DNA of 64,000 nt, taken from positions 1-64,000 of the forward strand of contig JAJRXX010000025.1 of the NCBI GenBank assembly GCA_024276075.1, in the 5' to 3' direction. This document shows positions 1 through 64,000 of the stretch, in pieces (the stretch's first letter is position 1; each line of letters starts with the position of its first letter). The notes below the pieces were generated by a model. That model saw only the letters and a list, made by a program, of their open reading frames with translations, was not told the DNA's origin and did not search any database. This DNA is from Planctomycetota bacterium. Lineage in GTDB: Bacteria > Planctomycetota > Phycisphaerae > Phycisphaerales > Phycisphaeraceae. The translations under genes were made by a program, and so were the position numbers.

Positions 1-85
1 CGGCTGCACGTCGCCACACCGTCAGCCAGGATCGACCGCTCGACCTTGTCCATCAGCCAGCGTGACGGCGTGGCGACGTGCAGCC
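1..85. repeat. 24-bp inverted repeat at the window edge
   Basis: Bases 1-24 are the reverse complement of 62-85 with one mismatch, separated by 37 bases. The arms lie inside the open frame of the partial glycosyltransferase. It may be a chance palindrome in coding sequence or a fold-back at an assembly edge. Confidence 0.6.
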
Positions 86-761
86 GGCAACGGCGGTAGA
101 TATCACGCTTGATCGACCAGTTCGTTGCGGTGCGGTCGCGCCCGACGCGCATGGGCAGACCCAAATAGGGACATTGCCCGCAGCCGGTTTGCCAACGTTC
201 GCAGTCGAGCGAGTGCGCGCAGTGGCCCGCCAGCAGCCACGCGTCGTGGAGCGTCAAGACCGTCGGGACCGATTGGCTCAAACGGGGCAGGAAACGCAGG
301 TCGAAATATCCGCCGTGTAGGTTGTGCAGGTGGACCAATCCCGCCCCAGGCTCTGTCAGTTTCAGTAAGCGGTGTGTACCCGGGAAGCAAAAGTCCTCAG
401 CACCACGCAGATAATTGATCACCCGCATCGGTTCAGCCAAGGCCTTAACAGCCACCCGTATCCGATCGCGATGCGCAAACCGTTTCGCGACACCGCTCCA
501 TGCACGCCACCAGGGGCTCCGGGGTAATTCGATTACGCCGGGCCGATCCGTGAATTTCCTGCCCACAGCAAAGGTCGAGCAGACCCCCCGCCCAAGCGCC
601 GCGTCGTGCAGAGCACCAGCAAATTGCTCCGCACCGCCGCCGTGGTCCATCGTATTGACCTGCATCAGCACCCGATCGGCATCAGCGGGTGGCCGGGTCG
701 GGGACGACGTTTGCTCGCCTCGAATCGCGGTGACGCTGGGGTTTTGAATGGTCTTGGCCAT
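1..761 (-). CDS. Glycosyltransferase (GT4-like), N-terminal part, cut by window edge
   Basis: Reading the minus strand from ATG at 761 gives an open frame of 253 codons with no stop to the window edge. It contains VLMQVNTMDHGGGAEQFA near residue 30, then TLHDAWLLAGHCAHS followed by the Cys-rich CERWQTGCGQCP, and SRWLMDKVERS close to the edge. This is the pattern of GT4-type polysaccharide glycosyltransferases, in which the acceptor-side half precedes a Cys-rich loop; the C-terminal nucleotide-sugar half lies outside the window. It is divergent from the GT2 gene at 1084 and probably belongs to the same exopolysaccharide locus. The last 85 bases form an inverted repeat (listed separately), so the final residues should be treated with care. 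Confidence 0.82.
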   Translation of the reverse strand, partial: MAKTIQNPSVTAIRGEQTSSPTRPPADADRVLMQVNTMDHGGGAEQFAGALHDAALGRGVCSTFAVGRKFTDRPGVIELPRSPWWRAWSGVAKRFAHRDRIRVAVKALAEPMRVINYLRGAEDFCFPGTHRLLKLTEPGAGLVHLHNLHGGYFDLRFLPRLSQSVPTVLTLHDAWLLAGHCAHSLDCERWQTGCGQCPYLGLPMRVGRDRTATNWSIKRDIYRRCRLHVATPSRWLMDKVERSILADGVATCS

Positions 762-880
762 GCATCGAGTCTCGTAGCTGTCCGAGGGGGAAACGAGGGG
801 GCATTTTCAGTCAGCGGGCAGCATCATCCGCCCAGCGATGGTTATGATAATGCTTCTGGATAATGCCCTCCGTTTGGCAC

Positions 881-912
881 CCACTTAGCCACGGGTGATC
901 ACACCCGTGATA
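881..912 (+). repeat. R1 palindromic intergenic repeat
   Basis: CCACTTAGCCACGGGTGATC followed by ACACCCGTG is one copy of a dispersed palindrome (CCACGGGTG / CACCCGTGG) also found at 5211, 6510, 39426, 48559 and 59176. It lies in the 762-1083 gap between divergent glycosyltransferase genes. The rest of that gap holds two further small palindromes (around 927-944, GTCCGGGC/GCCCGGAC, and 968-983, GTCCGC/GCGGAC-like) and no gene that I can support. Confidence 0.7.
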
Positions 913-1083
913 CCACACCCCGTAGGTCCGGGCCCGCCCGGACAAGTACCCGTGTAGGGTCCGCTGTACGGACCGCATGTGGAGAGCCAATCGGCGTAAA
1001 ATAGAACCTTTCGAGGCTTTGGATTTAGGGGATTTAATCTGTCGCCCGACAAGCAAAAACGTAGTACCCCCGTCAGCGTAAGC

Positions 1084-2115
1084 GTGGTGATGCCCGTGTA
1101 CAACGGCCAAGCGTTTCTCACTCGGGCGCTCGACAGCATTTGTGCTCAGACCTATCGGGACCTGGAGGTGGTGGTCGTCAACGACGGGTCAACAGACGAC
1201 ACAGCTCAGATACTCGATGCGTACCAGCGGAAAGACTCACGGGTACGCGTGTGCCACCAAGATAACCAAGGCTTGGCCGATGCGTTGAATCGCAGTTGCC
1301 GTCTGGCTCGCGGCACGTATCTAGCTCGCATGGATTCGGACGACATCGCCTATCCAAACCGGATTGCTCGACAGGTCGATTACCTGCACCGGTACCAACG
1401 TATCGCGGTGGTGGGCACGCAGGCTCGGTTGGTGTCCAGCGATGGCAAACCCAGCACGTTCGTCACGCGTGAACCTGTGTCGCCCGCAGCGGTACGACGG
1501 CGGCTCCCCGACGGCAACGTCCTGGTACACCCCAGCGTCATAATGCGGCGTGAAGCATACGAACAGACCACAGGCTATCGGCGGGCGGTCGCGCCAGCGG
1601 AGGACTACGACCTGTGGCTCAGAATCGCTCAGCGACACGACATTGCCAATCTCCCCGACACCCTGCTCGACTACGCGGTGCACCCCGGACAGGCATCGTC
1701 AAAGATGCTTCGTCAGCAGGTGTTCGGGGCGCTGGCGGCACGGCTGGCAGCACGAAATAGACAGCGCGACCACCTCGACCATGTCGACAAAGTCGAGCGT
1801 GACGACCTGGATCGATTGGGTGCATCGGAAGGCCAAATCGAGCGTGCGTATATCCAGGGTTGCGTCGAAATGGCCAATAAAACCTGGACGGTGGGCGATC
1901 ATTCCTACGCGTTCTCGCTGCTCGACGCGGTATCTGCTAATGGGCTATCGTCCTCGGGGATACGCAGGCTGCGCAGCGAACGCCTGTGGCTGTCGGCTAA
2001 GCATGCACGCGCGCAGGGGCTACGTGTGGTGTGTTGCCAACGGGTCATCGGGGCCTGCCTTGCGCACCCAGCCGCGGCTGTCCGGGTATGGCGGCGGTGG
2101 GGGTATCGAGGATGA
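1084..2115 (+). CDS. Glycosyltransferase family 2
   Basis: 343 residues from GTG 1084. The N-terminus is the GT-A nucleotide-binding fold: VVMPVYNGQAFLTRALDSI, VVVNDGSTDDTAQIL near residue 35, and the metal-binding LARMDSDDIAYPNRI (DxD type) near residue 80. Such enzymes transfer a sugar from a nucleotide donor to a growing, usually lipid-linked, glycan at the inner face of the membrane. The start is uncertain: no ribosome site precedes GTG 1084, the frame stays open back to a TAA at 997, and upstream codons read TPVSVS, the usual beginning of the first beta strand. AGGGGA at 1027-1032 sits 6 bases before an in-frame CTG at 1039, which could be a non-standard start. The 3' end overlaps the next gene by ATGA. 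Confidence 0.88.
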   Translation: MVMPVYNGQAFLTRALDSICAQTYRDLEVVVVNDGSTDDTAQILDAYQRKDSRVRVCHQDNQGLADALNRSCRLARGTYLARMDSDDIAYPNRIARQVDYLHRYQRIAVVGTQARLVSSDGKPSTFVTREPVSPAAVRRRLPDGNVLVHPSVIMRREAYEQTTGYRRAVAPAEDYDLWLRIAQRHDIANLPDTLLDYAVHPGQASSKMLRQQVFGALAARLAARNRQRDHLDHVDKVERDDLDRLGASEGQIERAYIQGCVEMANKTWTVGDHSYAFSLLDAVSANGLSSSGIRRLRSERLWLSAKHARAQGLRVVCCQRVIGACLAHPAAAVRVWRRWGYRG

Positions 2116-3269
2116 AAAACCCCAACGTGCTATTCGTATTCCGACGCAACCGGGCGCAGATGATCGCCGATTACCAAGCCGGCACCGGTCCCGACGATAT
2201 GCTCTACGGCTTTAATCGGATACCGCGCAACCGTTACGATCTTGATTTTATCGAGGGTAATGAGTTTAAGCCTACGCTTGGGCGACTCACGTGGAAGCCC
2301 ATCGAGCACTGGCTTGCCAGCCGAGTAGGAATGGGGTTTACACAGCCGCTTGTCCATGAGCATTCCGTTGCGATCAACCGTGCCGACGTGATCGTAGCGA
2401 CCGTTGATGCGTGCGCGTTGCCTCTTTTACGCTGGCGTGCAAAGGGTCGGCTCCGTGCGCCTGTGATCGCAATCAGCCAGGGTTTAGCGGATCGTATCGG
2501 CGTGATTGATCAGCAGGGGGTTGTGGATCGCCGGATCGCTGAGCTTTACCGTCGGTACTACCAGGCTGCGGATTGGGTCGTGGTGCTGGGGCAAGGCGCG
2601 GTTGTGCCTACGCAAGAGGTGCTGGGGTTGTCGCCTGATAAAATCACTCATATACCGTTCGGTATCGACGAGTCGTTCTGGTCGCCGGGCTTGGCAGCAC
2701 AAAACACCAGCGGCGGGGCATACGTGCTGTGCGTGGGCAGTGACCCGGGACGCGATTACAAGACGTTGTTGCGGGCAATGCGTGGCCTGAACATCCTGGT
2801 GAAAATCGTGACGCGTCTCCCGGTCGAGTCGTCTAGCCTGATCGAGGTCGGATCGAATTACAGCGACGTCGAGTTGCGTTCGCTGTATCAATCGGCACGA
2901 TTTGTCGTGACACCGCTGCGTGACGTGTCGCAGCCTTCAGGCCAGAGCGCGACGCTTCAGGCTATGGCTTGCGGCAAGCCGGTCATCCTCACACGCACAC
3001 GCGGGTTGTGGGACACCGCCATGATGCGTGATGGTGATAGCTGTTTACTGGTTAATCCCGGAGACGCAGCGGGCCTTGGGCGGGCCATCGAAAATTTGTG
3101 GAACGACCCGGCTCAGGTCCAACGGCTGGGCACCCGAGCCAGGGGCGCGGTCTTGTCCCACGCCAAGAGCAGTGACTTCGCGGCGAAGATGCTTTCGCTT
3201 ATCGACGAGGTATTTCAGATGTCAAACGCCGCAAAAAACGAGGCCACACCATCCGTATTGACGGTTTAA
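2112..3269 (+). CDS. Glycosyltransferase family 4
   Basis: 385 residues. The start at ATG 2112 is chosen because it overlaps the upstream TGA as ATGA, giving translational coupling; a longer frame from 2031 would run deep into the GT2 gene. The C-terminal half has the GT-B signature: HIPFGIDESFWSP near residue 195, VLCVGSDPGRDYKTLLRAM, then SGQSATLQAMACGKPVILT near residue 285, corresponding to the E-x7-E-like donor-binding loop of GT4 enzymes although the first acidic position is replaced. It ends exactly where an E5 repeat begins (TAA at 3267-3269). Acceptor and sugar cannot be told from sequence. Confidence 0.85.
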   Translation: MKNPNVLFVFRRNRAQMIADYQAGTGPDDMLYGFNRIPRNRYDLDFIEGNEFKPTLGRLTWKPIEHWLASRVGMGFTQPLVHEHSVAINRADVIVATVDACALPLLRWRAKGRLRAPVIAISQGLADRIGVIDQQGVVDRRIAELYRRYYQAADWVVVLGQGAVVPTQEVLGLSPDKITHIPFGIDESFWSPGLAAQNTSGGAYVLCVGSDPGRDYKTLLRAMRGLNILVKIVTRLPVESSSLIEVGSNYSDVELRSLYQSARFVVTPLRDVSQPSGQSATLQAMACGKPVILTRTRGLWDTAMMRDGDSCLLVNPGDAAGLGRAIENLWNDPAQVQRLGTRARGAVLSHAKSSDFAAKMLSLIDEVFQMSNAAKNEATPSVLTV

Positions 3270-3374
3270 TACCAATCAAGATTAATACTTGCGCGGCATC
3301 TGCGAACGCGAAAACAGGGCAGACAATAACTTACATCTTTTACAACGCGCTAGAACTATACGCAATGCGTATAA
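3268..3374 (-). repeat. E5 intergenic element, copy A
   Basis: About 107 bp, starting at the stop of the preceding glycosyltransferase with TAATACCAATCAAGATTAAT and ending with the palindrome ATACGCAATGCGTAT next to the following methyltransferase. Internal blocks (GCGAACGCGAA, CAGACAATAACTTACATC, ACAACGCGCTAGAA) match copies at 13829-13936 and 12612-12844. It fills the whole gap between two genes and contributes an in-frame ATG at 3365 that I do not take as the real start. Confidence 0.8.
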
Positions 3375-3388
3375 TTGGGGCACACGCC

Positions 3389-4120
3389 ATGACGCCTAAC
3401 AAGATTCGGTCTATAGCCCGCACAGCTCAGTCGATCGAGATAAGCACCGCGTGGACATCTCAGATTACGTCCTCGACGCTCTGTCATGAATCCTTACAAC
3501 TGCTCGTGGCGCTGGTTCGTGATAGGCGTCCTACGCGGATACTTGAGCTTGGCGGGGGGGTCTCGACGGCTGGTTTGGCAGGTGAACTCGACGCTCTACC
3601 AGCGACGACGCTGCTGTCGTGTGACCACTCGTCACATTATTTGGGTTTGAGCCGGGAACAGGTCGGCAGCCATCCCCGGGTCCGTTTCCTCCATGCACCC
3701 CTGGAGTTGTATCGGTTTGCCGGCAAGCGATTCGTGACGTACGGCGGCGGCTTTGACGAGGCGATCGCGGCGGGTGGGCCTTATGATATGGTCCTCGTGG
3801 ATGGTCCGCCTGGGTATGAATTTGGTCGTGAAGCCGCATTGTACCGTGTCGCGCCGTACCTCAGTGATGTGGCGATCATCTTGCTCGACGATAGCGCGCG
3901 TGAGCCGGAGCAGCAGGCGATGCATCAATGGAAACGGGTCTGGGCAGACCGGTTTTGGGCGGTCCATTTTCCTCAGTACAAAAAAGGATTCAGCGTGATC
4001 GTCTTGAGAGACGCCAGTCGGATAGGACGACCTCGTTTTGGGGTGGTCAATCGGCTACGCAGCTATCGGGCCACAAGGTTGAGCATGGCCAGCCCGAATC
4101 TAAAAGGCGACCCCGCGTGA
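3389..4120 (+). CDS. Class I SAM-dependent methyltransferase
   Basis: 243 residues from ATG 3389 (MTPNKIRS). An in-frame ATG at 3365 lies inside the E5 repeat and is less likely. Motif I is RILELGGGVSTAGLAGEL near residue 50; MVLVDGPPGYEFGREAALY near residue 133 is the post-motif acidic strand followed by a GPPG loop, seen in a family of methyltransferases common in polysaccharide clusters. No TM segment or signal peptide is visible, so it is probably cytoplasmic. The stop overlaps the next start as GTGA at 4117-4120, supporting coupled translation with the downstream glycosyltransferase. O-methylation of a sugar or a lipid-linked intermediate is an inference from position. Confidence 0.8.
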   Translation: MTPNKIRSIARTAQSIEISTAWTSQITSSTLCHESLQLLVALVRDRRPTRILELGGGVSTAGLAGELDALPATTLLSCDHSSHYLGLSREQVGSHPRVRFLHAPLELYRFAGKRFVTYGGGFDEAIAAGGPYDMVLVDGPPGYEFGREAALYRVAPYLSDVAIILLDDSAREPEQQAMHQWKRVWADRFWAVHFPQYKKGFSVIVLRDASRIGRPRFGVVNRLRSYRATRLSMASPNLKGDPA

Positions 4121-5181
4121 AGATCAGCATCGGCATCAACCTAAAACAGGGGCCCTGGGGCGGGGGGAATCTGTTCGGTAAATCGTTGTCGGAATTTCTC
4201 CGTGAGCAGGGCTGCCGCGTGTGTTTCGACCTGCGCCCTACCGACTTGGACTTGATCCTACTATTCGATCCGCGTCCGGGGTCTACCAGTGCCAGCTACG
4301 ACGACCGTGCGGTCTGTCGGTACCTCGTTCGTAAAAATCCTAATGCGGTCGTACTGCACCGTGTTAATGAGTGTGACGAGCGGAAAAATACTTCGGGCAT
4401 TAATCGCGTGCTCGCGCGGGCCAGTTCGCGCGCCGATCATACTGTATTCATCAGCGAGTACCTGCGAGAGCTATTTGCTCACCGTGGCGACGGGGCGCTT
4501 CATAACAGTGTGATCCACAACGGCGCCGACACCTCGGTATTTCACGCCCGGGGCCAGCAGCCATGGGACGGCCGATCCAAGCTGCGGGTAGCCACCCACC
4601 ACTGGGCCGGGCATTGGATGAAGGGGTTTGATATCTATCAGAAATTCGATCGGTTGCTCGGTCAGCCGGGATACAGCGATCGGTTGGAATTTACCTATAT
4701 CGGCAACACACCTGTGGATTTCACCTTTCAGCATGCCAAGCACATCCAGCCCCTACATGGCCACGCGTTGGCACAAGAGTTGAGAACACATCATCTGTAC
4801 CTGACCGCTTCTCAAAATGAGCCTGCGGGTATGCACCACATCGAGGCTGCGATGTGTGGTCTTCCATTGTTGTACCGACTAAGCGGGGCACTGCCGGAGT
4901 ATTGTCGAGGTCACGGCATCGGTTTTGACACGCACAATTGGCCCGAACGCTTGGAACACGCGACCCAGCAGTACGACACGCTCCACGACGCGATGCGGTC
5001 GTATTCGTTTACCGCACAGCGGATGTGCCGTGCATACTTCAAACTCATGAAAGAAATGGTGGCCCGTCGCCGTGAATTGATTGCCCAACGCCAGCGGGCG
5101 GCCCTGTGGCGCGGTGCACTAGGTGGATGGGGAAACGCCGTCCGCGTCGTGGCTCGTCGCCGCCTGCGGCAGCATGAGTAA
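4117..5181 (+). CDS. Glycosyltransferase family 4
   Basis: 354 residues from GTG 4117, overlapping the methyltransferase stop by four bases. The N-terminus VKISIGINLKQGPWGGGNLF fits an alpha/beta strand with the Gly-rich acceptor loop. VIHNGADTSVFH near residue 130 and NEPAGMHHIEAAMCGLPLLYRLSGALPEYC near residue 232 are the GT-B C-domain landmarks. A long Arg-rich C-terminal helix follows. It is co-directional with its neighbours at 2112-4120 and probably part of the same transcript. Confidence 0.82.
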   Translation: MKISIGINLKQGPWGGGNLFGKSLSEFLREQGCRVCFDLRPTDLDLILLFDPRPGSTSASYDDRAVCRYLVRKNPNAVVLHRVNECDERKNTSGINRVLARASSRADHTVFISEYLRELFAHRGDGALHNSVIHNGADTSVFHARGQQPWDGRSKLRVATHHWAGHWMKGFDIYQKFDRLLGQPGYSDRLEFTYIGNTPVDFTFQHAKHIQPLHGHALAQELRTHHLYLTASQNEPAGMHHIEAAMCGLPLLYRLSGALPEYCRGHGIGFDTHNWPERLEHATQQYDTLHDAMRSYSFTAQRMCRAYFKLMKEMVARRRELIAQRQRAALWRGALGGWGNAVRVVARRRLRQHE

Positions 5182-5210
5182 GCCTTTAACAAGAATGTCT
5201 TTAAAGTATC

Positions 5211-5252
5211 CTATTTAGCCACGGGTGATCACATCCGTGGCATTCGGCACCG
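5211..5252 (+). repeat. R1 palindromic intergenic repeat
   Basis: TATTTAGCCACGGGTGATCA then CATCCGTGGCATTCGGCACC, the same module and orientation as at 881 and 6510. It lies in the short gap between two co-directional glycosyltransferase genes. Confidence 0.75.
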
Positions 5253-5313
5253 CTCGCTATGCGTCGTTCTACACCGCACAGCACGAGTCGAGGAATTGGG
5301 AGCATTTCGTTTG

Positions 5314-6456
5314 ATGACCGTTAATGGCATTGCATGTCGCGCGAAGTCGATCCGGTACGCCGTGGCAGGCCGGTTCGCGCCACCCTACTCGCAGCTCTAC
5401 CTGGTCACGGACGACGCTAACTGGGTCTTAAAACAAGAAATGCAGGAGGTGGCCGGCATCGCCGGGCAGCTAGGTATCAGGAACCGGGTGGTCACAGGCG
5501 TCAATAGAGTGCCTCGCCAAGCGACATTCCATAGCTCGCAGCACATCCTGATCAGAAATGACCTGACCCGGTTGGCAGGCTCACGTATCGGTCTAGCGTA
5601 TTTCCACGGATTACCCGCGACGGGCAATGACGCCTTTGACCGCTGCTATGAGCAACTGTGTCGTCACCACAAGACGATTGATCGTGTCCAAGTATCACAC
5701 ACCCAGATGCGCGACGTGATTCTCGAATCCGGCATCTCACCCGACAAGGTCCACCTGATCCGCATCGCGATTAATACGGACCACTTCCCGTTCCAGACAC
5801 CGCAGTCCAAACGAGCAGCACGCGATGATTTGGGCTTGCCGCAGTCGGCGGTGATCGTTGGATCATTCCAAAAAGACGGCAACGGCTGGGGCGAAGGCCT
5901 TGAGCCCAAGCGAATCAAAGGGCCCGACGTGCTCTGCGACGCCCTAACCATCCTCAAGCAACGGGTCCCGGAACTGCATGTCCTGCTCACCGGACCGGCG
6001 CGGGGCTACGTCAAACGAAGGCTCGATCAAGTAAATATCCCCTACACGCACCGGTATCCCCGCCGCTACAGCCAGGTGGGACGCTTCTATCAGGCGCTCG
6101 ACGCCTATATGGTCGCTTCGCGCCAAGAGGGCGGCCCCAAAGCGATCTTCGAAGCCATGTCCTCAGGCGTGCCGATCATCTCCACACGTGTGGGACAGGC
6201 AATGGACGTCGTCGAGCACGGAGTCAACGGCTCGATGGTCGAGTCGGAAGACGCCCAAGGATTGGCGCATTGGACACACGTGGCCGTAAGCGGTCAACAC
6301 GACGCCATGCTGGCCGCAGGTCGCACGACCGCATTGCGGAACACCTATCATTCGCAGGTGCCGTTGTGGGCGAAGCTGTTCAACGGTTTTGCGGCCTCCG
6401 GCACCGCCACGTGTCACCGCGACGAGCCGCGACCGTCAGGGAGCGGTCCCAGGTGA
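5314..6456 (+). CDS. Glycosyltransferase family 4
   Basis: About 380 residues. ATG 5314 is preferred because GGGAGC at 5298-5303 lies 10 bases upstream; TTG codons at 5296 and 5311 are alternatives. The C-domain shows SAVIVGSFQKDG, then ARGYVKRRLDQ and SRQEGGPKAIFEAMSSGVPI, the E-x7-E donor-site motif of GT4, followed by STRVGQAMDVVEHGVNG. The last residues, DEPRPSGSGPR, are encoded by an R3 intergenic repeat that has run into the gene, so the native C-terminus may once have been shorter or different. The donor is unknown. Confidence 0.85.
   Translation: MTVNGIACRAKSIRYAVAGRFAPPYSQLYLVTDDANWVLKQEMQEVAGIAGQLGIRNRVVTGVNRVPRQATFHSSQHILIRNDLTRLAGSRIGLAYFHGLPATGNDAFDRCYEQLCRHHKTIDRVQVSHTQMRDVILESGISPDKVHLIRIAINTDHFPFQTPQSKRAARDDLGLPQSAVIVGSFQKDGNGWGEGLEPKRIKGPDVLCDALTILKQRVPELHVLLTGPARGYVKRRLDQVNIPYTHRYPRRYSQVGRFYQALDAYMVASRQEGGPKAIFEAMSSGVPIISTRVGQAMDVVEHGVNGSMVESEDAQGLAHWTHVAVSGQHDAMLAAGRTTALRNTYHSQVPLWAKLFNGFAASGTATCHRDEPRPSGSGPR
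6421..6450 (+). repeat. R3 repeat module, inside the 3' end of a glycosyltransferase gene
   Basis: GACGAGCCGCGACCGTCAGG GAGCGGTCCC matches 34951-34980 and, inverted, 39506-39536. Here it is read through as the C-terminal residues of the gene ending at 6456. An R1 module follows at 6510, i.e. the same R3/R1 order as the inverted composites at 39422 and 48559. Confidence 0.75.
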
Positions 6457-6509
6457 GGGTTGAGTCAACTGCAACCAAAAGTCGTGTACCTGGCATGGGT
6501 ACTACCACC

Positions 6510-6550
6510 CCACTTAGCCACGGGTGACCACACCCGTGGCATCCGGCACC
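6510..6550 (+). repeat. R1 palindromic intergenic repeat
   Basis: CCACTTAGCCACGGGTGACC ACACCCGTGGCATCCGGCACC. One of six R1 copies in the window. It lies in the gap between convergent genes (a glycosyltransferase and gmd), where its hairpin could also act on transcript ends. Confidence 0.75.
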
Positions 6551-6575
6551 GCCGACCGCCATCGACACGACCCGG

Positions 6576-6605
6576 AATGTGGCGAGGCCTCACCACACAG
6601 CCGCG
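6576..6605 (+). repeat. R5 direct repeat, copy 1
   Basis: AATGTGGCGAGGCCTCACCA CACAGCCGCG recurs at 6770-6799 with one mismatch. Its core GTGGCGAGGCCTCACCAC is a near-perfect palindrome. The two copies bracket an R4 palindrome and the first MITE. Confidence 0.7.
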
Positions 6606-6610
6606 TCGGG

Positions 6611-6635
6611 TGGCACGGGTTGCTTGCAACCCGTG
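6611..6635. repeat. R4 palindromic repeat
   Basis: TGGCACGGGTTGCTTGCAAC CCGTG: CACGGGTTGC pairs with GCAACCCGTG. Further copies lie at 12716-12748 and 21112-21147. Confidence 0.7.
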
Positions 6636-6663
6636 TGCCGTTGGTGCCCCGCGCGCGACGACC

Positions 6664-6768
6664 TAGAGCACCTTGCATAAATAATCGCCATGTCAGTTCT
6701 GGAGTAGGGCAGGTCATTGACCTGCCTTCTTCTTGGGGAGATGGAGAATAATGACGCAAGTTGCTCTA
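6664..6768 (+). mobile_element. 105-bp MITE-like element, copy 1
   Basis: Starts TAGAGCACCTTGCATAAATA and ends ATGACGCAAGTTGCTCTA, imperfect terminal inverted repeats of about 20 bases. It carries the internal palindrome GGCAGGTCATTGACCTGCC. Compared base by base with 39563-39667 (inverted), 104 of 105 positions agree. It has no coding capacity, so any movement would need a transposase acting in trans; none is visible in this window. Confidence 0.75.
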
Positions 6769-6769
6769 A

Positions 6770-6799
6770 AATGTGGCGAGGCCTCATCACACAGCCGCG
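6770..6799 (+). repeat. R5 direct repeat, copy 2, overlapping the gmd 3' end
   Basis: AATGTGGCGAGGCCTCATCA CACAGCCGCG. It starts two bases after the MITE end and runs into gmd on the opposite strand, where it supplies the TGA stop and the last Ala-Ala-Val residues. Confidence 0.7.
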
Positions 6800-7794
6800 G
6801 CAACGTCGTGTCGGCTATACCGCTTAAGGTCAGCTTCCACCATCTCCCGGACCAGCTCGTCGAAACCGATACGCTGCTCCCAGCCCAGCACCCGTTTAGC
6901 TTTCGACGCATCGCCCCGCAGGACGTGTTCCTCAGCAGGGCGGTAGAAACGCGAGTCGATCTTGACGTGCTCACGCCAGTCGAGCCCGACGTGGTCGAAT
7001 GCTGTTTCGCAGAACGCTTGCACGGTGTGCGTTTGGCCCGTGGCGATCACGTAGTCGTCGGGGGTGTCTTGTTGGAGCATCAGCCACATCGCCCGGACGT
7101 AGTCGCTCGCGTGACCCCAGTCGCGGTGGGCGTGGAGGTTGCCCAGTTGTAGCGTATCGATCTGGCCGAGCTTGATGCGGGCCACGTGGCTGCTGATCTT
7201 CCGGGTGACGAATTCCATACCCCGTCTGGGTGATTCATGGTTGTAGAGGATGCCGCAACTCGCGTGTAGGCCGTACGCCTCACGGTAGTTCCGCGTCATC
7301 TCGTAGCCCGCGGATTTCGAGATGCCGTACGCCGACCGGGGGTGGAAGGGCGTCGTCTCATCTTGCGGGACCTGCGTCACCCGCCCGAATATTTCCGATG
7401 ACGCAGCGAAATAGAATCGGCAATCCGGCGCGCCCTCCAGCACGGACGACAGCATGTAATGCACGCCATTGACGTTGGTGTTGATCGTCGTGAATTCGTC
7501 TTCAAACGAGTAGCTCACGAACGACTCAGCCGCCAGGTGGTAGCATTCGTCGGGTTGGATGCGGTGAATGGTCTTGTACAGGGACGGATACGATCCCAGC
7601 GACGCGGTGTGCAGGTGTAGCCGGTCAGCGATGTGCCGGATCCGGTGCATGCGTGTGTCGGGGTCTTCGATCGCCACTCGCCGAACGAACCCATGCACCT
7701 CATACCCTTGCTCAACCAACCACTCCGCTAAATAAGACCCGTCTTGGCCGGTGATTCCGGTTATCAGCGCCTTTTTAGGTGTCTTTTTAGGCAT
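6787..7794 (-). CDS. gmd: GDP-mannose 4,6-dehydratase
   Basis: 335 residues, the usual length of the short-form enzyme. Short-chain dehydrogenase fold with ALITGITGQDGSYLAEWL (NADP-binding Gly motif) near residue 9, HLAAESFVSYSFE, the catalytic YGISKSAGYEMTRNYREAYG (Y-x3-K), and NHESPRRGMEFVTRKIS, the Gmd-specific substrate loop. It converts GDP-D-mannose to GDP-4-keto-6-deoxy-D-mannose, precursor of fucose, rhamnose and perosamine donors, in the cytoplasm. It is on the strand opposite to the surrounding glycosyltransferases. No reductase or epimerase that would use the product is visible here. The extreme C-terminus is repeat-derived. Confidence 0.95.
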   Translation of the reverse strand: MPKKTPKKALITGITGQDGSYLAEWLVEQGYEVHGFVRRVAIEDPDTRMHRIRHIADRLHLHTASLGSYPSLYKTIHRIQPDECYHLAAESFVSYSFEDEFTTINTNVNGVHYMLSSVLEGAPDCRFYFAASSEIFGRVTQVPQDETTPFHPRSAYGISKSAGYEMTRNYREAYGLHASCGILYNHESPRRGMEFVTRKISSHVARIKLGQIDTLQLGNLHAHRDWGHASDYVRAMWLMLQQDTPDDYVIATGQTHTVQAFCETAFDHVGLDWREHVKIDSRFYRPAEEHVLRGDASKAKRVLGWEQRIGFDELVREMVEADLKRYSRHDVAAAV

Positions 7795-7964
7795 TGCTCA
7801 CAGCCCGATTTGGGTGGTCGACAGATACGAAGCCAGAGCACGTTAAATCGTTGGCTATAACCGTCAACCGGTTCTAGGAATAGCTGCGGCGCAGGATACC
7901 AGATTGCTAAGCGATCTGTAGCGGTTGCCCCGAGTACCGCGAGGGTGCAGTATATTCTTTAGTT

Positions 7965-9122
7965 ATGGCCACGAACGTCATCCACCGCCGGGCTTTGTCG
8001 CCGCTGCGATCCCTTTCACGGGTGGCGCTGGACCTGCGTCGTGAGATGGTGCTGCATGTAACGATGCGTCGCAGGCCGGGGCCGATCGGGGTTTATTATG
8101 GCTGGCCAAGCGTCCCGACCCTAGGTGAACATACCCATGGCGGGCTGGTGAAAATCCAGCACATGCAGCGTCGCTTTCCCAATACAAATTCTGATTACAA
8201 CTTGATCTACCTCGTCTCGAGCCAGCTTCCTCCCCGCTGCCAGAGTTTGGTTCGGCCCGCCAGGCGCAAAGGCGTGGCGCTGGTCTTGAACCAGAACGGC
8301 GTGGCGTATCCGGCGTGGCACGGCCCAGGGTGGGAGCGGACCAATCGTCCCATGGCACGGCTGCTGCATGCTGCTGATTTCGTCTTTTATCAGAGCGAGT
8401 TCTGTAGGCTTAGCGCGGACCGGTACTTGGGGCCTCGGCGGGGTTCTAGTGAGGTGCTGCACAACCCGGTCGATACGGATTTCTATCGACCCCGCGATCC
8501 GGGTGATAATGCGTCTGAGCGGGCTGGCTTGACCCTTTTGCTAGCGGGCAACCAATCCCACGGGTATCGGCTGCGGGCGGCGCTGGAGGTGCTTGCCGAA
8601 CTGGGTAAGCACCGCGATGATGTCAGGCTGGTTGTGACGGGTCGGCTGTGCTGGCTGCCCGACGCGATGGACTGTGAGCGTCAGGCTCAGGCATGGGTTC
8701 AGGAAATGAACCTCGCGGACCACGTTGTTTGGTCTGGGCAGTACACCCAGCATCAAGCGTCGGATATTTATCGCAGGGCAGATATTTTGTTGCATACGCA
8801 GTACAACGACGCCTGTCCGGGCGTGGTGCTCGAGGCGATGGCTTGCGGGTTGCCGGTGGTTTACTCGGCCAGTGGCGGTGTGCCGGAGTTGGTGGGCGAC
8901 CAGGCCGGCCAGGGGGTACCCGTGGAGCAGACCTGGGAGCGTGAAATCCCGCCTGACCCGAAGGCGTTTGCCCAGGCGGTCCTGACGGTCGCCCAGTCGT
9001 TGCCCGTGTATGCCCGCGCAGCGCGCCAAAGAGCTGTCGAGCGATTTGGTCTGCAAGGGTGGCTACGACGACACGAAGAAATTTTTGCCCGGCTTGGCCT
9101 TGAGACGGTCGGGTCAGCTTGA
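7965..9122 (+). CDS. Glycosyltransferase family 4
   Basis: 385 residues from ATG 7965. The N-domain has GVYYGWPSVPTLGEHTHGGLVKIQ and the C-domain has VLHNPVDTDFYRP, LLLAGNQSHGYRLRAALEVL, LLHTQYNDACPGVVLEAMACG (E-x7-type donor loop) and LPVVYSASGGVPELVG. This is a textbook GT-B retaining glycosyltransferase order. It begins a plus-strand run (glycosyltransferase, methyltransferase, glycosyltransferase, initiating transferase) whose members abut or overlap, so it is likely the first gene of an operon. An alternative start is the internal Met at residue 29. Confidence 0.88.
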   Translation: MATNVIHRRALSPLRSLSRVALDLRREMVLHVTMRRRPGPIGVYYGWPSVPTLGEHTHGGLVKIQHMQRRFPNTNSDYNLIYLVSSQLPPRCQSLVRPARRKGVALVLNQNGVAYPAWHGPGWERTNRPMARLLHAADFVFYQSEFCRLSADRYLGPRRGSSEVLHNPVDTDFYRPRDPGDNASERAGLTLLLAGNQSHGYRLRAALEVLAELGKHRDDVRLVVTGRLCWLPDAMDCERQAQAWVQEMNLADHVVWSGQYTQHQASDIYRRADILLHTQYNDACPGVVLEAMACGLPVVYSASGGVPELVGDQAGQGVPVEQTWEREIPPDPKAFAQAVLTVAQSLPVYARAARQRAVERFGLQGWLRRHEEIFARLGLETVGSA

Positions 9123-9137
9123 TTGTCGAGATGCACG

Positions 9138-9941
9138 ATGATTAAAAAAATATTCCTATCCTCGATGCAGCGTGTCCCGGTGCGTTTGGTTGAAAAGGCG
9201 TGGCGGCTATGGATCAAGGCTGCGGCGCACCGGCGTGACCCCCGCGAGGCACTGGAGCACGTTTTTCGTCTTGAACAGGAGCTCGACCACGCGGCGAATC
9301 GGTTGGCGATTCGTCACGACGGGGGCGTCCACACGAAGCACCGCCACACGCGGTACCACGATTTTTTTATCGGACGGATCAGATCGGGCGAGCGTGTCGC
9401 TGATATTGGCTGCGGTATCGGCGCGCTGGCTCGTGATATCGCTGAATACTGTGTGGCGACCGTGGTGGCGATTGATAATGACCCCGCTCAGATCGTGGTT
9501 TGTCGTCAGCGATCCCGTCACGATCGTGTCACGTATTTGCACCAGGATGCTTTGGACTGGACGCCTGACCAGCCGTTTAATGTGGTGGTGTTGTCGAATG
9601 TGCTCGAACATATTGATCGCCGTGTGGAATTTCTCAAGCGTGCGCAGTCGGTTTTACGCCCTGGGCGTTGGCTGATCCGGGTGCCTCGGTTCGACCGCGA
9701 TTGGCGCGTGCCGCTCAAGCGGGAGTTAGGCATGCCCTATTTTTGTGACGACACGCACTACACGGAGTACACGCCGGAGAGCTTTGAGAGTGAGATGAAA
9801 CAGAGCGGGCTGACGATTACGCACCTTGAGTCGCGTTGGGCGGAGATCTGGGCCCAAGTGCGCTACGTGCCAACGCCGATCATCGTGACCCCTGCGGTGT
9901 CTTTGAACAGCGATGCCCCTGTCAGCGGTGCTTCTTCTTGA
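9138..9941 (+). CDS. SAM-dependent methyltransferase (Methyltransf_11 type)
   Basis: 267 residues from ATG 9138 (MIKKIFLSS); a TTG five codons earlier is less likely. Motif I is RVADIGCGIGALARDIAEY near residue 88, followed by VVAIDNDPAQIVVC and FNVVVLSNVLEHIDRRVEFL (motif IV/V with the VLEHI signature). HYTEYTPESFESEMKQSG is typical of sugar or glycolipid O-methyltransferases in polysaccharide clusters. The stop at 9939-9941 is one base before the next ATG at 9943. The exact acceptor is not deducible. Confidence 0.85.
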   Translation: MIKKIFLSSMQRVPVRLVEKAWRLWIKAAAHRRDPREALEHVFRLEQELDHAANRLAIRHDGGVHTKHRHTRYHDFFIGRIRSGERVADIGCGIGALARDIAEYCVATVVAIDNDPAQIVVCRQRSRHDRVTYLHQDALDWTPDQPFNVVVLSNVLEHIDRRVEFLKRAQSVLRPGRWLIRVPRFDRDWRVPLKRELGMPYFCDDTHYTEYTPESFESEMKQSGLTITHLESRWAEIWAQVRYVPTPIIVTPAVSLNSDAPVSGASS

Positions 9942-9942
9942 T

Positions 9943-11064
9943 ATGGATATTGCCTTCGTCCACGAGTGGATTGCTTGGTACACCGGATCGGAAAAGGTGC
10001 TTGCCGCGATGGCAGCACTCTATCCCGATTCGCCTATACACGTCACGCTTTACGATGAACGTCATATCCGGGGTACGCCGCTTGAGACTCACCCGATTTA
10101 CACGACGTTTTTGCAACGCTTTCCGCTGGCCAAGACCAAGCATCACCTGTACCTGCCGTTGATGCCTTATGCGGTCGAGCAGCACGATCTTTCGCCTTAT
10201 GACGTGGTGGTATCGTCTAGCCACGCCGTGGCCAAGGGGGTGCTCACCCGTTCTGATCAGCTTCACATCAGCTACGTGCACACGCCGATGCGTTATGCGT
10301 GGGACCTGTACCTGGGCTACGACGGTCAGGGCGCGCGTGCCGGTGGTGTGACCGGCTGGGCGGCGCGGGTCATACTGCACTACCTGCGTTTGTGGGATCG
10401 TCTGTCTGCTGATCGTGTCGATGTGATGATCGCCAATTCGCAATACGTCGCTCGGCGTATTCGGAAGACCTATCGCCGGGAGGCGCAGGTGATCTACCCG
10501 CCTGTGGAGGTTGACCGCTTTCGGCCCGACCGTGATCGAGACGACTTTTACCTCGTGGTATCGCGCCTGGTGGCATACAAACGTGTGGACCTGATCGTCG
10601 AGGCATTTAGCCGCTTGGGTAGGCCTTTGGTCGTGATCGGCGAGGGGCCTGACGAGAATCGGCTGCGCGAAATGGCGGGCCCGACGGTCAAATTTCTAGG
10701 CAAAGCCGACGACCAAGCCGTGGTGGATTATATGGAGCGATGTCGCGGTTTTGTCGTTGCTGCGGACGAGGACTTCGGTATTACAGCGGTGGAGGCGCAA
10801 GCCGCGGGTGCCTCGGTGATCGCCTTTGGGCGGGGCGGCGCGCTGGAAACGGTCGTTGATGGGAAGACGGGTGTATTTTTTAATCAACAGAATGCTGACG
10901 AACTGTGCCGAGCGGTCGAGCACTTGGAGTCGCTATCTAGTACGATACGCCCCGAACACGCAAGGCTCCAGGCTCAGCGGTTCTCGAGACAGCGCTTCGA
11001 CCGAGAGATTGAGTCGTTGATCGATCGGGCATGGTCACGTTTTTCGGCCACTGGGAGCATATGA
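9943..11064 (+). CDS. Glycosyltransferase family 4 (WbaZ-like)
   Basis: 373 residues from ATG 9943 (MDIAFVHEWIAWYTGSEKVL); the gap to the previous stop is one base. HEW and the Gly-Ser loop, followed by SYVHTPMRYAWDLY and later VIYPPVEVDRFRP, FYLVVSRLVAYKRVDLIVEAF and FVVAADEDFGITAVEAQAAG, match the mannosyltransferase-like GT4 group found in O-antigen and exopolysaccharide loci. The E-x7-E residues are in EDFGITAVEA. The stop overlaps the next start by ATGA at 11061-11064. It probably adds a sugar to the undecaprenyl-linked intermediate made by the downstream transferase. Confidence 0.9.
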   Translation: MDIAFVHEWIAWYTGSEKVLAAMAALYPDSPIHVTLYDERHIRGTPLETHPIYTTFLQRFPLAKTKHHLYLPLMPYAVEQHDLSPYDVVVSSSHAVAKGVLTRSDQLHISYVHTPMRYAWDLYLGYDGQGARAGGVTGWAARVILHYLRLWDRLSADRVDVMIANSQYVARRIRKTYRREAQVIYPPVEVDRFRPDRDRDDFYLVVSRLVAYKRVDLIVEAFSRLGRPLVVIGEGPDENRLREMAGPTVKFLGKADDQAVVDYMERCRGFVVAADEDFGITAVEAQAAGASVIAFGRGGALETVVDGKTGVFFNQQNADELCRAVEHLESLSSTIRPEHARLQAQRFSRQRFDREIESLIDRAWSRFSATGSI

Positions 11065-12602
11065 CGCGGGTATTGATCAAGGACGTCGATCGGTTGCCAA
11101 GTACGGCACCCCCGCATGAGGGACGGGCTGCGTCTGTGATGGTCCGGCCGAAGGCGTTAAGCCGGTTTTTACAGTCTCGTCAGTCGCGAAGCGAACAGAT
11201 CCGCATTCATAACCAACCCTGGCGCACTTCGGTTACGCTTCTGATTTCGGACCTGATTGCACTGCTAACAGCTCTTGCGCTGGCCAATCTGGCACAGTGG
11301 AGTATTTTCGGCGAAGCGGCTTCGCCGCTGTATCTGCCGATGTCTACATTGGTCGTGTTTTTGGTGATCTATGCCTGCGCGGGGCTGTACCCAGCGATAC
11401 CGTTGTCACCGCCCGACGAGCTGCGCCGTCTCTCACTGATCACGACGACTGTTTACTTTAGCGCTGCGGCTGTGATGCGGCTGGCGATACCATCGACCGA
11501 AGGCTATTGGTGGGCGGCATTGGGGCTGGGTTGGCTGCTCTCATTGGTCACGGTGCCGACCGCGCGTGGCGTGGCACGCCACCTCTGTTCATCTCGGCCG
11601 TGGTGGGGTTACCCAGCGGTGATCCTTGGGGGTGATGAGGTTTCTGAAACCGTGGTTCGGACTCTGATCGAGCACCCGGAAATAGGCATAAAGCCTATTG
11701 CTATCGTGGTGGACAGCCACGCTCGCCAACCCAGTGTCGCGGGTGTGCCTGTGATCAGCGGGTTTAAGCACATCCGGACCTACGCACGCAAGCACCGCAT
11801 CCCCTACGCGATCGTGCCGATGTCGGTCATGAACGACCGTCGCACGGGCATCATTGTCCGTCGGTTTAGCAGGATGTTCAGACGCGTCATGATTATCCCG
11901 CCGATCACGCACTTTTCGTCATTGTGGGTTTATCCGGTGGACCTAGGCGGCTTACTTGGTCTCGAGACGAGGTACCGCTTGCTCGATCCTGATCGGCAGA
12001 TGTTTAAACGCGTGCTTGACCTTGTGGTCATAGGATTGACCGCTCCACTCTGGCTACCGTGCATGGCCATGATTGCGGTCGCCATCAAAGCCGAATCCAA
12101 AGGTCCCGTTTTTTTCACACAGTCCCGCCCGGGGCTGGGCGGCAAAGGGTTCCAGATTTTCAAGTTCCGTACCATGACGCCCGGAGCCCACAGCGAGCTG
12201 GAGTCTCATCTGGATGAGTCACCCCAGCAGCGACAGGAGTGGACCGAAACCGGAAAGCTGCGCTACGATCCGCGTGTGACCCGCGTAGGACGATTTCTGC
12301 GACGCACCAGCCTCGACGAGCTGCCGCAGATATGGAACATTATCCGGGGCGACATGAGCCTGGTTGGGCCTCGCCCCATCCTCCACGAGCAGCGAGATCA
12401 GTACCGAACCGGGTGGGCCCTTTACACCCGCGTGCGGCCCGGTATTACCGGTGTTTGGCAGGTCTCGGGGCGCAATACCCTGACCCTCGCTCAGCGCATT
12501 CATCTTGATACCTATTACGTTCGGAACTGGTCGATTTGGCTGGACATCTACCTCCTGACGCGGACGGGTTGGACGGTGCTGCACGCGCAAGGGGCGTATT
12601 AA
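11061..12602 (+). CDS. Exopolysaccharide initiating polyprenyl glycosylphosphotransferase (WbaP/WcaJ type)
   Basis: 513 residues from ATG 11061, overlapping the upstream stop. The N-terminal part has about four hydrophobic segments between residues 50 and 180, then a soluble nucleotide-fold region ([19 protein letters not shown]). The C-terminal bacterial sugar transferase domain starts at [18 protein letters not shown] with a membrane re-entrant helix and contains [35 protein letters not shown] and [13 protein letters not shown]. This enzyme moves a hexose-1-phosphate from a UDP-sugar to undecaprenyl phosphate, committing to glycan synthesis at the inner membrane. It closes the plus-strand operon and strongly supports an exopolysaccharide or capsule role for the locus. 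Confidence 0.94.
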
Positions 12603-12653
12603 AATAGGGGCTTATACGCATAGCGTATATTTTTAGCGCGTCGTAAGTGATGT

Positions 12654-12779
12654 TAGAGCAACTGGCGTCAATATTATCCATCTTGATTGGATCGTAGGTG
12701 TAACAAACATCTGTATTTCACGGCTTGCAAGCAAGCCGTGCCACCCGGTCAATGAAGATTAATGACGCCAGTTGCTCTA
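12654..12779 (+). mobile_element. 126-bp MITE-like element nested in an E5 repeat
   Basis: Starts TAGAGCAACTGGCGTCA and ends TGACGCCAGTTGCTCTA: 17-base perfect terminal inverted repeats sharing TAGAGCA with the 105-bp elements. Its interior differs from them and contains an R4 palindrome (12716-12748). The flanks read GATGT on the left and AGTTAT on the right; the empty site at 13866-13875 reads GATGTAAGTTAT, consistent with insertion at a TA-type target. Confidence 0.75.
12716..12748. repeat. R4 palindromic repeat inside the nested MITE
   Basis: TTTCACGGCTTGCAAGCAAG CCGTGCCACCCGG, a variant of the R4 palindrome (CACGGCTTGC/GCAAGCCGTG). Both stem arms carry the compensating change G-to-C/C-to-G relative to the copies at 6611 and 21112. 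Confidence 0.65.
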
Positions 12780-12911
12780 AGTTATCGTCTGTTGGGTCCC
12801 CGCGTTCGCAGATATCGCGCTAATATTTATCTCGATTGGTATTAGGACGTTGAATAGTTTGAGCGTCGTCGGCAATGTAACCGCGGAAAAATCCGTAGAT
12901 TGAATTTTTCT

Positions 12912-13814
12912 TCAGGCGGACTCGGGCCAAGTCCCTGAAAATACCTCCGTCGCCGATCCGGTCATGTAGACATGGTTGTCAGCTTCGCGCCATTCCAGTG
13001 ACAGGTCGCCGCCGGGTAGGTGTGCCACGACGTTTCTGTCGCCTCGGCCAGTCAGCACGCCCGCCACACATACCGCCGCCGCACCCGTTCCGCACGCCAG
13101 CGTGATACCACTGCCACGTTCCCACGTGCGCATCGTGACCTTATCCGACGAATGGACCTGGACAAAGTGGACATTAACCCGATTCGGGAATACCGGCTGC
13201 CGCTCAAGAAACGGACCGATGCTCTCAAGCGGGACCGCGTCGACGTGATCGCAATAGATCACCACGTGCGGATTGCCCATGGACACGCACGTCATGCGTG
13301 GGATGAGCCCACAGTTGCGAATCCAACCGTTCAGGGAGGGTAGCTGGATGTGGTCGCCGATTGGGAGATTGACAACCGGCTCGCTCATGAAAGAGCGAGG
13401 CAGCGTCACGGGAACCTGTTCCGGGGTCAGTATCGGATCACCCATATCGACGGTGACCCGATCGACCTTGCTGTTCGCGTCGGTGGTGTATTGCAGGGTC
13501 AGCACGCCGTTTTCAGTCTGGATGCGCATCGGGTTGGCATCGCAGACGCCGTGGTCGTGCGCGAGCTTGCAGACGCAGCGGATGCCGTTGCCACACATCT
13601 CAGCTTCGGATCCGTCGGCATTAAACATCCTCATACGCACGTGGGCATCGGCGCCGTCGTCGGGCTGTAGCAGGAGGATCAGCCCGTCGCCGCCGACGCC
13701 AAAGTGCCGATCAGCGATCCGTGTCGCCAGCGTTGCCGGGTCGTCGACGCGCTGCTCAAAGCCGTTGACGTACACGTAGTCGTTGCCGATTCCGTGCATT
13801 TTGACGAACTGCAT
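12912..13814 (-). CDS. dapF: Diaminopimelate epimerase
   Basis: 300 residues. The start is ATG 13814 (MQFVKMHGIGNDYVYVNG) because AGGAGC lies 7 bases upstream and the family begins with this block; the frame stays open further up only because it runs through an E5 repeat. The two catalytic cysteines are C74 in EMCGNGIRC and C241 in LACGTGAAAVCV. It interconverts LL- and meso-diaminopimelate, the last step before lysine and a peptidoglycan precursor. It is cytoplasmic. It stands alone between repeats, with asd, another enzyme of the same pathway, elsewhere in the window at 29187-30236. Confidence 0.95.
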   Translation of the reverse strand: MQFVKMHGIGNDYVYVNGFEQRVDDPATLATRIADRHFGVGGDGLILLLQPDDGADAHVRMRMFNADGSEAEMCGNGIRCVCKLAHDHGVCDANPMRIQTENGVLTLQYTTDANSKVDRVTVDMGDPILTPEQVPVTLPRSFMSEPVVNLPIGDHIQLPSLNGWIRNCGLIPRMTCVSMGNPHVVIYCDHVDAVPLESIGPFLERQPVFPNRVNVHFVQVHSSDKVTMRTWERGSGITLACGTGAAAVCVAGVLTGRGDRNVVAHLPGGDLSLEWREADNHVYMTGSATEVFSGTWPESA

Positions 13815-13828
13815 ACCAAAGCTCCTGT

Positions 13829-13936
13829 CATACGCATTGCGTATATTTCTAGCGCGTTGTAAAGGATGTAAGTTATTGTCTGTTTTTCCTTCGCGTTCGC
13901 AGATGACGCGCAAGTATTAATTTTGATTGGTATCAC
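13829..13936 (+). repeat. E5 intergenic element, copy B (uninterrupted)
   Basis: CATACGCATTGCGTATATTT CTAGCGCGTTGTAAAGGATG TAAGTTATTGTCTG...CGCGTTCGCAGATGACGCGC AAGTATTAATTTTGATTGGTATCA. It lies directly upstream of the dapF ribosome site and so is probably in or next to the dapF promoter region. It serves as the empty-site reference for the interrupted copy at 12612. Confidence 0.8.
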
Positions 13937-14020
13937 GCTGTCTAGGCGTGGCGAAGGTGATTATAGCCCGGTACCATAATGCAGTCTGTCGAAGCCTAAC
14001 TTTTAATAGCCAATATTGCT

Positions 14021-14806
14021 CTAATTGAGATAGTCTGCGGGGATGTCACGGGTCTTGGTCGCGATCATGGCAACGTAAAAGAGTTGTCTGCCTTGGTCCG
14101 ACAAACGGTGGCGGTATCTGCGGTAGGCTTCAATCTGGATAAACCGGTCGCGGTGTAACTTGTTAATCAGCGAGCAGAATCCGGTATCGTCCGAGTGGTG
14201 AAGGAAGTCTTCCTTGATGTTGAACGCCAGCCATCCGTTGGATGAAATCAGGTTGTATGCGGCAGTAAAAGCATCGGTGGGAATATCGTCAAACCCCAGC
14301 GCTGCGACGATGGTCAGGCAGTTGAATCGCGCGTCCCGCAGTTGTTGATACACATGAATGGGTAGGTTGCACAGGTCCTCAATGAAATAGTCACGGTATG
14401 TGTGGGGCCTGTCGCGGAATGCTGCCTCGCGGGCTTCGGGGATGATGTCTACCCCCGTGACGTGCCTGACGCCTGAGCCCCGCAGTTCATGCCCGACCAT
14501 GCCGTTGCCCGCACCGACGTCGAGCACGCGCAGATCGCTAGCGCTTTGCGGGAAGTCGGACATGACGTCGTCGAGCAATCCCACGACACGGCTCGGTGAA
14601 CAACACTTGAGCCGGTGGTAAAACAGCGCTTCATACAGGCCGGGGTGCTGATAAATGCGGTTGTAGTCGTGGAAGCGGATGCGCTGCCACTCGCCGTCGA
14701 TCTTTACTTCACACCATTCTTCGTTCTGGTCGAGAATATGTTTTTGATCTGAAAATCTGATTTGATAGGGGATGAGCCGGGTATGGGCTCCGTCGGCTAA
14801 TGGCAT
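14021..14806 (-). CDS. Class I SAM-dependent methyltransferase
   Basis: 261 residues from ATG 14806; AGGA at 14817-14820 lies 10 bases upstream. Motif I is LRVLDVGAGNGMVGHELRG near residue 93 followed by VTGVDIIPEAREAAF, and LTIVAALGFDDIPTDAFTAAY is the motif IV region. The N-terminal 75 residues (RFSDQKHILDQNEEWCEVKIDG) have no motif that I recognise. No membrane segment is present. It is separated from dapF and recX by about 200 bases on each side, so probably a single-gene transcript. The substrate is unknown. Confidence 0.78.
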   Translation of the reverse strand: MPLADGAHTRLIPYQIRFSDQKHILDQNEEWCEVKIDGEWQRIRFHDYNRIYQHPGLYEALFYHRLKCCSPSRVVGLLDDVMSDFPQSASDLRVLDVGAGNGMVGHELRGSGVRHVTGVDIIPEAREAAFRDRPHTYRDYFIEDLCNLPIHVYQQLRDARFNCLTIVAALGFDDIPTDAFTAAYNLISSNGWLAFNIKEDFLHHSDDTGFCSLINKLHRDRFIQIEAYRRYRHRLSDQGRQLFYVAMIATKTRDIPADYLN

Positions 14807-15000
14807 GACATAACCGTCCTTTAAATAAGGTGTTTATGGGGATTGTGCGAGTGAGGAGATATCGTTGCGGGATAACACCCTAATGCATCAAACCTAAGTA
14901 ATAGAGTAAAAATGTCAAATAGTCAGAAGGTAATTATGGCGAATCATTATCGCCGTAACACATGTGGGGTGATGATTGCCATGACGGAAACACACACACC

Positions 15001-15696
15001 TTACGTTGTGGTTGATTGATCTTGCAGGGCCTTGTCAATTGCTTGCTGGATCGTATTGCCGTCAAACCCACGTCTCGCCAGTAAGCCCCACAGTCGGCGT
15101 TTGCGCGCCACTGGTTCCAAGCGTGCCATCGTCTTGAGCTTGGTCTGCACCAGTGCCGTGGCCTGCGTGAGCGAGTCCTCGGGGCCAGGGGCGCACTGAT
15201 CGATTAATTGCTGGATGGTTACAGACGATAGCCCTTTTGCACGCAGCTTTTCACGCAGAAGACGTGGACCCGCAGCTTTGCGCGACACGGTCGCACGGAT
15301 CACCGCCTGGCCAATCGCGTGGTCGTCGAGCAGTCCAAGCTCCGTGAGCTTGTCGGTCACACGCCCAATCGTATCGTCGTCGTGGCGCAGGCTGTGTAGC
15401 TTCTGTTTTAATTGATACGTGCTCATCGCGCGACGATTTAGCCGCGTCATGGCAGCTTGAAGCGCACGGTCGTATTGCGAGGCCCGCTCGACAGCATCGG
15501 CCAGCGCATCGGTCCACGCCTGCCCAACGGTCAAACCCAGTTCGCTGACGTGCTGCCGTGCCAGCGTCGCGACTTTTCGGCTGTTGACCTTGACCGTTAC
15601 CCGCAGGGGGTTTCTCGGCGAGACCGTAATATCAGTGATCCGCGCCGGCTCGGCGCTGTGGTTATCACTCGAGTCGTCGTACAGCGTCGGCGGCAT
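15001..15696 (-). CDS. recX: Regulatory protein RecX
   Basis: 231 residues from ATG 15696 (a GTG one codon earlier is possible). After an approximately 75-residue N-terminal extension with ITVSPRNPLRVTVKV, the three-helix RecX repeats appear: ALQAAMTRLNRRAMSTYQLKQKL, VTDKLTELGLLDDHAIGQAV, GPRLLREKLRAKGLSSVTIQQLI and KRRLWGLLARRGFDGNTIQQAI. RecX binds RecA filaments and limits strand exchange. The protein is longer than the roughly 150-170 residues of E. coli RecX because of the N-terminal extension. recA is not in this window. It is divergent from thiC; the gap holds the thiC promoter. Confidence 0.88.
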   Translation of the reverse strand: MPPTLYDDSSDNHSAEPARITDITVSPRNPLRVTVKVNSRKVATLARQHVSELGLTVGQAWTDALADAVERASQYDRALQAAMTRLNRRAMSTYQLKQKLHSLRHDDDTIGRVTDKLTELGLLDDHAIGQAVIRATVSRKAAGPRLLREKLRAKGLSSVTIQQLIDQCAPGPEDSLTQATALVQTKLKTMARLEPVARKRRLWGLLARRGFDGNTIQQAIDKALQDQSTTT

Positions 15697-15725
15697 CACT
15701 TCATCATAACGCTACATCCACATTA

Positions 15726-15754
15726 TTGGATCGGGAAGCACCAGCGAGTACAAT
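15726..15754 (+). promoter_or_regulatory. Probable sigma-70 promoter for the thiC riboswitch transcript
   Basis: TTGGAT at 15726-15731 and TACAAT at 15749-15754 with a 17-base spacer, placing transcription start a few bases before the TPP riboswitch. The position agrees with the riboswitch start. Confidence 0.6.
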
Positions 15755-15761
15755 GGCACCG

Positions 15762-15845
15762 TTCGCTAGGGGTGCCCCGGCACGGTGTCGGGGCTGAGAG
15801 CAGACCCTGGAACCTGACCCGGTTCGCACCGGCGTAGGAAAGCGG
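15762..15845 (+). promoter_or_regulatory. TPP riboswitch (THI element)
   Basis: Contains the conserved blocks in order: GGGGTGCCCCGG, GGGGCTGAGAGCAGACCCTGG, AACCTGACCCGGTTCGCACCGGCGTAGGAAAG. These are the pyrimidine-sensor CTGAGA loop, the pyrophosphate-sensor arm and the 3' closing strand of P1. It is followed 160 bases later by thiC. In bacteria, TPP binding usually ends transcription or hides the ribosome site; no clear terminator is seen, so translational control is more likely here. Confidence 0.95.
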
Positions 15846-16007
15846 ACGTGGCTGATCACTCGATCCTCGGGCCTTTCTCATTGCAAGCGCCAGCCGCGTT
15901 TCTCATTCCTTTGCCCATTGGATCACGAATCGGTAGCTAGTTGCCGTCGCCAATCCACGCGCGCAGGTCGCGCAGAAACACCCACGCTGCGCAAAGGAAA
16001 ACCCGTC

Positions 16008-17798
16008 ATGATTACAACCAACCCATCAAAAAACAAACAAACGTTGGACGAGAGCACATTGCAGCTGCCCCTCCCGACTGTCGGTGCCGATCCCAGTTCG
16101 TCGCACCAGGGCACGACACCGGGGAGCTTCGCAAATAAGCCTCAACTCGCGTCGGGCAGCGTAGGTGCTAAGACGTTTAGCTCGCCTGACACGCCCGGCA
16201 TGCCCGCTGCGTCCGACAAGACGGCGTGGGACTTCATGCCACCCGATTGGCAGTGCGTCGACGGCAAGTGGCAGCCACCCGCTGACTTTGTGCCCATCAC
16301 ACAACTCGAGCACGCGCGCCTCGGCACGGTTACCCCCGAGATGCACCGCGTTGCGCAGCGTGAGCCGCACCTCACCGCCCAGCAGGTGCGCGACGAGGTT
16401 GCTGCGGGCCGAATGATCATCCCGGCTAACACCGTACACCTGGGCTACCAACTCGACCCGATGTGCGTTGGCCGGGCTGGGCTGACCAAGATCAACGCGA
16501 ACATGGGCGCGTCCCCAGTATCGAGCAGTACCGACGAAGAGGTCGACAAGTTGCGCTGGTCACAACGCTGGGGTGCCGACACCGTCATGGACCTGTCGAC
16601 CGGGGGCGATCTGGACGCCTGCCGCGACGCGATTATCCGTGATAGCCACGTGCCCATCGGTACCGTGCCTATTTACTCCATGATCATCGGCCGACGCATC
16701 GAGGACCTCACCGACGACATCATCCTCAAGACCCTCGAGCACCAGGCACAGCAGGGGGTTGATTACTTCACCATCCACGCGGGTGTGTTGCGTGAGCACC
16801 TGCCGTTTGTCAAGGACCGTCTGATCGGCATCGTCAGCCGCGGCGGGTCACTGCTTGCCAAGTGGATGATCACGCACGGCAAGCAGAACCCCATGTACGA
16901 GTTGTGGGACGATATTTGTCGGATCATGCGCCGATACGACGTGTCGTTTAGCATCGGTGACGGTCTGCGCCCCGGCGGCTTGGCGGACGCTACTGATCGT
17001 GCACAACTGAGCGAGCTTGAAACCCTAGGCGAGTTGACCGAGCGAGCGTGGCGCCACGGCGTCCAGGTCATGGTCGAGGGCCCGGGGCACGTGCCGTTTG
17101 ACCAGATCGAATACAACATGAAGCTTCAGCGTCGGCTGTGCCACGGTGCGCCGTTTTATGTGTTGGGGCCGCTCGTGACCGACATCTTCCCGGGGTACGA
17201 CCACATTACGAGTTGCATCGGCGCCACGGCGGCGGGCTACCACGGTGCGAGCCTGCTGTGCTACGTCACGCCCAAGGAGCACCTGGGTCTGCCCAAGCGC
17301 GACGACGTCAAGCAGGGGTGTATTGCCTACAAAATCGCCGCTCATGCAGCCGACGTCGCCCTGGGCATTCCCGGCTCACGCGACCGCGACGACGAGTTGA
17401 CCAAAGCCCGGGCAGCGCTGAATTGGCAAAAGCACTTCGACCTGTCGTTTGATCCCGACACAGCTCGTGCCTTCCACGACGAGGACTTGGATGTGGACAC
17501 CGACTTCTGTGCTATGTGTGGTCACGACTGGTGTAGCGTGCGCATCAGCAAGGAGATCACCGAGTTCTTCAGCGGCAAGGACGAGCAATACGCATGGGAC
17601 AAGCCAAAGGTGACGGCTGCGCTGACCCTCGAGCAGCGAGAGATATTGCAGAAACGAGGCGTGTTATCGCCCGAGGAAGTACATCGCCTAGCTGCTAAGA
17701 CCAAACTAACCGTCCACGCCACCCCAGGTGCCAAGGCTGCGTGTCATAGCGATCTTGTTACGGATGAGGACGAAGCGAAAAGGCTGCAGCAAATTTGA
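16008..17798 (+). CDS. thiC: Phosphomethylpyrimidine synthase ThiC
   Basis: 596 residues from ATG 16008, preceded by AAAGGAAAA; the frame is open about 30 codons further up with no better site. ThiC is a radical SAM enzyme that rearranges aminoimidazole ribotide to hydroxymethylpyrimidine phosphate for thiamine. The C-terminal iron-sulfur motif CAMCGHDWC (C501, C504, C509) is intact. Core landmarks are [56 protein letters not shown] and [17 protein letters not shown]. The N-terminal 80 residues are low-complexity and Ser/Thr/Pro-rich. Control by the TPP riboswitch upstream fits the pathway. Confidence 0.97.
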
Positions 17799-17802
17799 CA
17801 TT

Positions 17803-17867
17803 AGTGCGGTGGCCCATAAGTGGCGTAACATACACACCGGAATCCGCCACTTATGGGCCACCGCACT
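17803..17867. terminator. Perfect 23-bp hairpin after thiC
   Basis: Bases 17803-17825 and 17845-17867 are perfectly complementary (AGTGCGGTGGCCCATAAGTG GCG and its reverse complement) with a 19-base loop, starting five bases after the thiC stop. There is no T-run, so it is not a classical terminator; it could stabilise the 3' end or be a short inverted-repeat mobile element. Nothing recognisable fills the following 250 bases to 18117. Confidence 0.55.
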
Positions 17868-18117
17868 TCTCGAAAAACTCAACCGTCCGGGGACAGCCCA
17901 GGTCTAGCGTAGCCGCGTCGGCAAAAGTCGGAGGATTCGTAGGGCGTTCCATGATGGCGTCTTTGCGGTAAAAAGTTCGAGACTGGGCGTAAGCAGCTTC
18001 CGCATCGTACCCCGTACTGAAAGATAGGTTTTTCAGAGGACTTTTGTGTTTTTTACAGACCCGAATATGGCTTCCCGCACGTTTTTGGGTAACAGCAAAT
18101 ATCTACTTTCGTTGTTT

Positions 18118-18840
18118 TCATGTCCTACCGGGTGCGGTGTAGTCTGGTGGATTGCCGAGAGAATGCCTAAGAACCCATCGATTCGTTAATCCGATGATTA
18201 TCAGGATAATCATCCATGCCCCGATCATTGAAGCGATAGTGTGGCTCAGGAAATGAGCCCCATTGAGCATCTGGTATAACCCCATCATCCAGCCGATGCT
18301 CAGCCCCGTCAGCAAGGCAACCCGTCTGTTTTTTTTCTTTTCGAACACGAAATAGCCCATCATGAGGGCGAACCCAGCAGAGGCGTGTCCAGCGGGAAAG
18401 CACTTGCCGGGAGACAGCGACTCGAACGTCTGTGGATAACGCTCCAGGAGCTTGGCATACGGCTTGTCTCCCCCGTAACGCTCAAGTTGTTTCGGGCAAT
18501 ATACGTTGGTGAAATTTCGGCTACCGCTCAGGACCAGAGGCACAAAGATAATGCTAGCTGCCATCAAGAATGTGCCGTATCCAAACGGTTTGAGATCTGG
18601 CACACGAAGTGATAAACCCGCTACCACCCCGCATGTCACGCCCAAGGCGATAATCAAGACTTTGATCCCGGTGTAGAAGAAGATCGCTTTGATCGGGTCT
18701 TGGCGGTCGATCACCCACCTGTGAGCGTTAAAATCGAAAAAATGGTCTTGTAAGTAGATGTCGATATCGGTTAGCTCAAAAAATATCAACACACCACACA
18801 AGACAACCACGGAAATACCGATTTGCTTTGGAAAGGTCAT
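18118..18840 (-). CDS. PAP2-family membrane phosphatase
   Basis: 240 residues, with about six hydrophobic segments (near 8-24, 52-80, 88-108, 158-170, 178-192, 205-225). The PAP2 signature is present in degenerate form: GKCFPAGHASAGFALM near residue 147 (PSGH motif with Ala for Ser) and GAHFLSHTIAS near residue 193 (SR-x5-H motif region). The CPKQLERYGG loop before it is typical of the lipid phosphatase group that removes phosphate from lipid A or related glycolipids. It lies 27 bases downstream of the sulfatase gene, so probably one transcript. The lipid substrate is inferred, not shown. Confidence 0.8.
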   Translation of the reverse strand: MTFPKQIGISVVVLCGVLIFFELTDIDIYLQDHFFDFNAHRWVIDRQDPIKAIFFYTGIKVLIIALGVTCGVVAGLSLRVPDLKPFGYGTFLMAASIIFVPLVLSGSRNFTNVYCPKQLERYGGDKPYAKLLERYPQTFESLSPGKCFPAGHASAGFALMMGYFVFEKKKNRRVALLTGLSIGWMMGLYQMLNGAHFLSHTIASMIGAWMIILIIIGLTNRWVLRHSLGNPPDYTAPGRT

Positions 18841-18867
18841 AGAAACGATCGTTCGTTCAGTCAGTAA

Positions 18868-20838
18868 TCAGGGATGTGATTTGGTAAGCACAGAAGTGTG
18901 GAGCGGGGCGACCGCCTCTGTCAAGGCCTGACGTTTGTACAGATGGTGATCGATCAGGTAGCTTGCCGTTTGATAATAACAGACGTCATCGAGCAACATC
19001 TGGTTGTTGATTTGAGACAAAGTTTGAACCCCGGAGGGGTCGATACGATAGTCTCGGGACTCTTTGTTTGGGCCCAATACAGCCAGTTGACCTTCCGCAA
19101 ACAGCCCTAGTTTCTGGTACGTCCCGACCAGCGCTCTGTTGGGAGAATGGTTAAGTAGGTCTTTACCAAAGAACTGACTGGTGTATGAAATATTGAGCAG
19201 CCCCAGTAGCGTGGGGGCTAGGTCGATCTGGCTGGCGGCCGTATCGACGGACCCGCTGTCAATGAAACCCGGTGCGTAGATGATGCACGGTATCTTGTAG
19301 TTATTGATCGGCACTTCAGTCTTGCCGGCGCTGCTGGCACAGTGGTCGGCCACGATCACAAATATCGTTTGGTCGAACCACGGTTTCTCTCTGCACTGGC
19401 GGATAAACCGGCCAATTGCGTAATCCGTGTACTTGACCGCGCCAGATCTTCCCGTGCCTGAGGGGATATCAATCCTATTCTTTGGATAAGTGTAGGGTCG
19501 ATGATTGGATGTGGTCATCACCAGCGACAAAAATGGGAGGCCTTTTTCGGCGGACTTGTCCGCTTCTGTAATCACTAGGTCGAACAGGTCCTCGTCGCAG
19601 ACGCCCCAAGCGTTTGAGAAATGGATATCCGAATCAGGCAAGCTCATACGGTCAATCGCTTCGAACCCGTTGTGGCTGAAGAAGTAGTTCATATTGTCGA
19701 AATACCCGTAGCCTCCGTAGATGAACTTGGTGTCGTACCCATGGTCGCGCATGATGAACCCGAGTGAGAACAGGTTTTCATTGTGGGGACGTTTGATCAG
19801 AGAACGGCCCGGGGTTGGGGGCAGAGACAGGGTAATCGCTTCTAGCCCACGGACGGTGCGGGTGCCTGTTGCATAAAAATGGGTGAAATTCAAGCTGTCT
19901 TGTGATAAGGAATCGAGGTTAGGAGTCAGTCCGTCAGCATTTCCAAATATACCCATAAATTGAGCGCTGAGGCTTTCAACCGTTACGATTATTACGTTGT
20001 GTAGTGTCGGGGGACCGGGGTATGTGATCTGGCGGGTGAGATTGAGCAGATCATCGCTTAAAAACCGACTGTTGTCCGTTGCGAGCATCTCTCTTAGCCT
20101 GGGGTCTATCTTTGATGGATCGTAGGTGATGTAAAATTGATTGAAATCGATGGTATTGGCCCAGAATGCTTCGAAAAGGCTGTAGGTGCCGTTTTTGGCC
20201 AATTCATTCATATAGCGGTTCGTCGAGACTTCTGTGGGCGAAGAGGTCAAAAAAAACATGGCTAGCAGGGGAACGCTCGCGTAGACAACCCCGAAAGCTA
20301 AACGTTGCTTCTTGGTGTCGATCGGGTCGAAGCACCGTATAGCCCATTTGGCGGTGAACAGAGTGATGACCGTTGCCACGAAGAGAATCATCGGGACCAG
20401 AATAAGGATCGGGTACGACTCCCAGATGTTTTGGAGCACTTCACTGGTGTAGACCAAATAATCAACAGCGATGAAGTTAAACCGTACCCCGAACTCTTCC
20501 CAAAACACCAGCTCGGCAATCGCATTAAAGAGGATGATGAAAATGACCAAGCCATAGACAATCATCCCGTACCAGCGATTCAAGGATGAGCGGATCCACC
20601 ATTGGGGTGTGATCAAGACGAGGATCGCGACCGGAGCGGCTAAGTAGAAATAGGTCACCAGGTCGTAAAACGCACCGACCGAAAATACCTTGGCGAGTGT
20701 GATCGGGTTCAGGTCCACCTCACCAATCGTCATTGACAGGAGAACGATCCGCACCACGGCTCCCGTGCAAAGCATGAACAACGCAATGAGCATGGATGAC
20801 CCAAGTCGAAACCGAAACGGATCGAATCGTTTATTCAT
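18868..20838 (-). CDS. LTA-synthase-like sulfatase-family membrane protein
   Basis: About 656 residues from ATG 20838 (MNKRFDPFRFRLG); an in-frame ATG at 20877 and one at 20925 are alternatives. Five TM segments occupy roughly residues 10-190. The extracytoplasmic catalytic domain has NVIIVTVESLSAQFMG (metal-binding Glu), GTRTVRGLEAITLSLPPTPG with the nucleophile Thr region, and FVIVADHCASSAG (metal-binding Asp-His). The family transfers phosphoglycerol or phosphoethanolamine to glycans and lipids. In Gram-negative bacteria these are often called sulfatases or OpgB/LtaS-like. Pairing with a PAP2 phosphatase suggests envelope glycolipid editing, with the phosphatase recycling or trimming the lipid product. 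Confidence 0.85.
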   Translation of the reverse strand: MNKRFDPFRFRLGSSMLIALFMLCTGAVVRIVLLSMTIGEVDLNPITLAKVFSVGAFYDLVTYFYLAAPVAILVLITPQWWIRSSLNRWYGMIVYGLVIFIILFNAIAELVFWEEFGVRFNFIAVDYLVYTSEVLQNIWESYPILILVPMILFVATVITLFTAKWAIRCFDPIDTKKQRLAFGVVYASVPLLAMFFLTSSPTEVSTNRYMNELAKNGTYSLFEAFWANTIDFNQFYITYDPSKIDPRLREMLATDNSRFLSDDLLNLTRQITYPGPPTLHNVIIVTVESLSAQFMGIFGNADGLTPNLDSLSQDSLNFTHFYATGTRTVRGLEAITLSLPPTPGRSLIKRPHNENLFSLGFIMRDHGYDTKFIYGGYGYFDNMNYFFSHNGFEAIDRMSLPDSDIHFSNAWGVCDEDLFDLVITEADKSAEKGLPFLSLVMTTSNHRPYTYPKNRIDIPSGTGRSGAVKYTDYAIGRFIRQCREKPWFDQTIFVIVADHCASSAGKTEVPINNYKIPCIIYAPGFIDSGSVDTAASQIDLAPTLLGLLNISYTSQFFGKDLLNHSPNRALVGTYQKLGLFAEGQLAVLGPNKESRDYRIDPSGVQTLSQINNQMLLDDVCYYQTASYLIDHHLYKRQALTEAVAPLHTSVLTKSHP

Positions 20839-21005
20839 AACGTGAGGTCTTATGAAAAGAAATTGAAACGCGATCATAAATCTGAATCGCAAGCTCGTTG
20901 CGGAGCACTGTGCTGATTTTAGCAAGTTGAATTAACCAATGCACGGTCATGCGGGGATTGCGGTGGGAGTATAGCCGTCGTAGGGAAGTCGTGGTGGTGG
21001 TGGGT

Positions 21006-21028
21006 GCCCCCGGTGGATCACCGGGGGC
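21006..21028. repeat. Perfect 10-bp-stem hairpin in intergenic space
   Basis: GCCCCCGGTG GAT CACCGGGGGC. It lies in the 20839-21485 gap, which also contains an R4 palindrome (21112-21147) and the leader of the RNA-binding protein gene. No coding sequence is supported in the gap. Confidence 0.6.
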
Positions 21029-21111
21029 TACTAAATGGGGGAAGGTGGCCTGCCCTACATGTTGTGTCCTGCATGGTGCCGGGCCTACGCGCTGTGGTTG
21101 GGCCAGAGTCG

Positions 21112-21147
21112 TGTTTCACGGGTTGCAAGCAACCCGTGCCACCCGGC
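21112..21147. repeat. R4 palindromic repeat
   Basis: GTTTCACGGGTTGCAAGCAA CCCGTGCCACCCGGCG, same family as 6611-6635 (opposite orientation) and 12716-12748. Confidence 0.7.
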
Positions 21148-21365
21148 GTAGGCTTTGGTTGAAAATAGAGCATAAGGTATGCGATTTGCATAGCTTGCGC
21201 GTTTACGATGTGAGGGGTCGGCATCGCGGGTTGATCGGAATTAAACAGGTGATGCGCTGCTAGGGTTGTGGGCAGTTATCAATTTCGATTTGTGGGGGCT
21301 TGGGCGCGGGATCGAAGGGTGGCTTTTATAAATTGTTGGTCGTGGTGGAAATGGATTGCCGAGAG

Positions 21366-21371
21366 TATAAT
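21366..21371 (+). promoter_or_regulatory. Possible -10 box of the RNA-binding protein gene
   Basis: TATAAT at 21366-21371 with no good -35 at the usual distance. If real, the mRNA has a leader of about 110 bases, as is common for cold-shock-type RNA-binding proteins. Confidence 0.3.
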
Positions 21372-21485
21372 GATTAGTAATCGTATGGCCGACGTGCCTG
21401 CGGATGTATACAACCGTTTCCCGATAGACGTTGGTGGCCTTGTTGGACTCCAAGCCAATCGCGGAAGAAATGTTTGGAGCTGGCT

Positions 21486-21782
21486 ATGAAGCTGTATGTA
21501 GGAAACTTGTCGTTCAACACCACTCAGGATGCGCTGCAGGCGGAGTTCGCGACTCACGGCGAGGTCGAGGAAGTGAACATCATCACGGATCGTATGACGG
21601 GTCGGCCACGCGGGTTCGCGTTTGTGAGCATGAAGGACGACAGCGCAGCGAATGCTGCTATCGAGAAACTCAACGGTACCGAGCTTGATGGTCGCACGAT
21701 TGTCGTGAATGAGGCTCGGCCACGCACCGAGGGCGGTGGCGGCAGAGGTGGTAGGGGCGGCGGCGGTGGTGGACGCTGGTAA
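21486..21782 (+). CDS. Glycine-rich RRM RNA-binding protein
   Basis: 98 residues from ATG 21486; GGAGC lies 5 bases upstream. One RNA recognition motif: RNP2 is LYVGNL (residues 3-8) and RNP1 is RGFAFVSM (near 40), with [10 protein letters not shown] before it. The tail is a Gly-Arg tract ([17 protein letters not shown]). Such proteins in cyanobacteria, planctomycetes and others bind single-stranded RNA and are often cold-induced. It is a single gene: long upstream leader and a clear terminator downstream at 21826. Confidence 0.93.
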
Positions 21783-21825
21783 GTCAAGCCGCACGCTGAA
21801 TCACAATTTGGTTTTTAATAAGCAG

Positions 21826-21855
21826 CCCCTTGAGTATTCGAGGGGTTGTTTTTAT
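21826..21855 (+). terminator. Intrinsic terminator of the RRM gene
   Basis: CCCCTTGA GTAT TCGAGGGG (8-bp stem with one G-U, 4-base loop) followed by TTGTTTTTAT. Confidence 0.85.
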
Positions 21856-21894
21856 ACATCGTGAAGACAGCCCATGACGGCGATGGTGACTCGG

Positions 21895-22803
21895 TTACCC
21901 GTCGATGTGCAGCATCTTGCGGTATTCATCTAACCGAATGTCGATGTCCTGGCGCCGGATCTGCTGTAGCCGATCGAGGCTGAACGCTTCGACGACGTAG
22001 CTGGCAACCATGGTGCCGTATGCCATCGCTTTGCGTAGCCCGTTGATCGAGTGGTCGCCCGACGTGGCCAGGTAGCCCATCATCCCGCCCGCAAAGCTAT
22101 CGCCCGCGCCAGTAGGGTCGATTACCTCGGTCGTCGGGTAGGCTGGGAGTACCGCTTGCCCGTGGGCGTGGCGCAGCAGCGCGCCGTGTTCGCCCTTTTT
22201 GATTACCACGAACTTCGGCCCCATATCAAGGATAGCTTCGGCTGCCCGCACGATGTGCGTCTTTTCGGTGAGCATGATGGCTTCGCTGTCGTTGAGCACC
22301 AAGCCGTCGATCTGTTTGAGTAGTTGCATGAGTGTGGCGCGTTCGGTCTCGATCCACAGGTCCATGGTGTCGGCGACGGCCAGGGCACGGTTCGGGAAGT
22401 GTCCCAATAGTTCGAGCTGACCGGCTGGGTGGGTGTTCGCCAAGAATACGTGTCGGCTATCGCGGTAGCGATCGGGGACCATGGGCAGGTGCTCGCCCAG
22501 GACGTTCAGGTCGACCTCGAGGGTCTCACGTGAGTTCATATTTTCGTGATACTTGCCGTGCCACCGGAATGTCTTGCTGCCCGCACGGCGTTCCAAGCCG
22601 GCCAGGTCGAGTTTGAAGTGCTCGAACGTTTCGAGGTGACGGTCTGGGAAGTCCTCGCCCACCGCGCCGACGAGGCGTACGGGCCCGAAGAAGCTGGCTG
22701 CTGCGGCGAAGTAGATACTCGACCCGCCCAGGACGTTTTCTGCGTTGCCGGTGGGTGCGTGGATCGTGTCGATGCCGATACTGCCGGTGACGATCAAGGG
22801 CAT
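21895..22803 (-). CDS. PfkB-family sugar kinase
   Basis: 302 residues from ATG 22803, with GGAGC 7 bases upstream; an ATG four codons earlier overlaps that ribosome site and is less likely. Ribokinase fold: VTGSIGIDTIHAP at the N-terminus, NVLGGSSIYFAAAASFFG (Gly-Gly hinge), and the C-terminal anion-hole motif VIDPTGAGDSFAGGMMGYL with the catalytic Asp. This resembles the adenosine-kinase-like PfkB group found in many bacteria. It phosphorylates a sugar or nucleoside; the substrate is not identifiable. Third gene of a minus-strand group with gltX and the EVE-domain protein. Confidence 0.87.
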   Translation of the reverse strand: MPLIVTGSIGIDTIHAPTGNAENVLGGSSIYFAAAASFFGPVRLVGAVGEDFPDRHLETFEHFKLDLAGLERRAGSKTFRWHGKYHENMNSRETLEVDLNVLGEHLPMVPDRYRDSRHVFLANTHPAGQLELLGHFPNRALAVADTMDLWIETERATLMQLLKQIDGLVLNDSEAIMLTEKTHIVRAAEAILDMGPKFVVIKKGEHGALLRHAHGQAVLPAYPTTEVIDPTGAGDSFAGGMMGYLATSGDHSINGLRKAMAYGTMVASYVVEAFSLDRLQQIRRQDIDIRLDEYRKMLHIDG

Positions 22804-22857
22804 GGGTTGCTCCAATTTATATTCTTGTGGATCGCGTCCAAAGTTTGATTGTGGGGT

Positions 22858-23271
22858 CTACAACTTGACGCCGCCCATCTTACAAATGGTTCGCCACGAT
22901 GCACTGTCGATGGGCATGACCGACAGGCGCGATTGCCGAACGAGTGCCAATTCGGCGAGCCGAGGGTCTTGCTTAATCTGCGCCAGTGTGACCGGGGTCT
23001 GCAGTGGGCGCAGTGCTTTGAGGTCGACCATGCCGAACCGGCTGGTCTTGTCGCTTGGGTCGGGGTGGTATGTCTTCACGACCTCCAGGATGCCTACGAC
23101 CTGCTTGTCGCTGACCGAGTGGTACATGAAGACGTGATCGCCGTTTTTCATGGCCTTCATATTGTTGGCTGCTTGCGCGTTTCGCACGCCGTCCCAGGAG
23201 GTGACACCGGCTTTGACGTGGTCGTCCCAGGACCACGCACCGGGTTCTGATTTGACCAGCCAATGGTGCAT
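22858..23271 (-). CDS. EVE-domain protein
   Basis: 137 residues. HHWLVKSEPGAWSWDDHVK, TSWDGVRNAQAANNMKAMKNGDHVFMYHS and VVGILEVVKTYHPDPSD are the EVE fold signature (PUA-like, related to thymocyte nuclear protein 1), which binds modified bases or RNA. ATG 23271 starts three bases after the gltX stop, and GGAGG within the gltX 3' end lies 11 bases upstream, so translation is likely coupled to gltX. EVE proteins are widespread but the role of this family in housekeeping loci is unclear. Confidence 0.9.
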   Translation of the reverse strand: MHHWLVKSEPGAWSWDDHVKAGVTSWDGVRNAQAANNMKAMKNGDHVFMYHSVSDKQVVGILEVVKTYHPDPSDKTSRFGMVDLKALRPLQTPVTLAQIKQDPRLAELALVRQSRLSVMPIDSASWRTICKMGGVKL

Positions 23272-23274
23272 CGT

Positions 23275-25020
23275 TCAGGACGCCTCCGTCTGCTGTTGTG
23301 GCGTGTTCAGTTGCAGGCAACGGCCGATCCGCGCCAGGGTCGATCCCTTGCCCAAGATTACCAGCGTATCAAAGATCGGCGGGCTGACGGTGCTGCCGCT
23401 CACCGCGACGCGCAGTGGTTGGGCGACCTTGCCCATGCCCAGGTTTTTCTGTTGGGCGTAGTCTTTGATGGTCTTTTCGAGTTCTGAAGCGGTCCATTTA
23501 TCGGTGGGTATGGATTCGAGGGGTGGTTGCAGGTCGTTGAGCACGGCGAGGCCTTGGTCGTCGTTTTTGAGTAGGGCTTTGTCGATGGCTTTGGGGTCGT
23601 ATTCGATCTTGGTATCGTCCGTCACGAAAAATTGGCCATTGGCGAACGGCTCGTCGAGTGTTCGGCTGCGTTCGCGGTAGCAGGCGGCGAATGGTCGAAA
23701 GCGGTTGCCAAGTCCTATCTGAAAAGTGCAACTACGGGAATAGCCGTCGTGTCTGATTAGCTGCTGGTGAAACTCGTCGGATGACAGTTTGGCGATCGCT
23801 TCGGTGTTAAATGCCAACAGCTTGTCGCGGTCGAAGCGGGCATTGGACTTGCCGATACGCTTCAGATCGAAGTTTTCTTTCAGGAAGTCGAGGTCAAATC
23901 GCTCGACGTCGTTGCCGGGGGACCAACCCAGCAGGGCGAGATAGTTCAGGAGCGCTTCGGGGAGGTAGCCGGATAGGCGAAAGTCATTCACATCGATTTC
24001 AGGAAGTGGGATATGTAGGAAACGTGCAATAGCTTGTGGATACAGAACATCATCTGTCTTTTTATCCAAAAAGTCTTGCAAAGTTTCTTTAGTTAGGCCG
24101 ATTGAATCTAAATAACCAGCACACTCCTCTTTAATCTCATGATAGAGCCGGTCAATATTATCGTTGTTCTGCTTCATCCACTCTTTCGCCGCCGCGCGTG
24201 CCGTCTTGGCTTTGTCCCGCTTAGACATCTTGCTGCCGTCGGCGTTGAAGATCAGAGGCATGTGCGCGTACTTGGGCGACTCAAACCCCAGTGCCTCCTG
24301 CAAGGCTACGTGCTTGGGCGTGTTCATCAGGTGCTCCTGCGCACGCAGAACGTGGGTGACCTGCATCAGCGCGTCGTCGACGACATTTGCCAGGTGAAAC
24401 GTGGGGTAGCCGTCGGATTTGAGGATGATGAAGTCCTCTAGCTCCGAGGCTTTGACCGTCACGTCGCCCAGGACCAAGTCGTGAACGGTGATGTCGTGGT
24501 CGGGCATGCGGAATCGGACCACATGGGGCCGCCCCTCTTCTACATATTTGTCGATTGTCGGTTGGGGAAGGTTGATCGACTCGGTGCGGTCGTATTTGTA
24601 AGGGCGTTTCTCGGCTTTGGCGTTGTCACGCTGGGCTTTGAGCTCGTCGGGCGTCTTGAAGCATTTGTACGCGCGCCCGGCTTGCATCAAGCGCTGGGCG
24701 TGTTCCTTATAGAGATCGAGTCGTTGGCTCTGGAAGTACGGGCCGTGCTCGCCTATTTGTGATTGGGGATCGTATGGATCGTCTGCTTTTTCGTCAGGTC
24801 CCTCGTCCCAGTCCAAGCCCAGCCACCGCAGGTCGTCGATGATGGCGCGAGTGCTCTGGGCTGTGGAGCGGGCGCGGTCGGTATCCTCGATACGCAGGAT
24901 GAACGTGCCGCCGTGCTTGCGTGCGAATGCCCAGTTGAACAGAGCGGTGCGTGCCCCGCCTACGTGCAGATGACCCGTGGGGCTTGGCGCAAAGCGTGTG
25001 ACTATCTTGCGGTTACTCAT
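23275..25020 (-). CDS. gltX: Glutamyl-tRNA synthetase with large insert
   Basis: 581 residues from ATG 25020 (MSNRKIVTRFAPSPTG); the frame remains open upstream without family similarity. The class I motif is GHLHVGGARTALFNWA and the second ATP motif is SKMSKRDKAK. It charges tRNA-Glu with glutamate. The enzyme is about 100 residues longer than typical GltX because of a segment between KMSKRDK and the LSGYLPEALLNYLALLGWSPG block. The DNA for most of this insert is much more AT-rich than the rest: I count 69 G+C in 180 bases at 24001-24180 against 40 in 60 at 24841-24900. Near residue 465 the alignment looks locally scrambled (DGYSRSCTFQIGLGNRF). Confidence 0.95.
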   Translation of the reverse strand: MSNRKIVTRFAPSPTGHLHVGGARTALFNWAFARKHGGTFILRIEDTDRARSTAQSTRAIIDDLRWLGLDWDEGPDEKADDPYDPQSQIGEHGPYFQSQRLDLYKEHAQRLMQAGRAYKCFKTPDELKAQRDNAKAEKRPYKYDRTESINLPQPTIDKYVEEGRPHVVRFRMPDHDITVHDLVLGDVTVKASELEDFIILKSDGYPTFHLANVVDDALMQVTHVLRAQEHLMNTPKHVALQEALGFESPKYAHMPLIFNADGSKMSKRDKAKTARAAAKEWMKQNNDNIDRLYHEIKEECAGYLDSIGLTKETLQDFLDKKTDDVLYPQAIARFLHIPLPEIDVNDFRLSGYLPEALLNYLALLGWSPGNDVERFDLDFLKENFDLKRIGKSNARFDRDKLLAFNTEAIAKLSSDEFHQQLIRHDGYSRSCTFQIGLGNRFRPFAACYRERSRTLDEPFANGQFFVTDDTKIEYDPKAIDKALLKNDDQGLAVLNDLQPPLESIPTDKWTASELEKTIKDYAQQKNLGMGKVAQPLRVAVSGSTVSPPIFDTLVILGKGSTLARIGRCLQLNTPQQQTEAS

Positions 25021-25095
25021 GGAGGGAGGATTGTAGTCAAAAGCCAAGGCGATGCTGGATACTACGGGTGTATCTACCTGTGGATAAGTCGCGGT

Positions 25096-25120
25096 CGCAC
25101 GCATTGCAATGCGTGGGCTT
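25096..25120 (+). repeat. R2 repeat module
   Basis: CGCACGCATTGCAATGCGTG GGCTT followed by CGGTTGCAAACAGGCTCGCT. The palindrome CACGCATTGCAATGCGTG also occurs in the composites at 39470 and 48602. It lies between the divergent gltX and radical SAM genes. Confidence 0.7.
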
Positions 25121-25175
25121 CGGTTGCAAACAGGCTCGCTTCCCGGCGGTTGCAACGCGGACAAATGTTCGTACA

Positions 25176-26312
25176 ATGTTAGGCATGGTGTTTGACCCTG
25201 AATATCGTGACGCATTACCTGGAGGTTTGGCAAAAGGCCGTGGTGCTGGGATCAATCCGGGTAATCGGTTCGAGTCTGTTCGGCTGCACGTGCTGGGCGA
25301 ACACCTGGACCAATTGGCTGCGGATGAACCTGATGCGACTCGCCAAGTCCGTACCGAAATCCTACCCGATCACACGCGGAAGCTGATCAACCCGGTGGAC
25401 AGCCCGGACCTTGGATTTAACTGGACGGTCAATCCGTACCGTGGTTGCGAGCACGGGTGTATCTATTGTTACGCCAGGCCGTACCACGAATTGATTGGGT
25501 TCTCCAGCGGCTTGGACTTTGAGACGAAGATCGTTGCTAAGTATGACGCGCCGCGGTTGCTACGAAAGGAACTCGCCTCGCCACGGTGGAAAGCCGAGCC
25601 GATCGTCATGTCCGGCGTCACGGACTGTTACCAGCCGATCGAAGCGAAGCTGAAGATCACGCGCGGTTGCCTGGAGGTGTTTGTCGAGAGCCGTCAGCCC
25701 GTGGGGGTCGTCACCAAAAATCGGTTGGTGCTGCGCGACCTAGATTTGCTGCGTGAGTTGGCTTGGCACGACGCGGTGCGTGTCGCGATCAGCGTGACGA
25801 GTCTGGACAATACGCTGGCTGCAAAGATGGAGCCGCGCGCCAGCAGCCCCGCTGAGCGCCTCGATACCATCACCAAGCTCCGTAACGCCGCCATCCCTGT
25901 CATGGCTATGGTCGCGCCGATCATTCCCGGCCTAAACGACAAAGAAGTCCCACGCATCCTAGCTGCGGTGGCGGAGGCGGGAGCTACGTCCGCAGCCTAT
26001 GTTCTGCTGAGGCTGCCTTATCAGGTCAAGGATTTGTTCCTGGATTGGCTTGGCCGTCAGTTCCCGGATCGGGCTAAACATGTGGAGAATCTGCTACGCA
26101 GCACGCGTGAGGGTGAGCTATATGACTCCGCGTTTGGCACGCGCATGAAGGGCACGGGCCAGATCGCTGGTCAGATCGGCAATATGTTTCGCGTGTTTGC
26201 CCGGCGATACAAGCTGGTGGGGCGAAAATCCGGGATGAAATCGTTGTCGAGCAGTTCGTTCCGCCCGCCGATGATCGGCGTTCACCGGATGCCGTTGTTT
26301 CCTCTAGAATGA
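25176..26312 (+). CDS. Radical SAM protein (PA0069/Rv2578c-like family)
   Basis: 378 residues from ATG 25176; ATG 25185 is equally possible. The iron-sulfur motif is RGCEHGCIYCYAR (C-x3-C-x2-C) near residue 92, preceded by GFNWTVNPY. Further blocks are MSGVTDCYQPIEAKLKITRG, VGVVTKNRLVLRDLDLL, VAISVTSLDNTLAAKMEP and PIIPGLNDKEVPRIL, as in the PA0069 family, distantly related to spore photoproduct lyase. The C-terminus (GTGQIAGQIGNMFRVFARR) is usual. The reaction of this widely conserved family is not known to me. The frame upstream of 25176 runs through an R2 repeat and is not coding. Confidence 0.88.
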   Translation: MLGMVFDPEYRDALPGGLAKGRGAGINPGNRFESVRLHVLGEHLDQLAADEPDATRQVRTEILPDHTRKLINPVDSPDLGFNWTVNPYRGCEHGCIYCYARPYHELIGFSSGLDFETKIVAKYDAPRLLRKELASPRWKAEPIVMSGVTDCYQPIEAKLKITRGCLEVFVESRQPVGVVTKNRLVLRDLDLLRELAWHDAVRVAISVTSLDNTLAAKMEPRASSPAERLDTITKLRNAAIPVMAMVAPIIPGLNDKEVPRILAAVAEAGATSAAYVLLRLPYQVKDLFLDWLGRQFPDRAKHVENLLRSTREGELYDSAFGTRMKGTGQIAGQIGNMFRVFARRYKLVGRKSGMKSLSSSSFRPPMIGVHRMPLFPLE

Positions 26313-26582
26313 ACAGCGTGTCTGTCGCATGAGTGCAAGCGTTTTTAGACACAATCGCGGCGTACGGACGATAATGGATTGGCTTGATAATCGGTGCGTG
26401 GTAGCGCTATTGTCTTTCGACGATTGTGCCGATTGTGCGGAATGTCGAGCGCGATATGTAGCCGGGTCAGAAGCGCGGGCATAGAATCCGCGTGTTTGAG
26501 GCGAATGTTACGTATTGTCAGGTAGTTGACCCTATGGTTTTGATAGATCGATTAACTTTAAATACCGCGGGGCGAGTAAAAC

Positions 26583-29105
26583 ATGTTTGAAAGATTTACA
26601 GACCGTGCACGCAAAGTGATGGCCCTGGCCAACCAGGAAGCCCAGAGATTCAACCACGAGTACATCGGTACCGAACACATCCTGCTGGGCTTGGTCAAAG
26701 AGGGCTCGGGTGTAGGCGCCAACGTGCTCAAGAACCTCGACGTCGATCTGCGCAAGGTGCGTCTGGAGGTCGAGAAGCTCGTGAAATCCGGGCCCGACAT
26801 GGTCACGATGGGTAAGCTGCCGCAGACCCCGCGTGCCAAAAAGGTCATCGAGTACGCCATCGAGGAAGCGCGTAGCCTAAACCATAATTACGTCGGCACC
26901 GAGCACCTGTTGCTGGGGCTGCTGCGTGAGCACGAGGGCGTGGCTGCACAGGTGTTGATGAACCTCGGGCTCAAGCTCGACGAGGTGCGTGAGGAAGTGC
27001 TGAACCTACTGGGCGCGGGCGTCGATCCCGAGGAGGCCGCTACGAAGGGGGGCGGCATCAGCGGTGAGTCGCCAGCCAAGTCGGGCAAGAGCAAGACCCC
27101 GGCACTCGACAGCTTCGGACGCGACCTGACGGAGTTGGCAGCTGACAACCAACTCGACCCTGTAATCGGGCGTGCCAACGAAATCGAGCGTCTCATCCAG
27201 ATACTCTGTCGACGGACTAAGAACAACCCCGTCCTGCTGGGCGAAGCGGGTGTCGGCAAGACCGCGATCGTCGAGGGGCTGGCTCAGGGGATCGTGAACC
27301 GAGAGGTGCCCGACCTCCTAGCTGATCGGCGTATCGTCGTGCTGGACCTGGCGATGATGGTGGCGGGCACGAAGTACCGCGGCCAGTTCGAGGAGCGGAT
27401 CAAGGCTGTGATGAACGAGGTGCGTCGCGCCAAGAACGTGCTGCTGTTTATCGACGAGCTGCACACGCTGGTCGGTGCTGGCGGCGCAGAAGGCGCGATC
27501 GATGCGTCTAACGTGCTCAAGCCCGCGCTATCACGTGGTGAAATACAGTGTATCGGTGCCACGACGCTCGACGAATACCGCAAGTACATCGAAAAGGACG
27601 GCGCCCTGGAGCGTCGGTTTCAGACGATCCTGGTTGAGCCGCCTAATAAGGAAGAGACCGTCAAAATTCTTGAGGGGTTACGCGATCGGTACGAAGCGCA
27701 CCACCGTGTGCAGATCACCGACGGCGCGATCCGCGCTGCTGTGGAGTTGAGCACCCGTTACATCACCGTGCGTGTGCAGCCCGACAAGTCCATTGACGTG
27801 ATCGACGAGGCGGGTGCCCGCATACGCCTAAAGAGCATGAGTAAGCCACCGGACCTCGCTGAGATTGAGGAACAAATCGAGCGTCTGTCAATCGAGAAAG
27901 ACGAATCGGTTAAGGCCGCCGACTACGAGCGGGCTGCTGAGTTGCGTGATCAGGCGGAGAACCTGCGCAGCAAGAAAGAAGAGATTCAGCAGACTTGGCG
28001 AGCCAAGACGCAGGAAGTCGACGGCGTCGTGGACGAAGAGGTCGTCGCCGAGGTGGTCAGCAAGATGACCGGCGTGCCGGTGACGCGACTCGAAAAAGCC
28101 GAGTCGGAGAGGTTACTCAAGCTCGAAGACGAGTTGCACAAGACGGTGGTCAGCCAGGACGAAGCGATCAAGGCGGTCGCCAAGGCCATCCGTCGGGCAC
28201 GCTCGGGTCTCAAAGACCCGAAACGACCGATGGGGTCGTTCATTTTCGTCGGACCGTCGGGTGTGGGCAAGACGCTGCTGTCGAAGTCGTTGGCGGAGTT
28301 CATGTTCGGCAACGAGGAATCGCTGATCCATATCGACATGAGCGAGTACATGGAGAAGCACAACATCAGCCGGCTCATCGGCGCGCCTCCCGGGTACGTC
28401 GGCTATGAGGAGGGCGGTCAGCTCACCGAGCGTATCCGCCGTCGGCCATACGCGGTTGTCCTGCTCGACGAGATCGAGAAGGCGCACCCGGATGTGTTTA
28501 ATATGATGCTCCAGATCATGGAGGAAGGGCACCTGACCGATTCGTTCGGTCGGCGCGTCGACTTCCGCAATGTGATTCTGATCATGACCAGCAACATCGG
28601 TGCTGACATGATCAAGAACAAGGGTGGCTTCGGCTTCTCCAAGCACAGCGAAGAAGCTGATTACGAGAAGATCAAGAAGACGCTCAACAGCGAGATCGAG
28701 CGGTACTTCCGCCCGGAGTTTATCAATCGGCTAGACGACATTATTGTTTTCCGGCCGTTGACACGTGAGAACCTGGTCAACATCGTCGAGTATGAACTGA
28801 AGAAGGTCCGCAACCGGCTCAAGGAGATCGGCTACGACCTTGTGCTCGACGAGAAGGCTAAGGACTTCCTGATCAAGAAGGGTTACAACCCCGATTACGG
28901 TGCCCGGCCGCTACGCAGAGCGATCGAGCAATACGTCGAGGACCAGCTCAGCGAGGCGCTGCTCCGCGGCGACTTTAAAACCGGCCAAACGGTTACTATT
29001 TCGCATGAGGATGAAAAGGAATACCTGTCCTTCGAGGCCACTGACCCCGCGCCGACGCCCGACGCCGAGCCGGACCTAGCCCAGTCGGGTGTCGAGAGCA
29101 CGTAA
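26583..29105 (+). CDS. clpC: ATP-dependent Clp protease ATP-binding subunit ClpC
   Basis: 840 residues, normal for ClpC. Two N-terminal Clp repeats ([18 protein letters not shown] and [18 protein letters not shown]), a D1 AAA domain with Walker [10 protein letters not shown] (K226), a middle coiled coil carrying a UVR-like [18 protein letters not shown] stretch near residue 445, and a D2 AAA domain with GPSGVGKTL (K563) and the [10 protein letters not shown] Walker B. It unfolds substrates and feeds them to ClpP. The gene stands alone with a 270-base leader region (no CIRCE-type operator seen) and a terminator after it. Confidence 0.97.
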
Positions 29106-29137
29106 TCGGTTTGTCAGGTTTATAATACTAGATCAAC

Positions 29138-29174
29138 AGGCGCCTCGTCTTACTTCAAGGCGGGGTGTTTTTTT
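29138..29174 (+). terminator. Intrinsic terminator of clpC
   Basis: CGCCT...AGGCG stem (imperfectly extendable) with a 12-base loop, followed by GGGTGTTTTTTTAT. It sits between the convergent clpC and asd genes. Confidence 0.7.
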
Positions 29175-29186
29175 ATGCGGCAAGCG

Positions 29187-30236
29187 TCACCGCAGTAGCA
29201 GTTCCGCGATCTGCACCGCGTTCAGGGCGGCGCCTTTACGCAGTTGATCGCCGCAGACGAATAGGTTCAGTGCCCCGCCTGTAAAGCTGTCGTTTCGGCT
29301 GGTGTCGCGACGCACACGGCCCACGTACACGTCGTCCTTGCCTGCGGCGTCCAACGGCGTCGGAAAGCGGTTCGCTTGAGCGTCGTCGATGATTGACACG
29401 CCCGGCGCATTTCGCAGGATTTCAATTGCCTGATCGGGCTCAAGCGGCTTTTCGAGTGTGAGGTTGATGCTCTCGGCGTGGGCGCGCATGACCGGCACGC
29501 GCACGCACGTCGCGCTGATGCCTACCTTTTCCGTGCTGCTCCCCCAAATCTTGTGCGTTTCCTGGACCATCTTGATCTCTTCGAGGTTGTAGCCGTCCTG
29601 GCCCACCGCAGAGTTGTGGCTAAACAAGTTGAACGCGTACTGCTGCGGGAAGACGTTGCATGTGGGCGGTTTGCCGTCGAGTACCTCGCGGGTTTGTTGC
29701 TGTAGTTCCGCCATGGCGGCAGCGCCACCTCCGCTGGCGGCTTGGTATGTGCTGACCACGATCCGCTGAACGTTTGCGGCGCGGTGCAGCGGCGTGACCG
29801 GTACGAGCATGATGATCGTCGAGCAGTTGGGGTTAGCGATGATGCCACCCTTGCCCAACTCAATGCCTTGTACGGCTTCGGGGTTCACCTCGGGCACGAC
29901 CAAGGGCACGCCTTCGGCCATGCGGAACGCGGAGCTGTTGTCGACGACCGTGGCTCCCGCTTCGCTGGCGATCGGGGCAAACTGCTTGCTGATCGAGCCC
30001 CCGGCGCTAAACAGGGCTAGGTCGATACCCTCGAAGCTGTCCTGGGTGAGTTGTTCGATCTTGTGCGTCTGCCCGCGGAACGTGACCTGAGCCCCCACGC
30101 TGCGTGCGCTGGCGAGCAGCTTGAGCTTGTCAATCGGGAAGTTACGCTGCGCCAGGACGGCTAAAAACTCCTGGCCCACCGCGCCAGTGGCGCCGACGAT
30201 CGCGACGTTCGGGGCATTGATTTGAGACTGGCTCAC
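29187..30236 (-). CDS. asd: Aspartate-semialdehyde dehydrogenase
   Basis: 349 residues from GTG 30236; AGGA lies 8 bases upstream, supporting the GTG. The N-terminal Rossmann motif is VAIVGATGAVGQEFL; the active-site Cys is C138 in IIANPNCSTI; later blocks are VSTYQAASGGGAAAM and VRVPVMRAHAESINL with the catalytic His. It reduces aspartyl phosphate to aspartate semialdehyde, the branch point for lysine/diaminopimelate, threonine and methionine. Cytoplasmic. Divergent from the large PQQ-domain gene. Confidence 0.97.
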   Translation of the reverse strand: MSQSQINAPNVAIVGATGAVGQEFLAVLAQRNFPIDKLKLLASARSVGAQVTFRGQTHKIEQLTQDSFEGIDLALFSAGGSISKQFAPIASEAGATVVDNSSAFRMAEGVPLVVPEVNPEAVQGIELGKGGIIANPNCSTIIMLVPVTPLHRAANVQRIVVSTYQAASGGGAAAMAELQQQTREVLDGKPPTCNVFPQQYAFNLFSHNSAVGQDGYNLEEIKMVQETHKIWGSSTEKVGISATCVRVPVMRAHAESINLTLEKPLEPDQAIEILRNAPGVSIIDDAQANRFPTPLDAAGKDDVYVGRVRRDTSRNDSFTGGALNLFVCGDQLRKGAALNAVQIAELLLR

Positions 30237-30380
30237 GGGTTGATCCTGCTAATGAAGGGTCTGAATTAATTGTCAAAACGTAGCATTATACCGGTCTGGG
30301 ACGTCTTTGTGGCTGACCGATCCGGCGCGGTGGGGTATATCCTATGCAGCGGGTGAGGGGCCGGGCTAGAATCGCAGTGG

Positions 30381-33300
30381 ATGAAACGATTGCTACACGG
30401 GTATTACGGGTCGGTCATTGTGCTGGTTTGGGCCACCGTGGGTGTTGCTGGGGTTCAGTGGCCAGCGATCTCTGTCTATGTCGAGGACTCTCCCGCGGCG
30501 AAAGAGTTGATCGGTCAGGCCCGCCGGCTGCGTGAGCAGCAACGCCTAGCTGAATCGGCGGCACTATATCAACAGGTTATTGATCAATACCCACATAAGC
30601 TGATGAAGACCGGTCAAGCGAAGTACACCGACGCGGCGCGGTGGGTGCGAGACCTATTGCAGTCCGATGACGAGTTGCTGGTTGCCTATCGGCGACATGG
30701 TCAACCATTGGCCCAGCGTGCGTTGGATCAGGCTCCGTCCACAGGGTCGCAGATCAAGGCTCTAGAGCGGGTCATGGCACGCTACGGTTTGTGTCGAGCT
30801 GGGCTAGACGCGGGGCTGCGCCTAGCGGGTGTGTATATGGAAGCTGCCCAATTTTCGAACGCGACGGCTGTTCTGGATGAACTGGGGCGTCACCCTGACC
30901 TCGCAGATCAAGCGGCAAGCTGGCACCGGTTACAGGCTGGGGCGGGGTTGTTTGTCGGCGATCGACGTCGTTACCAATTACACCTCAAAGCCCTGCGTGA
31001 TTTGGGAGATGGTCGCGCGGTTCAAGAAATGGACGCGTGGTCTAGCAGCTTGCGTCGGCCTGAGACGTCGGTGGCGTTCGATAGCAAGGGCGTTGTGCCC
31101 AAAGTAAGGGTGCCCGACCCGCTGGGTGCGTCGCTGTGGAGCAAGACGATCAGCACGACGGGTGATGCGGATCAGGCGAAGGTCGTGATCCGAGGGCCTG
31201 TGCAGATCAGGGGGCGTGTGCGTATCCAACGGCGTATGGGCAGTGTGTATGATCGATTTCCCGTTGTGCCGGTGGCGTGGAGGGATTGGTTATACGTCGT
31301 CGCTGACGCAAGCTCGGTCGTGGCGATGGACCGAATCTCGGGGCGAGAGCACTGGTCATTTGATCTCAAAGAAGAGGTCTCTTCGGCTGATCCAACGGGC
31401 CTATTGGTCGCGGCGTCGGCCATGGCTGAGCAGCGTGCGGTCCTCTTGCACGGCGACACGTTGCTGGCTGTGCTGGGTGTTCCATCGCCTGTGCGCCCAG
31501 GGTTGCGTCGTGATGGGGGTATGACGTCACTGGTGTGCCTGGGTCGGGAAGATGGTCGGTTGCTGTGGCGGGTTGACACGGGTGACCTGGATGTGTCGCT
31601 GTCGACGGCTGATTTTTACGGCACCCCGCTTGCTGGCCCCGATGTGATCTACGTGCTGGCGAGGCGTAGCGATCGATCGGGATTCCAGGATACGTATCTA
31701 TTAGCGATTGATCCTGCTGATGGTGGGCTGATTTGGCGAAGGCACTTATTCAGCGTGTCGGCGGGGCGCAGCATCGCGCAGCAGTACGTTCGAATGACCA
31801 TCGACGGCAGCCGTTTGTACATCGCGGATAATCTGGGTGACGTGGCGTGTCTTGATAGCCGAAGCGGCATGGCCCTTTGGCTGACCATTGTTGGCGACTT
31901 GCCCAAGCCGAAGGGCGATGAGCGTCAAACGCGCCCCACACCACGCAAGAACCGGAACTGGCAGGCTACGGTACCGCTACCCGTGGCGGGTGGTTTGATT
32001 GTGGCGCTTCGGGATAACGAGCCAGGGGCGGTACTTCTGGATACCGATTCCGGAAATCTGATTCGGCGTCTGACCGGACCGATCTGGCAAGAGGCGTCGT
32101 ATATGACCAAAACGCCGAGTGGCGTATTGATCGTCGGGCAGAAGGCGGCACTGGTGAGGGGCGGTAGCTTGGAGCCGCGGTGGATTGCGAACCTCGGTGT
32201 ATCACAGGCCACTGCGCCCCAAGGCTTCGCGGCGGTGACTGGAGATCGCGTATTGGTGCCGACGGACGGGCACCTGGTGGTCTTCGACTTGGCTGACGGA
32301 CGGGTACTGAGCGAGCAGGCGATCGAGGAGCCTGGCAATGTCTTGGCGTTGGAGGATCAGGTTGTGATAGCGGGAGCCTCATTTATGAAGGGCTACCTTT
32401 CCTGGTCTCGCGCGTATGAGCACCTCAAGCGACAGATTGCAGAGCGTCCCGATGACCCGGAACTCGCGTTGGCGTTAGCGCATCTCGCTGTGGCGGTGCG
32501 TGAGGACTTGGCGGTACTCGAGGGCGTCGATCAGGCTATATCGATCGTGTCTGTACAGGGCGGCGTGCCGGGCACCGATTTGGCGGGAACGAACACCGCG
32601 ACAAGTGCCAAACTTCAGATCGTGTTTAACCAACTGCTGGAGCTGGTCGGCACTGATCGTGTGATCGGTGAGGCGCTTCGGCAACAGTTGTTCGATCGTT
32701 TGGCCACCGTGACGTCAAGCCCGGCTGACGAGGCGGCGTATCATTTTGCGTTTGGCCAATTCCTTGTGGGCAAAGGCGAAGTACGCAAAGCGATCGATCA
32801 TTATCAATCGGTGCTGATGGACGCGACGCTGTCGTCACAGATGTATCACCACAATCAGGGGAGGCGTCAGGCGAGGGTCGAAGCGAAAAGGCGTATTTCG
32901 GAGTTGACCCAGGAATACGGACCAACGGTTTATGAGCGTTACGAAGTGGAAGCGGCTCAACGGCTCGCTGAGTTGACTTCTGTTAACACGGTCGATGCCA
33001 CGGCACTGAGCGATTTGGCTAGGTGGTATCCCTTTTCCACTGCCGCCCCGGCGGCGATGGTCGCGGCAGCCGAATCACACGCTGATCGCGGTAATCGGCC
33101 CGCTGCGATCAGCCATCTGCGTTGGGCGTATCGACACACAGAGCATCGCCCCGTTCTCGAACGGATTGTCGGCTTGATGGCGAAGCTCTATCAGGAATCG
33201 GATCAGCCTCGCCGGGCAGCGAGGTGGCTGCGGCGGGTGCGTCAGGATCACCCGGGTCTGAATCCTGTGCGCGGGGAGCGACGGGTGTCGATCGATCAAT

Positions 33301-34667
33301 GGCTCGCTGAGTTGGCGGATCGTTCCAGCGCCCAGCAGCACCTACCCGATCTGAGCCTCCCGCTGGGTCGGCCGATCGTGCTGGCGGGGCGGTTGTTGGT
33401 CCCGACGAGGCAGCCGAGAGCCGCGTGGCCTAGGGACATGCTCGTCACGCACAGCGGTAGCGTCATCGAGCTACGCGCGGGGCAGGCACTTGAGTCTCGA
33501 TGGAAAACGCAGGTCCCCAATGATGACGTGCAACTGCTGGCTCTGTCTCAAGAACAGGTTTTGCTGTGGTCCCAGTCATCGGGTGTCTTGATGGCGTTGA
33601 GCACGGATACGGGACAGCCGATATGGCCTGCGGTACGTGCCCGAGAGGTTCTGGTCGCAATCGATGGCCGAGATGCGCCTCGAAGTCGTGAGGCTGCGGT
33701 GGAAAAAAGAATACGGATCAACGTACCGGGTGCGGTGATTATCCGCGGTCAGCGTCGAGGCGGCGGCCCTGTAAAGCCAACGGTCGCCCTGAATGAAATG
33801 GTCGTTTGCGTGGGTGATTCTTTGGGTCGTGTGGTCGGCATTGACCGTCACTCGGGGGCTGTGCTGTGGCGATTGGCGGCTTCGATTACACCCCTTGATT
33901 TGCTTGAAATAGATCAGGACGTGGTCGCGTTAGCCGGTCAGAGCACTGTTAACACCGATCAAGGCGGTGTGCTCGTTCTGGATGCGATGACAGGTGAGGC
34001 TGTCTTCCCCGAGCTGCTCGACAAGGACCGGCCAAGCTGGATAGCGCTGAGCGGCGAGGGGTTGCTTGTGTACATGACAGCCAGGCGGATCGCCGCTCAT
34101 GATTTGCGCAGCGGTGAGGCTGAATGGGAACTCTCGTTGGCGCCGCTGCAACTCGACGCGCGGGGATGGCTTGAGGTAGGGGCGTTGCTCGTAAAGACGC
34201 GGCAGTTCAGCGGCACGCTCACAACGATCAACCCGACAAGCGGCCAGGTCGTGAACCGATTGGTAGGCCTATTCTCTAATGGAATTTCTCAAAGGCTCGA
34301 TGTCCAGGGTGCCCAAGACCGTTGGCACGTGTTGACGTCTACCCAGATGGCGGTACTGGATTCGGGGGGGCGTTTGAAGTGGCGTGACGCTATGGATCAA
34401 GCATCGGGCCTGCCCAGGCTGGTGCAATTGGTAGGGGATCGCTACGTGGCAGCGGTCACGCGAACCGAGTCGGATGGCAATGGAGCGTCATATGCTTTGT
34501 ATTTGATCGATCGCCAAACGGGTGTGATCCGTCAGCAGCACACGCTAGGGCCTATACCAGGAGGGATTGACCCGGGAAACGCGGTGCTCCTACATGAACG
34601 GATTGTGCTGTCGACTCAATCAAAGACGATTGTCATTCCGGGCAACGGGGCCGACCCTAGCAGGTGA
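30381..34667 (+). CDS. Large secreted PQQ-propeller / TPR protein
   Basis: 1428 residues. The N-terminal hydrophobic stretch (LLHGYYGSVIVLVWATVGVA) fits a signal peptide or anchor, so export is likely. Residues 35-150 look like TPR helices (QARRLREQQRLAESAALYQQ). A first PQQ/BamB-type propeller follows, with blades VVAMDRISGREHW (about 313), LLAIDPADGGLIW (440), VACLDSRSGMALW (488) and AVLLDTDSG (550). Residues 670-1000 are helical and TPR-like. A second propeller has LMALSTDTGQPIW (about 1070), VVGIDRHSGAVLW (1151), VLVLDAMTGEAVF (1196) and IAAHDLRSGEAEW (1236). No dehydrogenase catalytic signature is seen; a scaffold or assembly role, as for BamB, is one possibility. Confidence 0.88.
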   Translation: MKRLLHGYYGSVIVLVWATVGVAGVQWPAISVYVEDSPAAKELIGQARRLREQQRLAESAALYQQVIDQYPHKLMKTGQAKYTDAARWVRDLLQSDDELLVAYRRHGQPLAQRALDQAPSTGSQIKALERVMARYGLCRAGLDAGLRLAGVYMEAAQFSNATAVLDELGRHPDLADQAASWHRLQAGAGLFVGDRRRYQLHLKALRDLGDGRAVQEMDAWSSSLRRPETSVAFDSKGVVPKVRVPDPLGASLWSKTISTTGDADQAKVVIRGPVQIRGRVRIQRRMGSVYDRFPVVPVAWRDWLYVVADASSVVAMDRISGREHWSFDLKEEVSSADPTGLLVAASAMAEQRAVLLHGDTLLAVLGVPSPVRPGLRRDGGMTSLVCLGREDGRLLWRVDTGDLDVSLSTADFYGTPLAGPDVIYVLARRSDRSGFQDTYLLAIDPADGGLIWRRHLFSVSAGRSIAQQYVRMTIDGSRLYIADNLGDVACLDSRSGMALWLTIVGDLPKPKGDERQTRPTPRKNRNWQATVPLPVAGGLIVALRDNEPGAVLLDTDSGNLIRRLTGPIWQEASYMTKTPSGVLIVGQKAALVRGGSLEPRWIANLGVSQATAPQGFAAVTGDRVLVPTDGHLVVFDLADGRVLSEQAIEEPGNVLALEDQVVIAGASFMKGYLSWSRAYEHLKRQIAERPDDPELALALAHLAVAVREDLAVLEGVDQAISIVSVQGGVPGTDLAGTNTATSAKLQIVFNQLLELVGTDRVIGEALRQQLFDRLATVTSSPADEAAYHFAFGQFLVGKGEVRKAIDHYQSVLMDATLSSQMYHHNQGRRQARVEAKRRISELTQEYGPTVYERYEVEAAQRLAELTSVNTVDATALSDLARWYPFSTAAPAAMVAAAESHADRGNRPAAISHLRWAYRHTEHRPVLERIVGLMAKLYQESDQPRRAARWLRRVRQDHPGLNPVRGERRVSIDQWLAELADRSSAQQHLPDLSLPLGRPIVLAGRLLVPTRQPRAAWPRDMLVTHSGSVIELRAGQALESRWKTQVPNDDVQLLALSQEQVLLWSQSSGVLMALSTDTGQPIWPAVRAREVLVAIDGRDAPRSREAAVEKRIRINVPGAVIIRGQRRGGGPVKPTVALNEMVVCVGDSLGRVVGIDRHSGAVLWRLAASITPLDLLEIDQDVVALAGQSTVNTDQGGVLVLDAMTGEAVFPELLDKDRPSWIALSGEGLLVYMTARRIAAHDLRSGEAEWELSLAPLQLDARGWLEVGALLVKTRQFSGTLTTINPTSGQVVNRLVGLFSNGISQRLDVQGAQDRWHVLTSTQMAVLDSGGRLKWRDAMDQASGLPRLVQLVGDRYVAAVTRTESDGNGASYALYLIDRQTGVIRQQHTLGPIPGGIDPGNAVLLHERIVLSTQSKTIVIPGNGADPSR

Positions 34668-34749
34668 TGATTAGCCCATGTGGGCATTCGTGTCATCCGT
34701 CTCGACCAAGTATCAAGAGCCCGGCTAGCATTGGTTGCTCAGAGACGAT

Positions 34750-34860
34750 ATATAATACGCATCTGCGTATGTTTTGACCGCGTCGTATATCCATAAGTAT
34801 TTGTGATCTCTGATCCCACGTACAAAGACAGTAGGACAATATCTATGGTAATTGGTATCA
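34750..34860 (+). repeat. E6 intergenic element, copy 1
   Basis: ATACGCATCTGCGTATGTTT TGACCGCGTCGTATATCCAT AAG...GATCCCACGTACAAAGACAG TAGGACAA...ATTGGTATCA. Nearly identical to 45820-45930. The ends (ATACGCAT-N2-GCGTAT... and ATTGGTATCA) are shared with the E5 family although the middle differs. It occupies much of the 34668-35064 gap, in which no gene is supported. Confidence 0.8.
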
Positions 34861-34950
34861 GGCAACCCGATACACTCGCTGTTGAGTAGGGGCATAGAGA
34901 TCGAGTATTTAGCGCGTTTTCTGAATGAGTGTACGGTTGACAGGACTTCG

Positions 34951-34980
34951 CTACGAGCCGCGACCGTCAGGGAGCGGACC
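34951..34980 (+). repeat. R3 repeat module
   Basis: CTACGAGCCGCGACCGTCAG GGAGCGGACC, matching 6421-6450. It lies 85 bases upstream of glyA and produces a spurious in-frame EPRPSGSG peptide in a short upstream frame. Confidence 0.75.
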
Positions 34981-35064
34981 TCTTAGAGCCAAAAAACCGC
35001 TTGCTGAGAATCCCGCATGCGAAATCAAAAAACGCTCTAACAGACCCGATCATGGAGAAGACCG

Positions 35065-36372
35065 ATGGGCGTCAGTGAAATTCAACAATCAACAATCGCC
35101 GAATCCGAAGCGGCAAACACCTTGGCGGCGACTGATCCAGACCTGTGGCGCCTGATCCAGAGTGAGCAGCACCGCCAAGCGACTACCCTGGAGCTGATCG
35201 CTAGTGAGAACCACACCAGCCCCGCGGTCATGGCGGCGGTCGGCACGTGTCTGACCAACAAATACGCAGAGGGCTACCCCGGTGCGCGGTACTACGGTGG
35301 CTGCCAATACGTCGACGGCGTCGAAAACCTGGCACGGAACCGCGCCAAGGAATTGTTCAATTGTCAGCACGTCAACGTCCAGCCACACTCCGGCGCCCAG
35401 GCGAACGCGGCGGTGTTCTTCGCCCTGCTCGATCAAGGCGACACGTACGCCAGCTTGGTCCTGGCGGACGGCGGGCACCTGAGTCACGGGATGAAAATCA
35501 ACATCTCCGGCAAGTACTACTGGCCCGTGCACTACCCGTTGAACTACGACCCGCAGGCAAAAGACTTTGAGCAGATCGACTACGACGCGGTTCGAAAGGT
35601 GTGCCTGGAGCACAAGCCCAAGATGGTCCTGTGTGGGTACTCGGCGTACCCGAGGGTGATCGACTTTAGGCGGTTCCGCGAGATCGCCGACGAGTGCGGA
35701 GCATTGCTCATGGCCGACGTGGCGCACATCGCGGGTCTGATTGCCGGGGGCGTGCACCCTTCGCCGTTTCCACACTGCCACGTGGTCACGACCACGACGC
35801 ACAAGACGTTGCGTGGACCACGCGGCGGGATGATCATGACCAACGACGAAGCACTGGCAAAGAAAATCGACAAAGCGGTATTCCCCGGCATACAGGGCGG
35901 GCCGCTGATACACGTGATCGCTGGAAAGGCGGTCTGCTTCGGCGAGGCACTCAAGCCTTCGTTCAAGCAATACGCCAAGCAAGTCGTCAAGAACGCGCAA
36001 GCACTGGCGGGTGCGCTGATGGATAAGGGGTACCGGCTCGCCAGCGGCGGCACGGATAATCACCTGATGCTCGTCGACCTGCGTAGCCGCGACGAAAACC
36101 TCACCGGCGCCGAGGCTGAGAAGTGGCTCGAAGCTGCGGGCATCATTGTCAACAAGAACGGCATCCCGCAGGACCCGCGCCCGCCACGTGTGACCAGTGG
36201 TCTACGGCTGGGCACACCGGCCACCACCACGCGGGGCTTGGAGCAGGAACAAATGGTCCAACTCGCCGATTGGATTGATCAGGTACTCACCGGCAAAGGT
36301 AGTCAGAGTGTGACCGTTGATGTACGCCGACAGGTCGAAGCCCTATGCGAGCGTTACCCGTTGCCACATTGA
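35065..36372 (+). CDS. glyA: Serine hydroxymethyltransferase
   Basis: 435 residues from ATG 35065, with GGAGAA 8 bases upstream. PLP fold type I: the Schiff-base Lys is K247 in [16 protein letters not shown]. Other blocks are [50 protein letters not shown] and [20 protein letters not shown]. It interconverts serine and glycine with tetrahydrofolate, the main source of one-carbon units. There is a 25-residue N-terminal extension before [15 protein letters not shown]. Monocistronic by context. Confidence 0.97.
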
Positions 36373-36808
36373 GGTTATTTATTTATCATGTGTGTAGATA
36401 CAAGGCTGCAAACGTCCGTATAACCGACGGCGTATTAGAGAATAGTGTTTCCGATGGCATATCGATCAACGGTCTGTGAAAATTTGTGAGATGACGGGTT
36501 ACTTAAAAGAGTAAGAAGTGTTGTTTTGTACAGCAATAGAGGGTTGTGGATACTGGAATTACGAATTAGTATAATTTAAGGTCACGGGGTAATCGCTCCG
36601 AAGTTCTAATACGTGTTCGTGTAACTGGTCTAAACAGAGAGGTTGGAGCGGCACCGACAACTGCCATTTTACAATCCTGTTCGTCTCGCGGTGATGCCGA
36701 TGGTCGGCGTGGCCGTGTGTGCAGGGTGATCCGCTCGACGCATCTCCGAAGTTAAAAGGCCCGGTTGCACAGAGAAGTTTTAAGATCGCTTTTAAATTTG
36801 GAGAAAAT
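36373..36808 (+). other. 436-base gap: AT-rich leader of the pseudopilin gene
   Basis: No gene or known RNA motif recognised. TATAAT at 36570-36575 is a candidate -10 box without a convincing -35, which would give a leader of about 220 bases. The 36600-36800 part (GTCTCGCGGTGATGCCGATG and following) has several short complementary stretches, and c-di-GMP riboswitch consensus blocks were not found. Confidence 0.3.
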
Positions 36809-37594
36809 ATGATGCGTCGACCCAAAGGTTTTACACTTATTGAATTGCTGGTGGTCGTTTCGATCATCGGTCTGTTAATCGGCATCCTGTTGCCCGCTCT
36901 CGGCGCCGCTCGCCGCACCGCTCGGCAGATGCAGGGCTCGACCCAGGTGCGTGGCATCCAGCAGGGGATGGTGATTTTTGCTCAAGGGAATGGAGGCAAT
37001 TACCCTGGCCTGAATGGTACAGGTGGAGAAGTCGTTGATGCGGCGGCGGCGGATACAACTATCCCATATGCAGATGGTACCACTGGAAACGAAGATGGCC
37101 ACTCGGTTGAGGGACGATTAGCGATCATGCTCGGCCAGCAACTGTTCCCTGCGGAATACTTGATTAGCCCATCAGAAACGGATGTAGCTAAAGTTCGTTA
37201 TGATTTGGCGGCTAACACCACCGCAGCCACGAATTTTGCAAATACGAATTATTCGTATGCGTTGCTTGAGATTCAGATCGCCACCAATACCAGGATTCTG
37301 GAGTGGCAAGACACCACAAATGCTGAAGCCGTGGTCATATCTGACCGGATCAACGCGGCCGGGCCTAGTACTTACGTAGCGGGTACTCTAAATACATATG
37401 ACAGCATTCATAGTAATGCTGGTTGGAACGGGAGCTTGGGTTACAACGACAACCACGTCGAATTTGTGACCAGCCCTTTACAGCGATTGAAATACGGCGC
37501 AAATACACTTCAGAACAACGACGATCTGTTTAATAATCCTACCGTCAACGACGCTTTGCTTGTAGCAATCAGTGACAGCACAGTGCCTAACTAG
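36809..37594 (+). CDS. Prepilin-type pseudopilin
   Basis: 261 residues from ATG 36809; GGAG lies 8 bases upstream. Type IV prepilin leader MMRRPKG then FTLIELLVVVSIIGLLIGIL: cleavage after G7 leaves F8 as the N-methylated residue, and the Glu five residues later is present. The hydrophobic helix is followed by LLPALGAARRTARQMQGSTQ, the pattern of planctomycetal PulG-like pseudopilins (the DUF1559-like group). The globular part is rich in Asn and Thr and unlike classical pilins. It would be assembled by a type II secretion or type IV pilus-like machine not in this window. Stands alone, with a terminator downstream. Confidence 0.9.
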   Translation: MMRRPKGFTLIELLVVVSIIGLLIGILLPALGAARRTARQMQGSTQVRGIQQGMVIFAQGNGGNYPGLNGTGGEVVDAAAADTTIPYADGTTGNEDGHSVEGRLAIMLGQQLFPAEYLISPSETDVAKVRYDLAANTTAATNFANTNYSYALLEIQIATNTRILEWQDTTNAEAVVISDRINAAGPSTYVAGTLNTYDSIHSNAGWNGSLGYNDNHVEFVTSPLQRLKYGANTLQNNDDLFNNPTVNDALLVAISDSTVPN

Positions 37595-37629
37595 GGCAGG
37601 TAAATCGTTGTGTTTTATAACGACATGAA

Positions 37630-37665
37630 AGCCGGCTACTTTACAAAGTCGCCGGTTTTTTTTTG
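37630..37665 (+). terminator. Intrinsic terminator of the pseudopilin gene
   Basis: CCGGCTACTT TACA AAGTCGCCGG (10-bp stem with one mismatch) followed by nine T residues. Confidence 0.85.
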
Positions 37666-37707
37666 CCGTAATTAGTTGATTGTTCCGGCGAGATAGCCGT
37701 AGTTGCT

Positions 37708-38673
37708 CTAAACGTGATTTTTTAGCCACGCCCACTGCTTTTTGATGCCGTCGGCGAGCGTCGTTTGGGGGCTGTAGCCTAGCTCGGCTTGGCTACGGGT
37801 CAGGTCGGCCCAGGTGCGGGTGACGTCGCCGGGCTGCATGGGGTGTGGTTCGATCTGAGCCTTGCGCCCGGTCACGGATTCGATCGTGGCGATCATGTCC
37901 TTGAGGCTCGTAGGGTGGTTGCCCCCGAGGTTGTAGACGCGGTAGCCGCGGTCGGCGTCGCAGTGCCCCATGGCCGCGATGATCCCGCTGACGATGTCGT
38001 CGATGTACGTGTAGTCTCGGCTGGTGGACCCGTCGCCGAACATGGTTATGGGTTTGGAGTCTGCGACGAGGCGGAGGAACTTGCCGATTGCCAAGTCAGG
38101 TCGCTGGCGTGGGCCGAACACGGTGAAGAACCGCAGGCAGAAGATCGGTAGTTTGTTTAGGTGCCAATAGGTGTGGCAGATCAACTCGCCGGCCTTCTTG
38201 GTAGCGGCGTAGGGGCTGATCGGGTGGTCCACGGGGTCGTCTTCGGCGAAGGGGGCCTTGACGTTGTTGCCGTACACGCTGGAACTGGATGCGAACAGGA
38301 ACCGCTGACACCCGTGAGCGACGGCTGCGTCGAGCAGGTTGACCGTGCCGTCGACGTTGACCTGGGTGTAGAGGTGGGGGTTTTCGATGCTGGGCCTGAC
38401 CCCTGCCATGGCGGCGAGATGCACAACCGTCGTGGGCTGGTGCGTGGCGAATGTTCCCCGCACGGCGTCCCGGTCACGGATGTCGGCTTCGATGAGCTTG
38501 TAACGGTCGTTTGCGAGTGCGGGCTGGGTATTGCGATGCTTGGCGGCGGGGTCGTAGAAATTGCAGAAGTTGTCGAGGCCGACGACGCGGTTCCCCTGAG
38601 CTAATAGCCGTTCGCACAGATGCGAACCGATGAACCCCCCAGCACCGGTAACCAAAACAGTATCGTTCGACAT
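37708..38673 (-). CDS. NAD-dependent sugar epimerase (UDP-glucuronate 4-epimerase-like)
   Basis: 321 residues. Extended short-chain dehydrogenase: VLVTGAGGFIGSHLCERLL (NAD motif), VVHLAAMAGVRPSIENP, the catalytic ISPYAATKKAGELICHTYW (Y-x3-K), RFFTVFGPRQRPDLAI and GDGSTSRDYTYIDDIV. LAAMAGVRPSIENP and GPRQRPDLAI are characteristic of the UDP-glucuronate/UDP-galacturonate 4-epimerase group. It would supply a uronic acid donor for envelope polysaccharide. Convergent with the pseudopilin gene and divergent from the WcaF gene. Substrate assignment is by family resemblance only. Confidence 0.88.
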   Translation of the reverse strand: MSNDTVLVTGAGGFIGSHLCERLLAQGNRVVGLDNFCNFYDPAAKHRNTQPALANDRYKLIEADIRDRDAVRGTFATHQPTTVVHLAAMAGVRPSIENPHLYTQVNVDGTVNLLDAAVAHGCQRFLFASSSSVYGNNVKAPFAEDDPVDHPISPYAATKKAGELICHTYWHLNKLPIFCLRFFTVFGPRQRPDLAIGKFLRLVADSKPITMFGDGSTSRDYTYIDDIVSGIIAAMGHCDADRGYRVYNLGGNHPTSLKDMIATIESVTGRKAQIEPHPMQPGDVTRTWADLTRSQAELGYSPQTTLADGIKKQWAWLKNHV

Positions 38674-38847
38674 AAGCGTAAAATGGCGCGGTTGTGACCG
38701 TTTATTACAGCGGTCTAGTCGATGATCCCTTCATCGCAGGCATCTTAACGGCAACCGCGGTTGCGTGCTGCTTGGTTGGGCACGGGTGGTTGTTCTGTCG
38801 TATGATCGAAAGCTAGCGCGGTGAGTGTGGTCTTTGGAGATCGATTG

Positions 38848-39441
38848 ATGGCGGAACCGACAGATAAACCGACTCGAAAAGTCTTTCAGCGGCTGGACCT
38901 GTGCGTCGGGTACCCATACACCGTGGGAGAATACGCCAAGCGGTGGGCGTGGGAATGGGTGCGCCGGCTGTGCGTGCGTACCAGTCCCAACAGGGCGTAC
39001 GGGTGGCGGCGGTTTTGGCTGACGCGATTCGGTGCTCGTATGGGACAGTCCAGCGCGATCCGACCCAGCACGCGGGTGCTGCACCCGTGGCTACTGGAGA
39101 TCGGTGACCTGAGTATCCTCTCGAGCGGCGTAACGGTCTATAACCTCGGGCGAGTGACCATCGGCCGACACACAGTGGTGTCGCAGGATGTTTATCTTTG
39201 TGCAGGGACGCATGACCACACGCGTCCGGAACTACCTCTAAAGCGCGAGCCGATTACGATCGGTCATGGGGTGTGGATTTGTGCTGGAGCGTTCATCGGG
39301 CCGGGGGTGACGGTTGGGGATAACAGCGTCGTCGGGGCCCGTGCGGTGGTGACAAAGGACGTGCCCCCCGGCGTCGTCGTGGGCGGCAACCCGGCTAGGG
39401 TCATCAAACAGCGTGAGATGGACGGGGTGCCACGGGTGTGA
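38848..39441 (+). CDS. WcaF-type acetyltransferase
   Basis: 197 residues from ATG 38848, with GGAGA 8 bases upstream; an in-frame GTG at 38821 is less likely. Left-handed beta-helix hexapeptide repeats (AIRPSTRVLHPWLLEIGDLS, VTVYNLGRVTIGRHTVVS) and the signature LCAGTHDH with the catalytic His, then ITIGHGVWICAGAFIGPGVTVGDNSVVGARAVV and GGNPARVIK. Members acetylate sugars of colanic-acid-like glycans. The final residues PRV and the stop are encoded by an R1 repeat. It is convergent with a fusion gene that carries a paralogous domain. Confidence 0.88.
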   Translation: MAEPTDKPTRKVFQRLDLCVGYPYTVGEYAKRWAWEWVRRLCVRTSPNRAYGWRRFWLTRFGARMGQSSAIRPSTRVLHPWLLEIGDLSILSSGVTVYNLGRVTIGRHTVVSQDVYLCAGTHDHTRPELPLKREPITIGHGVWICAGAFIGPGVTVGDNSVVGARAVVTKDVPPGVVVGGNPARVIKQREMDGVPRV

Positions 39442-39536
39442 TCACCCGTGGCTAAGTGGAGGTGGCGGTCCCACGCATTGCAATGCGTGGGCTTCGATTG
39501 AAGAGGTCCGCTCCCTCACAGTCGCGGCTCGTTGTG
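39422..39536 (-). repeat. Composite R1-R2-R3 repeat
   Basis: R1 (39426-39461, GCCACGGGTGTGATCACCCG TGGCTAAGTGG), R2 (39470-39490, CCACGCATTGCAATGCGTGGG) and R3 (39506-39536, GGTCCGCTCCCTCACAGTCG CGGCTCGTTG) follow each other within 115 bases. The same order occurs at 48559-48667. It supplies the stop of the WcaF gene. It lies in the 39442-39759 gap, which also contains a MITE and a short ORF. Confidence 0.75.
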
Positions 39537-39562
39537 TACGCCCCAGGTCAATTGAGAATGTT

Positions 39563-39667
39563 TAGAGCAACTTGCGTAATTATTCTCCATCTCCCCAAGA
39601 AGAAGGCAGGTCAATGACCTGCCCTACTCCAGAACTGACATGGCGATTATTTATGCAAGGTGCTCTA
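39563..39667 (-). mobile_element. 105-bp MITE-like element, copy 2
   Basis: Inverted relative to 6664-6768 and identical at 104 of 105 positions; the single difference is TACG for GACG near one terminus. On the minus strand the terminus contributes a TAG stop codon to a short ORF. No transposase is encoded. Confidence 0.75.
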
Positions 39668-39763
39668 ACCCGTCGTTTCGTGGCGGGTGATCACGATATC
39701 GCCCATGACCAGATCGTCCATTTTGGTATTGAGGGCGAAACGAATTTGGGCGTGTTGGATCAT
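39665..39763 (-). CDS. Short ORF (32 aa) terminated by the MITE; possible gene remnant
   Basis: Reads MIQHAQIRFALNTKMDDLVM then GDIVITRHETTG and stops at a TAG that belongs to the MITE end. Its ATG overlaps the TGA of the GT2-WcaF fusion gene as ATGA, the same coupling used elsewhere in the polysaccharide genes. It could be a small protein or the beginning of a downstream gene cut by the MITE and followed by the composite repeat; no continuation was recognised beyond the element. I do not recognise the peptide. Confidence 0.35.
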   Translation of the reverse strand: MIQHAQIRFALNTKMDDLVMGDIVITRHETTG

Positions 39764-41256
39764 TCGTCGGACTCAGGGGTGGGGAACGGTTGAAGCAGGC
39801 GTTCTTTGACGGGTCTGGCGGGGTTGCCTATGCAAACCTGTTGGGCCGGCAGGTCTTTGTACGCGCTAGACCGAGCCCCGACGACGCTTAGGTTACCCAC
39901 GCTCACGCCTGGACCGATGAACGCATCGGTGCCGATCCAGGCGTCGTCGCCGATCGTGATCGGTGAGCGGATTAGCTTGAACGTCAGGTCGGTGTAGTCG
40001 TGAGTGCCGGCACACAGATGGGCGTATTGGCTAATGATCGAGCGTTTGCCGATGTGGATCTTGCCAAGGCTATAGAGGATCGCGTGGTCGCCGATGGTCA
40101 CGTCGTCTTCGAGTTCGAGCATCCAAGGGATTTCGATATTCACAGTAGGGCGAATCGCTGTGTTGCGTCCAATCTTGGCGCCGAACAGACACAGCAACGC
40201 TGCGCGGAAGCGGTACCAGTTGTGGAAGCTGATCCGGAACATCGGCCGGCCCAATACCATCCAGATAACACGAACGATTTTCTCTTGGAAGCTCCAAGGG
40301 CTGGATTCCGGTTGCATTTGTATCGGTTTAGTATCGGTAGGGATTTTAGGTTGGGGCGCGTCGGTATTTATTCGTTTGGCCAAACCGTTATCATTCGGCT
40401 GCCAATCGATCGTGGCTTGTCCGGTTGTACGCAATACGTGTTTCGCTTCGCGTAATTTTAGCGCTAGCATTGAATTGTACATGCTGATAAAACGGCAGAA
40501 GATCAGGCCCGCTCGCCCGTCCAAGAAGCCCAAACGAAAAATGTACATGTAAACAAATCGCCACAAGCCCGGCCAGGGCACACGGTGGATTAGGTACCGC
40601 TTCAGCCACCGGTTCAGCCTCGCCGATGGCGGGAGATTGGGGTGTACAGAGGTTTTGGTTTGGTCGGAGATTTCGGCCAATAGAGCCTGGGTTTCAAGGG
40701 TGGAGTACCAATTGTGCTTGGTGATGTAATGTTCCAAGCCACGCCGATCGTGGTGGAGTATGGGCTCATGGATGTACCCGACCGGATCGTCGATAATCAC
40801 GTGTTCGTGAACCGCACGGTCTTCATACTGCCCGATCCCACGTTTAAACAGGCGGAGGTTCCAACTGGGATAGTATCCGCAGTGACGGATCGGCTGCCCC
40901 ATGAAGTAGGTGAGCCGATTGACAAAAAAGCCATTTTCAGGGACTTGGTCCGCGGGCTTGGATGTGATCTGCTCGAGGCTGCTGCGCACTTTGGGCGTTA
41001 CGATCTCATCGGCGTCCAACAGGAGGACCCAGTCGGACTCGAAAGGGATATTATTGAGTCCCCAGTTTTTCTGCCGGGCGTAGCCCTCCCAGTCGTGGTG
41101 GACGACCTTGGCGCCCAGCGACCGTGCGATATCTTGCGTCCCGTCCGTCGAGCCACTGTCAACGACAAAGATATTGTTTACCCATCCCTGTAGCGCCGTG
41201 AGGCTGTGGGGCAGGTTTACGGACTCGTTGTGTGTGATGATCATCACGTCGATCAT
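39760..41256 (-). CDS. GT2 glycosyltransferase fused to WcaF-type acetyltransferase
   Basis: 498 residues from ATG 41256, with GGAAGG 8 bases upstream. Residues 1-260 form a GT2 domain of the KDO-glucosyltransferase (WaaE/LgtF-like) type: MIITHNESVNLPHSLTAL, VDSGSTDGTQDIA, DWVLLLDADEIV (metal-binding DxD) and YPSWNLRLFKRGIGQYED. A linker of about 60 residues rich in Pro, Thr and Gln follows. Residues 325-498 are a hexapeptide acetyltransferase (AIRPTVNIEIPWMLELED, HLCAGTHDYTD, ITIGDDAWIGTDAFIGPGVSVG). The gene would both add and acetylate a sugar, probably on lipid A core or exopolysaccharide. It follows the lpx genes on the same strand. Confidence 0.9.
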   Translation of the reverse strand: MIDVMIITHNESVNLPHSLTALQGWVNNIFVVDSGSTDGTQDIARSLGAKVVHHDWEGYARQKNWGLNNIPFESDWVLLLDADEIVTPKVRSSLEQITSKPADQVPENGFFVNRLTYFMGQPIRHCGYYPSWNLRLFKRGIGQYEDRAVHEHVIIDDPVGYIHEPILHHDRRGLEHYITKHNWYSTLETQALLAEISDQTKTSVHPNLPPSARLNRWLKRYLIHRVPWPGLWRFVYMYIFRLGFLDGRAGLIFCRFISMYNSMLALKLREAKHVLRTTGQATIDWQPNDNGLAKRINTDAPQPKIPTDTKPIQMQPESSPWSFQEKIVRVIWMVLGRPMFRISFHNWYRFRAALLCLFGAKIGRNTAIRPTVNIEIPWMLELEDDVTIGDHAILYSLGKIHIGKRSIISQYAHLCAGTHDYTDLTFKLIRSPITIGDDAWIGTDAFIGPGVSVGNLSVVGARSSAYKDLPAQQVCIGNPARPVKERLLQPFPTPESDE

Positions 41257-41425
41257 CGGATAAGCCTTCCGATTAAATCCGTGACGAGTTGTGATCGCTC
41301 AGGTTTGCCTTGTATTACGGAGCGTGCATGCTTGGCGTGTGGCAGACTGACTGCGGCATGGATACCACAGGCCATGATTAGGCGGTGAGGAACAAGCACC
41401 GTTCGTAAAAAGTGTAGCCCCCCGT

Positions 41426-42271
41426 TCATCTCACCGGGCTTTCGTGTCGGCTATCGAGGCGTTGCGATTCTCGGAATCGTCCGTAGAGGCCGATTGAAGA
41501 GTTCTGGATAAACCCGATCAGCAGGCGAATACACTCGTCGTCGGGGTATAGGTCATCGAGCTTGCCCAGACTCTGTGACATCGAGATCGGCCCGCCGGGA
41601 CCAATGGTCCTTCGGTAAAGCCTGCGGTAAGCGTCCTTGAGGCGATTAATCGAGTCGTCGGGGAATTGGTGTCGTTTGAGGCCGACGGTATTGACGCCGC
41701 GGACAGTGGACGGGTTCCCCTCGACGATCATGAAGGGCGGTGCGTCGTGTACGATCCGCGTCATGCCTCCGATGAATGCGTATTGTCCTAGCGTAACGTA
41801 GTGGTGCACGCCACAGGCGCCGGAAATTACGACGTGGTCCTCGATAGAGATGTGGCCCGCGAGGTGCACCGAATTTGCCAGGATTACATGGTTGCCGATG
41901 AGGCAGTCATGAGCGACGTGGGTGCCGACCATAATCAGATTATCGTTACCGATGCGTGTGACCCCGCCGCCGTTTTCAGTGCCCAGATGGATCGTCACGG
42001 ATTCGCGGATCACGTTGTGGTCGCCGATCGTGATGCACGTGTCTTCGCCCTGGTATTTGAGGTCTTGGGGTTGGGCGCCAATCGTGGCCTGAGGCCAAAC
42101 GGTGTTGTTTGCGCCCAGTGTCGTGCGACCCAAAATGGTGACGTGGCTGACCAGCCGGGTCCCCGGGCCTATCTCGACATGGGGCCCCACGTAGCAGAAA
42201 GGCCCAATATCGACACCTGGGGCGATCTGAGCACCGGGCTCTACTACGGCTGTGGAGTGGATATTGCTCAT
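41426..42271 (-). CDS. lpxA: Acyl-ACP:UDP-N-acetylglucosamine O-acyltransferase
   Basis: 281 residues. Left-handed beta-helix from repeated hexapeptides (AVVEPGAQIAPGVDIGPFCYVG) and the catalytic region MVGTHVAHDCLIGN, where H121 corresponds to E. coli His125. The C-terminal helical domain (GLKRHQFPDDSINRLKDAYRRLYR) is present. It adds a 3-hydroxyacyl chain to UDP-GlcNAc, the first step of lipid A synthesis. It belongs to the bamA-ompH-lpxD-lpxC/fabZ-lpxA group on the minus strand, supporting a lipid A outer membrane in this organism. Confidence 0.96.
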   Translation of the reverse strand: MSNIHSTAVVEPGAQIAPGVDIGPFCYVGPHVEIGPGTRLVSHVTILGRTTLGANNTVWPQATIGAQPQDLKYQGEDTCITIGDHNVIRESVTIHLGTENGGGVTRIGNDNLIMVGTHVAHDCLIGNHVILANSVHLAGHISIEDHVVISGACGVHHYVTLGQYAFIGGMTRIVHDAPPFMIVEGNPSTVRGVNTVGLKRHQFPDDSINRLKDAYRRLYRRTIGPGGPISMSQSLGKLDDLYPDDECIRLLIGFIQNSSIGLYGRFRESQRLDSRHESPVR

Positions 42272-42439
42272 AGTTTATTCAACTGCAATGCATTGGCTAT
42301 ATGAGAGATCGGCTATTCCTGTAAAGATTCGATACAGGATGATTGACGATAACGCAAGGAAAAACAAAGACATAACCTGTATTTTATGATATTTTTCTTA
42401 AACGGGGCCCGCAATCCCTTCCAAATGCGATAAATACGC

Positions 42440-43753
42440 CTAATCCTGCTCATCATCGACGAGCATAAACTTTACCTCCGCCTCCGCCACGAGGTCTTCA
42501 GCTACGTATGCTCGGCATCGCAGATGAGCGATTCTGCTGCGTACACGTACCGCTTCTGCCTCCAAAATTAACTGGTCGCCGGGAGTCACGGGCTTGCGGA
42601 GCTTCACACGGTCTAAGCTCAGTAACACAGCTAGTTTGCCGGTATGCTCGAGTTTTTGGCCGATCAGGACGCCCGAGAGTTGAGCCATCGCTTCGACAAT
42701 AAGGACACCGGGCATGATCGGCGCGCCGGGGTAATGTCCCTGAAAGAAGGGCTCATTAATTGTGACATTTTTGACGCCAAGTGCCCGCCGACCGGGATCG
42801 ATCTGTATGACGCGATCGACCAGCAGCATGGGGTAGCGGTGGGGCAGGATACGGCTAAGGGTGCGGATGTCGATCTCGCCGCGTGGAATGGCAGTCAATC
42901 TGCGGTGCTCCTGGTGGCGTAGCTGCGTCACGAGCCGACGGACCAACGCGTGATTCAGCGAGTGCCCTGACTTGTATGCGATGATTTGGCCTTGGATCGG
43001 TGCGCCCAGCAGATAGAGGTCGCCAATCATGTCGGCAATCTTGTGACGAACGGGTTCGTCAGGGAAGCGCATCTCGTTGCCCCCAAGGGGGCCGTGGTCT
43101 CCGATGACGAGGATTTCCTTTTCTGATAGATGCGTCCCGACGCCGCTGGCGCGTAGGGCCTGAGCTTCGGATTCGAGCACAAATGTGCGTGCCGGTGCGA
43201 TCTGCGTGGTGTAGTCACCATTCGCAAGCCCGAAGACACCCAGTTGCCGCCCGAGTACGGTTTCCTGGCCGTAGTCGAGGTCGTAGATAATTTCCAGCCC
43301 CTCTTTATCACTAGGGATCGCGGTGATCATCGCGTCGTCTTGGCGGACCACGACCGGCTTGTGGACGATCAACCGCTTGCGCGGCGCGTCGCATTCCTGG
43401 ATGCCTGCTTGGGACAAAACATCGAGGTATGGCTTGGGCGAGCTATCGAGACCGGGGAGCTCGGGGCCTGTAAGTTCAATGATTAGATTATCGATTTCGA
43501 GAGCGGCGACGGCGCTGAGGCAGTGTTCACATGTCTCTACCGTCGCTTCACCGACGCGGAGGGTGGTGCGACGGGCGTGCTTGACCACGTGCCGAACGAG
43601 AGCGGGTATTTCCGTGTCGCCCATATCCTTGCGGACAAATACGATGCCTCGGTTGGCGGGCGCGGGCATAAACGCCACCGTCGCGGGCTTGCCTGTGAAT
43701 AAGCCTGGGCCAGAGACCTGTATGCTTTGACGGATGGTGTGTTGAGTTGACAT
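42440..43753 (-). CDS. lpxC/fabZ: Bifunctional UDP-3-O-acyl-GlcNAc deacetylase / 3-hydroxyacyl-ACP dehydratase
   Basis: 437 residues, a fusion. Residues 1-290 are LpxC: zinc ligands H77 (VETCEHCLSAV), H237 and D241 (RHKIADMIGDLYLLG) and the catalytic His in SGHSLNHALVR. Residues 295-437 are FabZ: ILPHRYPMLLVDRV, with catalytic H340 in FFQGHYPGAPIMPGV and Glu354 in IVEAMAQLSG. LpxC makes the committed step of lipid A; FabZ dehydrates 3-hydroxyacyl-ACP for fatty acid synthesis, so the fusion holds the two competing users of hydroxyacyl-ACP in one polypeptide. The fusion is known from planctomycetes and Bacteroidetes. Confidence 0.97.
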   Translation of the reverse strand: MSTQHTIRQSIQVSGPGLFTGKPATVAFMPAPANRGIVFVRKDMGDTEIPALVRHVVKHARRTTLRVGEATVETCEHCLSAVAALEIDNLIIELTGPELPGLDSSPKPYLDVLSQAGIQECDAPRKRLIVHKPVVVRQDDAMITAIPSDKEGLEIIYDLDYGQETVLGRQLGVFGLANGDYTTQIAPARTFVLESEAQALRASGVGTHLSEKEILVIGDHGPLGGNEMRFPDEPVRHKIADMIGDLYLLGAPIQGQIIAYKSGHSLNHALVRRLVTQLRHQEHRRLTAIPRGEIDIRTLSRILPHRYPMLLVDRVIQIDPGRRALGVKNVTINEPFFQGHYPGAPIMPGVLIVEAMAQLSGVLIGQKLEHTGKLAVLLSLDRVKLRKPVTPGDQLILEAEAVRVRSRIAHLRCRAYVAEDLVAEAEVKFMLVDDEQD

Positions 43754-43812
43754 CGATGATCCGCGCTGTCGTCGTAACGGAGGACGAGAGAAAATGAATC
43801 AGGGCGTGCTTG

Positions 43813-44883
43813 TTATTGGGATCGATCCTCCGCCGGACCTTGTGCACGGTCTGTACCCGATCTCTTGCCTCGCCTTCGTAGTGATTGAATTAGCTTGGGG
43901 AGTCTACGCAGGGCGGCGAATTCTCGCAATACCGATTTCGCATCGTGCGCGGGGATGGTGCCATACCAGACGGCCCCTTCGGGAACGTGGGAGAGGACTG
44001 CTGACTTTGCGCCGATCTTTGCGCCCTTGCCGACGTTAATGTGGTCCACGACGCCGGACTGTCCTGCCATGGCGACGCCGTCACCAAGCGTGACGCTCCC
44101 GGCCAACCCGACCTGCCCCGCTAAAACTACGTGGCTACCGACGCGGCAGTTGTGCGCGACTTGGCAGAGGTTATCGATCTTGGTGCCGTCGCCGATCACG
44201 GTGGCTGAGAATTTACCGCGGTCGATGCAGGAGCAAGCGCCTACCTCGACGTCGTTGCCGATCCGTACGGTGCCGATCTGAGGGACCTTGACCAGTCGGG
44301 CTCCATCTGGTGCGGGTTGGTACCCAAAGCCGTCGGAACCGATCACCGCGTTGGCGTGTATCCGTACGTTTGATCCCAACTCACAACGATCGTAGACGAC
44401 GACGCCGGGGAACAACTCGCAGCCGGGCCCCAACACGGTGTCGTCAAAGACCGAAACGTTTGCGTGTAGCGTGGAGCCTTTGCCGATGCGAACACCTTTG
44501 CCGATGACACACCCCGGGCCGATCGCCACATCGTTGGCAACCTGCGCGGAAGGATCAACGATCGCGGTGGCATGGATGCCGGGTGCGGGGCGTGGGCTTG
44601 GCGGAGCGAACATAGATAGGACTGTCGTTAGTGCTACGTCGGCGTCGTCTACTCTGATCAGCGTGCGGCCGGTGCCTGGATCGAGTTCGATGCCCGACGT
44701 GACCAGGACTGCGCCAGCGGTTGATTTAGACCAAGACGGCGCGTGGCGAAGGCTACGGATAAAAGTGATCTGGTTGGGCGTAGCGGTATCGATCTGGTCT
44801 ACGCCTGTGATCTTCAGATCGGCGGGGCCCCTAAGATCGCCGCCGACGCGGTCGGCGATCTGCTGGACGGTATAGGTCGGCAT
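43813..44883 (-). CDS. lpxD: UDP-3-O-(3-hydroxyacyl)glucosamine N-acyltransferase
   Basis: 356 residues from ATG 44883, with GGAAG before it. N-terminal uridine-binding domain (TYTVQQIADRVGGDLRG, TPNQITFIRS), then hexapeptide repeats with the catalytic His in NLCQVAHNCRVGSHVVLAGQVGLAG. The C-terminus ends with the helix SVLREFAALRRLPKLIQSLRR. It adds the second hydroxyacyl chain in lipid A synthesis. Located 59 bases upstream of lpxC/fabZ on the same strand. The 44884-45101 gap towards ompH has no gene and may contain an internal promoter. Confidence 0.96.
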   Translation of the reverse strand: MPTYTVQQIADRVGGDLRGPADLKITGVDQIDTATPNQITFIRSLRHAPSWSKSTAGAVLVTSGIELDPGTGRTLIRVDDADVALTTVLSMFAPPSPRPAPGIHATAIVDPSAQVANDVAIGPGCVIGKGVRIGKGSTLHANVSVFDDTVLGPGCELFPGVVVYDRCELGSNVRIHANAVIGSDGFGYQPAPDGARLVKVPQIGTVRIGNDVEVGACSCIDRGKFSATVIGDGTKIDNLCQVAHNCRVGSHVVLAGQVGLAGSVTLGDGVAMAGQSGVVDHINVGKGAKIGAKSAVLSHVPEGAVWYGTIPAHDAKSVLREFAALRRLPKLIQSLRRRGKRSGTDRAQGPAEDRSQ

Positions 44884-45101
44884 GGGGCTTCCGATCCATC
44901 TATTCCAAAACGAACAATGTCATTTTCAAGAGGCTGTAGGGTGTGGTTACACCGAATAGCCCGATTTTCGACGGTCACGGCCTATGGACCGCGATGTCGC
45001 TACAAAAATGTATCCGCCTTAGTGGGTCGACTACCTCACCCGAGACAGTGCTCGGGCTGGCGTGCATCAGGTCTTGGCCGCGTCGCTGAAACGGTCGTTA
45101 C

Positions 45102-45710
45102 TTATTGCGTGTTGTTGGTGTATTCGTTATTCATCATCTGGATGACCTCGTCGGTCAGGTCCAGGTCCGCAGCAGACCAGAGGACCTTGCGTACCTGGAT
45201 AAGCGTGTTGAGTGCTTCGGGCTTAGCGCCGGCAAAGTTGACAGGTTTTTCTTTAAAGAAAACGATGTCATAGCTGGACTGTTGCGCGACACGGCCAATG
45301 GCGTCCACTGCCTTGCGGTACAGCCTTTCGATCTGCATGCCCCGCTCGCGGTTGAGCTTCTGGGTTTGGAAACTGATCCAGGATTGCAATTCAATCACTT
45401 TTCGTTCTAGCTGATCCTGTTTTTCGTTATAAGCGGGGGTGTCGGGCGCGAGTATCTCCATGTCACTTTGGAGTTCTTGTAGCGATTGCTTCTGGTTTTG
45501 CTCGTCCTGGTTGAGTTGCTCAAGCCTGCCCTTGAGGTCTGCCTCGATCTGCATTTTTTCTTTGAGCGATTCAAAGACCATTTGAACGTCGACAACCGCA
45601 GCGGCTGTGGGCCGTCCACCGAGACGGTAGCCCGCGTTTGCGACGAGCACGCCGCTGAACCCTACTGTCGCGGCTAGGATGAGAGCGGTCCATACACTTC
45701 TTGATTTCAT
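45102..45710 (-). CDS. OmpH/Skp-family periplasmic chaperone
   Basis: 202 residues from ATG 45710; GGAG lies 8 bases upstream. The N-terminus (MKSRSVWTALILAATVGFSG) is a signal peptide with probable cleavage after ANA. Residues 40-130 form a long charged coiled coil (SLKEKMQIEADLKGRLEQLNQ), then IVFFKEKPVNFAG and DLTDEVIQMMN, typical of OmpH. Skp-type chaperones hold unfolded outer-membrane proteins in the periplasm before BamA. Its position between bamA and lpxD is the classical order. Confidence 0.92.
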   Translation of the reverse strand: MKSRSVWTALILAATVGFSGVLVANAGYRLGGRPTAAAVVDVQMVFESLKEKMQIEADLKGRLEQLNQDEQNQKQSLQELQSDMEILAPDTPAYNEKQDQLERKVIELQSWISFQTQKLNRERGMQIERLYRKAVDAIGRVAQQSSYDIVFFKEKPVNFAGAKPEALNTLIQVRKVLWSAADLDLTDEVIQMMNNEYTNNTQ

Positions 45711-45819
45711 CACGGATACTCCAATTTGGTTCGAGTGAAGCTTTTTCCAGTATTGTACCTGTACCCTTATCCAAGCCGGGTTGTTCGACTTTGGGCACGA
45801 ATAAGACATCATAACAAAA

Positions 45820-45930
45820 CTTATACGCATCCGCGTATGTTTTGACCGCGTCGTATATCCATAAGCATTTGTGACATCTGATCCCACGTACAAGGACAGT
45901 AGGACAACACATAATAGTGATTGGTGTTAG
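45820..45930 (+). repeat. E6 intergenic element, copy 2
   Basis: TTATACGCATCCGCGTATGT TTTGACCGCGTCGTATATCC ATAAGCATTTGTGACATCTG ATCCCACGTACAAGGACAGT AGGACAA, near-identical to 34750-34860. It lies between the bamA and ompH genes, interrupting an otherwise tight envelope-biogenesis group and lengthening the gap to 299 bases. Confidence 0.8.
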
Positions 45931-46009
45931 AGGGTTATTGATATGAACGGACACGGTGGCGCGGGTAGGGTTAATCGCCATATTTTGAGGTTGTTATGGT
46001 AAGAGATGG

Positions 46010-48358
46010 CTAGAAGGGCAGTGCCAGATCGAAACTGACCACCTGTGTCTCGTCGCCATCTTCCTTTGCAACGGGTATGGCGAAATCCAGGGCGAAGGGG
46101 GCTTGACCCAAGAACGGGATTTTTAGGCGTACGCCCATACCGACGGACACACGGTAATTATCGAATCCAAGGTCCTTTTCGATGGTGCCGCTGTCTACGA
46201 ATAGGACGCCCCGTACGACGTCTTGATAAATCGGGAAGTTGTATTCGGCTCCCAGAAGGAACAGCCAATCTCCGCCTACAGGGTCCTCACCAATAGTCAG
46301 GGTGTCGGCACGGATACCACGTGGTCCGATGCCTCGGAAGCGGAATCCGCGAAAGCTGCGGTGGCCACCGGCGTAGAGCCTTTCAAAGATCGGGGCTTCA
46401 TTATTTTCAAAGATGTATCCCAGTTCGAGCCGAATGCTGGTAACGGTTCGCCGGCCGAAAAAATCTTCGTCTACGGTCCAGAATTTCTTGAACTCAATAT
46501 TTGCACGGGTAAAGTCGAAGTCGCCGCCAAATGCCCCGACTCGAACGAGCTCGAATTTCGAACGGCTGCCTTGAGTAGGGAAAAAGGGGCTATCGGTCGT
46601 ATTCCTTGAGACCACGATCCCGATTGATGAGATGTTGGACCCGCCTTGGACTTGGAATGCGTCGACCGGGGCGTCGAGCTCGATGTCGGAGACGTCGATC
46701 TCCTCTGCCCGCAGCCGTACGCTGGCCGACCACACGTCTCCGAACCGGTGTCCCAGGCCAAAGGTGGCACCTGTGCGCTGTTCGTCCCAATCCTCGCGTT
46801 CGCGCTCGAAGAAGAATAGGTTGGTGTCAAACGAAAAGTTACTTTCGAGCAGAAACGGCTCGCGGAAGCTCACGGAGTAACGGCTAAGCTCGTTGCCGGG
46901 TTGGAGGGTCAGTGCGAAGTATTGTCCGGCTCCACGGAAGGCTTTGCCTGTAAAAAACTCGCCGAGGCTTTCAGGCGCGTCGGCGATGTCAAAGTTTCGT
47001 TGGACTAGGTCGACCGCGCCCAGGACACCCGCGTCGGAGCTGATGCCGGCACCGAAGCTCAGCGAACCGGTATTGGCTTCCTTGACCTCAATCAGGACAT
47101 CACGGTAGGCGTCATCGGATTTGCCGAGTATGGTGATCTTGGCGTCGCTGAACAGGCTCGATCCGCGGAGCAGTGTCTTGGTTTTTTCGAGCCCCGCGCG
47201 GTCGAATCGCCGGCCCGGATTCAGGCCTCGGATTTGCCGGTAGATGACCTTGTCTTGAGTGAGCTGATTGCCGCGGATCGAGACGGTACCGACCAAGTAG
47301 GGCAGCCCCTCTTTGATGTTTACGAGTAGATCGACGGTAGGTCGTTTTTCGTCGAAGAGACGATCGATCTGGATGGTTGTTTCAATAAAGCCCAGTTTCC
47401 CGTAGAGATCGATTAGTGCTTGGTTGCTGCGCTGTAGTTGGATAGCGGTGAAGACGTCGCCGACTTTGAGAGGCATGGCTTCGACGATCTGAGGGCTTGA
47501 GAAGATCGCGTTGCCCTCGACCCGGATGTCATTAACGGTGTACAGCCTGCCCTGGTCAATAAAAAATGTCACGGTCGCATCTTTCTGATCGGGAGAAAGA
47601 TCGATTCGCCTGCCGACCTGAGCATCTAAGTAGCCGCGGTCGTAATAAAATTCACGGAGCCTGGCGGCGTCCTCGTCGAGCTGTTTACGGTTGAGTACGC
47701 CGGGGCGAAGGATGGGGATGTAGACATCTGATTGGAGTTTGCTGCGAAGCTGCTTGGCGGTGAAAGTAGTGTTGCCTGTAAAGCTGATTTGACGGACACG
47801 CACGCGTGGGCCTTCACGAACGTGGAACTTCAGGACATTGGATTTCTTGAATTGTTCCTTGTCATACGACACGTCGGTGGCGAAGTAGCCTGCCTTTTCG
47901 TAGGCGAGCTTGAGTTGATTCAACGCGCGGTCGACCAGGAACTTGTCAGCCGGGTCGCCGACCTGGAGCTTGATTAATGAGAGCAGGTCTTGCTGGGAGA
48001 TGGCTTTGTTGCCTGATATCTGGATATCGCTGATCAGGGGCTGTTCGACGACGACATAGGTAATAACCACAGCGCCGTTGGCTTGCGGTTGCACCTGGGC
48101 CTGGACGCTGCTGAACCGTCCGAGATGGGTGATCCGGACGATGTCGTCCTCGACGACTTGTGGGTCGTAGGGCGTGCCTTGTGTGAGACGGATTTGGTTT
48201 CGTATTAACTGCTCGGGTAATTCGACCATGCCCCGGATACGGACTTCGGCCACGGGGCGATCGGCCAGGCCGATACCTTGCGCTTGTGCCACACAAGTCA
48301 ATGCCAACACGGTCATGAAGGCACAGACCTTCGAGCGGTTGGCCGGGCTGATGATCAA
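46010..48358 (-). CDS. bamA: Outer membrane protein assembly factor BamA
   Basis: 782 residues from TTG 48358, supported by GGAG 8 bases upstream. A signal peptide covers residues 1-28 (ending AQAQG). Residues 30-400 form about five POTRA domains (VAEVRIRGMVELPEQL, ISDIQISGNKAISQQDL, VRQISFTGNTTFTAKQL, VNDIRVEGNAIFSSPQI, VGTVSIRGNQLTQDKV). The C-terminal half is the 16-strand Omp85 barrel, with the L6 motif SFRGFRFRGIGPRG near residue 678 and the C-terminal aromatic strand QVVSFDLALPF. It inserts beta-barrel proteins into the outer membrane. First gene of the lpx/bam group. Confidence 0.97.
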   Translation of the reverse strand: MIISPANRSKVCAFMTVLALTCVAQAQGIGLADRPVAEVRIRGMVELPEQLIRNQIRLTQGTPYDPQVVEDDIVRITHLGRFSSVQAQVQPQANGAVVITYVVVEQPLISDIQISGNKAISQQDLLSLIKLQVGDPADKFLVDRALNQLKLAYEKAGYFATDVSYDKEQFKKSNVLKFHVREGPRVRVRQISFTGNTTFTAKQLRSKLQSDVYIPILRPGVLNRKQLDEDAARLREFYYDRGYLDAQVGRRIDLSPDQKDATVTFFIDQGRLYTVNDIRVEGNAIFSSPQIVEAMPLKVGDVFTAIQLQRSNQALIDLYGKLGFIETTIQIDRLFDEKRPTVDLLVNIKEGLPYLVGTVSIRGNQLTQDKVIYRQIRGLNPGRRFDRAGLEKTKTLLRGSSLFSDAKITILGKSDDAYRDVLIEVKEANTGSLSFGAGISSDAGVLGAVDLVQRNFDIADAPESLGEFFTGKAFRGAGQYFALTLQPGNELSRYSVSFREPFLLESNFSFDTNLFFFEREREDWDEQRTGATFGLGHRFGDVWSASVRLRAEEIDVSDIELDAPVDAFQVQGGSNISSIGIVVSRNTTDSPFFPTQGSRSKFELVRVGAFGGDFDFTRANIEFKKFWTVDEDFFGRRTVTSIRLELGYIFENNEAPIFERLYAGGHRSFRGFRFRGIGPRGIRADTLTIGEDPVGGDWLFLLGAEYNFPIYQDVVRGVLFVDSGTIEKDLGFDNYRVSVGMGVRLKIPFLGQAPFALDFAIPVAKEDGDETQVVSFDLALPF

Positions 48359-48558
48359 GCAAGTGTCTCCAGGGAACAGTATGAGATTGCCCGGGTTGTG
48401 CCTCGTGGCGCAGGTACGCAGGGGCAGGGCACGGTGCCCGTGTGATTAAGCTGGCGAGTGTAATCGGAACAGGTCGGGTGGCCAAGGCGCGGTTGGGAGG
48501 CATTTGGGCTGTGCGACGGAGACGATTTGAATACTTTGGCGAGTCGAGATGTCGTCGC

Positions 48559-48667
48559 CGGATGCCACGGGTGTATTCACCCGTGGCTAAGTGATGGCCC
48601 CATACATTGCAATGCGTGGGTGTCGGTTGAAGACAGGCTTGCTCGTTGACGGTCGCGGCTCGTTGTG
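48559..48667 (-). repeat. Composite R1-R2-R3 repeat
   Basis: R1 (GGATGCCACGGGTGTATTCA CCCGTGGCTAAGTG), R2 (ACATTGCAATGCGTGGG, 48603-48620) and an R3 variant (GCTCGTTGACGGTCGCGGCT CGTTG, 48643-48667), same order as at 39422. It lies in the 48359-48898 gap between the divergent bamA and pdhA genes, for which I see no gene. The following 48668-48700 segment (TGACGTTCGGATTCAAACTG) resembles one arm of the inverted repeat at 52769-52839. Confidence 0.7.
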
Positions 48668-48898
48668 GTGACGTTCGGATTCAAACTGACCCACTACGGC
48701 TAATCGCACTGAGGTGACTTGTGGGTTGATTGACCTGGGCCTAAACTTTTAATTGCGGCATGACGATGCGCAGAGGGGCGAAACGGACTGGTCCCGGATG
48801 AAAGGCTTATCCGGATGACGCCGTGTGACAAGTAGTATTGCCTAGCCGAACAAAACGATTGTGAGCCGTTGGCTTTGCAGGGTTTTCAAGAATCAACA

Positions 48899-49972
48899 AT
48901 GGCCGTTTCCAGCGAAAACAACGCGGCGCGTTTGTCAGATGCGCTGGGCGCATCGGGGTTGCTGGATATCTTGCGCCAGATGATGCTGATCCGCCGGTTC
49001 GAGGAGCGGTGTGCACAAAGCTATCAGCAGGCCAAGATCGGCGGCTTCTGCCACCTGTACATCGGTCAAGAGGGCGTGGCGGTCGGATCGATCGCGGGGC
49101 TGCGAGGCGACGACCCGATTATCACGGCGTACCGTGACCACGGGCACGCTCTGGCGCGAGGTATGCATCCAAATTACGCGATGGCGGAGTTGTTCGGGAA
49201 AGTCACCGGGTGCAGCAAGGGCAAGGGCGGATCGATGCACTTTTTTGATAAGACCCGGCACATGTATGGCGGTCACGCGATCGTGGGCGGGCAGTGTCCG
49301 CTGGGCGTCGGGTTGGCGTTTGCGATTCAATACAAAGGCGAGGACAAGGTGTGCGCGTGCTACCTGGGCGACGGCGCACTAAACCAGGGCGCGTTTCATG
49401 AGTCGATGAACATGGCGGCGATATGGAACCTGCCGATCATCTTCGTGGTCGAGAACAACGGCTACTCCATGGGCACGCACATCGCCCGGGGCACGTCGAT
49501 GGCGGACGACCTGTCGGTCAAAGCCGCGGCGTACGGGATGAAGTTTGCCCGCTGCGACGGTATGGACGTCTTGGCGACGTACGATTGCTTCAAGGCTCTC
49601 GCCGATGGGATCCGAGCTGGAAAACATGGGCCCGCGTTCGTGGATTGTCAGACCTATCGGTACAAGGGCCACTCGATGTAGGACCCGCAGAAGTACCGCA
49701 CCAAAGATGAGGTATCGCAGTTCGAGCAGCAGGACCCGATCAATACGCTGGTCAATCACTTGGTCAACAAGGGCCTGGCCGACCAGAAACAGGTGGACGA
49801 ATTGGATAAGCAGGCCAAAAGACAAGCTCTGGACGCTGTGAAGTACGCCAGCGAATCGCCGGAGCTATCGATCGATGAGCTCTATACCGACGTATATACC
49901 CAGCCGTTTGGGCCTTATAAGAAAGGCGACCTCCCGCTGATGCTCCGTGACGAAGGGCAAGAAGAATCGTAG
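48899..49972 (+). pseudogene. pdhA: Pyruvate dehydrogenase E1 alpha subunit with in-frame TAG
   Basis: From ATG 48899 the frame encodes a full E1 alpha: RRFEERCAQSYQQAKIGGFC, TAYRDHGHALARGM, the thiamine-diphosphate region GDGALNQGAFHESMNMAAIW and VENNGYSMGTHIARGTS. At 49679-49681 a TAG (codon 261) replaces the Ser of the conserved GHSMSDP loop; the next codons continue in frame as DPQKYRTKDEVSQFEQQDP and the rest of the family sequence to a stop at 49970-49972. So 357 codons are otherwise intact. The cause could be a single-base change (TCG to TAG), a sequencing error, or stop readthrough. pdhB follows 97 bases downstream and is intact. E2 is not in the window. Confidence 0.85.
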
Positions 49973-50069
49973 CGTCGTACACCACAGATACGGTCGACGA
50001 TCCGGACGCGCGTCGAGGTATTAAAAGACTTTACCGTCCGTGACCTTGAGCTATTTAGATTGAAAATCC

Positions 50070-51056
50070 ATGCGTGAAATTCAATACCGCGAAGCTCTAA
50101 ACGAAGCGATGTGTGAGGAGATGCAGCGCGACGAGCGTGTCTTCCTGATCGGTGAAGAGGTCGCCGAATACAATGGGGCGTATAAAGTTAGCCAGGGTAT
50201 GCTCGACCAATTCGGCTCGCGGCGTGTGGTGGACTCGCCGATCAGCGAGACGGCGTTTGCGGGTCTGGGCATCGGCGCGGCGATGTACGGCCTGCGGCCG
50301 ATCGTCGAGTTTATGAGTTGGTCGTTCTGTCTTGTGGCAGCGGACCAGATCATCAACAACGCGCCGAAGATGCTGTACATGTCGGGCGGTCAGTTCCCGG
50401 TGCCGATTGTCTTCCGTGGCAACAACGGCGCGGGCGGTCAACTGGGTTCGACGCACTCGTGGTCTGTGGAGTCGATGTTCGCATCGGTGCCGGGGCTGAA
50501 AATGGCGATCCCGTCGACGCCTGCGGATGCAAAGGGGCTGCTCAAGACAGCGATCCGTGAAGACGACCCTGTGTTTTTCCTCGAATCGGAACGACTGCTG
50601 GGCTTTCGCGGTCCGGTACCGCCTGTAGATGCGGATCACACGATCCCGTTTGGCCAAGCGGATGTGAAGCTCTCGGGTAGCCACTGCACGATCGTCGCGC
50701 TAGGGCGTCCGGTGCATTTCGCGGTGCAGGCGGCGGCTGAGCTGGCTAAGGAAGGGATATTTTGCGAGGTGATCGACCCGCGTACCGTGCGACCGTTGGA
50801 CATCGATACGATCGTGGCGAGTGTGAAGAAAACGAATTACCTGGTCGTGGTCGATCAGACTTGGCCGTTTGCGTCGATCGCCGCTGAGATCGCGATGCAG
50901 GTGTACGAGCGTGCGATGGACGATCTGGATAACAAGATCGTCCGGGTTAACAACGACGACGTACCCGCACCGTACAACCGGACGCTCGAGCAGGAGATGC
51001 TGCCAAACGTGCGCAAAATCTGCGAAGCGGTGCGTGCGGTGACGTACAACGCGTAA
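50070..51056 (+). CDS. pdhB: Pyruvate dehydrogenase E1 beta subunit
   Basis: 328 residues. MREIQYREALNEAMCEEMQ, VFLIGEEVAEYNGAYKVSQG (thiamine-diphosphate Glu), DSPISETAFAGLGIGAAMYG, PIVFRGNNGAGGQLGSTHS, and the C-terminal transketolase domain FCEVIDPRTVRPLDIDTI. With the alpha chain it decarboxylates pyruvate and passes the acetyl group to lipoyl-E2. Its integrity argues that the complex is or recently was in use, which makes the amber codon in the alpha gene more interesting. No E2/E3 gene follows; the next gene is a mer-type regulator. Confidence 0.95.
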   Translation: MREIQYREALNEAMCEEMQRDERVFLIGEEVAEYNGAYKVSQGMLDQFGSRRVVDSPISETAFAGLGIGAAMYGLRPIVEFMSWSFCLVAADQIINNAPKMLYMSGGQFPVPIVFRGNNGAGGQLGSTHSWSVESMFASVPGLKMAIPSTPADAKGLLKTAIREDDPVFFLESERLLGFRGPVPPVDADHTIPFGQADVKLSGSHCTIVALGRPVHFAVQAAAELAKEGIFCEVIDPRTVRPLDIDTIVASVKKTNYLVVVDQTWPFASIAAEIAMQVYERAMDDLDNKIVRVNNDDVPAPYNRTLEQEMLPNVRKICEAVRAVTYNA

Positions 51057-51191
51057 GACCCGTTTGCTAACACCTCATTTTTCCCTTTAGCCAATGACAT
51101 AATTGTTTGTCAGGGCGGTTCAATTCAGCTTCATTCGGTGAATATGCAATGGGTTGAATGAAAAAAAATTCACTTTTTGTTGATTTAGCCA

Positions 51192-51223
51192 TTGACTCCG
51201 TACTTAGGTACGGGCCGTATAGT
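51192..51223 (+). promoter_or_regulatory. MerR-type operator-promoter
   Basis: TTGACT (51192-51197), the dyad CCGTAC TTAG GTACGG (51198-51213) and TATAGT (51218-51223). The 20-base spacer with the dyad between -35 and -10 is the hallmark of MerR-activated promoters, and the dyad closely resembles classical mer operators (GTAC-N4-GTAC core). It lies 25 bases upstream of merR, so it is probably autoregulated. Confidence 0.85.
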
Positions 51224-51248
51224 AACTGTAGAAGTAAGGCGAGGCTTT

Positions 51249-51668
51249 ATGAAACGATTGACTTCAGGTGAACTGGCCCGGCGTGCCGGGGTGAACGTCG
51301 AGACGATCCGCTATTACGAACGGCGGGGCCTTCTGCCCAAACCCCCACGGTCAGCGTCGGGATACCGGGTATTTCCGGATGAGGCATTGCGGCGGCTGCG
51401 GTTTATCAAGCGGGCGCAGGAACTTGGCTTTTCGCTCAAGGAGATTAAGGAGCTATTGGCGTTGAGCATGGATTCTGAAGCCACGTGCGAAGATGTCAGA
51501 AGCCGTGCGAATGCCAAGATCGATGATATCGAAAACAAACTCAGAATCCTGGCTGGGATGAAGGAGTCATTACAACGCCTTGTGACGGCCTGCTTGGATC
51601 ATGGTCAAACCGGCGATTGCCCCATACTCGACTGCCTCGATTGCTGCGATGGAGACGGATCATGCTGA
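51249..51668 (+). CDS. merR: MerR-family mercury-responsive regulator
   Basis: 139 residues from ATG 51249, with AGGCGAGG before it. HTH: LTSGELARRAGVNVETIRYYERRGLLPKP; then the coiled coil (SLKEIKELLAL). C80, C115 and C124 line up with the mercury-binding C82, C117 and C126 of Tn501 MerR (SMDSEATC, TACLDHGQTGDCP), and there are four extra Cys (C129, C132, C133, C139) in a Cys-rich tail. These cysteines and the operator suggest Hg(II) sensing; other thiophilic metals are possible. The gene overlaps the next by 7 bases and is probably transcribed from the promoter at 51192. Confidence 0.88.
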   Translation: MKRLTSGELARRAGVNVETIRYYERRGLLPKPPRSASGYRVFPDEALRRLRFIKRAQELGFSLKEIKELLALSMDSEATCEDVRSRANAKIDDIENKLRILAGMKESLQRLVTACLDHGQTGDCPILDCLDCCDGDGSC

Positions 51669-52444
51669 ACGTCGAACTGGTCTACGATAAAGATTGTCCC
51701 AACGTAACGCTTACGAGAAGGAACCTTCGCGAGGCGTTGGTTCAGGCCCACCTACCCGATCAGTGGGTTGAATGGGAGAATTCCGCATCGGACGCGCCAC
51801 GGTATGTACGTGGATACGGATCGCCCACGGTGCTCGTGAACGGGCGCGACGTGGCCGGCGTTGAACCGGTCGAAGGCGTGGCGTGCTGCCGACTGTATCA
51901 GTGGGCCGATTCGGCACAGCAGGGAGCCCCTTCTGTGACTGTGATTGCCGAGGCTCTTGAACGGGCGGGTCGACAGGTGGTTGCGGGCCGATGTCGACCT
52001 TTGTCATTGTTTAGAAAATGGAAGTCTGGTATCGCAGCAGTGCCTGCGGTGTTGATCGCGTTTTTGCCTAGCGTTACGTGTCCGGCTTGTTGGCCTGTGT
52101 ACGCTGCGGTGTTGTCGGCGCTGGGGCTGCCGTTTTTCGCTTATGACCGCTATTTATTGCCCCTCATGGCGGTGGCGCTAATTGGTGCGGTGGGGTCGGT
52201 GGGGTTTCAGGGTTGGCGGCGCGGGGCTTACGGGCCAACGGCGCTGAGCGTCATAGCGTCGGCGGGGATCGTCGTGGGTCGATTCGTCTTGCAATCTGAT
52301 GAGTTGTTTTATGTGGGCGTCGGCTTCCTGTTAGCCGCGTCGTTGTGGAGTGGTTGGTCGCGTCGGCGATCGGCCACCGCTACCTGTCCGTCGTGCGTTC
52401 CGATAGACAGCGGCGTTAACAATGTGAACGTCAAGGAGACATAG
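51662..52444 (+). CDS. Thioredoxin-like/membrane protein of a mer-like operon (MerC/MerT-like)
   Basis: 260 residues, start overlapping merR by 7 bases. Residues 1-105 resemble a thioredoxin-like domain: LVYDKDCPNVTLTRRNL, GSPTVLVNGRDVAG, and EGVACCRLY with a vicinal Cys pair (C75, C76), similar to small domains found next to mercury genes. Residues 120-230 have about four to five TM segments, the first loop containing TCPACWPVY (C140, C143), as in MerC/MerT-like transporters. A further CPSC lies at 242-245 on the C-terminal tail. I infer import of Hg(II) or organomercurial species and relay between cysteine pairs; a TM-coupled reductase is another possibility. Confidence 0.65.
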   Translation: MLNVELVYDKDCPNVTLTRRNLREALVQAHLPDQWVEWENSASDAPRYVRGYGSPTVLVNGRDVAGVEPVEGVACCRLYQWADSAQQGAPSVTVIAEALERAGRQVVAGRCRPLSLFRKWKSGIAAVPAVLIAFLPSVTCPACWPVYAAVLSALGLPFFAYDRYLLPLMAVALIGAVGSVGFQGWRRGAYGPTALSVIASAGIVVGRFVLQSDELFYVGVGFLLAASLWSGWSRRRSATATCPSCVPIDSGVNNVNVKET

Positions 52445-52446
52445 TC

Positions 52447-52716
52447 ATGTCAACCAAACGGAAGATCGAGGTTTTTAGTGCGGGGTGCCCAGCGTGCGAA
52501 GAAATTATTGCGTTGGTCAACAGGATCGCCTGCCCGTCCTGTGAGGTGGCGGTTCTAGATATGAACCAGCCAGACACTGAAAAGAGGGCCAGAGACTTGG
52601 GCGTCCGCACGGTACCGGCTGTAGCGATCGATAATAAGTTGGCGGCGTGCTGCTCTTGCGGAGGTCCCGACGAGGCCTCGCTACGCAGCGCGGGGATCGG
52701 GACGCCGATTGGATAA
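52447..52716 (+). CDS. Small thioredoxin/glutaredoxin-like Cys-rich protein
   Basis: 89 residues, AAGGAGA 8 bases upstream, starting just after the preceding stop. EVFSAGCPACEEIIALVN carries the active-site CPAC (C14, C17), then ACPSCEV (C29, C32) and ACCSCG (C68, C69, C71); TVPAVAIDNK is the cis-Pro loop of the thioredoxin fold. It may shuttle metal or reducing equivalents for the neighbouring membrane protein. No merA, merP or merB is recognised in the operon or in this window. Confidence 0.75.
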   Translation: MSTKRKIEVFSAGCPACEEIIALVNRIACPSCEVAVLDMNQPDTEKRARDLGVRTVPAVAIDNKLAACCSCGGPDEASLRSAGIGTPIG

Positions 52717-52768
52717 TTCTGTCGCGATCGTTGTGACACGGGTCCATTTTGTTGATTTGATCCGTCTT

Positions 52769-52839
52769 GGTCGTGTCCTGGTTTAAATATTGGTGGCGGT
52801 TCGTTATGGTAACGCTCGGTTTCAAACTAGGACACGACC
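52769..52839. repeat. 16-bp inverted repeat between the mer-like operon and xseA
   Basis: GGTCGTGTCCTGGTTT (52769-52784) pairs with AAACTAGGACACGACC (52824-52839) with one mismatch, 39-base loop. The interior (TTCGTTATGGTAACGCTCGG) resembles 48662-48690. It fills most of the gap to xseA; it could act as a terminator-like structure for the mer-like operon or be a small mobile repeat. Confidence 0.6.
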
Positions 52840-52936
52840 TCCGTCTGAATCGATGCTCCGGTTCAAGTCTGACCTTCTACCCGTACAGGCATGTACTTGA
52901 CGGGTGGTTGCTAGTGGATGAACATCACTGGCTAGC

Positions 52937-54316
52937 ATGAACCGATCACGGTCAAAGACCGGAACATCTCGAGACGGCGAAAGCGGTGACGGCGCGGGTA
53001 CGGCCTCGGGGCTGTGGGGCGGGGGCGATTCGTACCGCCCGCTGAGCGTGGGCGCGGTGTCGGGCCTGATCCGGACTGCCTTGGCGGAAAACCTGCCCAC
53101 TAGGCTGCGGGTGGTCGGTGAGGTGAGCAATTTTTCCAATCGGACGCATTGGTTTTTTAGCTTAAAAGACGAGCAGGCGACGCTGTCGTGTGTGTGCTTT
53201 GCCTCGGCGGCACGGGAGGTAGACTTCCCCATGGCTAACGGCTTGGCGGTGGTCGCAACGGGTCGGATCGACTACTACGATGCACAGGGGCGGTTGCAGC
53301 TCTACGTGGACGCGCTGGAGCCGGTAGGGCAGGGTGCGTTGGAGCTTCGGCTGCGGGCGCTGTGTGAGGAATTGCGTAAACAGGGATACTTTGATCCGGC
53401 TCGCAAAAAAGCGCTGCCGGTGATGCCCCGGCGTGTGGCGGTGGTGACGTCGCGCAACGCGGCGGCGCTACAGGACGTTATCAACACAACCGGGCAGCGG
53501 TGGGCGGGTTGCCAACTGCTGCTGTACGACGTGCGCGTGCAGGGCGAAGGGGCTGGGTCAGAGATCGCCAATGCAGTCCGTGCGCTGTCACAAGACGGCC
53601 AGCGGCTGGGCATCGACGCGATCATCCTGACGCGCGGCGGAGGGTCGATCGAGGACCTGTGGGCGTTTAACGAGCGGGTCGTGGCGGACGCGGTGCATGA
53701 GTGTGCGATACCGATCGTGGCGGCGATCGGACACGAGACGGATACGACGGTGGCTGAGCTGGTGGCGGACGTGCGGTGCGCGACGCCCACACAGGCGGTG
53801 ATGACATTGATACCCGACCAGGCGGCATTGGAGCATCAGTTGCAACAACTGTCGTATCGGCTAACGCTGGTGCTCAAGCGTCAGTATCAGCTTGGGTACG
53901 AGCGGTACCGAGCGGTGTGTCGGCACCCGATCATTCGCCGCCCACAGAGCTTGGTCGAGCAATCAGCACAACGGCTCGAAGACGCGTCGGATCGGCTAGA
54001 CAGAGCCATGCAACAGCGTGTGCGATCGAACGAGGATCGGCTCGCGGCCCTGGGGCGACACCTCGAATCGGTCTCGCCCAAGAGCGTGTTGACGCGAGGG
54101 TACTCGTACACGCTAGGGCCCGGCGGGGGTGTGGTGCGCAGCGTGGTGAGCGTGAAGCGGGGCGATCGGATCACGACGGTGCTAGCAGACGGGCGGTTCG
54201 ACAGCACGGTGGATGGCGATGGCCGCGATCAACCTGCCCAAACGAAACCTACGAGGGTATCGCGCAAGCAAGGCCGGCGGGTCAAGGAAAACGATCAGCC
54301 TGCACTGTTTGATTAA
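52937..54316 (+). CDS. xseA: Exodeoxyribonuclease VII large subunit
   Basis: 459 residues. The N-terminal OB-fold domain is LRVVGEVSNFSNRTHWFFSLKDE; then RVAVVTSRNAAALQDVI and LTRGGGSIEDLWAFNERVV and AIGHETDTTVAELVADVRCATPT, the conserved catalytic blocks, and a long helical C-terminal part (residues 285-385). It degrades single-stranded DNA together with small subunit XseB, which is not seen nearby. The C-terminus has a Lys/Arg-rich tail. There is no strong ribosome site before ATG 52937. Confidence 0.96.
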   Translation: MNRSRSKTGTSRDGESGDGAGTASGLWGGGDSYRPLSVGAVSGLIRTALAENLPTRLRVVGEVSNFSNRTHWFFSLKDEQATLSCVCFASAAREVDFPMANGLAVVATGRIDYYDAQGRLQLYVDALEPVGQGALELRLRALCEELRKQGYFDPARKKALPVMPRRVAVVTSRNAAALQDVINTTGQRWAGCQLLLYDVRVQGEGAGSEIANAVRALSQDGQRLGIDAIILTRGGGSIEDLWAFNERVVADAVHECAIPIVAAIGHETDTTVAELVADVRCATPTQAVMTLIPDQAALEHQLQQLSYRLTLVLKRQYQLGYERYRAVCRHPIIRRPQSLVEQSAQRLEDASDRLDRAMQQRVRSNEDRLAALGRHLESVSPKSVLTRGYSYTLGPGGGVVRSVVSVKRGDRITTVLADGRFDSTVDGDGRDQPAQTKPTRVSRKQGRRVKENDQPALFD

Positions 54317-54328
54317 AGCTGGTTTTAA

Positions 54329-54362
54329 GCCCCTTCTCCCCTCAAAGGGGAAAAGGGGGTTG
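54329..54362 (+). terminator. GC-rich hairpin after xseA
   Basis: CCCCTTCTCCCC TCAAA GGGGAAAAGGGG, a 12-bp stem with one mismatch, 5-base loop. It ends just before the convergent outer-membrane gene, so it may serve both. Confidence 0.55.
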
Positions 54363-54378
54363 ACGGTCACCCCCGCTA

Positions 54379-55173
54379 CTAAAAGTGACGGAAGAACGAC
54401 AGGATCAGTTGGGGGTCAAAGCTGTTGTCGTTCGACAGCGGGTAGCTGACGCCTACACCGATCTCCATGCTGTCGTTGCCATGCGGGCGGAATTTGATGC
54501 CGGGGGTGATATTGACCACGGTCTTGTTGTCGGTGCCGCTGACGACTGAGCTGCCGTCGAGTTCGATCAGGCCAATGATATTCGCGGCCAGGTGTGCTTG
54601 CAGGGCCAGGTTGAATTCGAGCTCCAGGTCCTCTTCGTCTTTGTCCGCGGCGGGTTCGTTGGTGGGGATGCCAAACGCTAGGAATGAGACGACTTCCAGG
54701 CCACCGTCTTTGTAACCAGCATTGATAAACGGCTCGATCTTCAGGACGCGATCACTACCGATGGCTTTTTCGTCGTCACCGGCAGGCAGCGAGAGTTCAA
54801 TACCGCCGCCGAGGACCACGCCCTTGTCCTCGAACACAAAACTAGCGGCTTTGAGGCCGACCTTGATATTGCCCACGTTGCTCTGGCTGTCGAGACTGGG
54901 TGGGTTGGTGAAGACGTAGGGGATGTCGATCTCGACGCTCAGGTTGCGGTTGAAGGCGTACTCGGCTTCGAAGCGGATCTCGTTTTCCTGGCCCGTGGCG
55001 TTGGTGTTGCGGAAGAAATAGTCCACGCGGAACTTGGTGTCGGGTGTGGGTGACTCGGCGATCAACGGGTGCGAAAAATGCAGGTGACTGGGTTGGGCTA
55101 ACGTGGGTTGCTCGTTTATGAAGATAGGTACCAACAAAAATAACGCAAAGGCAAAATGGCGCGTATTCATCAA
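54379..55173 (-). CDS. Outer-membrane beta-barrel (transporter-like) protein
   Basis: 264 residues with a signal peptide (MMNTRHFAFALFLLVPIFIN, cleavage near QPTLAQ). The body alternates polar and hydrophobic residues typical of beta strands: KFRVDYFFRNTNATGQENEI, FEAEYAFNRNLSVEIDIPYV, NIKVGLKAASFVFEDKGVV, and it ends in the aromatic strand QLILSFFRHF as a barrel should. It resembles the transporter/MetA family next to metal or phenol genes, but I cannot name the substrate. 123 bases separate it from an upstream Cys-rich protein gene on the same strand. Confidence 0.72.
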   Translation of the reverse strand: MMNTRHFAFALFLLVPIFINEQPTLAQPSHLHFSHPLIAESPTPDTKFRVDYFFRNTNATGQENEIRFEAEYAFNRNLSVEIDIPYVFTNPPSLDSQSNVGNIKVGLKAASFVFEDKGVVLGGGIELSLPAGDDEKAIGSDRVLKIEPFINAGYKDGGLEVVSFLAFGIPTNEPAADKDEEDLELEFNLALQAHLAANIIGLIELDGSSVVSGTDNKTVVNITPGIKFRPHGNDSMEIGVGVSYPLSNDNSFDPQLILSFFRHF

Positions 55174-55296
55174 TGAATCCTTTTATGCCGGCGCGATACA
55201 GATTATCGCTGTCTCGACAAAGAGACCACGCGCAAAACACACGACATCTGCGTGGTGCGGCACGGTCTTAAGTAACTTGGTTATGAGATTAGGCTG

Positions 55297-55710
55297 TTAG
55301 ATCGTGGCGATCGGGAAGGGCGGCGCTCGCTGTTGATGTGCACGCGAGTTGAATACGGGCTCAATGGTCTGTGGCAACGGTGCTGGCAACAGGTCCAGCA
55401 CGCCTAAGGCGATCAAGTCGTGATCGATAGTCGGCGGGGTTTGGAGCGTCGCGACAATGTGACAGACGGCGCATCGGCCATCGGGTTGGTCTGAGTCTGA
55501 ATTAGGGTTTGGCGTCGTGTTGCTGCCACAGCACGTGCTGGATTGGCCCGCTGAGGTGTTACGGGAAGCAGTGGACGAAGCGTGGCAGGACTCCGTTTGC
55601 GTGTTGACGCCAGGCAGCGGAACCTGCCCGCGCCTGTGGCTGGGCACAAAGACACCGAACCACAGCCCTAGGAATACGAGCATCGCGATGCGGAGCCTGT
55701 CCGTACGCAT
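55297..55710 (-). CDS. Small membrane-anchored Cys-rich protein (DUF2946-like)
   Basis: 137 residues from ATG 55710. An N-terminal hydrophobic segment (RIAMLVFLGLWFGVFV) is followed by a Ser/Asn-rich region with isolated Cys pairs (TCCGS) and GRCAVCHIVATL, then His residues. The CxxC-H element and the TM anchor resemble DUF2946-type proteins associated with copper or other metal systems. It is divergent from the gamma-carbonic anhydrase gene and co-directional with the outer-membrane barrel gene downstream, which suggests a metal-related pair; this is an inference. Confidence 0.5.
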   Translation of the reverse strand: MRTDRLRIAMLVFLGLWFGVFVPSHRRGQVPLPGVNTQTESCHASSTASRNTSAGQSSTCCGSNTTPNPNSDSDQPDGRCAVCHIVATLQTPPTIDHDLIALGVLDLLPAPLPQTIEPVFNSRAHQQRAPPFPIATI

Positions 55711-55782
55711 CAAGCGGATCGTACTGTGAGGCTAAGGCGTGTCAACCACCTCGTGCTTGGCGGTTTGGTTAGAATTGGGCAT

Positions 55783-56304
55783 ATGAGTGTCCGTTTGGTT
55801 AAAGGCGTGTATCTGGCTGACACCGCGCGTGTGCTCGGTGAGGTCGAGCTCGGTGAAGCTGTGAGCATCTGGTACAGCGTGTCGATCCGTGGCGACGTAG
55901 CCAGGGTGAGCATCGGCTGGGGCACCAACGTACAGGACAACGCGGTGATACACTGCGACTCGGGCGTGGCGAACACGATCGGCACTGACGTGACGATAGG
56001 TCACGGTGCGATTGTGCACGGGCAATCGGTGGGCGATCGCACGCTGATCGGGATGGGCGCGACGGTGCTTGGCCGAACACGGATCGGTAGCGGTTGTCTG
56101 ATCGCTGCGGGTGCGGTGGTGCCACCAGGGCTGGAGGTACCTGACGGGATGGTTGTGGTGGGCGTGCCGGGCAGGATCGTTCGGCCCACGAGCGAGAAGG
56201 AAAAACAATATCTCGCTTGGCTGGCACCGCATTACCGGAAATTGGCGAAACGACACCATGAACAACCCGAAGATACCCGCGTGAAGCCCTGGGACGGGAC
56301 GTGA
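55783..56304 (+). CDS. Gamma-carbonic anhydrase-family protein
   Basis: 173 residues from ATG 55783. Left-handed beta-helix: LADTARVLGEVELGEAVSIW, SIRGDVARVSIGWGTNVQDN, the metal-site histidines in NAVIHCD, TIGHGAIVHG, and VVGVPGRIVRPTSEKEKQYL. The family (YrdA/PaaY-like) binds zinc or iron through three His at subunit interfaces; some members hydrate CO2 while many have other roles. It lies upstream of hisA, with which it may share a transcript (75-base gap). Confidence 0.9.
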   Translation: MSVRLVKGVYLADTARVLGEVELGEAVSIWYSVSIRGDVARVSIGWGTNVQDNAVIHCDSGVANTIGTDVTIGHGAIVHGQSVGDRTLIGMGATVLGRTRIGSGCLIAAGAVVPPGLEVPDGMVVVGVPGRIVRPTSEKEKQYLAWLAPHYRKLAKRHHEQPEDTRVKPWDGT

Positions 56305-56379
56305 TTGGCTTAGGCAGCATCGGGTGGAAGCCAGAGCATTAGGAAAGCCCGCAAAATTGAACAATGAAAGAGGGCCGAG

Positions 56380-57111
56380 TTGAAATACCTATTCCCAGCG
56401 ATTGACCTGCGTGACGGCCAAGTCGTGCGGCTGTACCAGGGCGATTACAGCCAACAAAAAGTTTACGGCTGCGATCCGGTGGGGCAGGCGAAGTTATTTG
56501 CCGAGGCTGGCGCGTCGTGGCTACACGTGGTGGACCTCGACGGCGCGCGCACCGGACGTATGGCACACGCAAGTGTGGTGGGTGAAATCTGCCGAGAGGT
56601 TCCGCTAAAGGTGGAAGTGGGGGGCGGCGTACGATCCACCGCTGCGGTGGACGACCTGCTCGCAGCCGGCGTGCAGCGCGTGATCGTGGGTACCGCTGCG
56701 TTGAAAGACTGGGCGTGGTTCGAACGTCTGATGAGCGACGAGGCATATCACGGTCGCGTGGCACTGGGTCTGGACGCTCGTAACGGAAATCTTGCGGTCC
56801 AAGGCTGGGAATTGCAGGTGGAAGAGACGGCGCAGGAAGTCGCTAAACGGATCGACGGTTGGCCGGTGGCGGCAATTATCTATACGGACATCGCTACGGA
56901 TGGGACGATGGCGGGGCCTAGCGTCATAGCGACGCGGCAGCTAGCGGAATCGACGCGTATCCCGGTCGTCGCGTCGGGCGGCGTGGGTAGCTTGGATCAC
57001 CTGCGTGAACTACGCGGATTACCCGTGCAGGGCGCGATCATTGGCAGGGCACTGTACGAGGGGGCGTTCACGATCGAGGAAGCGGTAAGGGCCTTTGAAC
57101 AAGGGCAATAG
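56380..57111 (+). CDS. hisA: Phosphoribosylformimino-AICAR ribotide isomerase
   Basis: 243 residues from TTG 56380, with GAGG upstream. TIM barrel: FPAIDLRDGQVVRLYQGDY (catalytic Asp), LHVVDLDGARTGR, VEVGGGVRSTAAV, YTDIATDGTMAGP (second catalytic Asp) and VVASGGVGSLDHL. It isomerises the fourth intermediate of histidine synthesis. No other his genes are in this window, so the pathway is dispersed. Confidence 0.96.
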   Translation: MKYLFPAIDLRDGQVVRLYQGDYSQQKVYGCDPVGQAKLFAEAGASWLHVVDLDGARTGRMAHASVVGEICREVPLKVEVGGGVRSTAAVDDLLAAGVQRVIVGTAALKDWAWFERLMSDEAYHGRVALGLDARNGNLAVQGWELQVEETAQEVAKRIDGWPVAAIIYTDIATDGTMAGPSVIATRQLAESTRIPVVASGGVGSLDHLRELRGLPVQGAIIGRALYEGAFTIEEAVRAFEQGQ

Positions 57112-57199
57112 TGAACAAATACGGCTATGGATCGTACGAAAGTCTATAATCAATTAGATTAATTCAGATTTTTCTGACTTTGGATAAGGGACAGTTGCT

Positions 57200-59173
57200 A
57201 TGCGGCAGTGCTCACTGATTCTTGTTGCGTGCCTGACGGTATTTGCAGCCTGTGCCGACGCCCGGATCAACCCGCGGGAGTTGTTGCACGTGGCGGACTT
57301 CGACGTGAATATCCAGAATAATTTGGACGGGTATTACAATAAGTTCGAACGGGGCCCGTCGTCGGCGTCGACGTTTTTGGACTCGACCGTCTACCGCGGC
57401 AAGGCTGGTCGGAGCCTGCGCGTCACGGTTGATCGAAAAGACGACGGCTTCTGCGGCGTGTGGCTACAATTTTTCAACTTCCGTAGCAAAGAAAAAAATT
57501 ACTTTGACTCGACAAAGTACAGCTACCTATCGTTTTGGGTCCGTGGCGAAAAGGGCGGCGAGGAATTCACGGTTAAGCTGGCGGATAAGGATTGGATAGA
57601 GCAGGAAGACTCGCTGCCGGTGGGTACGATCGGCGAATTTCTAAAGGGCAAGGTGACGACGCGGTGGCAGGAAGTGGTGATCCCGTTAAAGCGATTTAAT
57701 CTGCTTGACCGCACGCAACTGGGCGGGATCACACTCGACTTTGACACAATCGGCAAACACAGGGTGTACATCGACGACGTGGCGTTTAAAAGCAAAAGCT
57801 ATATCCCGACCCCGATGACCATGAAGTCCAAAGCCCCGCCAGTGATGGGCAAAAGCTATCCCCGTGCCATGTGGGTATGGTCGGTCAGAGAATTGCTGCT
57901 GAAGCCGGAGACGCAGGGCACGCTGTTTGACTTTTGCAAGAGCGAAAATGTCGATCAACTCTGGCTTCAGATCATGTACGCGTTTGAGCCGAACATCAAC
58001 CTGGCGGACGTGCCCGCAGCGCCGCCGGCGGAGATCAAGTGCATCCTGCACTTCCGGGATGAGATGCGGCAGTTCCTACGGAAGGCACACGAGCGTGGCA
58101 TCACGGTGCATGTGCTCGATGGGTACCCCGAGTTTGCGCAGAAAGATTACCACGTGTTTCCGTTAGGGATCGTGGACGCGGTGATCGAGTTCAACAAAAA
58201 ATCACAACCCCAGGAACGGTTCGACGGCATCCACTTTGACAACGAGCCTTACCTGATCGCTGGTGCACGCGACAAGAATCAGAACAAACAGATTTTGCGT
58301 GAGTTTCTCGAGCTAAACGCTGAGTGTCAGCGCCGGGTGCGCCAGCATTCGGACATGGTATTTGGCGTTGACATTCCGTTCTTCTGGCACGAGGGTGACC
58401 CGAATACAGGTGAGGCTATGGGTGCGATCGAGTTCAACGGCGAGGTAAAGCCGGCGAGCTTTCACTGCATCGACATGCTAGACAACGTGGGGATCATGAA
58501 CTACCGCGACACCGCCGACGGTGCCGATGGGATGATCGCGCACGGGATGGGCATCCTCGAATACGCGGACACGGTGGACAAAGCCAAGGTGTACATGGGT
58601 ATCGAGACTTTTTCGTACCAGCCCACTGACGTATGGTTTGCTGTGGGGCTGCCGCGTGAGGTCTACGCGGACCTGATCCAACGAGACGAAGAGGTCCGGC
58701 AGTATGCGCAGTTTAGCCGGATCGACGGGCTGCGCATGCAGATATACGACGACGGGACGTACATCCACGTGGGTGTCGAAATCCCCCTGGAGCTGACGCC
58801 TGATCGCAAAAAAGAGATCAAGGCGACCATGGCCAAGCTAGCGCAGCGGTTCGGCGCGTCGGCGTACCCGAAGCTCAAGGGTCAAGCGGACAACATCTAC
58901 GGCCACATTCATGACAAGCTCAGGCGCGACGTGGAATGGACCAACCCCCGCGTCCGGGACATCATCGACCCTGTGAACCGGACCAAGTACGCGGGTATCG
59001 TCGCCACGAGCATCATGCTCCCGAAAGTCACGTTTGCTCAGGAGACCTACGAGGAGATCCAGACGCAAGTCGGCGCTGCGGAAGAATTCTTTAGCCGATA
59101 CAAGAGCTACGCAGGCATCGCGGTCCACTATTACAAGACGTATCTGGCCATCAAAAAGGACGCGGAGAAGTAG
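57200..59173 (+). CDS. Secreted CBM / TIM-barrel protein of unknown function
   Basis: 657 residues from ATG 57200, with AGGGA before it. The N-terminus (MRQCSLILVACLTVFAACAD) is a signal peptide; the Cys before ADA could also be a weak lipobox. Residues 28-195 form a beta-sandwich resembling carbohydrate-binding modules (FERGPSSASTFLDS, YSYLSFWVRGEKGGEEF, GGITLDFD, HRVYIDDVAF). Residues 215-560 look like a TIM barrel: MWVWSVRELLL, VDQLWLQIMYAF, GITVHVLDGYPEFAQ, FDGIHFDNEPYLI with E349 a possible acid/base, DMVFGVDIPFFWHEG. The C-terminus is helical. It may act on extracellular glycans, but no family-specific motif is identifiable. Confidence 0.72.
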   Translation: MRQCSLILVACLTVFAACADARINPRELLHVADFDVNIQNNLDGYYNKFERGPSSASTFLDSTVYRGKAGRSLRVTVDRKDDGFCGVWLQFFNFRSKEKNYFDSTKYSYLSFWVRGEKGGEEFTVKLADKDWIEQEDSLPVGTIGEFLKGKVTTRWQEVVIPLKRFNLLDRTQLGGITLDFDTIGKHRVYIDDVAFKSKSYIPTPMTMKSKAPPVMGKSYPRAMWVWSVRELLLKPETQGTLFDFCKSENVDQLWLQIMYAFEPNINLADVPAAPPAEIKCILHFRDEMRQFLRKAHERGITVHVLDGYPEFAQKDYHVFPLGIVDAVIEFNKKSQPQERFDGIHFDNEPYLIAGARDKNQNKQILREFLELNAECQRRVRQHSDMVFGVDIPFFWHEGDPNTGEAMGAIEFNGEVKPASFHCIDMLDNVGIMNYRDTADGADGMIAHGMGILEYADTVDKAKVYMGIETFSYQPTDVWFAVGLPREVYADLIQRDEEVRQYAQFSRIDGLRMQIYDDGTYIHVGVEIPLELTPDRKKEIKATMAKLAQRFGASAYPKLKGQADNIYGHIHDKLRRDVEWTNPRVRDIIDPVNRTKYAGIVATSIMLPKVTFAQETYEEIQTQVGAAEEFFSRYKSYAGIAVHYYKTYLAIKKDAEK

Positions 59174-59175
59174 GC

Positions 59176-59232
59176 GGATGCCACGGGTGTGATTCGTGGC
59201 TAAGTGGAGCCGAGCGCGACGGTCGCGGGTCG
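59176..59232 (+). repeat. R1/R3 repeat variant
   Basis: CGGATGCCACGGGTGTGATT CGTGGCTAAGTGG followed by an R3-like AGCGCGACGGTCGCGGGTCG. It starts two bases after the stop of the preceding gene. One arm of the R1 palindrome has lost a base run relative to the other copies. Confidence 0.65.
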
Positions 59233-59252
59233 AATTGTAAAGTTAAACCGAT

Positions 59253-60482
59253 TTAGCCCGTGACCGTCATGGTATTTCGTCGGCGTTGGGCGTTGTCCAT
59301 TTGCTCGCCGGTGGGGCTGGCACCGGTGCTCATCATGTCGATGAAGCAGTCGAATAAATAGCGAGCGTCGTGCGGACCCGGGCTGGCTTCGGGGTGGTAC
59401 TGGACGGCGAAGATCGGCTCGGACTTGTGGCGGAAGCCCTCGAGTGTGCGGTCGTTGAGGTTGATGTGCGTGGACTGACCGCCCGCGGCTTCGAGGCTGT
59501 CGGTATCGACTGCAAAGCCGTGGTTTTGGCTGGTGATCTCGACCTTGCCGGTGTGCAGGTTCTGAACGGGCTGATTGCCGCCCCGGTGGCCGAACTTGAG
59601 CTTGTACGTCTTGGCGCCCATGGCCAGACTCAGCAACTGGTTGCCCAGGCAGATGCCGAAGATGGGCAACTTGCCCAGTAGTTGCTGCAGTGTCTGAACG
59701 GTCTGCGTAACGGCGGCGGGGTCGCCCGGGCCGTTTGAGACGAATAGCCCGTGCGGCTGATGTTCTAGTACCTGTTCGGGTGTGGCGTCAAAGGGCAAAA
59801 CGGTTACGCGGCAGCCCGAGGCAACGAGGTTTCGCAGGATGTTGAGCTTGGCACCGCAATCGAGGGCGACGACGTTGAACGGCTTGTCGGGCGGCTCGAT
59901 CTCGCCCTGTATCGGCGCCCAGTTGCCCAAGTCGGTGTCCCACACCAGGGGTTGGTCACGGCTAACGGTCTCGACGAGGTTACGCCCGACGAGCCCCGGT
60001 GCGCTCTGTGCCATCTGCACGAGTTCGGCGTCGCTGCGCTGGTCGGTCGATAGGACGCCGTTCATGGCACCGTCGATGCGCAGCTTGCGTGTGAGTGCAC
60101 GTGTATCGACGCCGGTGATGCCGGTGACGCCTTGCTGAGCGAGCCAATCTTCGAGTTTGAGCGTGGCGCGGTAGTTGCTTACCCGATTCGACAACTCTCG
60201 GATCACAAACCCGGACACATGGGCTTTGGGCGATTCGAGGTCTTCGGGATTGACCCCGTAATTGCCGATCAGCGGGCAGGTCATGGTCACGATCTGGCCA
60301 GCATAGGACGGATCGGTCAGGACCTCCTGGTAGCCGGTTAGTGAGGTATTGAAACAGACCTCGGCGTCGATCGTGCGAGGCTCGACCAAGCCAAAAGCCT
60401 GACCCCGGAAGATGCTGCCGTCCTGTAGGGCTAGGCGTGCGGGTGGCCGAGTGGGATTCGGGTTGTCGTGGGCGATGGGCAT
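59253..60482 (-). CDS. carA: Carbamoyl-phosphate synthase small subunit
   Basis: 409 residues. N-terminal CarA domain (LQDGSIFRGQAFG, CFNTSLTGYQEVLTDPSYAGQ, YGVNPEDLES) and class I glutamine amidotransferase domain with the nucleophilic Cys in PIFGICLGNQLLSLA and the His-x-Glu in AVQYHPEASPGPHDA. It hydrolyses glutamine to supply ammonia for carbamoyl phosphate (arginine and pyrimidine synthesis). The C-terminus has an extra ARRRNTMT-like tail. carB is not adjacent. No ribosome site precedes ATG 60482, and a TATAAT reading on this strand lies about 11 bases upstream, so a leaderless start is possible. Confidence 0.96.
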   Translation of the reverse strand: MPIAHDNPNPTRPPARLALQDGSIFRGQAFGLVEPRTIDAEVCFNTSLTGYQEVLTDPSYAGQIVTMTCPLIGNYGVNPEDLESPKAHVSGFVIRELSNRVSNYRATLKLEDWLAQQGVTGITGVDTRALTRKLRIDGAMNGVLSTDQRSDAELVQMAQSAPGLVGRNLVETVSRDQPLVWDTDLGNWAPIQGEIEPPDKPFNVVALDCGAKLNILRNLVASGCRVTVLPFDATPEQVLEHQPHGLFVSNGPGDPAAVTQTVQTLQQLLGKLPIFGICLGNQLLSLAMGAKTYKLKFGHRGGNQPVQNLHTGKVEITSQNHGFAVDTDSLEAAGGQSTHINLNDRTLEGFRHKSEPIFAVQYHPEASPGPHDARYLFDCFIDMMSTGASPTGEQMDNAQRRRNTMTVTG

Positions 60483-60558
60483 GATGGAGGATTATACGGA
60501 TAGTCTGGGGCGGATACTCTCAGGTAACGCAGCGGGCAGATTTTGGCGGCTTGGTCGA

Positions 60559-62529
60559 TTATTCCAGGTACGTGTAACCCGTGAGCCCCGACTCGTAGAA
60601 CCGCAGCAGCACGCGGGACTCTTCGAGTGTGATGCGCTGGTCGCGCAGTGCCTCCTCGACCCGCTTGCGCATGGAGCGCATCAACTCATCGGCGGAGTAT
60701 TGCACGTACCGCAGCACGTCGGTGACGGTATCGCCGCGGATCACCTCGTCGATAGAAACGCGCCCGTCGTCGTCGATGCTCACGTGCACCGCGTTGGTGT
60801 CGCCGAAGAGGTTGTGCAGGTCGCCGAGGATTTCTTGGTACGCCCCGACGAGGAAGGCAGCCAGGTAATAGTCTTCACCGGTGTACGGGTGCAGCTCAAG
60901 CACGGACTTGACGTCGCGCAGGTCGATGAAGCGATCGACGCGGCCATCAGAGTCACACGTAATGTCGGCGATGATGCCTCGAGACGTGGGCTGATCATCG
61001 AGGCGGTGGATGGGCATGATCGGGAATAGCTGATCGATGGCCCAGCTATCGGGCATAGACTGGAAGATCGAATAGTTGCAAAAATAGGTGTCGGAGAGCA
61101 TCGTTTCGAGTCCCTCCAATTCTTCGGGGACGTATTCGAGCTTCCGGGTGATGCGCAGGACCTTGGAGCAGAGTCCGAAGAAAAGATTTTCCGCTAGGCC
61201 GCGGTGCTCGAGTGAACAGTAGCCCAGGTTGAAAAGGTTAAGCGTCTCCTCCCTGGCTAGCTGTGCGTCGTGGTAGTACTCCATAAAATTGTCGCTGTCG
61301 ATGCTGTGGTACGCATCGAAGAGAGTGAGCACCGGCGTGGGGTATTGCTTACGCTGCGCGTCGTCTTTGGGCGGCTGGGGTAGCTCGAATCGGCCAAGCC
61401 CGCTCGAGCCCAGGACATTAAATACCAGCACGCTGTGGTAGGCCACCAGCGCCCGACCCGATTCGCTGATGATGTGCGGGTGATCGACCTGTGCTTGATC
61501 GCAGATTTCCTTGATGTGGAATACGACGTCGTTGGCGTATTCCTGGAGGGTGTAGTTGATGCTGGATTCGAAGTTTGTCTTTGAGCCGTCGTAGTCGATA
61601 CCGAGACCCCCGCCCACGTCGACGTACCGCAGCCCCGCACCCATTCGCTGGAGTTCCACATACACACGGCTCAGTTCGATGATGGCGTTCTTGACGTTGC
61701 GGATGCTGTTGACCTGGCTACCGATGTGGAAGTGCAGGAGGTTCAGGCAGTCGCCCAGGTCGTTTTCGCGTAGGAACGCCAGTGCGTCGATGACTTCGCT
61801 GATGAAAAGCCCGAATTTTGACCGCACGCCGCCGGATTCGCTCCACCGGCCTGCGCCGCGAGTCGAAAGCTTTACACGCACGCCGATGGACGGCTTGACG
61901 TTGTGCATCTTGGCGTACTTGGCGATTAGCTTCAGCTCGCTGAATTTTTCAACGACCGGGATGATGTTCTTGCCGATCTTCGTCGCGAGGATGACGGCTT
62001 CGATAAATTCGTCGTCTTTGAAGCCGTTGCAGATGATTGGGGTGGTCTCGTCCTTGATCATGGGCATGATCGCTAGGAGCTCGGGCTTTGACCCCGCTTC
62101 CAGTCCCAGGCCGAAGGGCTTGCCGAACTCGACAATCTCTTCGACCACGTGGCGCTGCTGGTTGACCTTGATCGGGTACACGCAGCGGTATAGCCCGCGG
62201 TAGTCGTGCTCGGTGATCGCCCCAGCGAATGCGTCGTGCAGGTCCCAAACGCGGTGCTTGAGGATGTCGGCAAACCGTATCAGCAACGGCGGCTGAAGGT
62301 CACGCTGACGCAGGTCATCAATTAATTGCTTCAGGTCGATGGTGCGCTTGGGGTCTTTGCTGGGGTGTACAGCAACGTGCCCCTGGTCGTTTACTGAGAA
62401 ATAGCCTTGCCCCCAGCGCTCGATACCATATAGTTCAGCCGCGTCCTTGGGGGTCCAGCCCGTGCTGTGCACAGCGGGCTTTGCGTCTCCACGCGTCGGT
62501 GTGCGGTGTGAATCTAGAGTCGTGCGCAT
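60559..62529 (-). CDS. speA: Biosynthetic arginine decarboxylase
   Basis: 656 residues from ATG 62529, with GGAGG 7 bases upstream. Alanine-racemase-like fold: the PLP Lys is in RCVYPIKVNQQRHVVEEI; GLGLEAGSKPELLAIM, GVRVKLSTRGAGRWSESGGVRSKFG, LNLLHFHIGSQVNSI and VDVGGGLGIDYDGS are intact, and the C-terminal substrate region includes TCDSDGRVDRF. It makes agmatine from arginine for polyamine synthesis. The length is normal for SpeA. speB is not seen nearby. carA is next, co-directional, 76 bases downstream. Confidence 0.96.
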   Translation of the reverse strand: MRTTLDSHRTPTRGDAKPAVHSTGWTPKDAAELYGIERWGQGYFSVNDQGHVAVHPSKDPKRTIDLKQLIDDLRQRDLQPPLLIRFADILKHRVWDLHDAFAGAITEHDYRGLYRCVYPIKVNQQRHVVEEIVEFGKPFGLGLEAGSKPELLAIMPMIKDETTPIICNGFKDDEFIEAVILATKIGKNIIPVVEKFSELKLIAKYAKMHNVKPSIGVRVKLSTRGAGRWSESGGVRSKFGLFISEVIDALAFLRENDLGDCLNLLHFHIGSQVNSIRNVKNAIIELSRVYVELQRMGAGLRYVDVGGGLGIDYDGSKTNFESSINYTLQEYANDVVFHIKEICDQAQVDHPHIISESGRALVAYHSVLVFNVLGSSGLGRFELPQPPKDDAQRKQYPTPVLTLFDAYHSIDSDNFMEYYHDAQLAREETLNLFNLGYCSLEHRGLAENLFFGLCSKVLRITRKLEYVPEELEGLETMLSDTYFCNYSIFQSMPDSWAIDQLFPIMPIHRLDDQPTSRGIIADITCDSDGRVDRFIDLRDVKSVLELHPYTGEDYYLAAFLVGAYQEILGDLHNLFGDTNAVHVSIDDDGRVSIDEVIRGDTVTDVLRYVQYSADELMRSMRKRVEEALRDQRITLEESRVLLRFYESGLTGYTYLE

Positions 62530-62628
62530 CCGAGGTCCTCCGGGGTTGCGGGCTGTCTAAAAGCCTGTGCATCCGCCAATATGATAGCGTTGGATAAGTT
62601 GAATGATACCCCTTTGGGGGCCTCTCAT

Positions 62629-62730
62629 ATGACGAACCAACGACACCACGGCTATGGGGCGTTCGCCTGGGATTGCCCCGCTGATTATGATTACTTAGAA
62701 ACGTTCGTTGACACGGACCAAACAGGCTAG
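62629..62730 (+). CDS. Candidate small protein (33 aa)
   Basis: ATG ACG AAC CAA ... TAG reads MTNQRHHGYGAFAWDCPADY then DYLETFVDTDQTG. It is acidic and aromatic-rich, with GC-biased codon ends like its neighbours, and lies in an otherwise empty 221-base gap just upstream of the HEAT-repeat gene. A GGGGG run 9 bases before the ATG is not a standard ribosome site. I cannot exclude a random frame. Confidence 0.3.
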   Translation: MTNQRHHGYGAFAWDCPADYDYLETFVDTDQTG

Positions 62731-62750
62731 CGATCAAGGGATACTGAGAT

Positions 62751-63818
62751 ATGCCTCATCATGACGGCGACGAAACCGGGCCCGAGGAATCCATGCCGAT
62801 GCCCGGCGGACCCGACCCCAGTCAAGACGAAACCAACGCGGAAAAGCTGCAGCCCCCGTCGTTCGGATTGCAAATGGCCCAGCTCGTCGTGATCCCCGCG
62901 GTCATCGTCGTCGTGTGTATAGGACTGGCGGTATTGTTCGGCCTGGTGGCGGGGGCAAAAGACGACATCGACACACACCTGCTAAATCTCCGTCAATCCA
63001 GCGGGACGGGTAAGCTGCCGATGGGCCTACAAGACCCTCGCTACAAAGACCGAGGCCTAGCGGCGTACAACATCGCCACCATGATCCCTCATATAACCGC
63101 CCCCTCTGAGAAACAGCGGATCAGCAAGGCTCTGGTGGATATCCTCGACCAGCACGTCGCTAACAACGAAGACCTGCTCGGGTCATACCTGTTGATAGCG
63201 ATCGGTCAATTGGGGCAAGCAGGGGGGCTTGATGCGATCATCAAACGGCTCGATGCGCCCCAGTCGCGTGTGCGTCAAGCAGCTGTGGGGGGGGTCCTGA
63301 GTTGGCCACACCCAGACCAGGCACGCCAAGCGATCGGTGATTTGCAAGACAGGCTGCTCGACCAGGAAGCGACTGTGCGCTCGACAGCAGCCGCGGCGTT
63401 GGGGCAGCTTGGTCAGCCGGGAGATTTGCGCCTGATAAATGCCCTGCGCGACGCGATGGAACAGTCCACCGGGTTGGTCATGCGTGAGGCACGCTGGAAC
63501 GCAGCGGTGGCGCTGGCGAGGCTAGGTGACGCGAAAGCAGGCCGATTTGTAGCCGATGTGCTGCTGGATCGAGAGGCCTTGTCGCAGATGCCCGCCGGTG
63601 AGACAGGTACACAGGCCCAACAAAAAATGACCCGGGCGGCTGCGGACCGCGTCATGCTCGCGGCTATAATTTCAGTAGGGCAGTCGGATGATCCGTCAAT
63701 TCAGGATAAGATACGCCAGATAGCCGATAATGACCCCAGCCGCCTGCTGCGTTCGACAGCCCAGAAGCTGTTACACAAAGCAAGTGCCCGCCGCGAAGCC
63801 GTGGCCGGTGGGCAGTGA
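62751..63818 (+). CDS. HEAT-repeat membrane protein
   Basis: 355 residues from ATG 62751, AAGGGA upstream. An acidic, Pro-rich N-terminus (residues 1-40) precedes one TM segment (VVIPAVIVVVCIGLAVLFGLV, about 48-68); the rest is predicted helical with HEAT-like repeats such as RVRQAAVGGVLSWPHPDQA, VRSTAAAALGQLGQPGDLRLI and AVALARLGDAKAGRFVADV. Such repeats bind other proteins. The topology puts the repeats on one side of the inner membrane. It is close to a ferredoxin gene (82 bases), which may be co-transcribed. Function unknown. Confidence 0.75.
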   Translation: MPHHDGDETGPEESMPMPGGPDPSQDETNAEKLQPPSFGLQMAQLVVIPAVIVVVCIGLAVLFGLVAGAKDDIDTHLLNLRQSSGTGKLPMGLQDPRYKDRGLAAYNIATMIPHITAPSEKQRISKALVDILDQHVANNEDLLGSYLLIAIGQLGQAGGLDAIIKRLDAPQSRVRQAAVGGVLSWPHPDQARQAIGDLQDRLLDQEATVRSTAAAALGQLGQPGDLRLINALRDAMEQSTGLVMREARWNAAVALARLGDAKAGRFVADVLLDREALSQMPAGETGTQAQQKMTRAAADRVMLAAIISVGQSDDPSIQDKIRQIADNDPSRLLRSTAQKLLHKASARREAVAGGQ

Positions 63819-63899
63819 GGTGTGGAAAACGGGTATCCGCGGCTGGAAGCAAATCACGGACGGTTGCTTTTTCATTGCGTTGTGAGAGGTATTTAGATC

Positions 63900-64000
63900 A
63901 TGGCTGAATCGCATCAGGAAGTCGTCAAAGTTTGGATCGCCCCGGGGTGTATTGTCTGTGACGCTTGCGAAACCGACAGCCCGAAGGTCTTTGATGTGCA
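63900..64000 (+). CDS. Ferredoxin, N-terminal part, cut by window edge
   Basis: ATG 63900 reads MAESHQEVVKVWIAPGCIVC then DACETDSPKVFDVQ to the window edge. CIVCDAC is the C-x2-C-x2-C cluster motif. In two-cluster ferredoxins the fourth residue pair is Cys-Pro; here it is Ser-Pro, as expected for a protein with a single [4Fe-4S] cluster whose fourth ligand lies further on. It follows the HEAT-repeat gene by 82 bases on the same strand. Confidence 0.85.
   Translation, partial: MAESHQEVVKVWIAPGCIVCDACETDSPKVFDV

Follow-up and report, generated by a model that had tools for sequence, protein, structure and literature searches.

Known mercury resistance is built around MerA. The window analyzed here, a 64,000-nucleotide stretch of DNA from a bacterium of the Planctomycetota, holds a conserved, mobile, mer-controlled cassette whose carriers are mostly without MerA, which raises the question of what these cells do with Hg(II). 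Judged from its sequence, the locus is probably a compact, mobile, Hg(II)-induced and MerA-independent cassette for mercury binding and transfer, a reading that is held here with moderate confidence. A broader claim is put forward only tentatively: that bacteria and phages possess a MerA-independent way of handling mercury, composed of a MerC-DF carrier and a Cys-rich thioredoxin, in which selenocysteine (Sec) can replace metal-binding cysteines.

The operator-promoter, merR, a gene for a 260-aa protein and a gene for an 89-aa protein form one tight operon at positions 51192-52716 (Table 1). The -35 element (TTGACT, 51192-51197) and the -10 element (TATAGT, 51218-51223) are separated by a 20-nt spacer that contains the dyad CCGTAC-TTAG-GTACGG, and a GTAC-N4-GTAC dyad within a promoter spacer of 19-20 nt characterizes Hg(II)-responsive MerR sites. 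When up to 3 mismatches are allowed, the operator pattern matches the 2.88-Mb genome once and the reversed control not at all. The merR gene overlaps the 260-aa gene by 7 nt (ATGCTGA); the 89-aa gene, which is preceded by an AGGAG-type site, begins 2 nt past the end of the 260-aa gene. An Rfam search around the operon returned no matches. As in Gram-positive-style mer operons, the promoter lies upstream of merR and merR is the first gene, but the cassette is without merA, merB, merT and merP. The recurrence of this gene order and operator in many distant loci, together with the single operator in the genome, is more than chance.

Table 1. Features of the cassette in the window and candidate selenoproteins in related loci
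Feature	Position	Strand	Basis
MerR-type operator-promoter	51192..51223	+	sequence reading; one match in own genome
merR-like regulator, 139 aa	51249..51668	+	TIGR02051 best family; Cys80/115/124 plus Cys129/132/133/139
260-aa fusion, DF-family thioredoxin-like domain and MerC-like four-helix membrane domain	51662..52444	+	profile matches, model
DF domain, residues 4-98	51671..51955	+	NF049942 match; YDKDCPN motif, SPT turn, vicinal CC75-76
MerC-like membrane domain, residues 129-229	52046..52348	+	PF03203 match; CPACW in helix 1 (52079-52090)
89-aa Cys-rich thioredoxin-fold protein	52447..52716	+	PF13192, model, Foldseek
Candidate MerC-type selenoprotein	L039:4522-5244	-	TGA at conserved Cys; SelB and tRNA-Sec in genome
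Candidate MerC-type selenoprotein	L040:4871-5320	-	TGA at conserved Cys; SelB and tRNA-Sec in genome
Candidate MerC-type selenoprotein	L041:4975-5352	+	TGA at conserved Cys; SelB and tRNA-Sec in genome

Among curated regulator families, the MerR protein scores highest with the mercury family TIGR02051 (140 bits), followed by ZntR (122.9), CueR (122.6) and CadR/PbrR (101). This score is under the curated cut-off of 150.85 bits, yet it is 17 bits ahead of the next family. The protein aligns with the MerR structures 4ua1 and 5crl, and three of its cysteines are in register with the Hg-binding cysteines of Tn501 MerR (5crl); four extra cysteines occupy the tail. The first of the three Hg-ligand cysteines is absent from the MerR proteins of two bacterial loci and one phage contig (L008, L009 and L068), so the sensor is not uniform across cassettes. 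The sequence-only reading had described the three mercury-binding positions and four tail cysteines of MerR, the 20-base spacer with its GTAC dyad, the close coupling of the two following genes, and the cysteine motifs CPAC, CPSC, CC and ACCSC in their products. All of these hold: CC, CPAC and CPSC are in the second protein, and CPAC, CPSC and ACCSC in the third. Its proposal of mercury-type regulation is supported.

The 260-aa protein begins with a domain of the DF family (NF049942, "Hypothetical protein DF", PMC13188914), which it resembles in its N-terminal 98 residues and for which Sec forms are known. The match over residues 4-98 (E 3.9e-11) reaches 42.8 bits, below the curated cut-off of 70, while relatives in L006 (94.7 bits), L007 (107.1) and L016 (96.8) exceed it; those above it include single-domain DF homologues in Zixibacteria (107 bits). 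Unlike the described family, the domain is fused to MerC in the window, or to MerT-HMA in L016, under a mer operator, and the window copy is all-Cys. No signal peptide is seen on the DF domain. Its predicted secondary structure runs beta-alpha-beta-alpha-beta-alpha, with pLDDT mostly 82-92 over residues 1-70, and this order, together with weak matches, weakly suggests a thioredoxin-like fold. When the full-length fusion was searched by fold, nothing significant was found.

The membrane half appears from its profile matches to belong with the MerC family. Residues 129-242 match the NCBI MerC family at E 2.6e-7, and PF03203 is the sole Pfam family matched, at E 2.2e-4 and 22-24 bits, below the gathering score of 27.6. 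In all 14 relatives that were aligned, the MerC half matches PF03203 (best E 1.1e-10) and nothing else in Pfam. MerC carries one Cys pair in helix 1 and a second in its cytosolic tail. In the fusion, the cysteine motifs are CC (75-76), CPAC (140-143) and CPSC (242-245), the last of which (52385-52396) lies just beyond the MerC-like domain. Structure prediction, which had been proposed as a check on the 260-residue protein, yields helices that fit four membrane passes after the N-terminal alpha/beta order, at lower confidence (mean 64). The positive charges at 104-121, 186-187 and 234-236 point to an N-in/C-in topology with both ends cytosolic. In that arrangement, CPAC would fall within helix 1 and CPSC in the tail on the cytosolic side, as in MerC. 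The modest-confidence model, the charge pattern and the alignment agree with four transmembrane helices, a helix-1 Cys pair and a tail Cys pair.

These traits, and MerR control, are shared with the Tn21-type inner-membrane Hg(II) carrier MerC (PF03203; NF010318/NF033784). In contrast to that carrier, the window copy scores below the family cut-offs, bears a fused N-terminal DF domain and has no MerA in its operon or genome, and some relatives have Sec for Cys. The earlier observation that the operon has no MerA, MerB, MerT or MerP stands, but it missed the MerC-like domain, and the cassette is not free of known mer parts. It is a mer-type variant rather than a canonical mer operon: neither merT nor merP is in the operon, and merA was found in neither the operon nor the genome. 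MerC is a mercury uptake protein (PMC6416403), and the helix-1 Cys pairs of MerE and MerT are required for transport (PMC5715351).

The third protein has seven cysteines and matches PF13192 (Thioredoxin_3) at 31 bits, over the gathering cut-off of 24.8. Its predicted model (pLDDT 84.6) matches thioredoxins in Foldseek at E 3.6e-4. It shares the thioredoxin fold and the N-terminal CxxC with other Thioredoxin_3 proteins (MTH895/ArsE-like), and differs from them in a second CxxC, a CC(x)C near the C-terminus and a conserved MerR/MerC partner. Across relatives, CPAC and CPSC are invariant in the fusions, as are CxxC, CxxC and CC in the third protein. The PF13192 and MerC family matches agree with the earlier suggestion of a membrane carrier with a thioredoxin-like relay. 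On plasmids, a 56%-identical homologue of the third protein adjoins merR-merT-merP-GDCCVxC in Burkholderia contaminans, and others follow merR in Halobacillus and lie beside merF in Stanieria; further plasmid homologues have copper genes or regulators for other metals nearby. No third protein was found in GenBank phages.

Cyanobacterial and Hymenobacter homologues of the third protein are found with copper genes or unrelated regulators, which counts against the mercury reading. It is conceivable that the cassette serves another thiophilic metal (Cu(I), Ag or Au) or general thiol stress and has borrowed a mer-like sensor, as would fit a MerR score below cut-off with CueR and ZntR not far behind, the missing first cysteine in some MerR copies, and the P-type ATPases with YHS domains or RND efflux genes that adjoin some cassette copies. 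However, the mercury family is the top-scoring curated family in all four cassette MerRs tested, the GTAC dyad and MerR Cys register are kept in most copies, and the MerC and MerT partners are mercury proteins. A different metal or general thiol stress is, on this balance, quite unlikely.

For the preferred reading, MerA-independent mercury binding and transfer, the following path may be proposed. MerR would sit on the GTAC dyad in the over-long spacer, and Hg(II) bound at Cys80, Cys115 and Cys124 would switch the operon on, as the residues and the operator suggest. The DF-MerC fusion would lie in the inner membrane with both ends inside. By homology and topology, its helix-1 CPAC would capture Hg(II) at or within the membrane, like the equivalent pairs of MerC, MerT and MerE, and deliver it to the CPSC of the cytosolic tail and to the fused DF domain. 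In the least certain step, thiol exchange with the fusion might bring Hg(II) to the third protein, which might buffer it or pass it on to efflux ATPases or the general thiol/FAD-disulfide-reductase system instead of to a MerA. In some relatives, selenocysteine would replace metal-handling cysteines. From sequence we infer that Hg(II) is both inducer and cargo, that it moves inward, and that the third protein accepts it. Counting against this explanation, beside the non-uniform sensor, none of the MerR, DF and MerC scores in the window reaches its curated cut-off, and mercury uptake by MerC without MerA should harm the cell.

An alternative is a split mer system, in which the cassette would be the uptake half and would supply Hg(II) to a mercuric reductase whose gene lies elsewhere, as the sequence-only reading had also considered. 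Separation of merR and merA is documented in Synechocystis, together with control by Slr0701 (PMC6741143), and the uptake role of MerC would suit such a division. The best MerA-like protein of the genome (L010, 392.7 bits) keeps the CLNVGC motif, but it belongs to NF004991, a generic FAD oxidoreductase family (824.7 bits, cut-off 620), and was rejected as MerA; it ends ...KKLFNTILALRR, without a C-terminal Cys pair, and has no mer operator. No protein of the genome matches MerA (TIGR02053) over the curated cut-off, and the genome has no second mer operator, so a search for merA elsewhere in the genome did not uphold the idea of a dedicated reductase. Among the 17 genomes that hold the cassette or a close variant, bona fide MerA is over cut-off in two (G434 and G435), a count to be read with the caution that metagenome-assembled genomes may miss plasmid-borne merA. 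These two proteins end in SCCAG and SCCV and are encoded in separate MerT-MerA loci, one with its own MerR in view. A split system is therefore unlikely.

MerB has no match in the genome, which is a weak negative because its profile found nothing in any control genome. HgcA is over cut-off in one of the 17 genomes, a member of the Zixibacteria, and could there point to a cassette that supplies Hg(II) for mercury methylation by HgcAB. With no HgcA match in the genome that carries the window, the missing co-occurrence largely refutes this reading, which is highly improbable. The genome also encodes four heavy-metal P-type ATPases, which, under the preferred MerA-independent reading, could contribute to efflux.

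The order merR, DF-MerC, thioredoxin-like gene is also found in a member of the Nitrospiraceae (L002), a deltaproteobacterium (L003) and a proteobacterium (L004), where the fusion is 40-49% identical and the third protein 64-69%. The suggested search of planctomycete genomes for the three-gene order recovered it in four further loci (L042, L043, L044 and L045). In Zixibacteria and an unclassified bacterium (L005, L007, L008 and L009), DF is a separate gene or absent. A mer-type operator lies upstream of merR in most related loci, which span five bacterial groups, two plasmids of cultured organisms, and phage contigs; weaker versions are seen in L003, L040 and L043. This recurrence in distant bacterial groups and phage contigs supports the earlier description of a little-described module. 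None of 36 other genomes of the same family matched in the cassette search, compared with 10 of 392 genomes of the phylum, and this patchy distribution suggests horizontal spread. A search within the phylum of another carrier found nothing beyond that genome. Among plasmids, the 260-aa protein matched in its DF half only, on two Rhodococcus plasmids, and the L004 fusion homologue had no matches. A tree of concatenated MerC and thioredoxin sequences is mostly unresolved; its sole firm grouping joins G071 (Planctomycetota) with Zixibacteria (support 100).

In a planctomycete belonging to the same order (L016), the gene after merR joins DF to MerT and an HMA (MerP-like) domain, and the operator is of the same class, which suggests that MerC and MerT interchange. 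Known MerTP fusions and the MerT-CopZ selenoprotein (NF033556, NF045683) likewise combine a mercury carrier and a small thiol domain under MerR control, and Sec MerT is known, but the cassette has MerC instead of MerT and a thioredoxin-like DF instead of HMA.

Several variants are observed as well. In a Phycisphaera locus (L006), the fusion is intact and the third gene (6750-6974, +) has lost most of its cysteines (YPAC, RPSG), which may reflect decay or an assembly error. One Rhodococcus plasmid (L029:6600-7360) has a minimal two-gene version, merR and a lone DF-domain gene with a mer-type operator, beside an ars operon. In L042, another mer-type operator lies ahead of a gene beside merR (1518-1886, -) whose Cys-rich product contains repeats of the motif CPGK.xCPLT; this protein is probably exported and is possibly an extra regulon member.

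Selenium binds mercury more tightly than sulfur. In three planctomycete genomes (G070, G071 and G224), the membrane protein gene has in-frame TGA at conserved Cys positions. G070 has three TGAs, two of them in the DF domain, at the CPN cysteine and the vicinal-Cys position, and one at the second Cys of CPxC. The corresponding readings are UPCCW in G071 and CPGUW in G224. By a crude estimate, random placement would put three TGAs on seven Cys columns with P of about 1.5e-5. All three genomes have SelB over cut-off and tRNA-Sec at 70-72 bits, where background tRNAs reach about 50, and the selB gene of G070 starts about 1.5 kb from the cassette on the opposite strand. Hairpins that might serve as bacterial SECIS elements lie about 12-15 nt past the TGAs, a plausible distance, but they do not stand out clearly from shuffled sequence (z 0.8 to -2.3). 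Because TGA falls on conserved Cys and SelB and tRNA-Sec are present in all three genomes, these proteins are probably selenoproteins. The genome of the window has no SelB and no tRNA-Sec over cut-off, and its copy contains no TGA-encoded Sec. A 2026 selenoproteome review table includes DF and MerT selenoproteins and lacks the MerC family (PMC13188914), although absence from one table is not proof of novelty.

Four IMG/VR contigs (L065, L067, L068 and L069) carry the cassette on the strand opposite to the phage genes, with the operator present in all four. It lies between terminase and portal genes in L067, adjoins tape-measure and tail genes in L065, and adjoins tail-fibre genes in L068 and L069. 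L065 and L067 encode DF-MerC fusions, with an extra HMA protein in L067, and L068 and L069 encode MerC alone. Probable Sec at metal-handling positions and carriage within phage structural clusters open the cassette to tests in simple hosts and give it a bearing on how mercury cycles in the environment.

Just 3′ of the operon, at 52769-52839, is a 71-bp palindromic element with 19-nt arms (89% complementary) and a 33-nt gap. It has no second copy in the window and could be a small transposon remnant or a terminator. Farther on, at 54379-55713 (-), are genes for a protein that resembles a beta-barrel (weak PF13557) and for a secreted protein with cysteines (weak DUF2946/DUF6153). Since the cassette is immediately followed by a PF13557 protein in both L008 and L044, a link between these genes and the cassette is possible.
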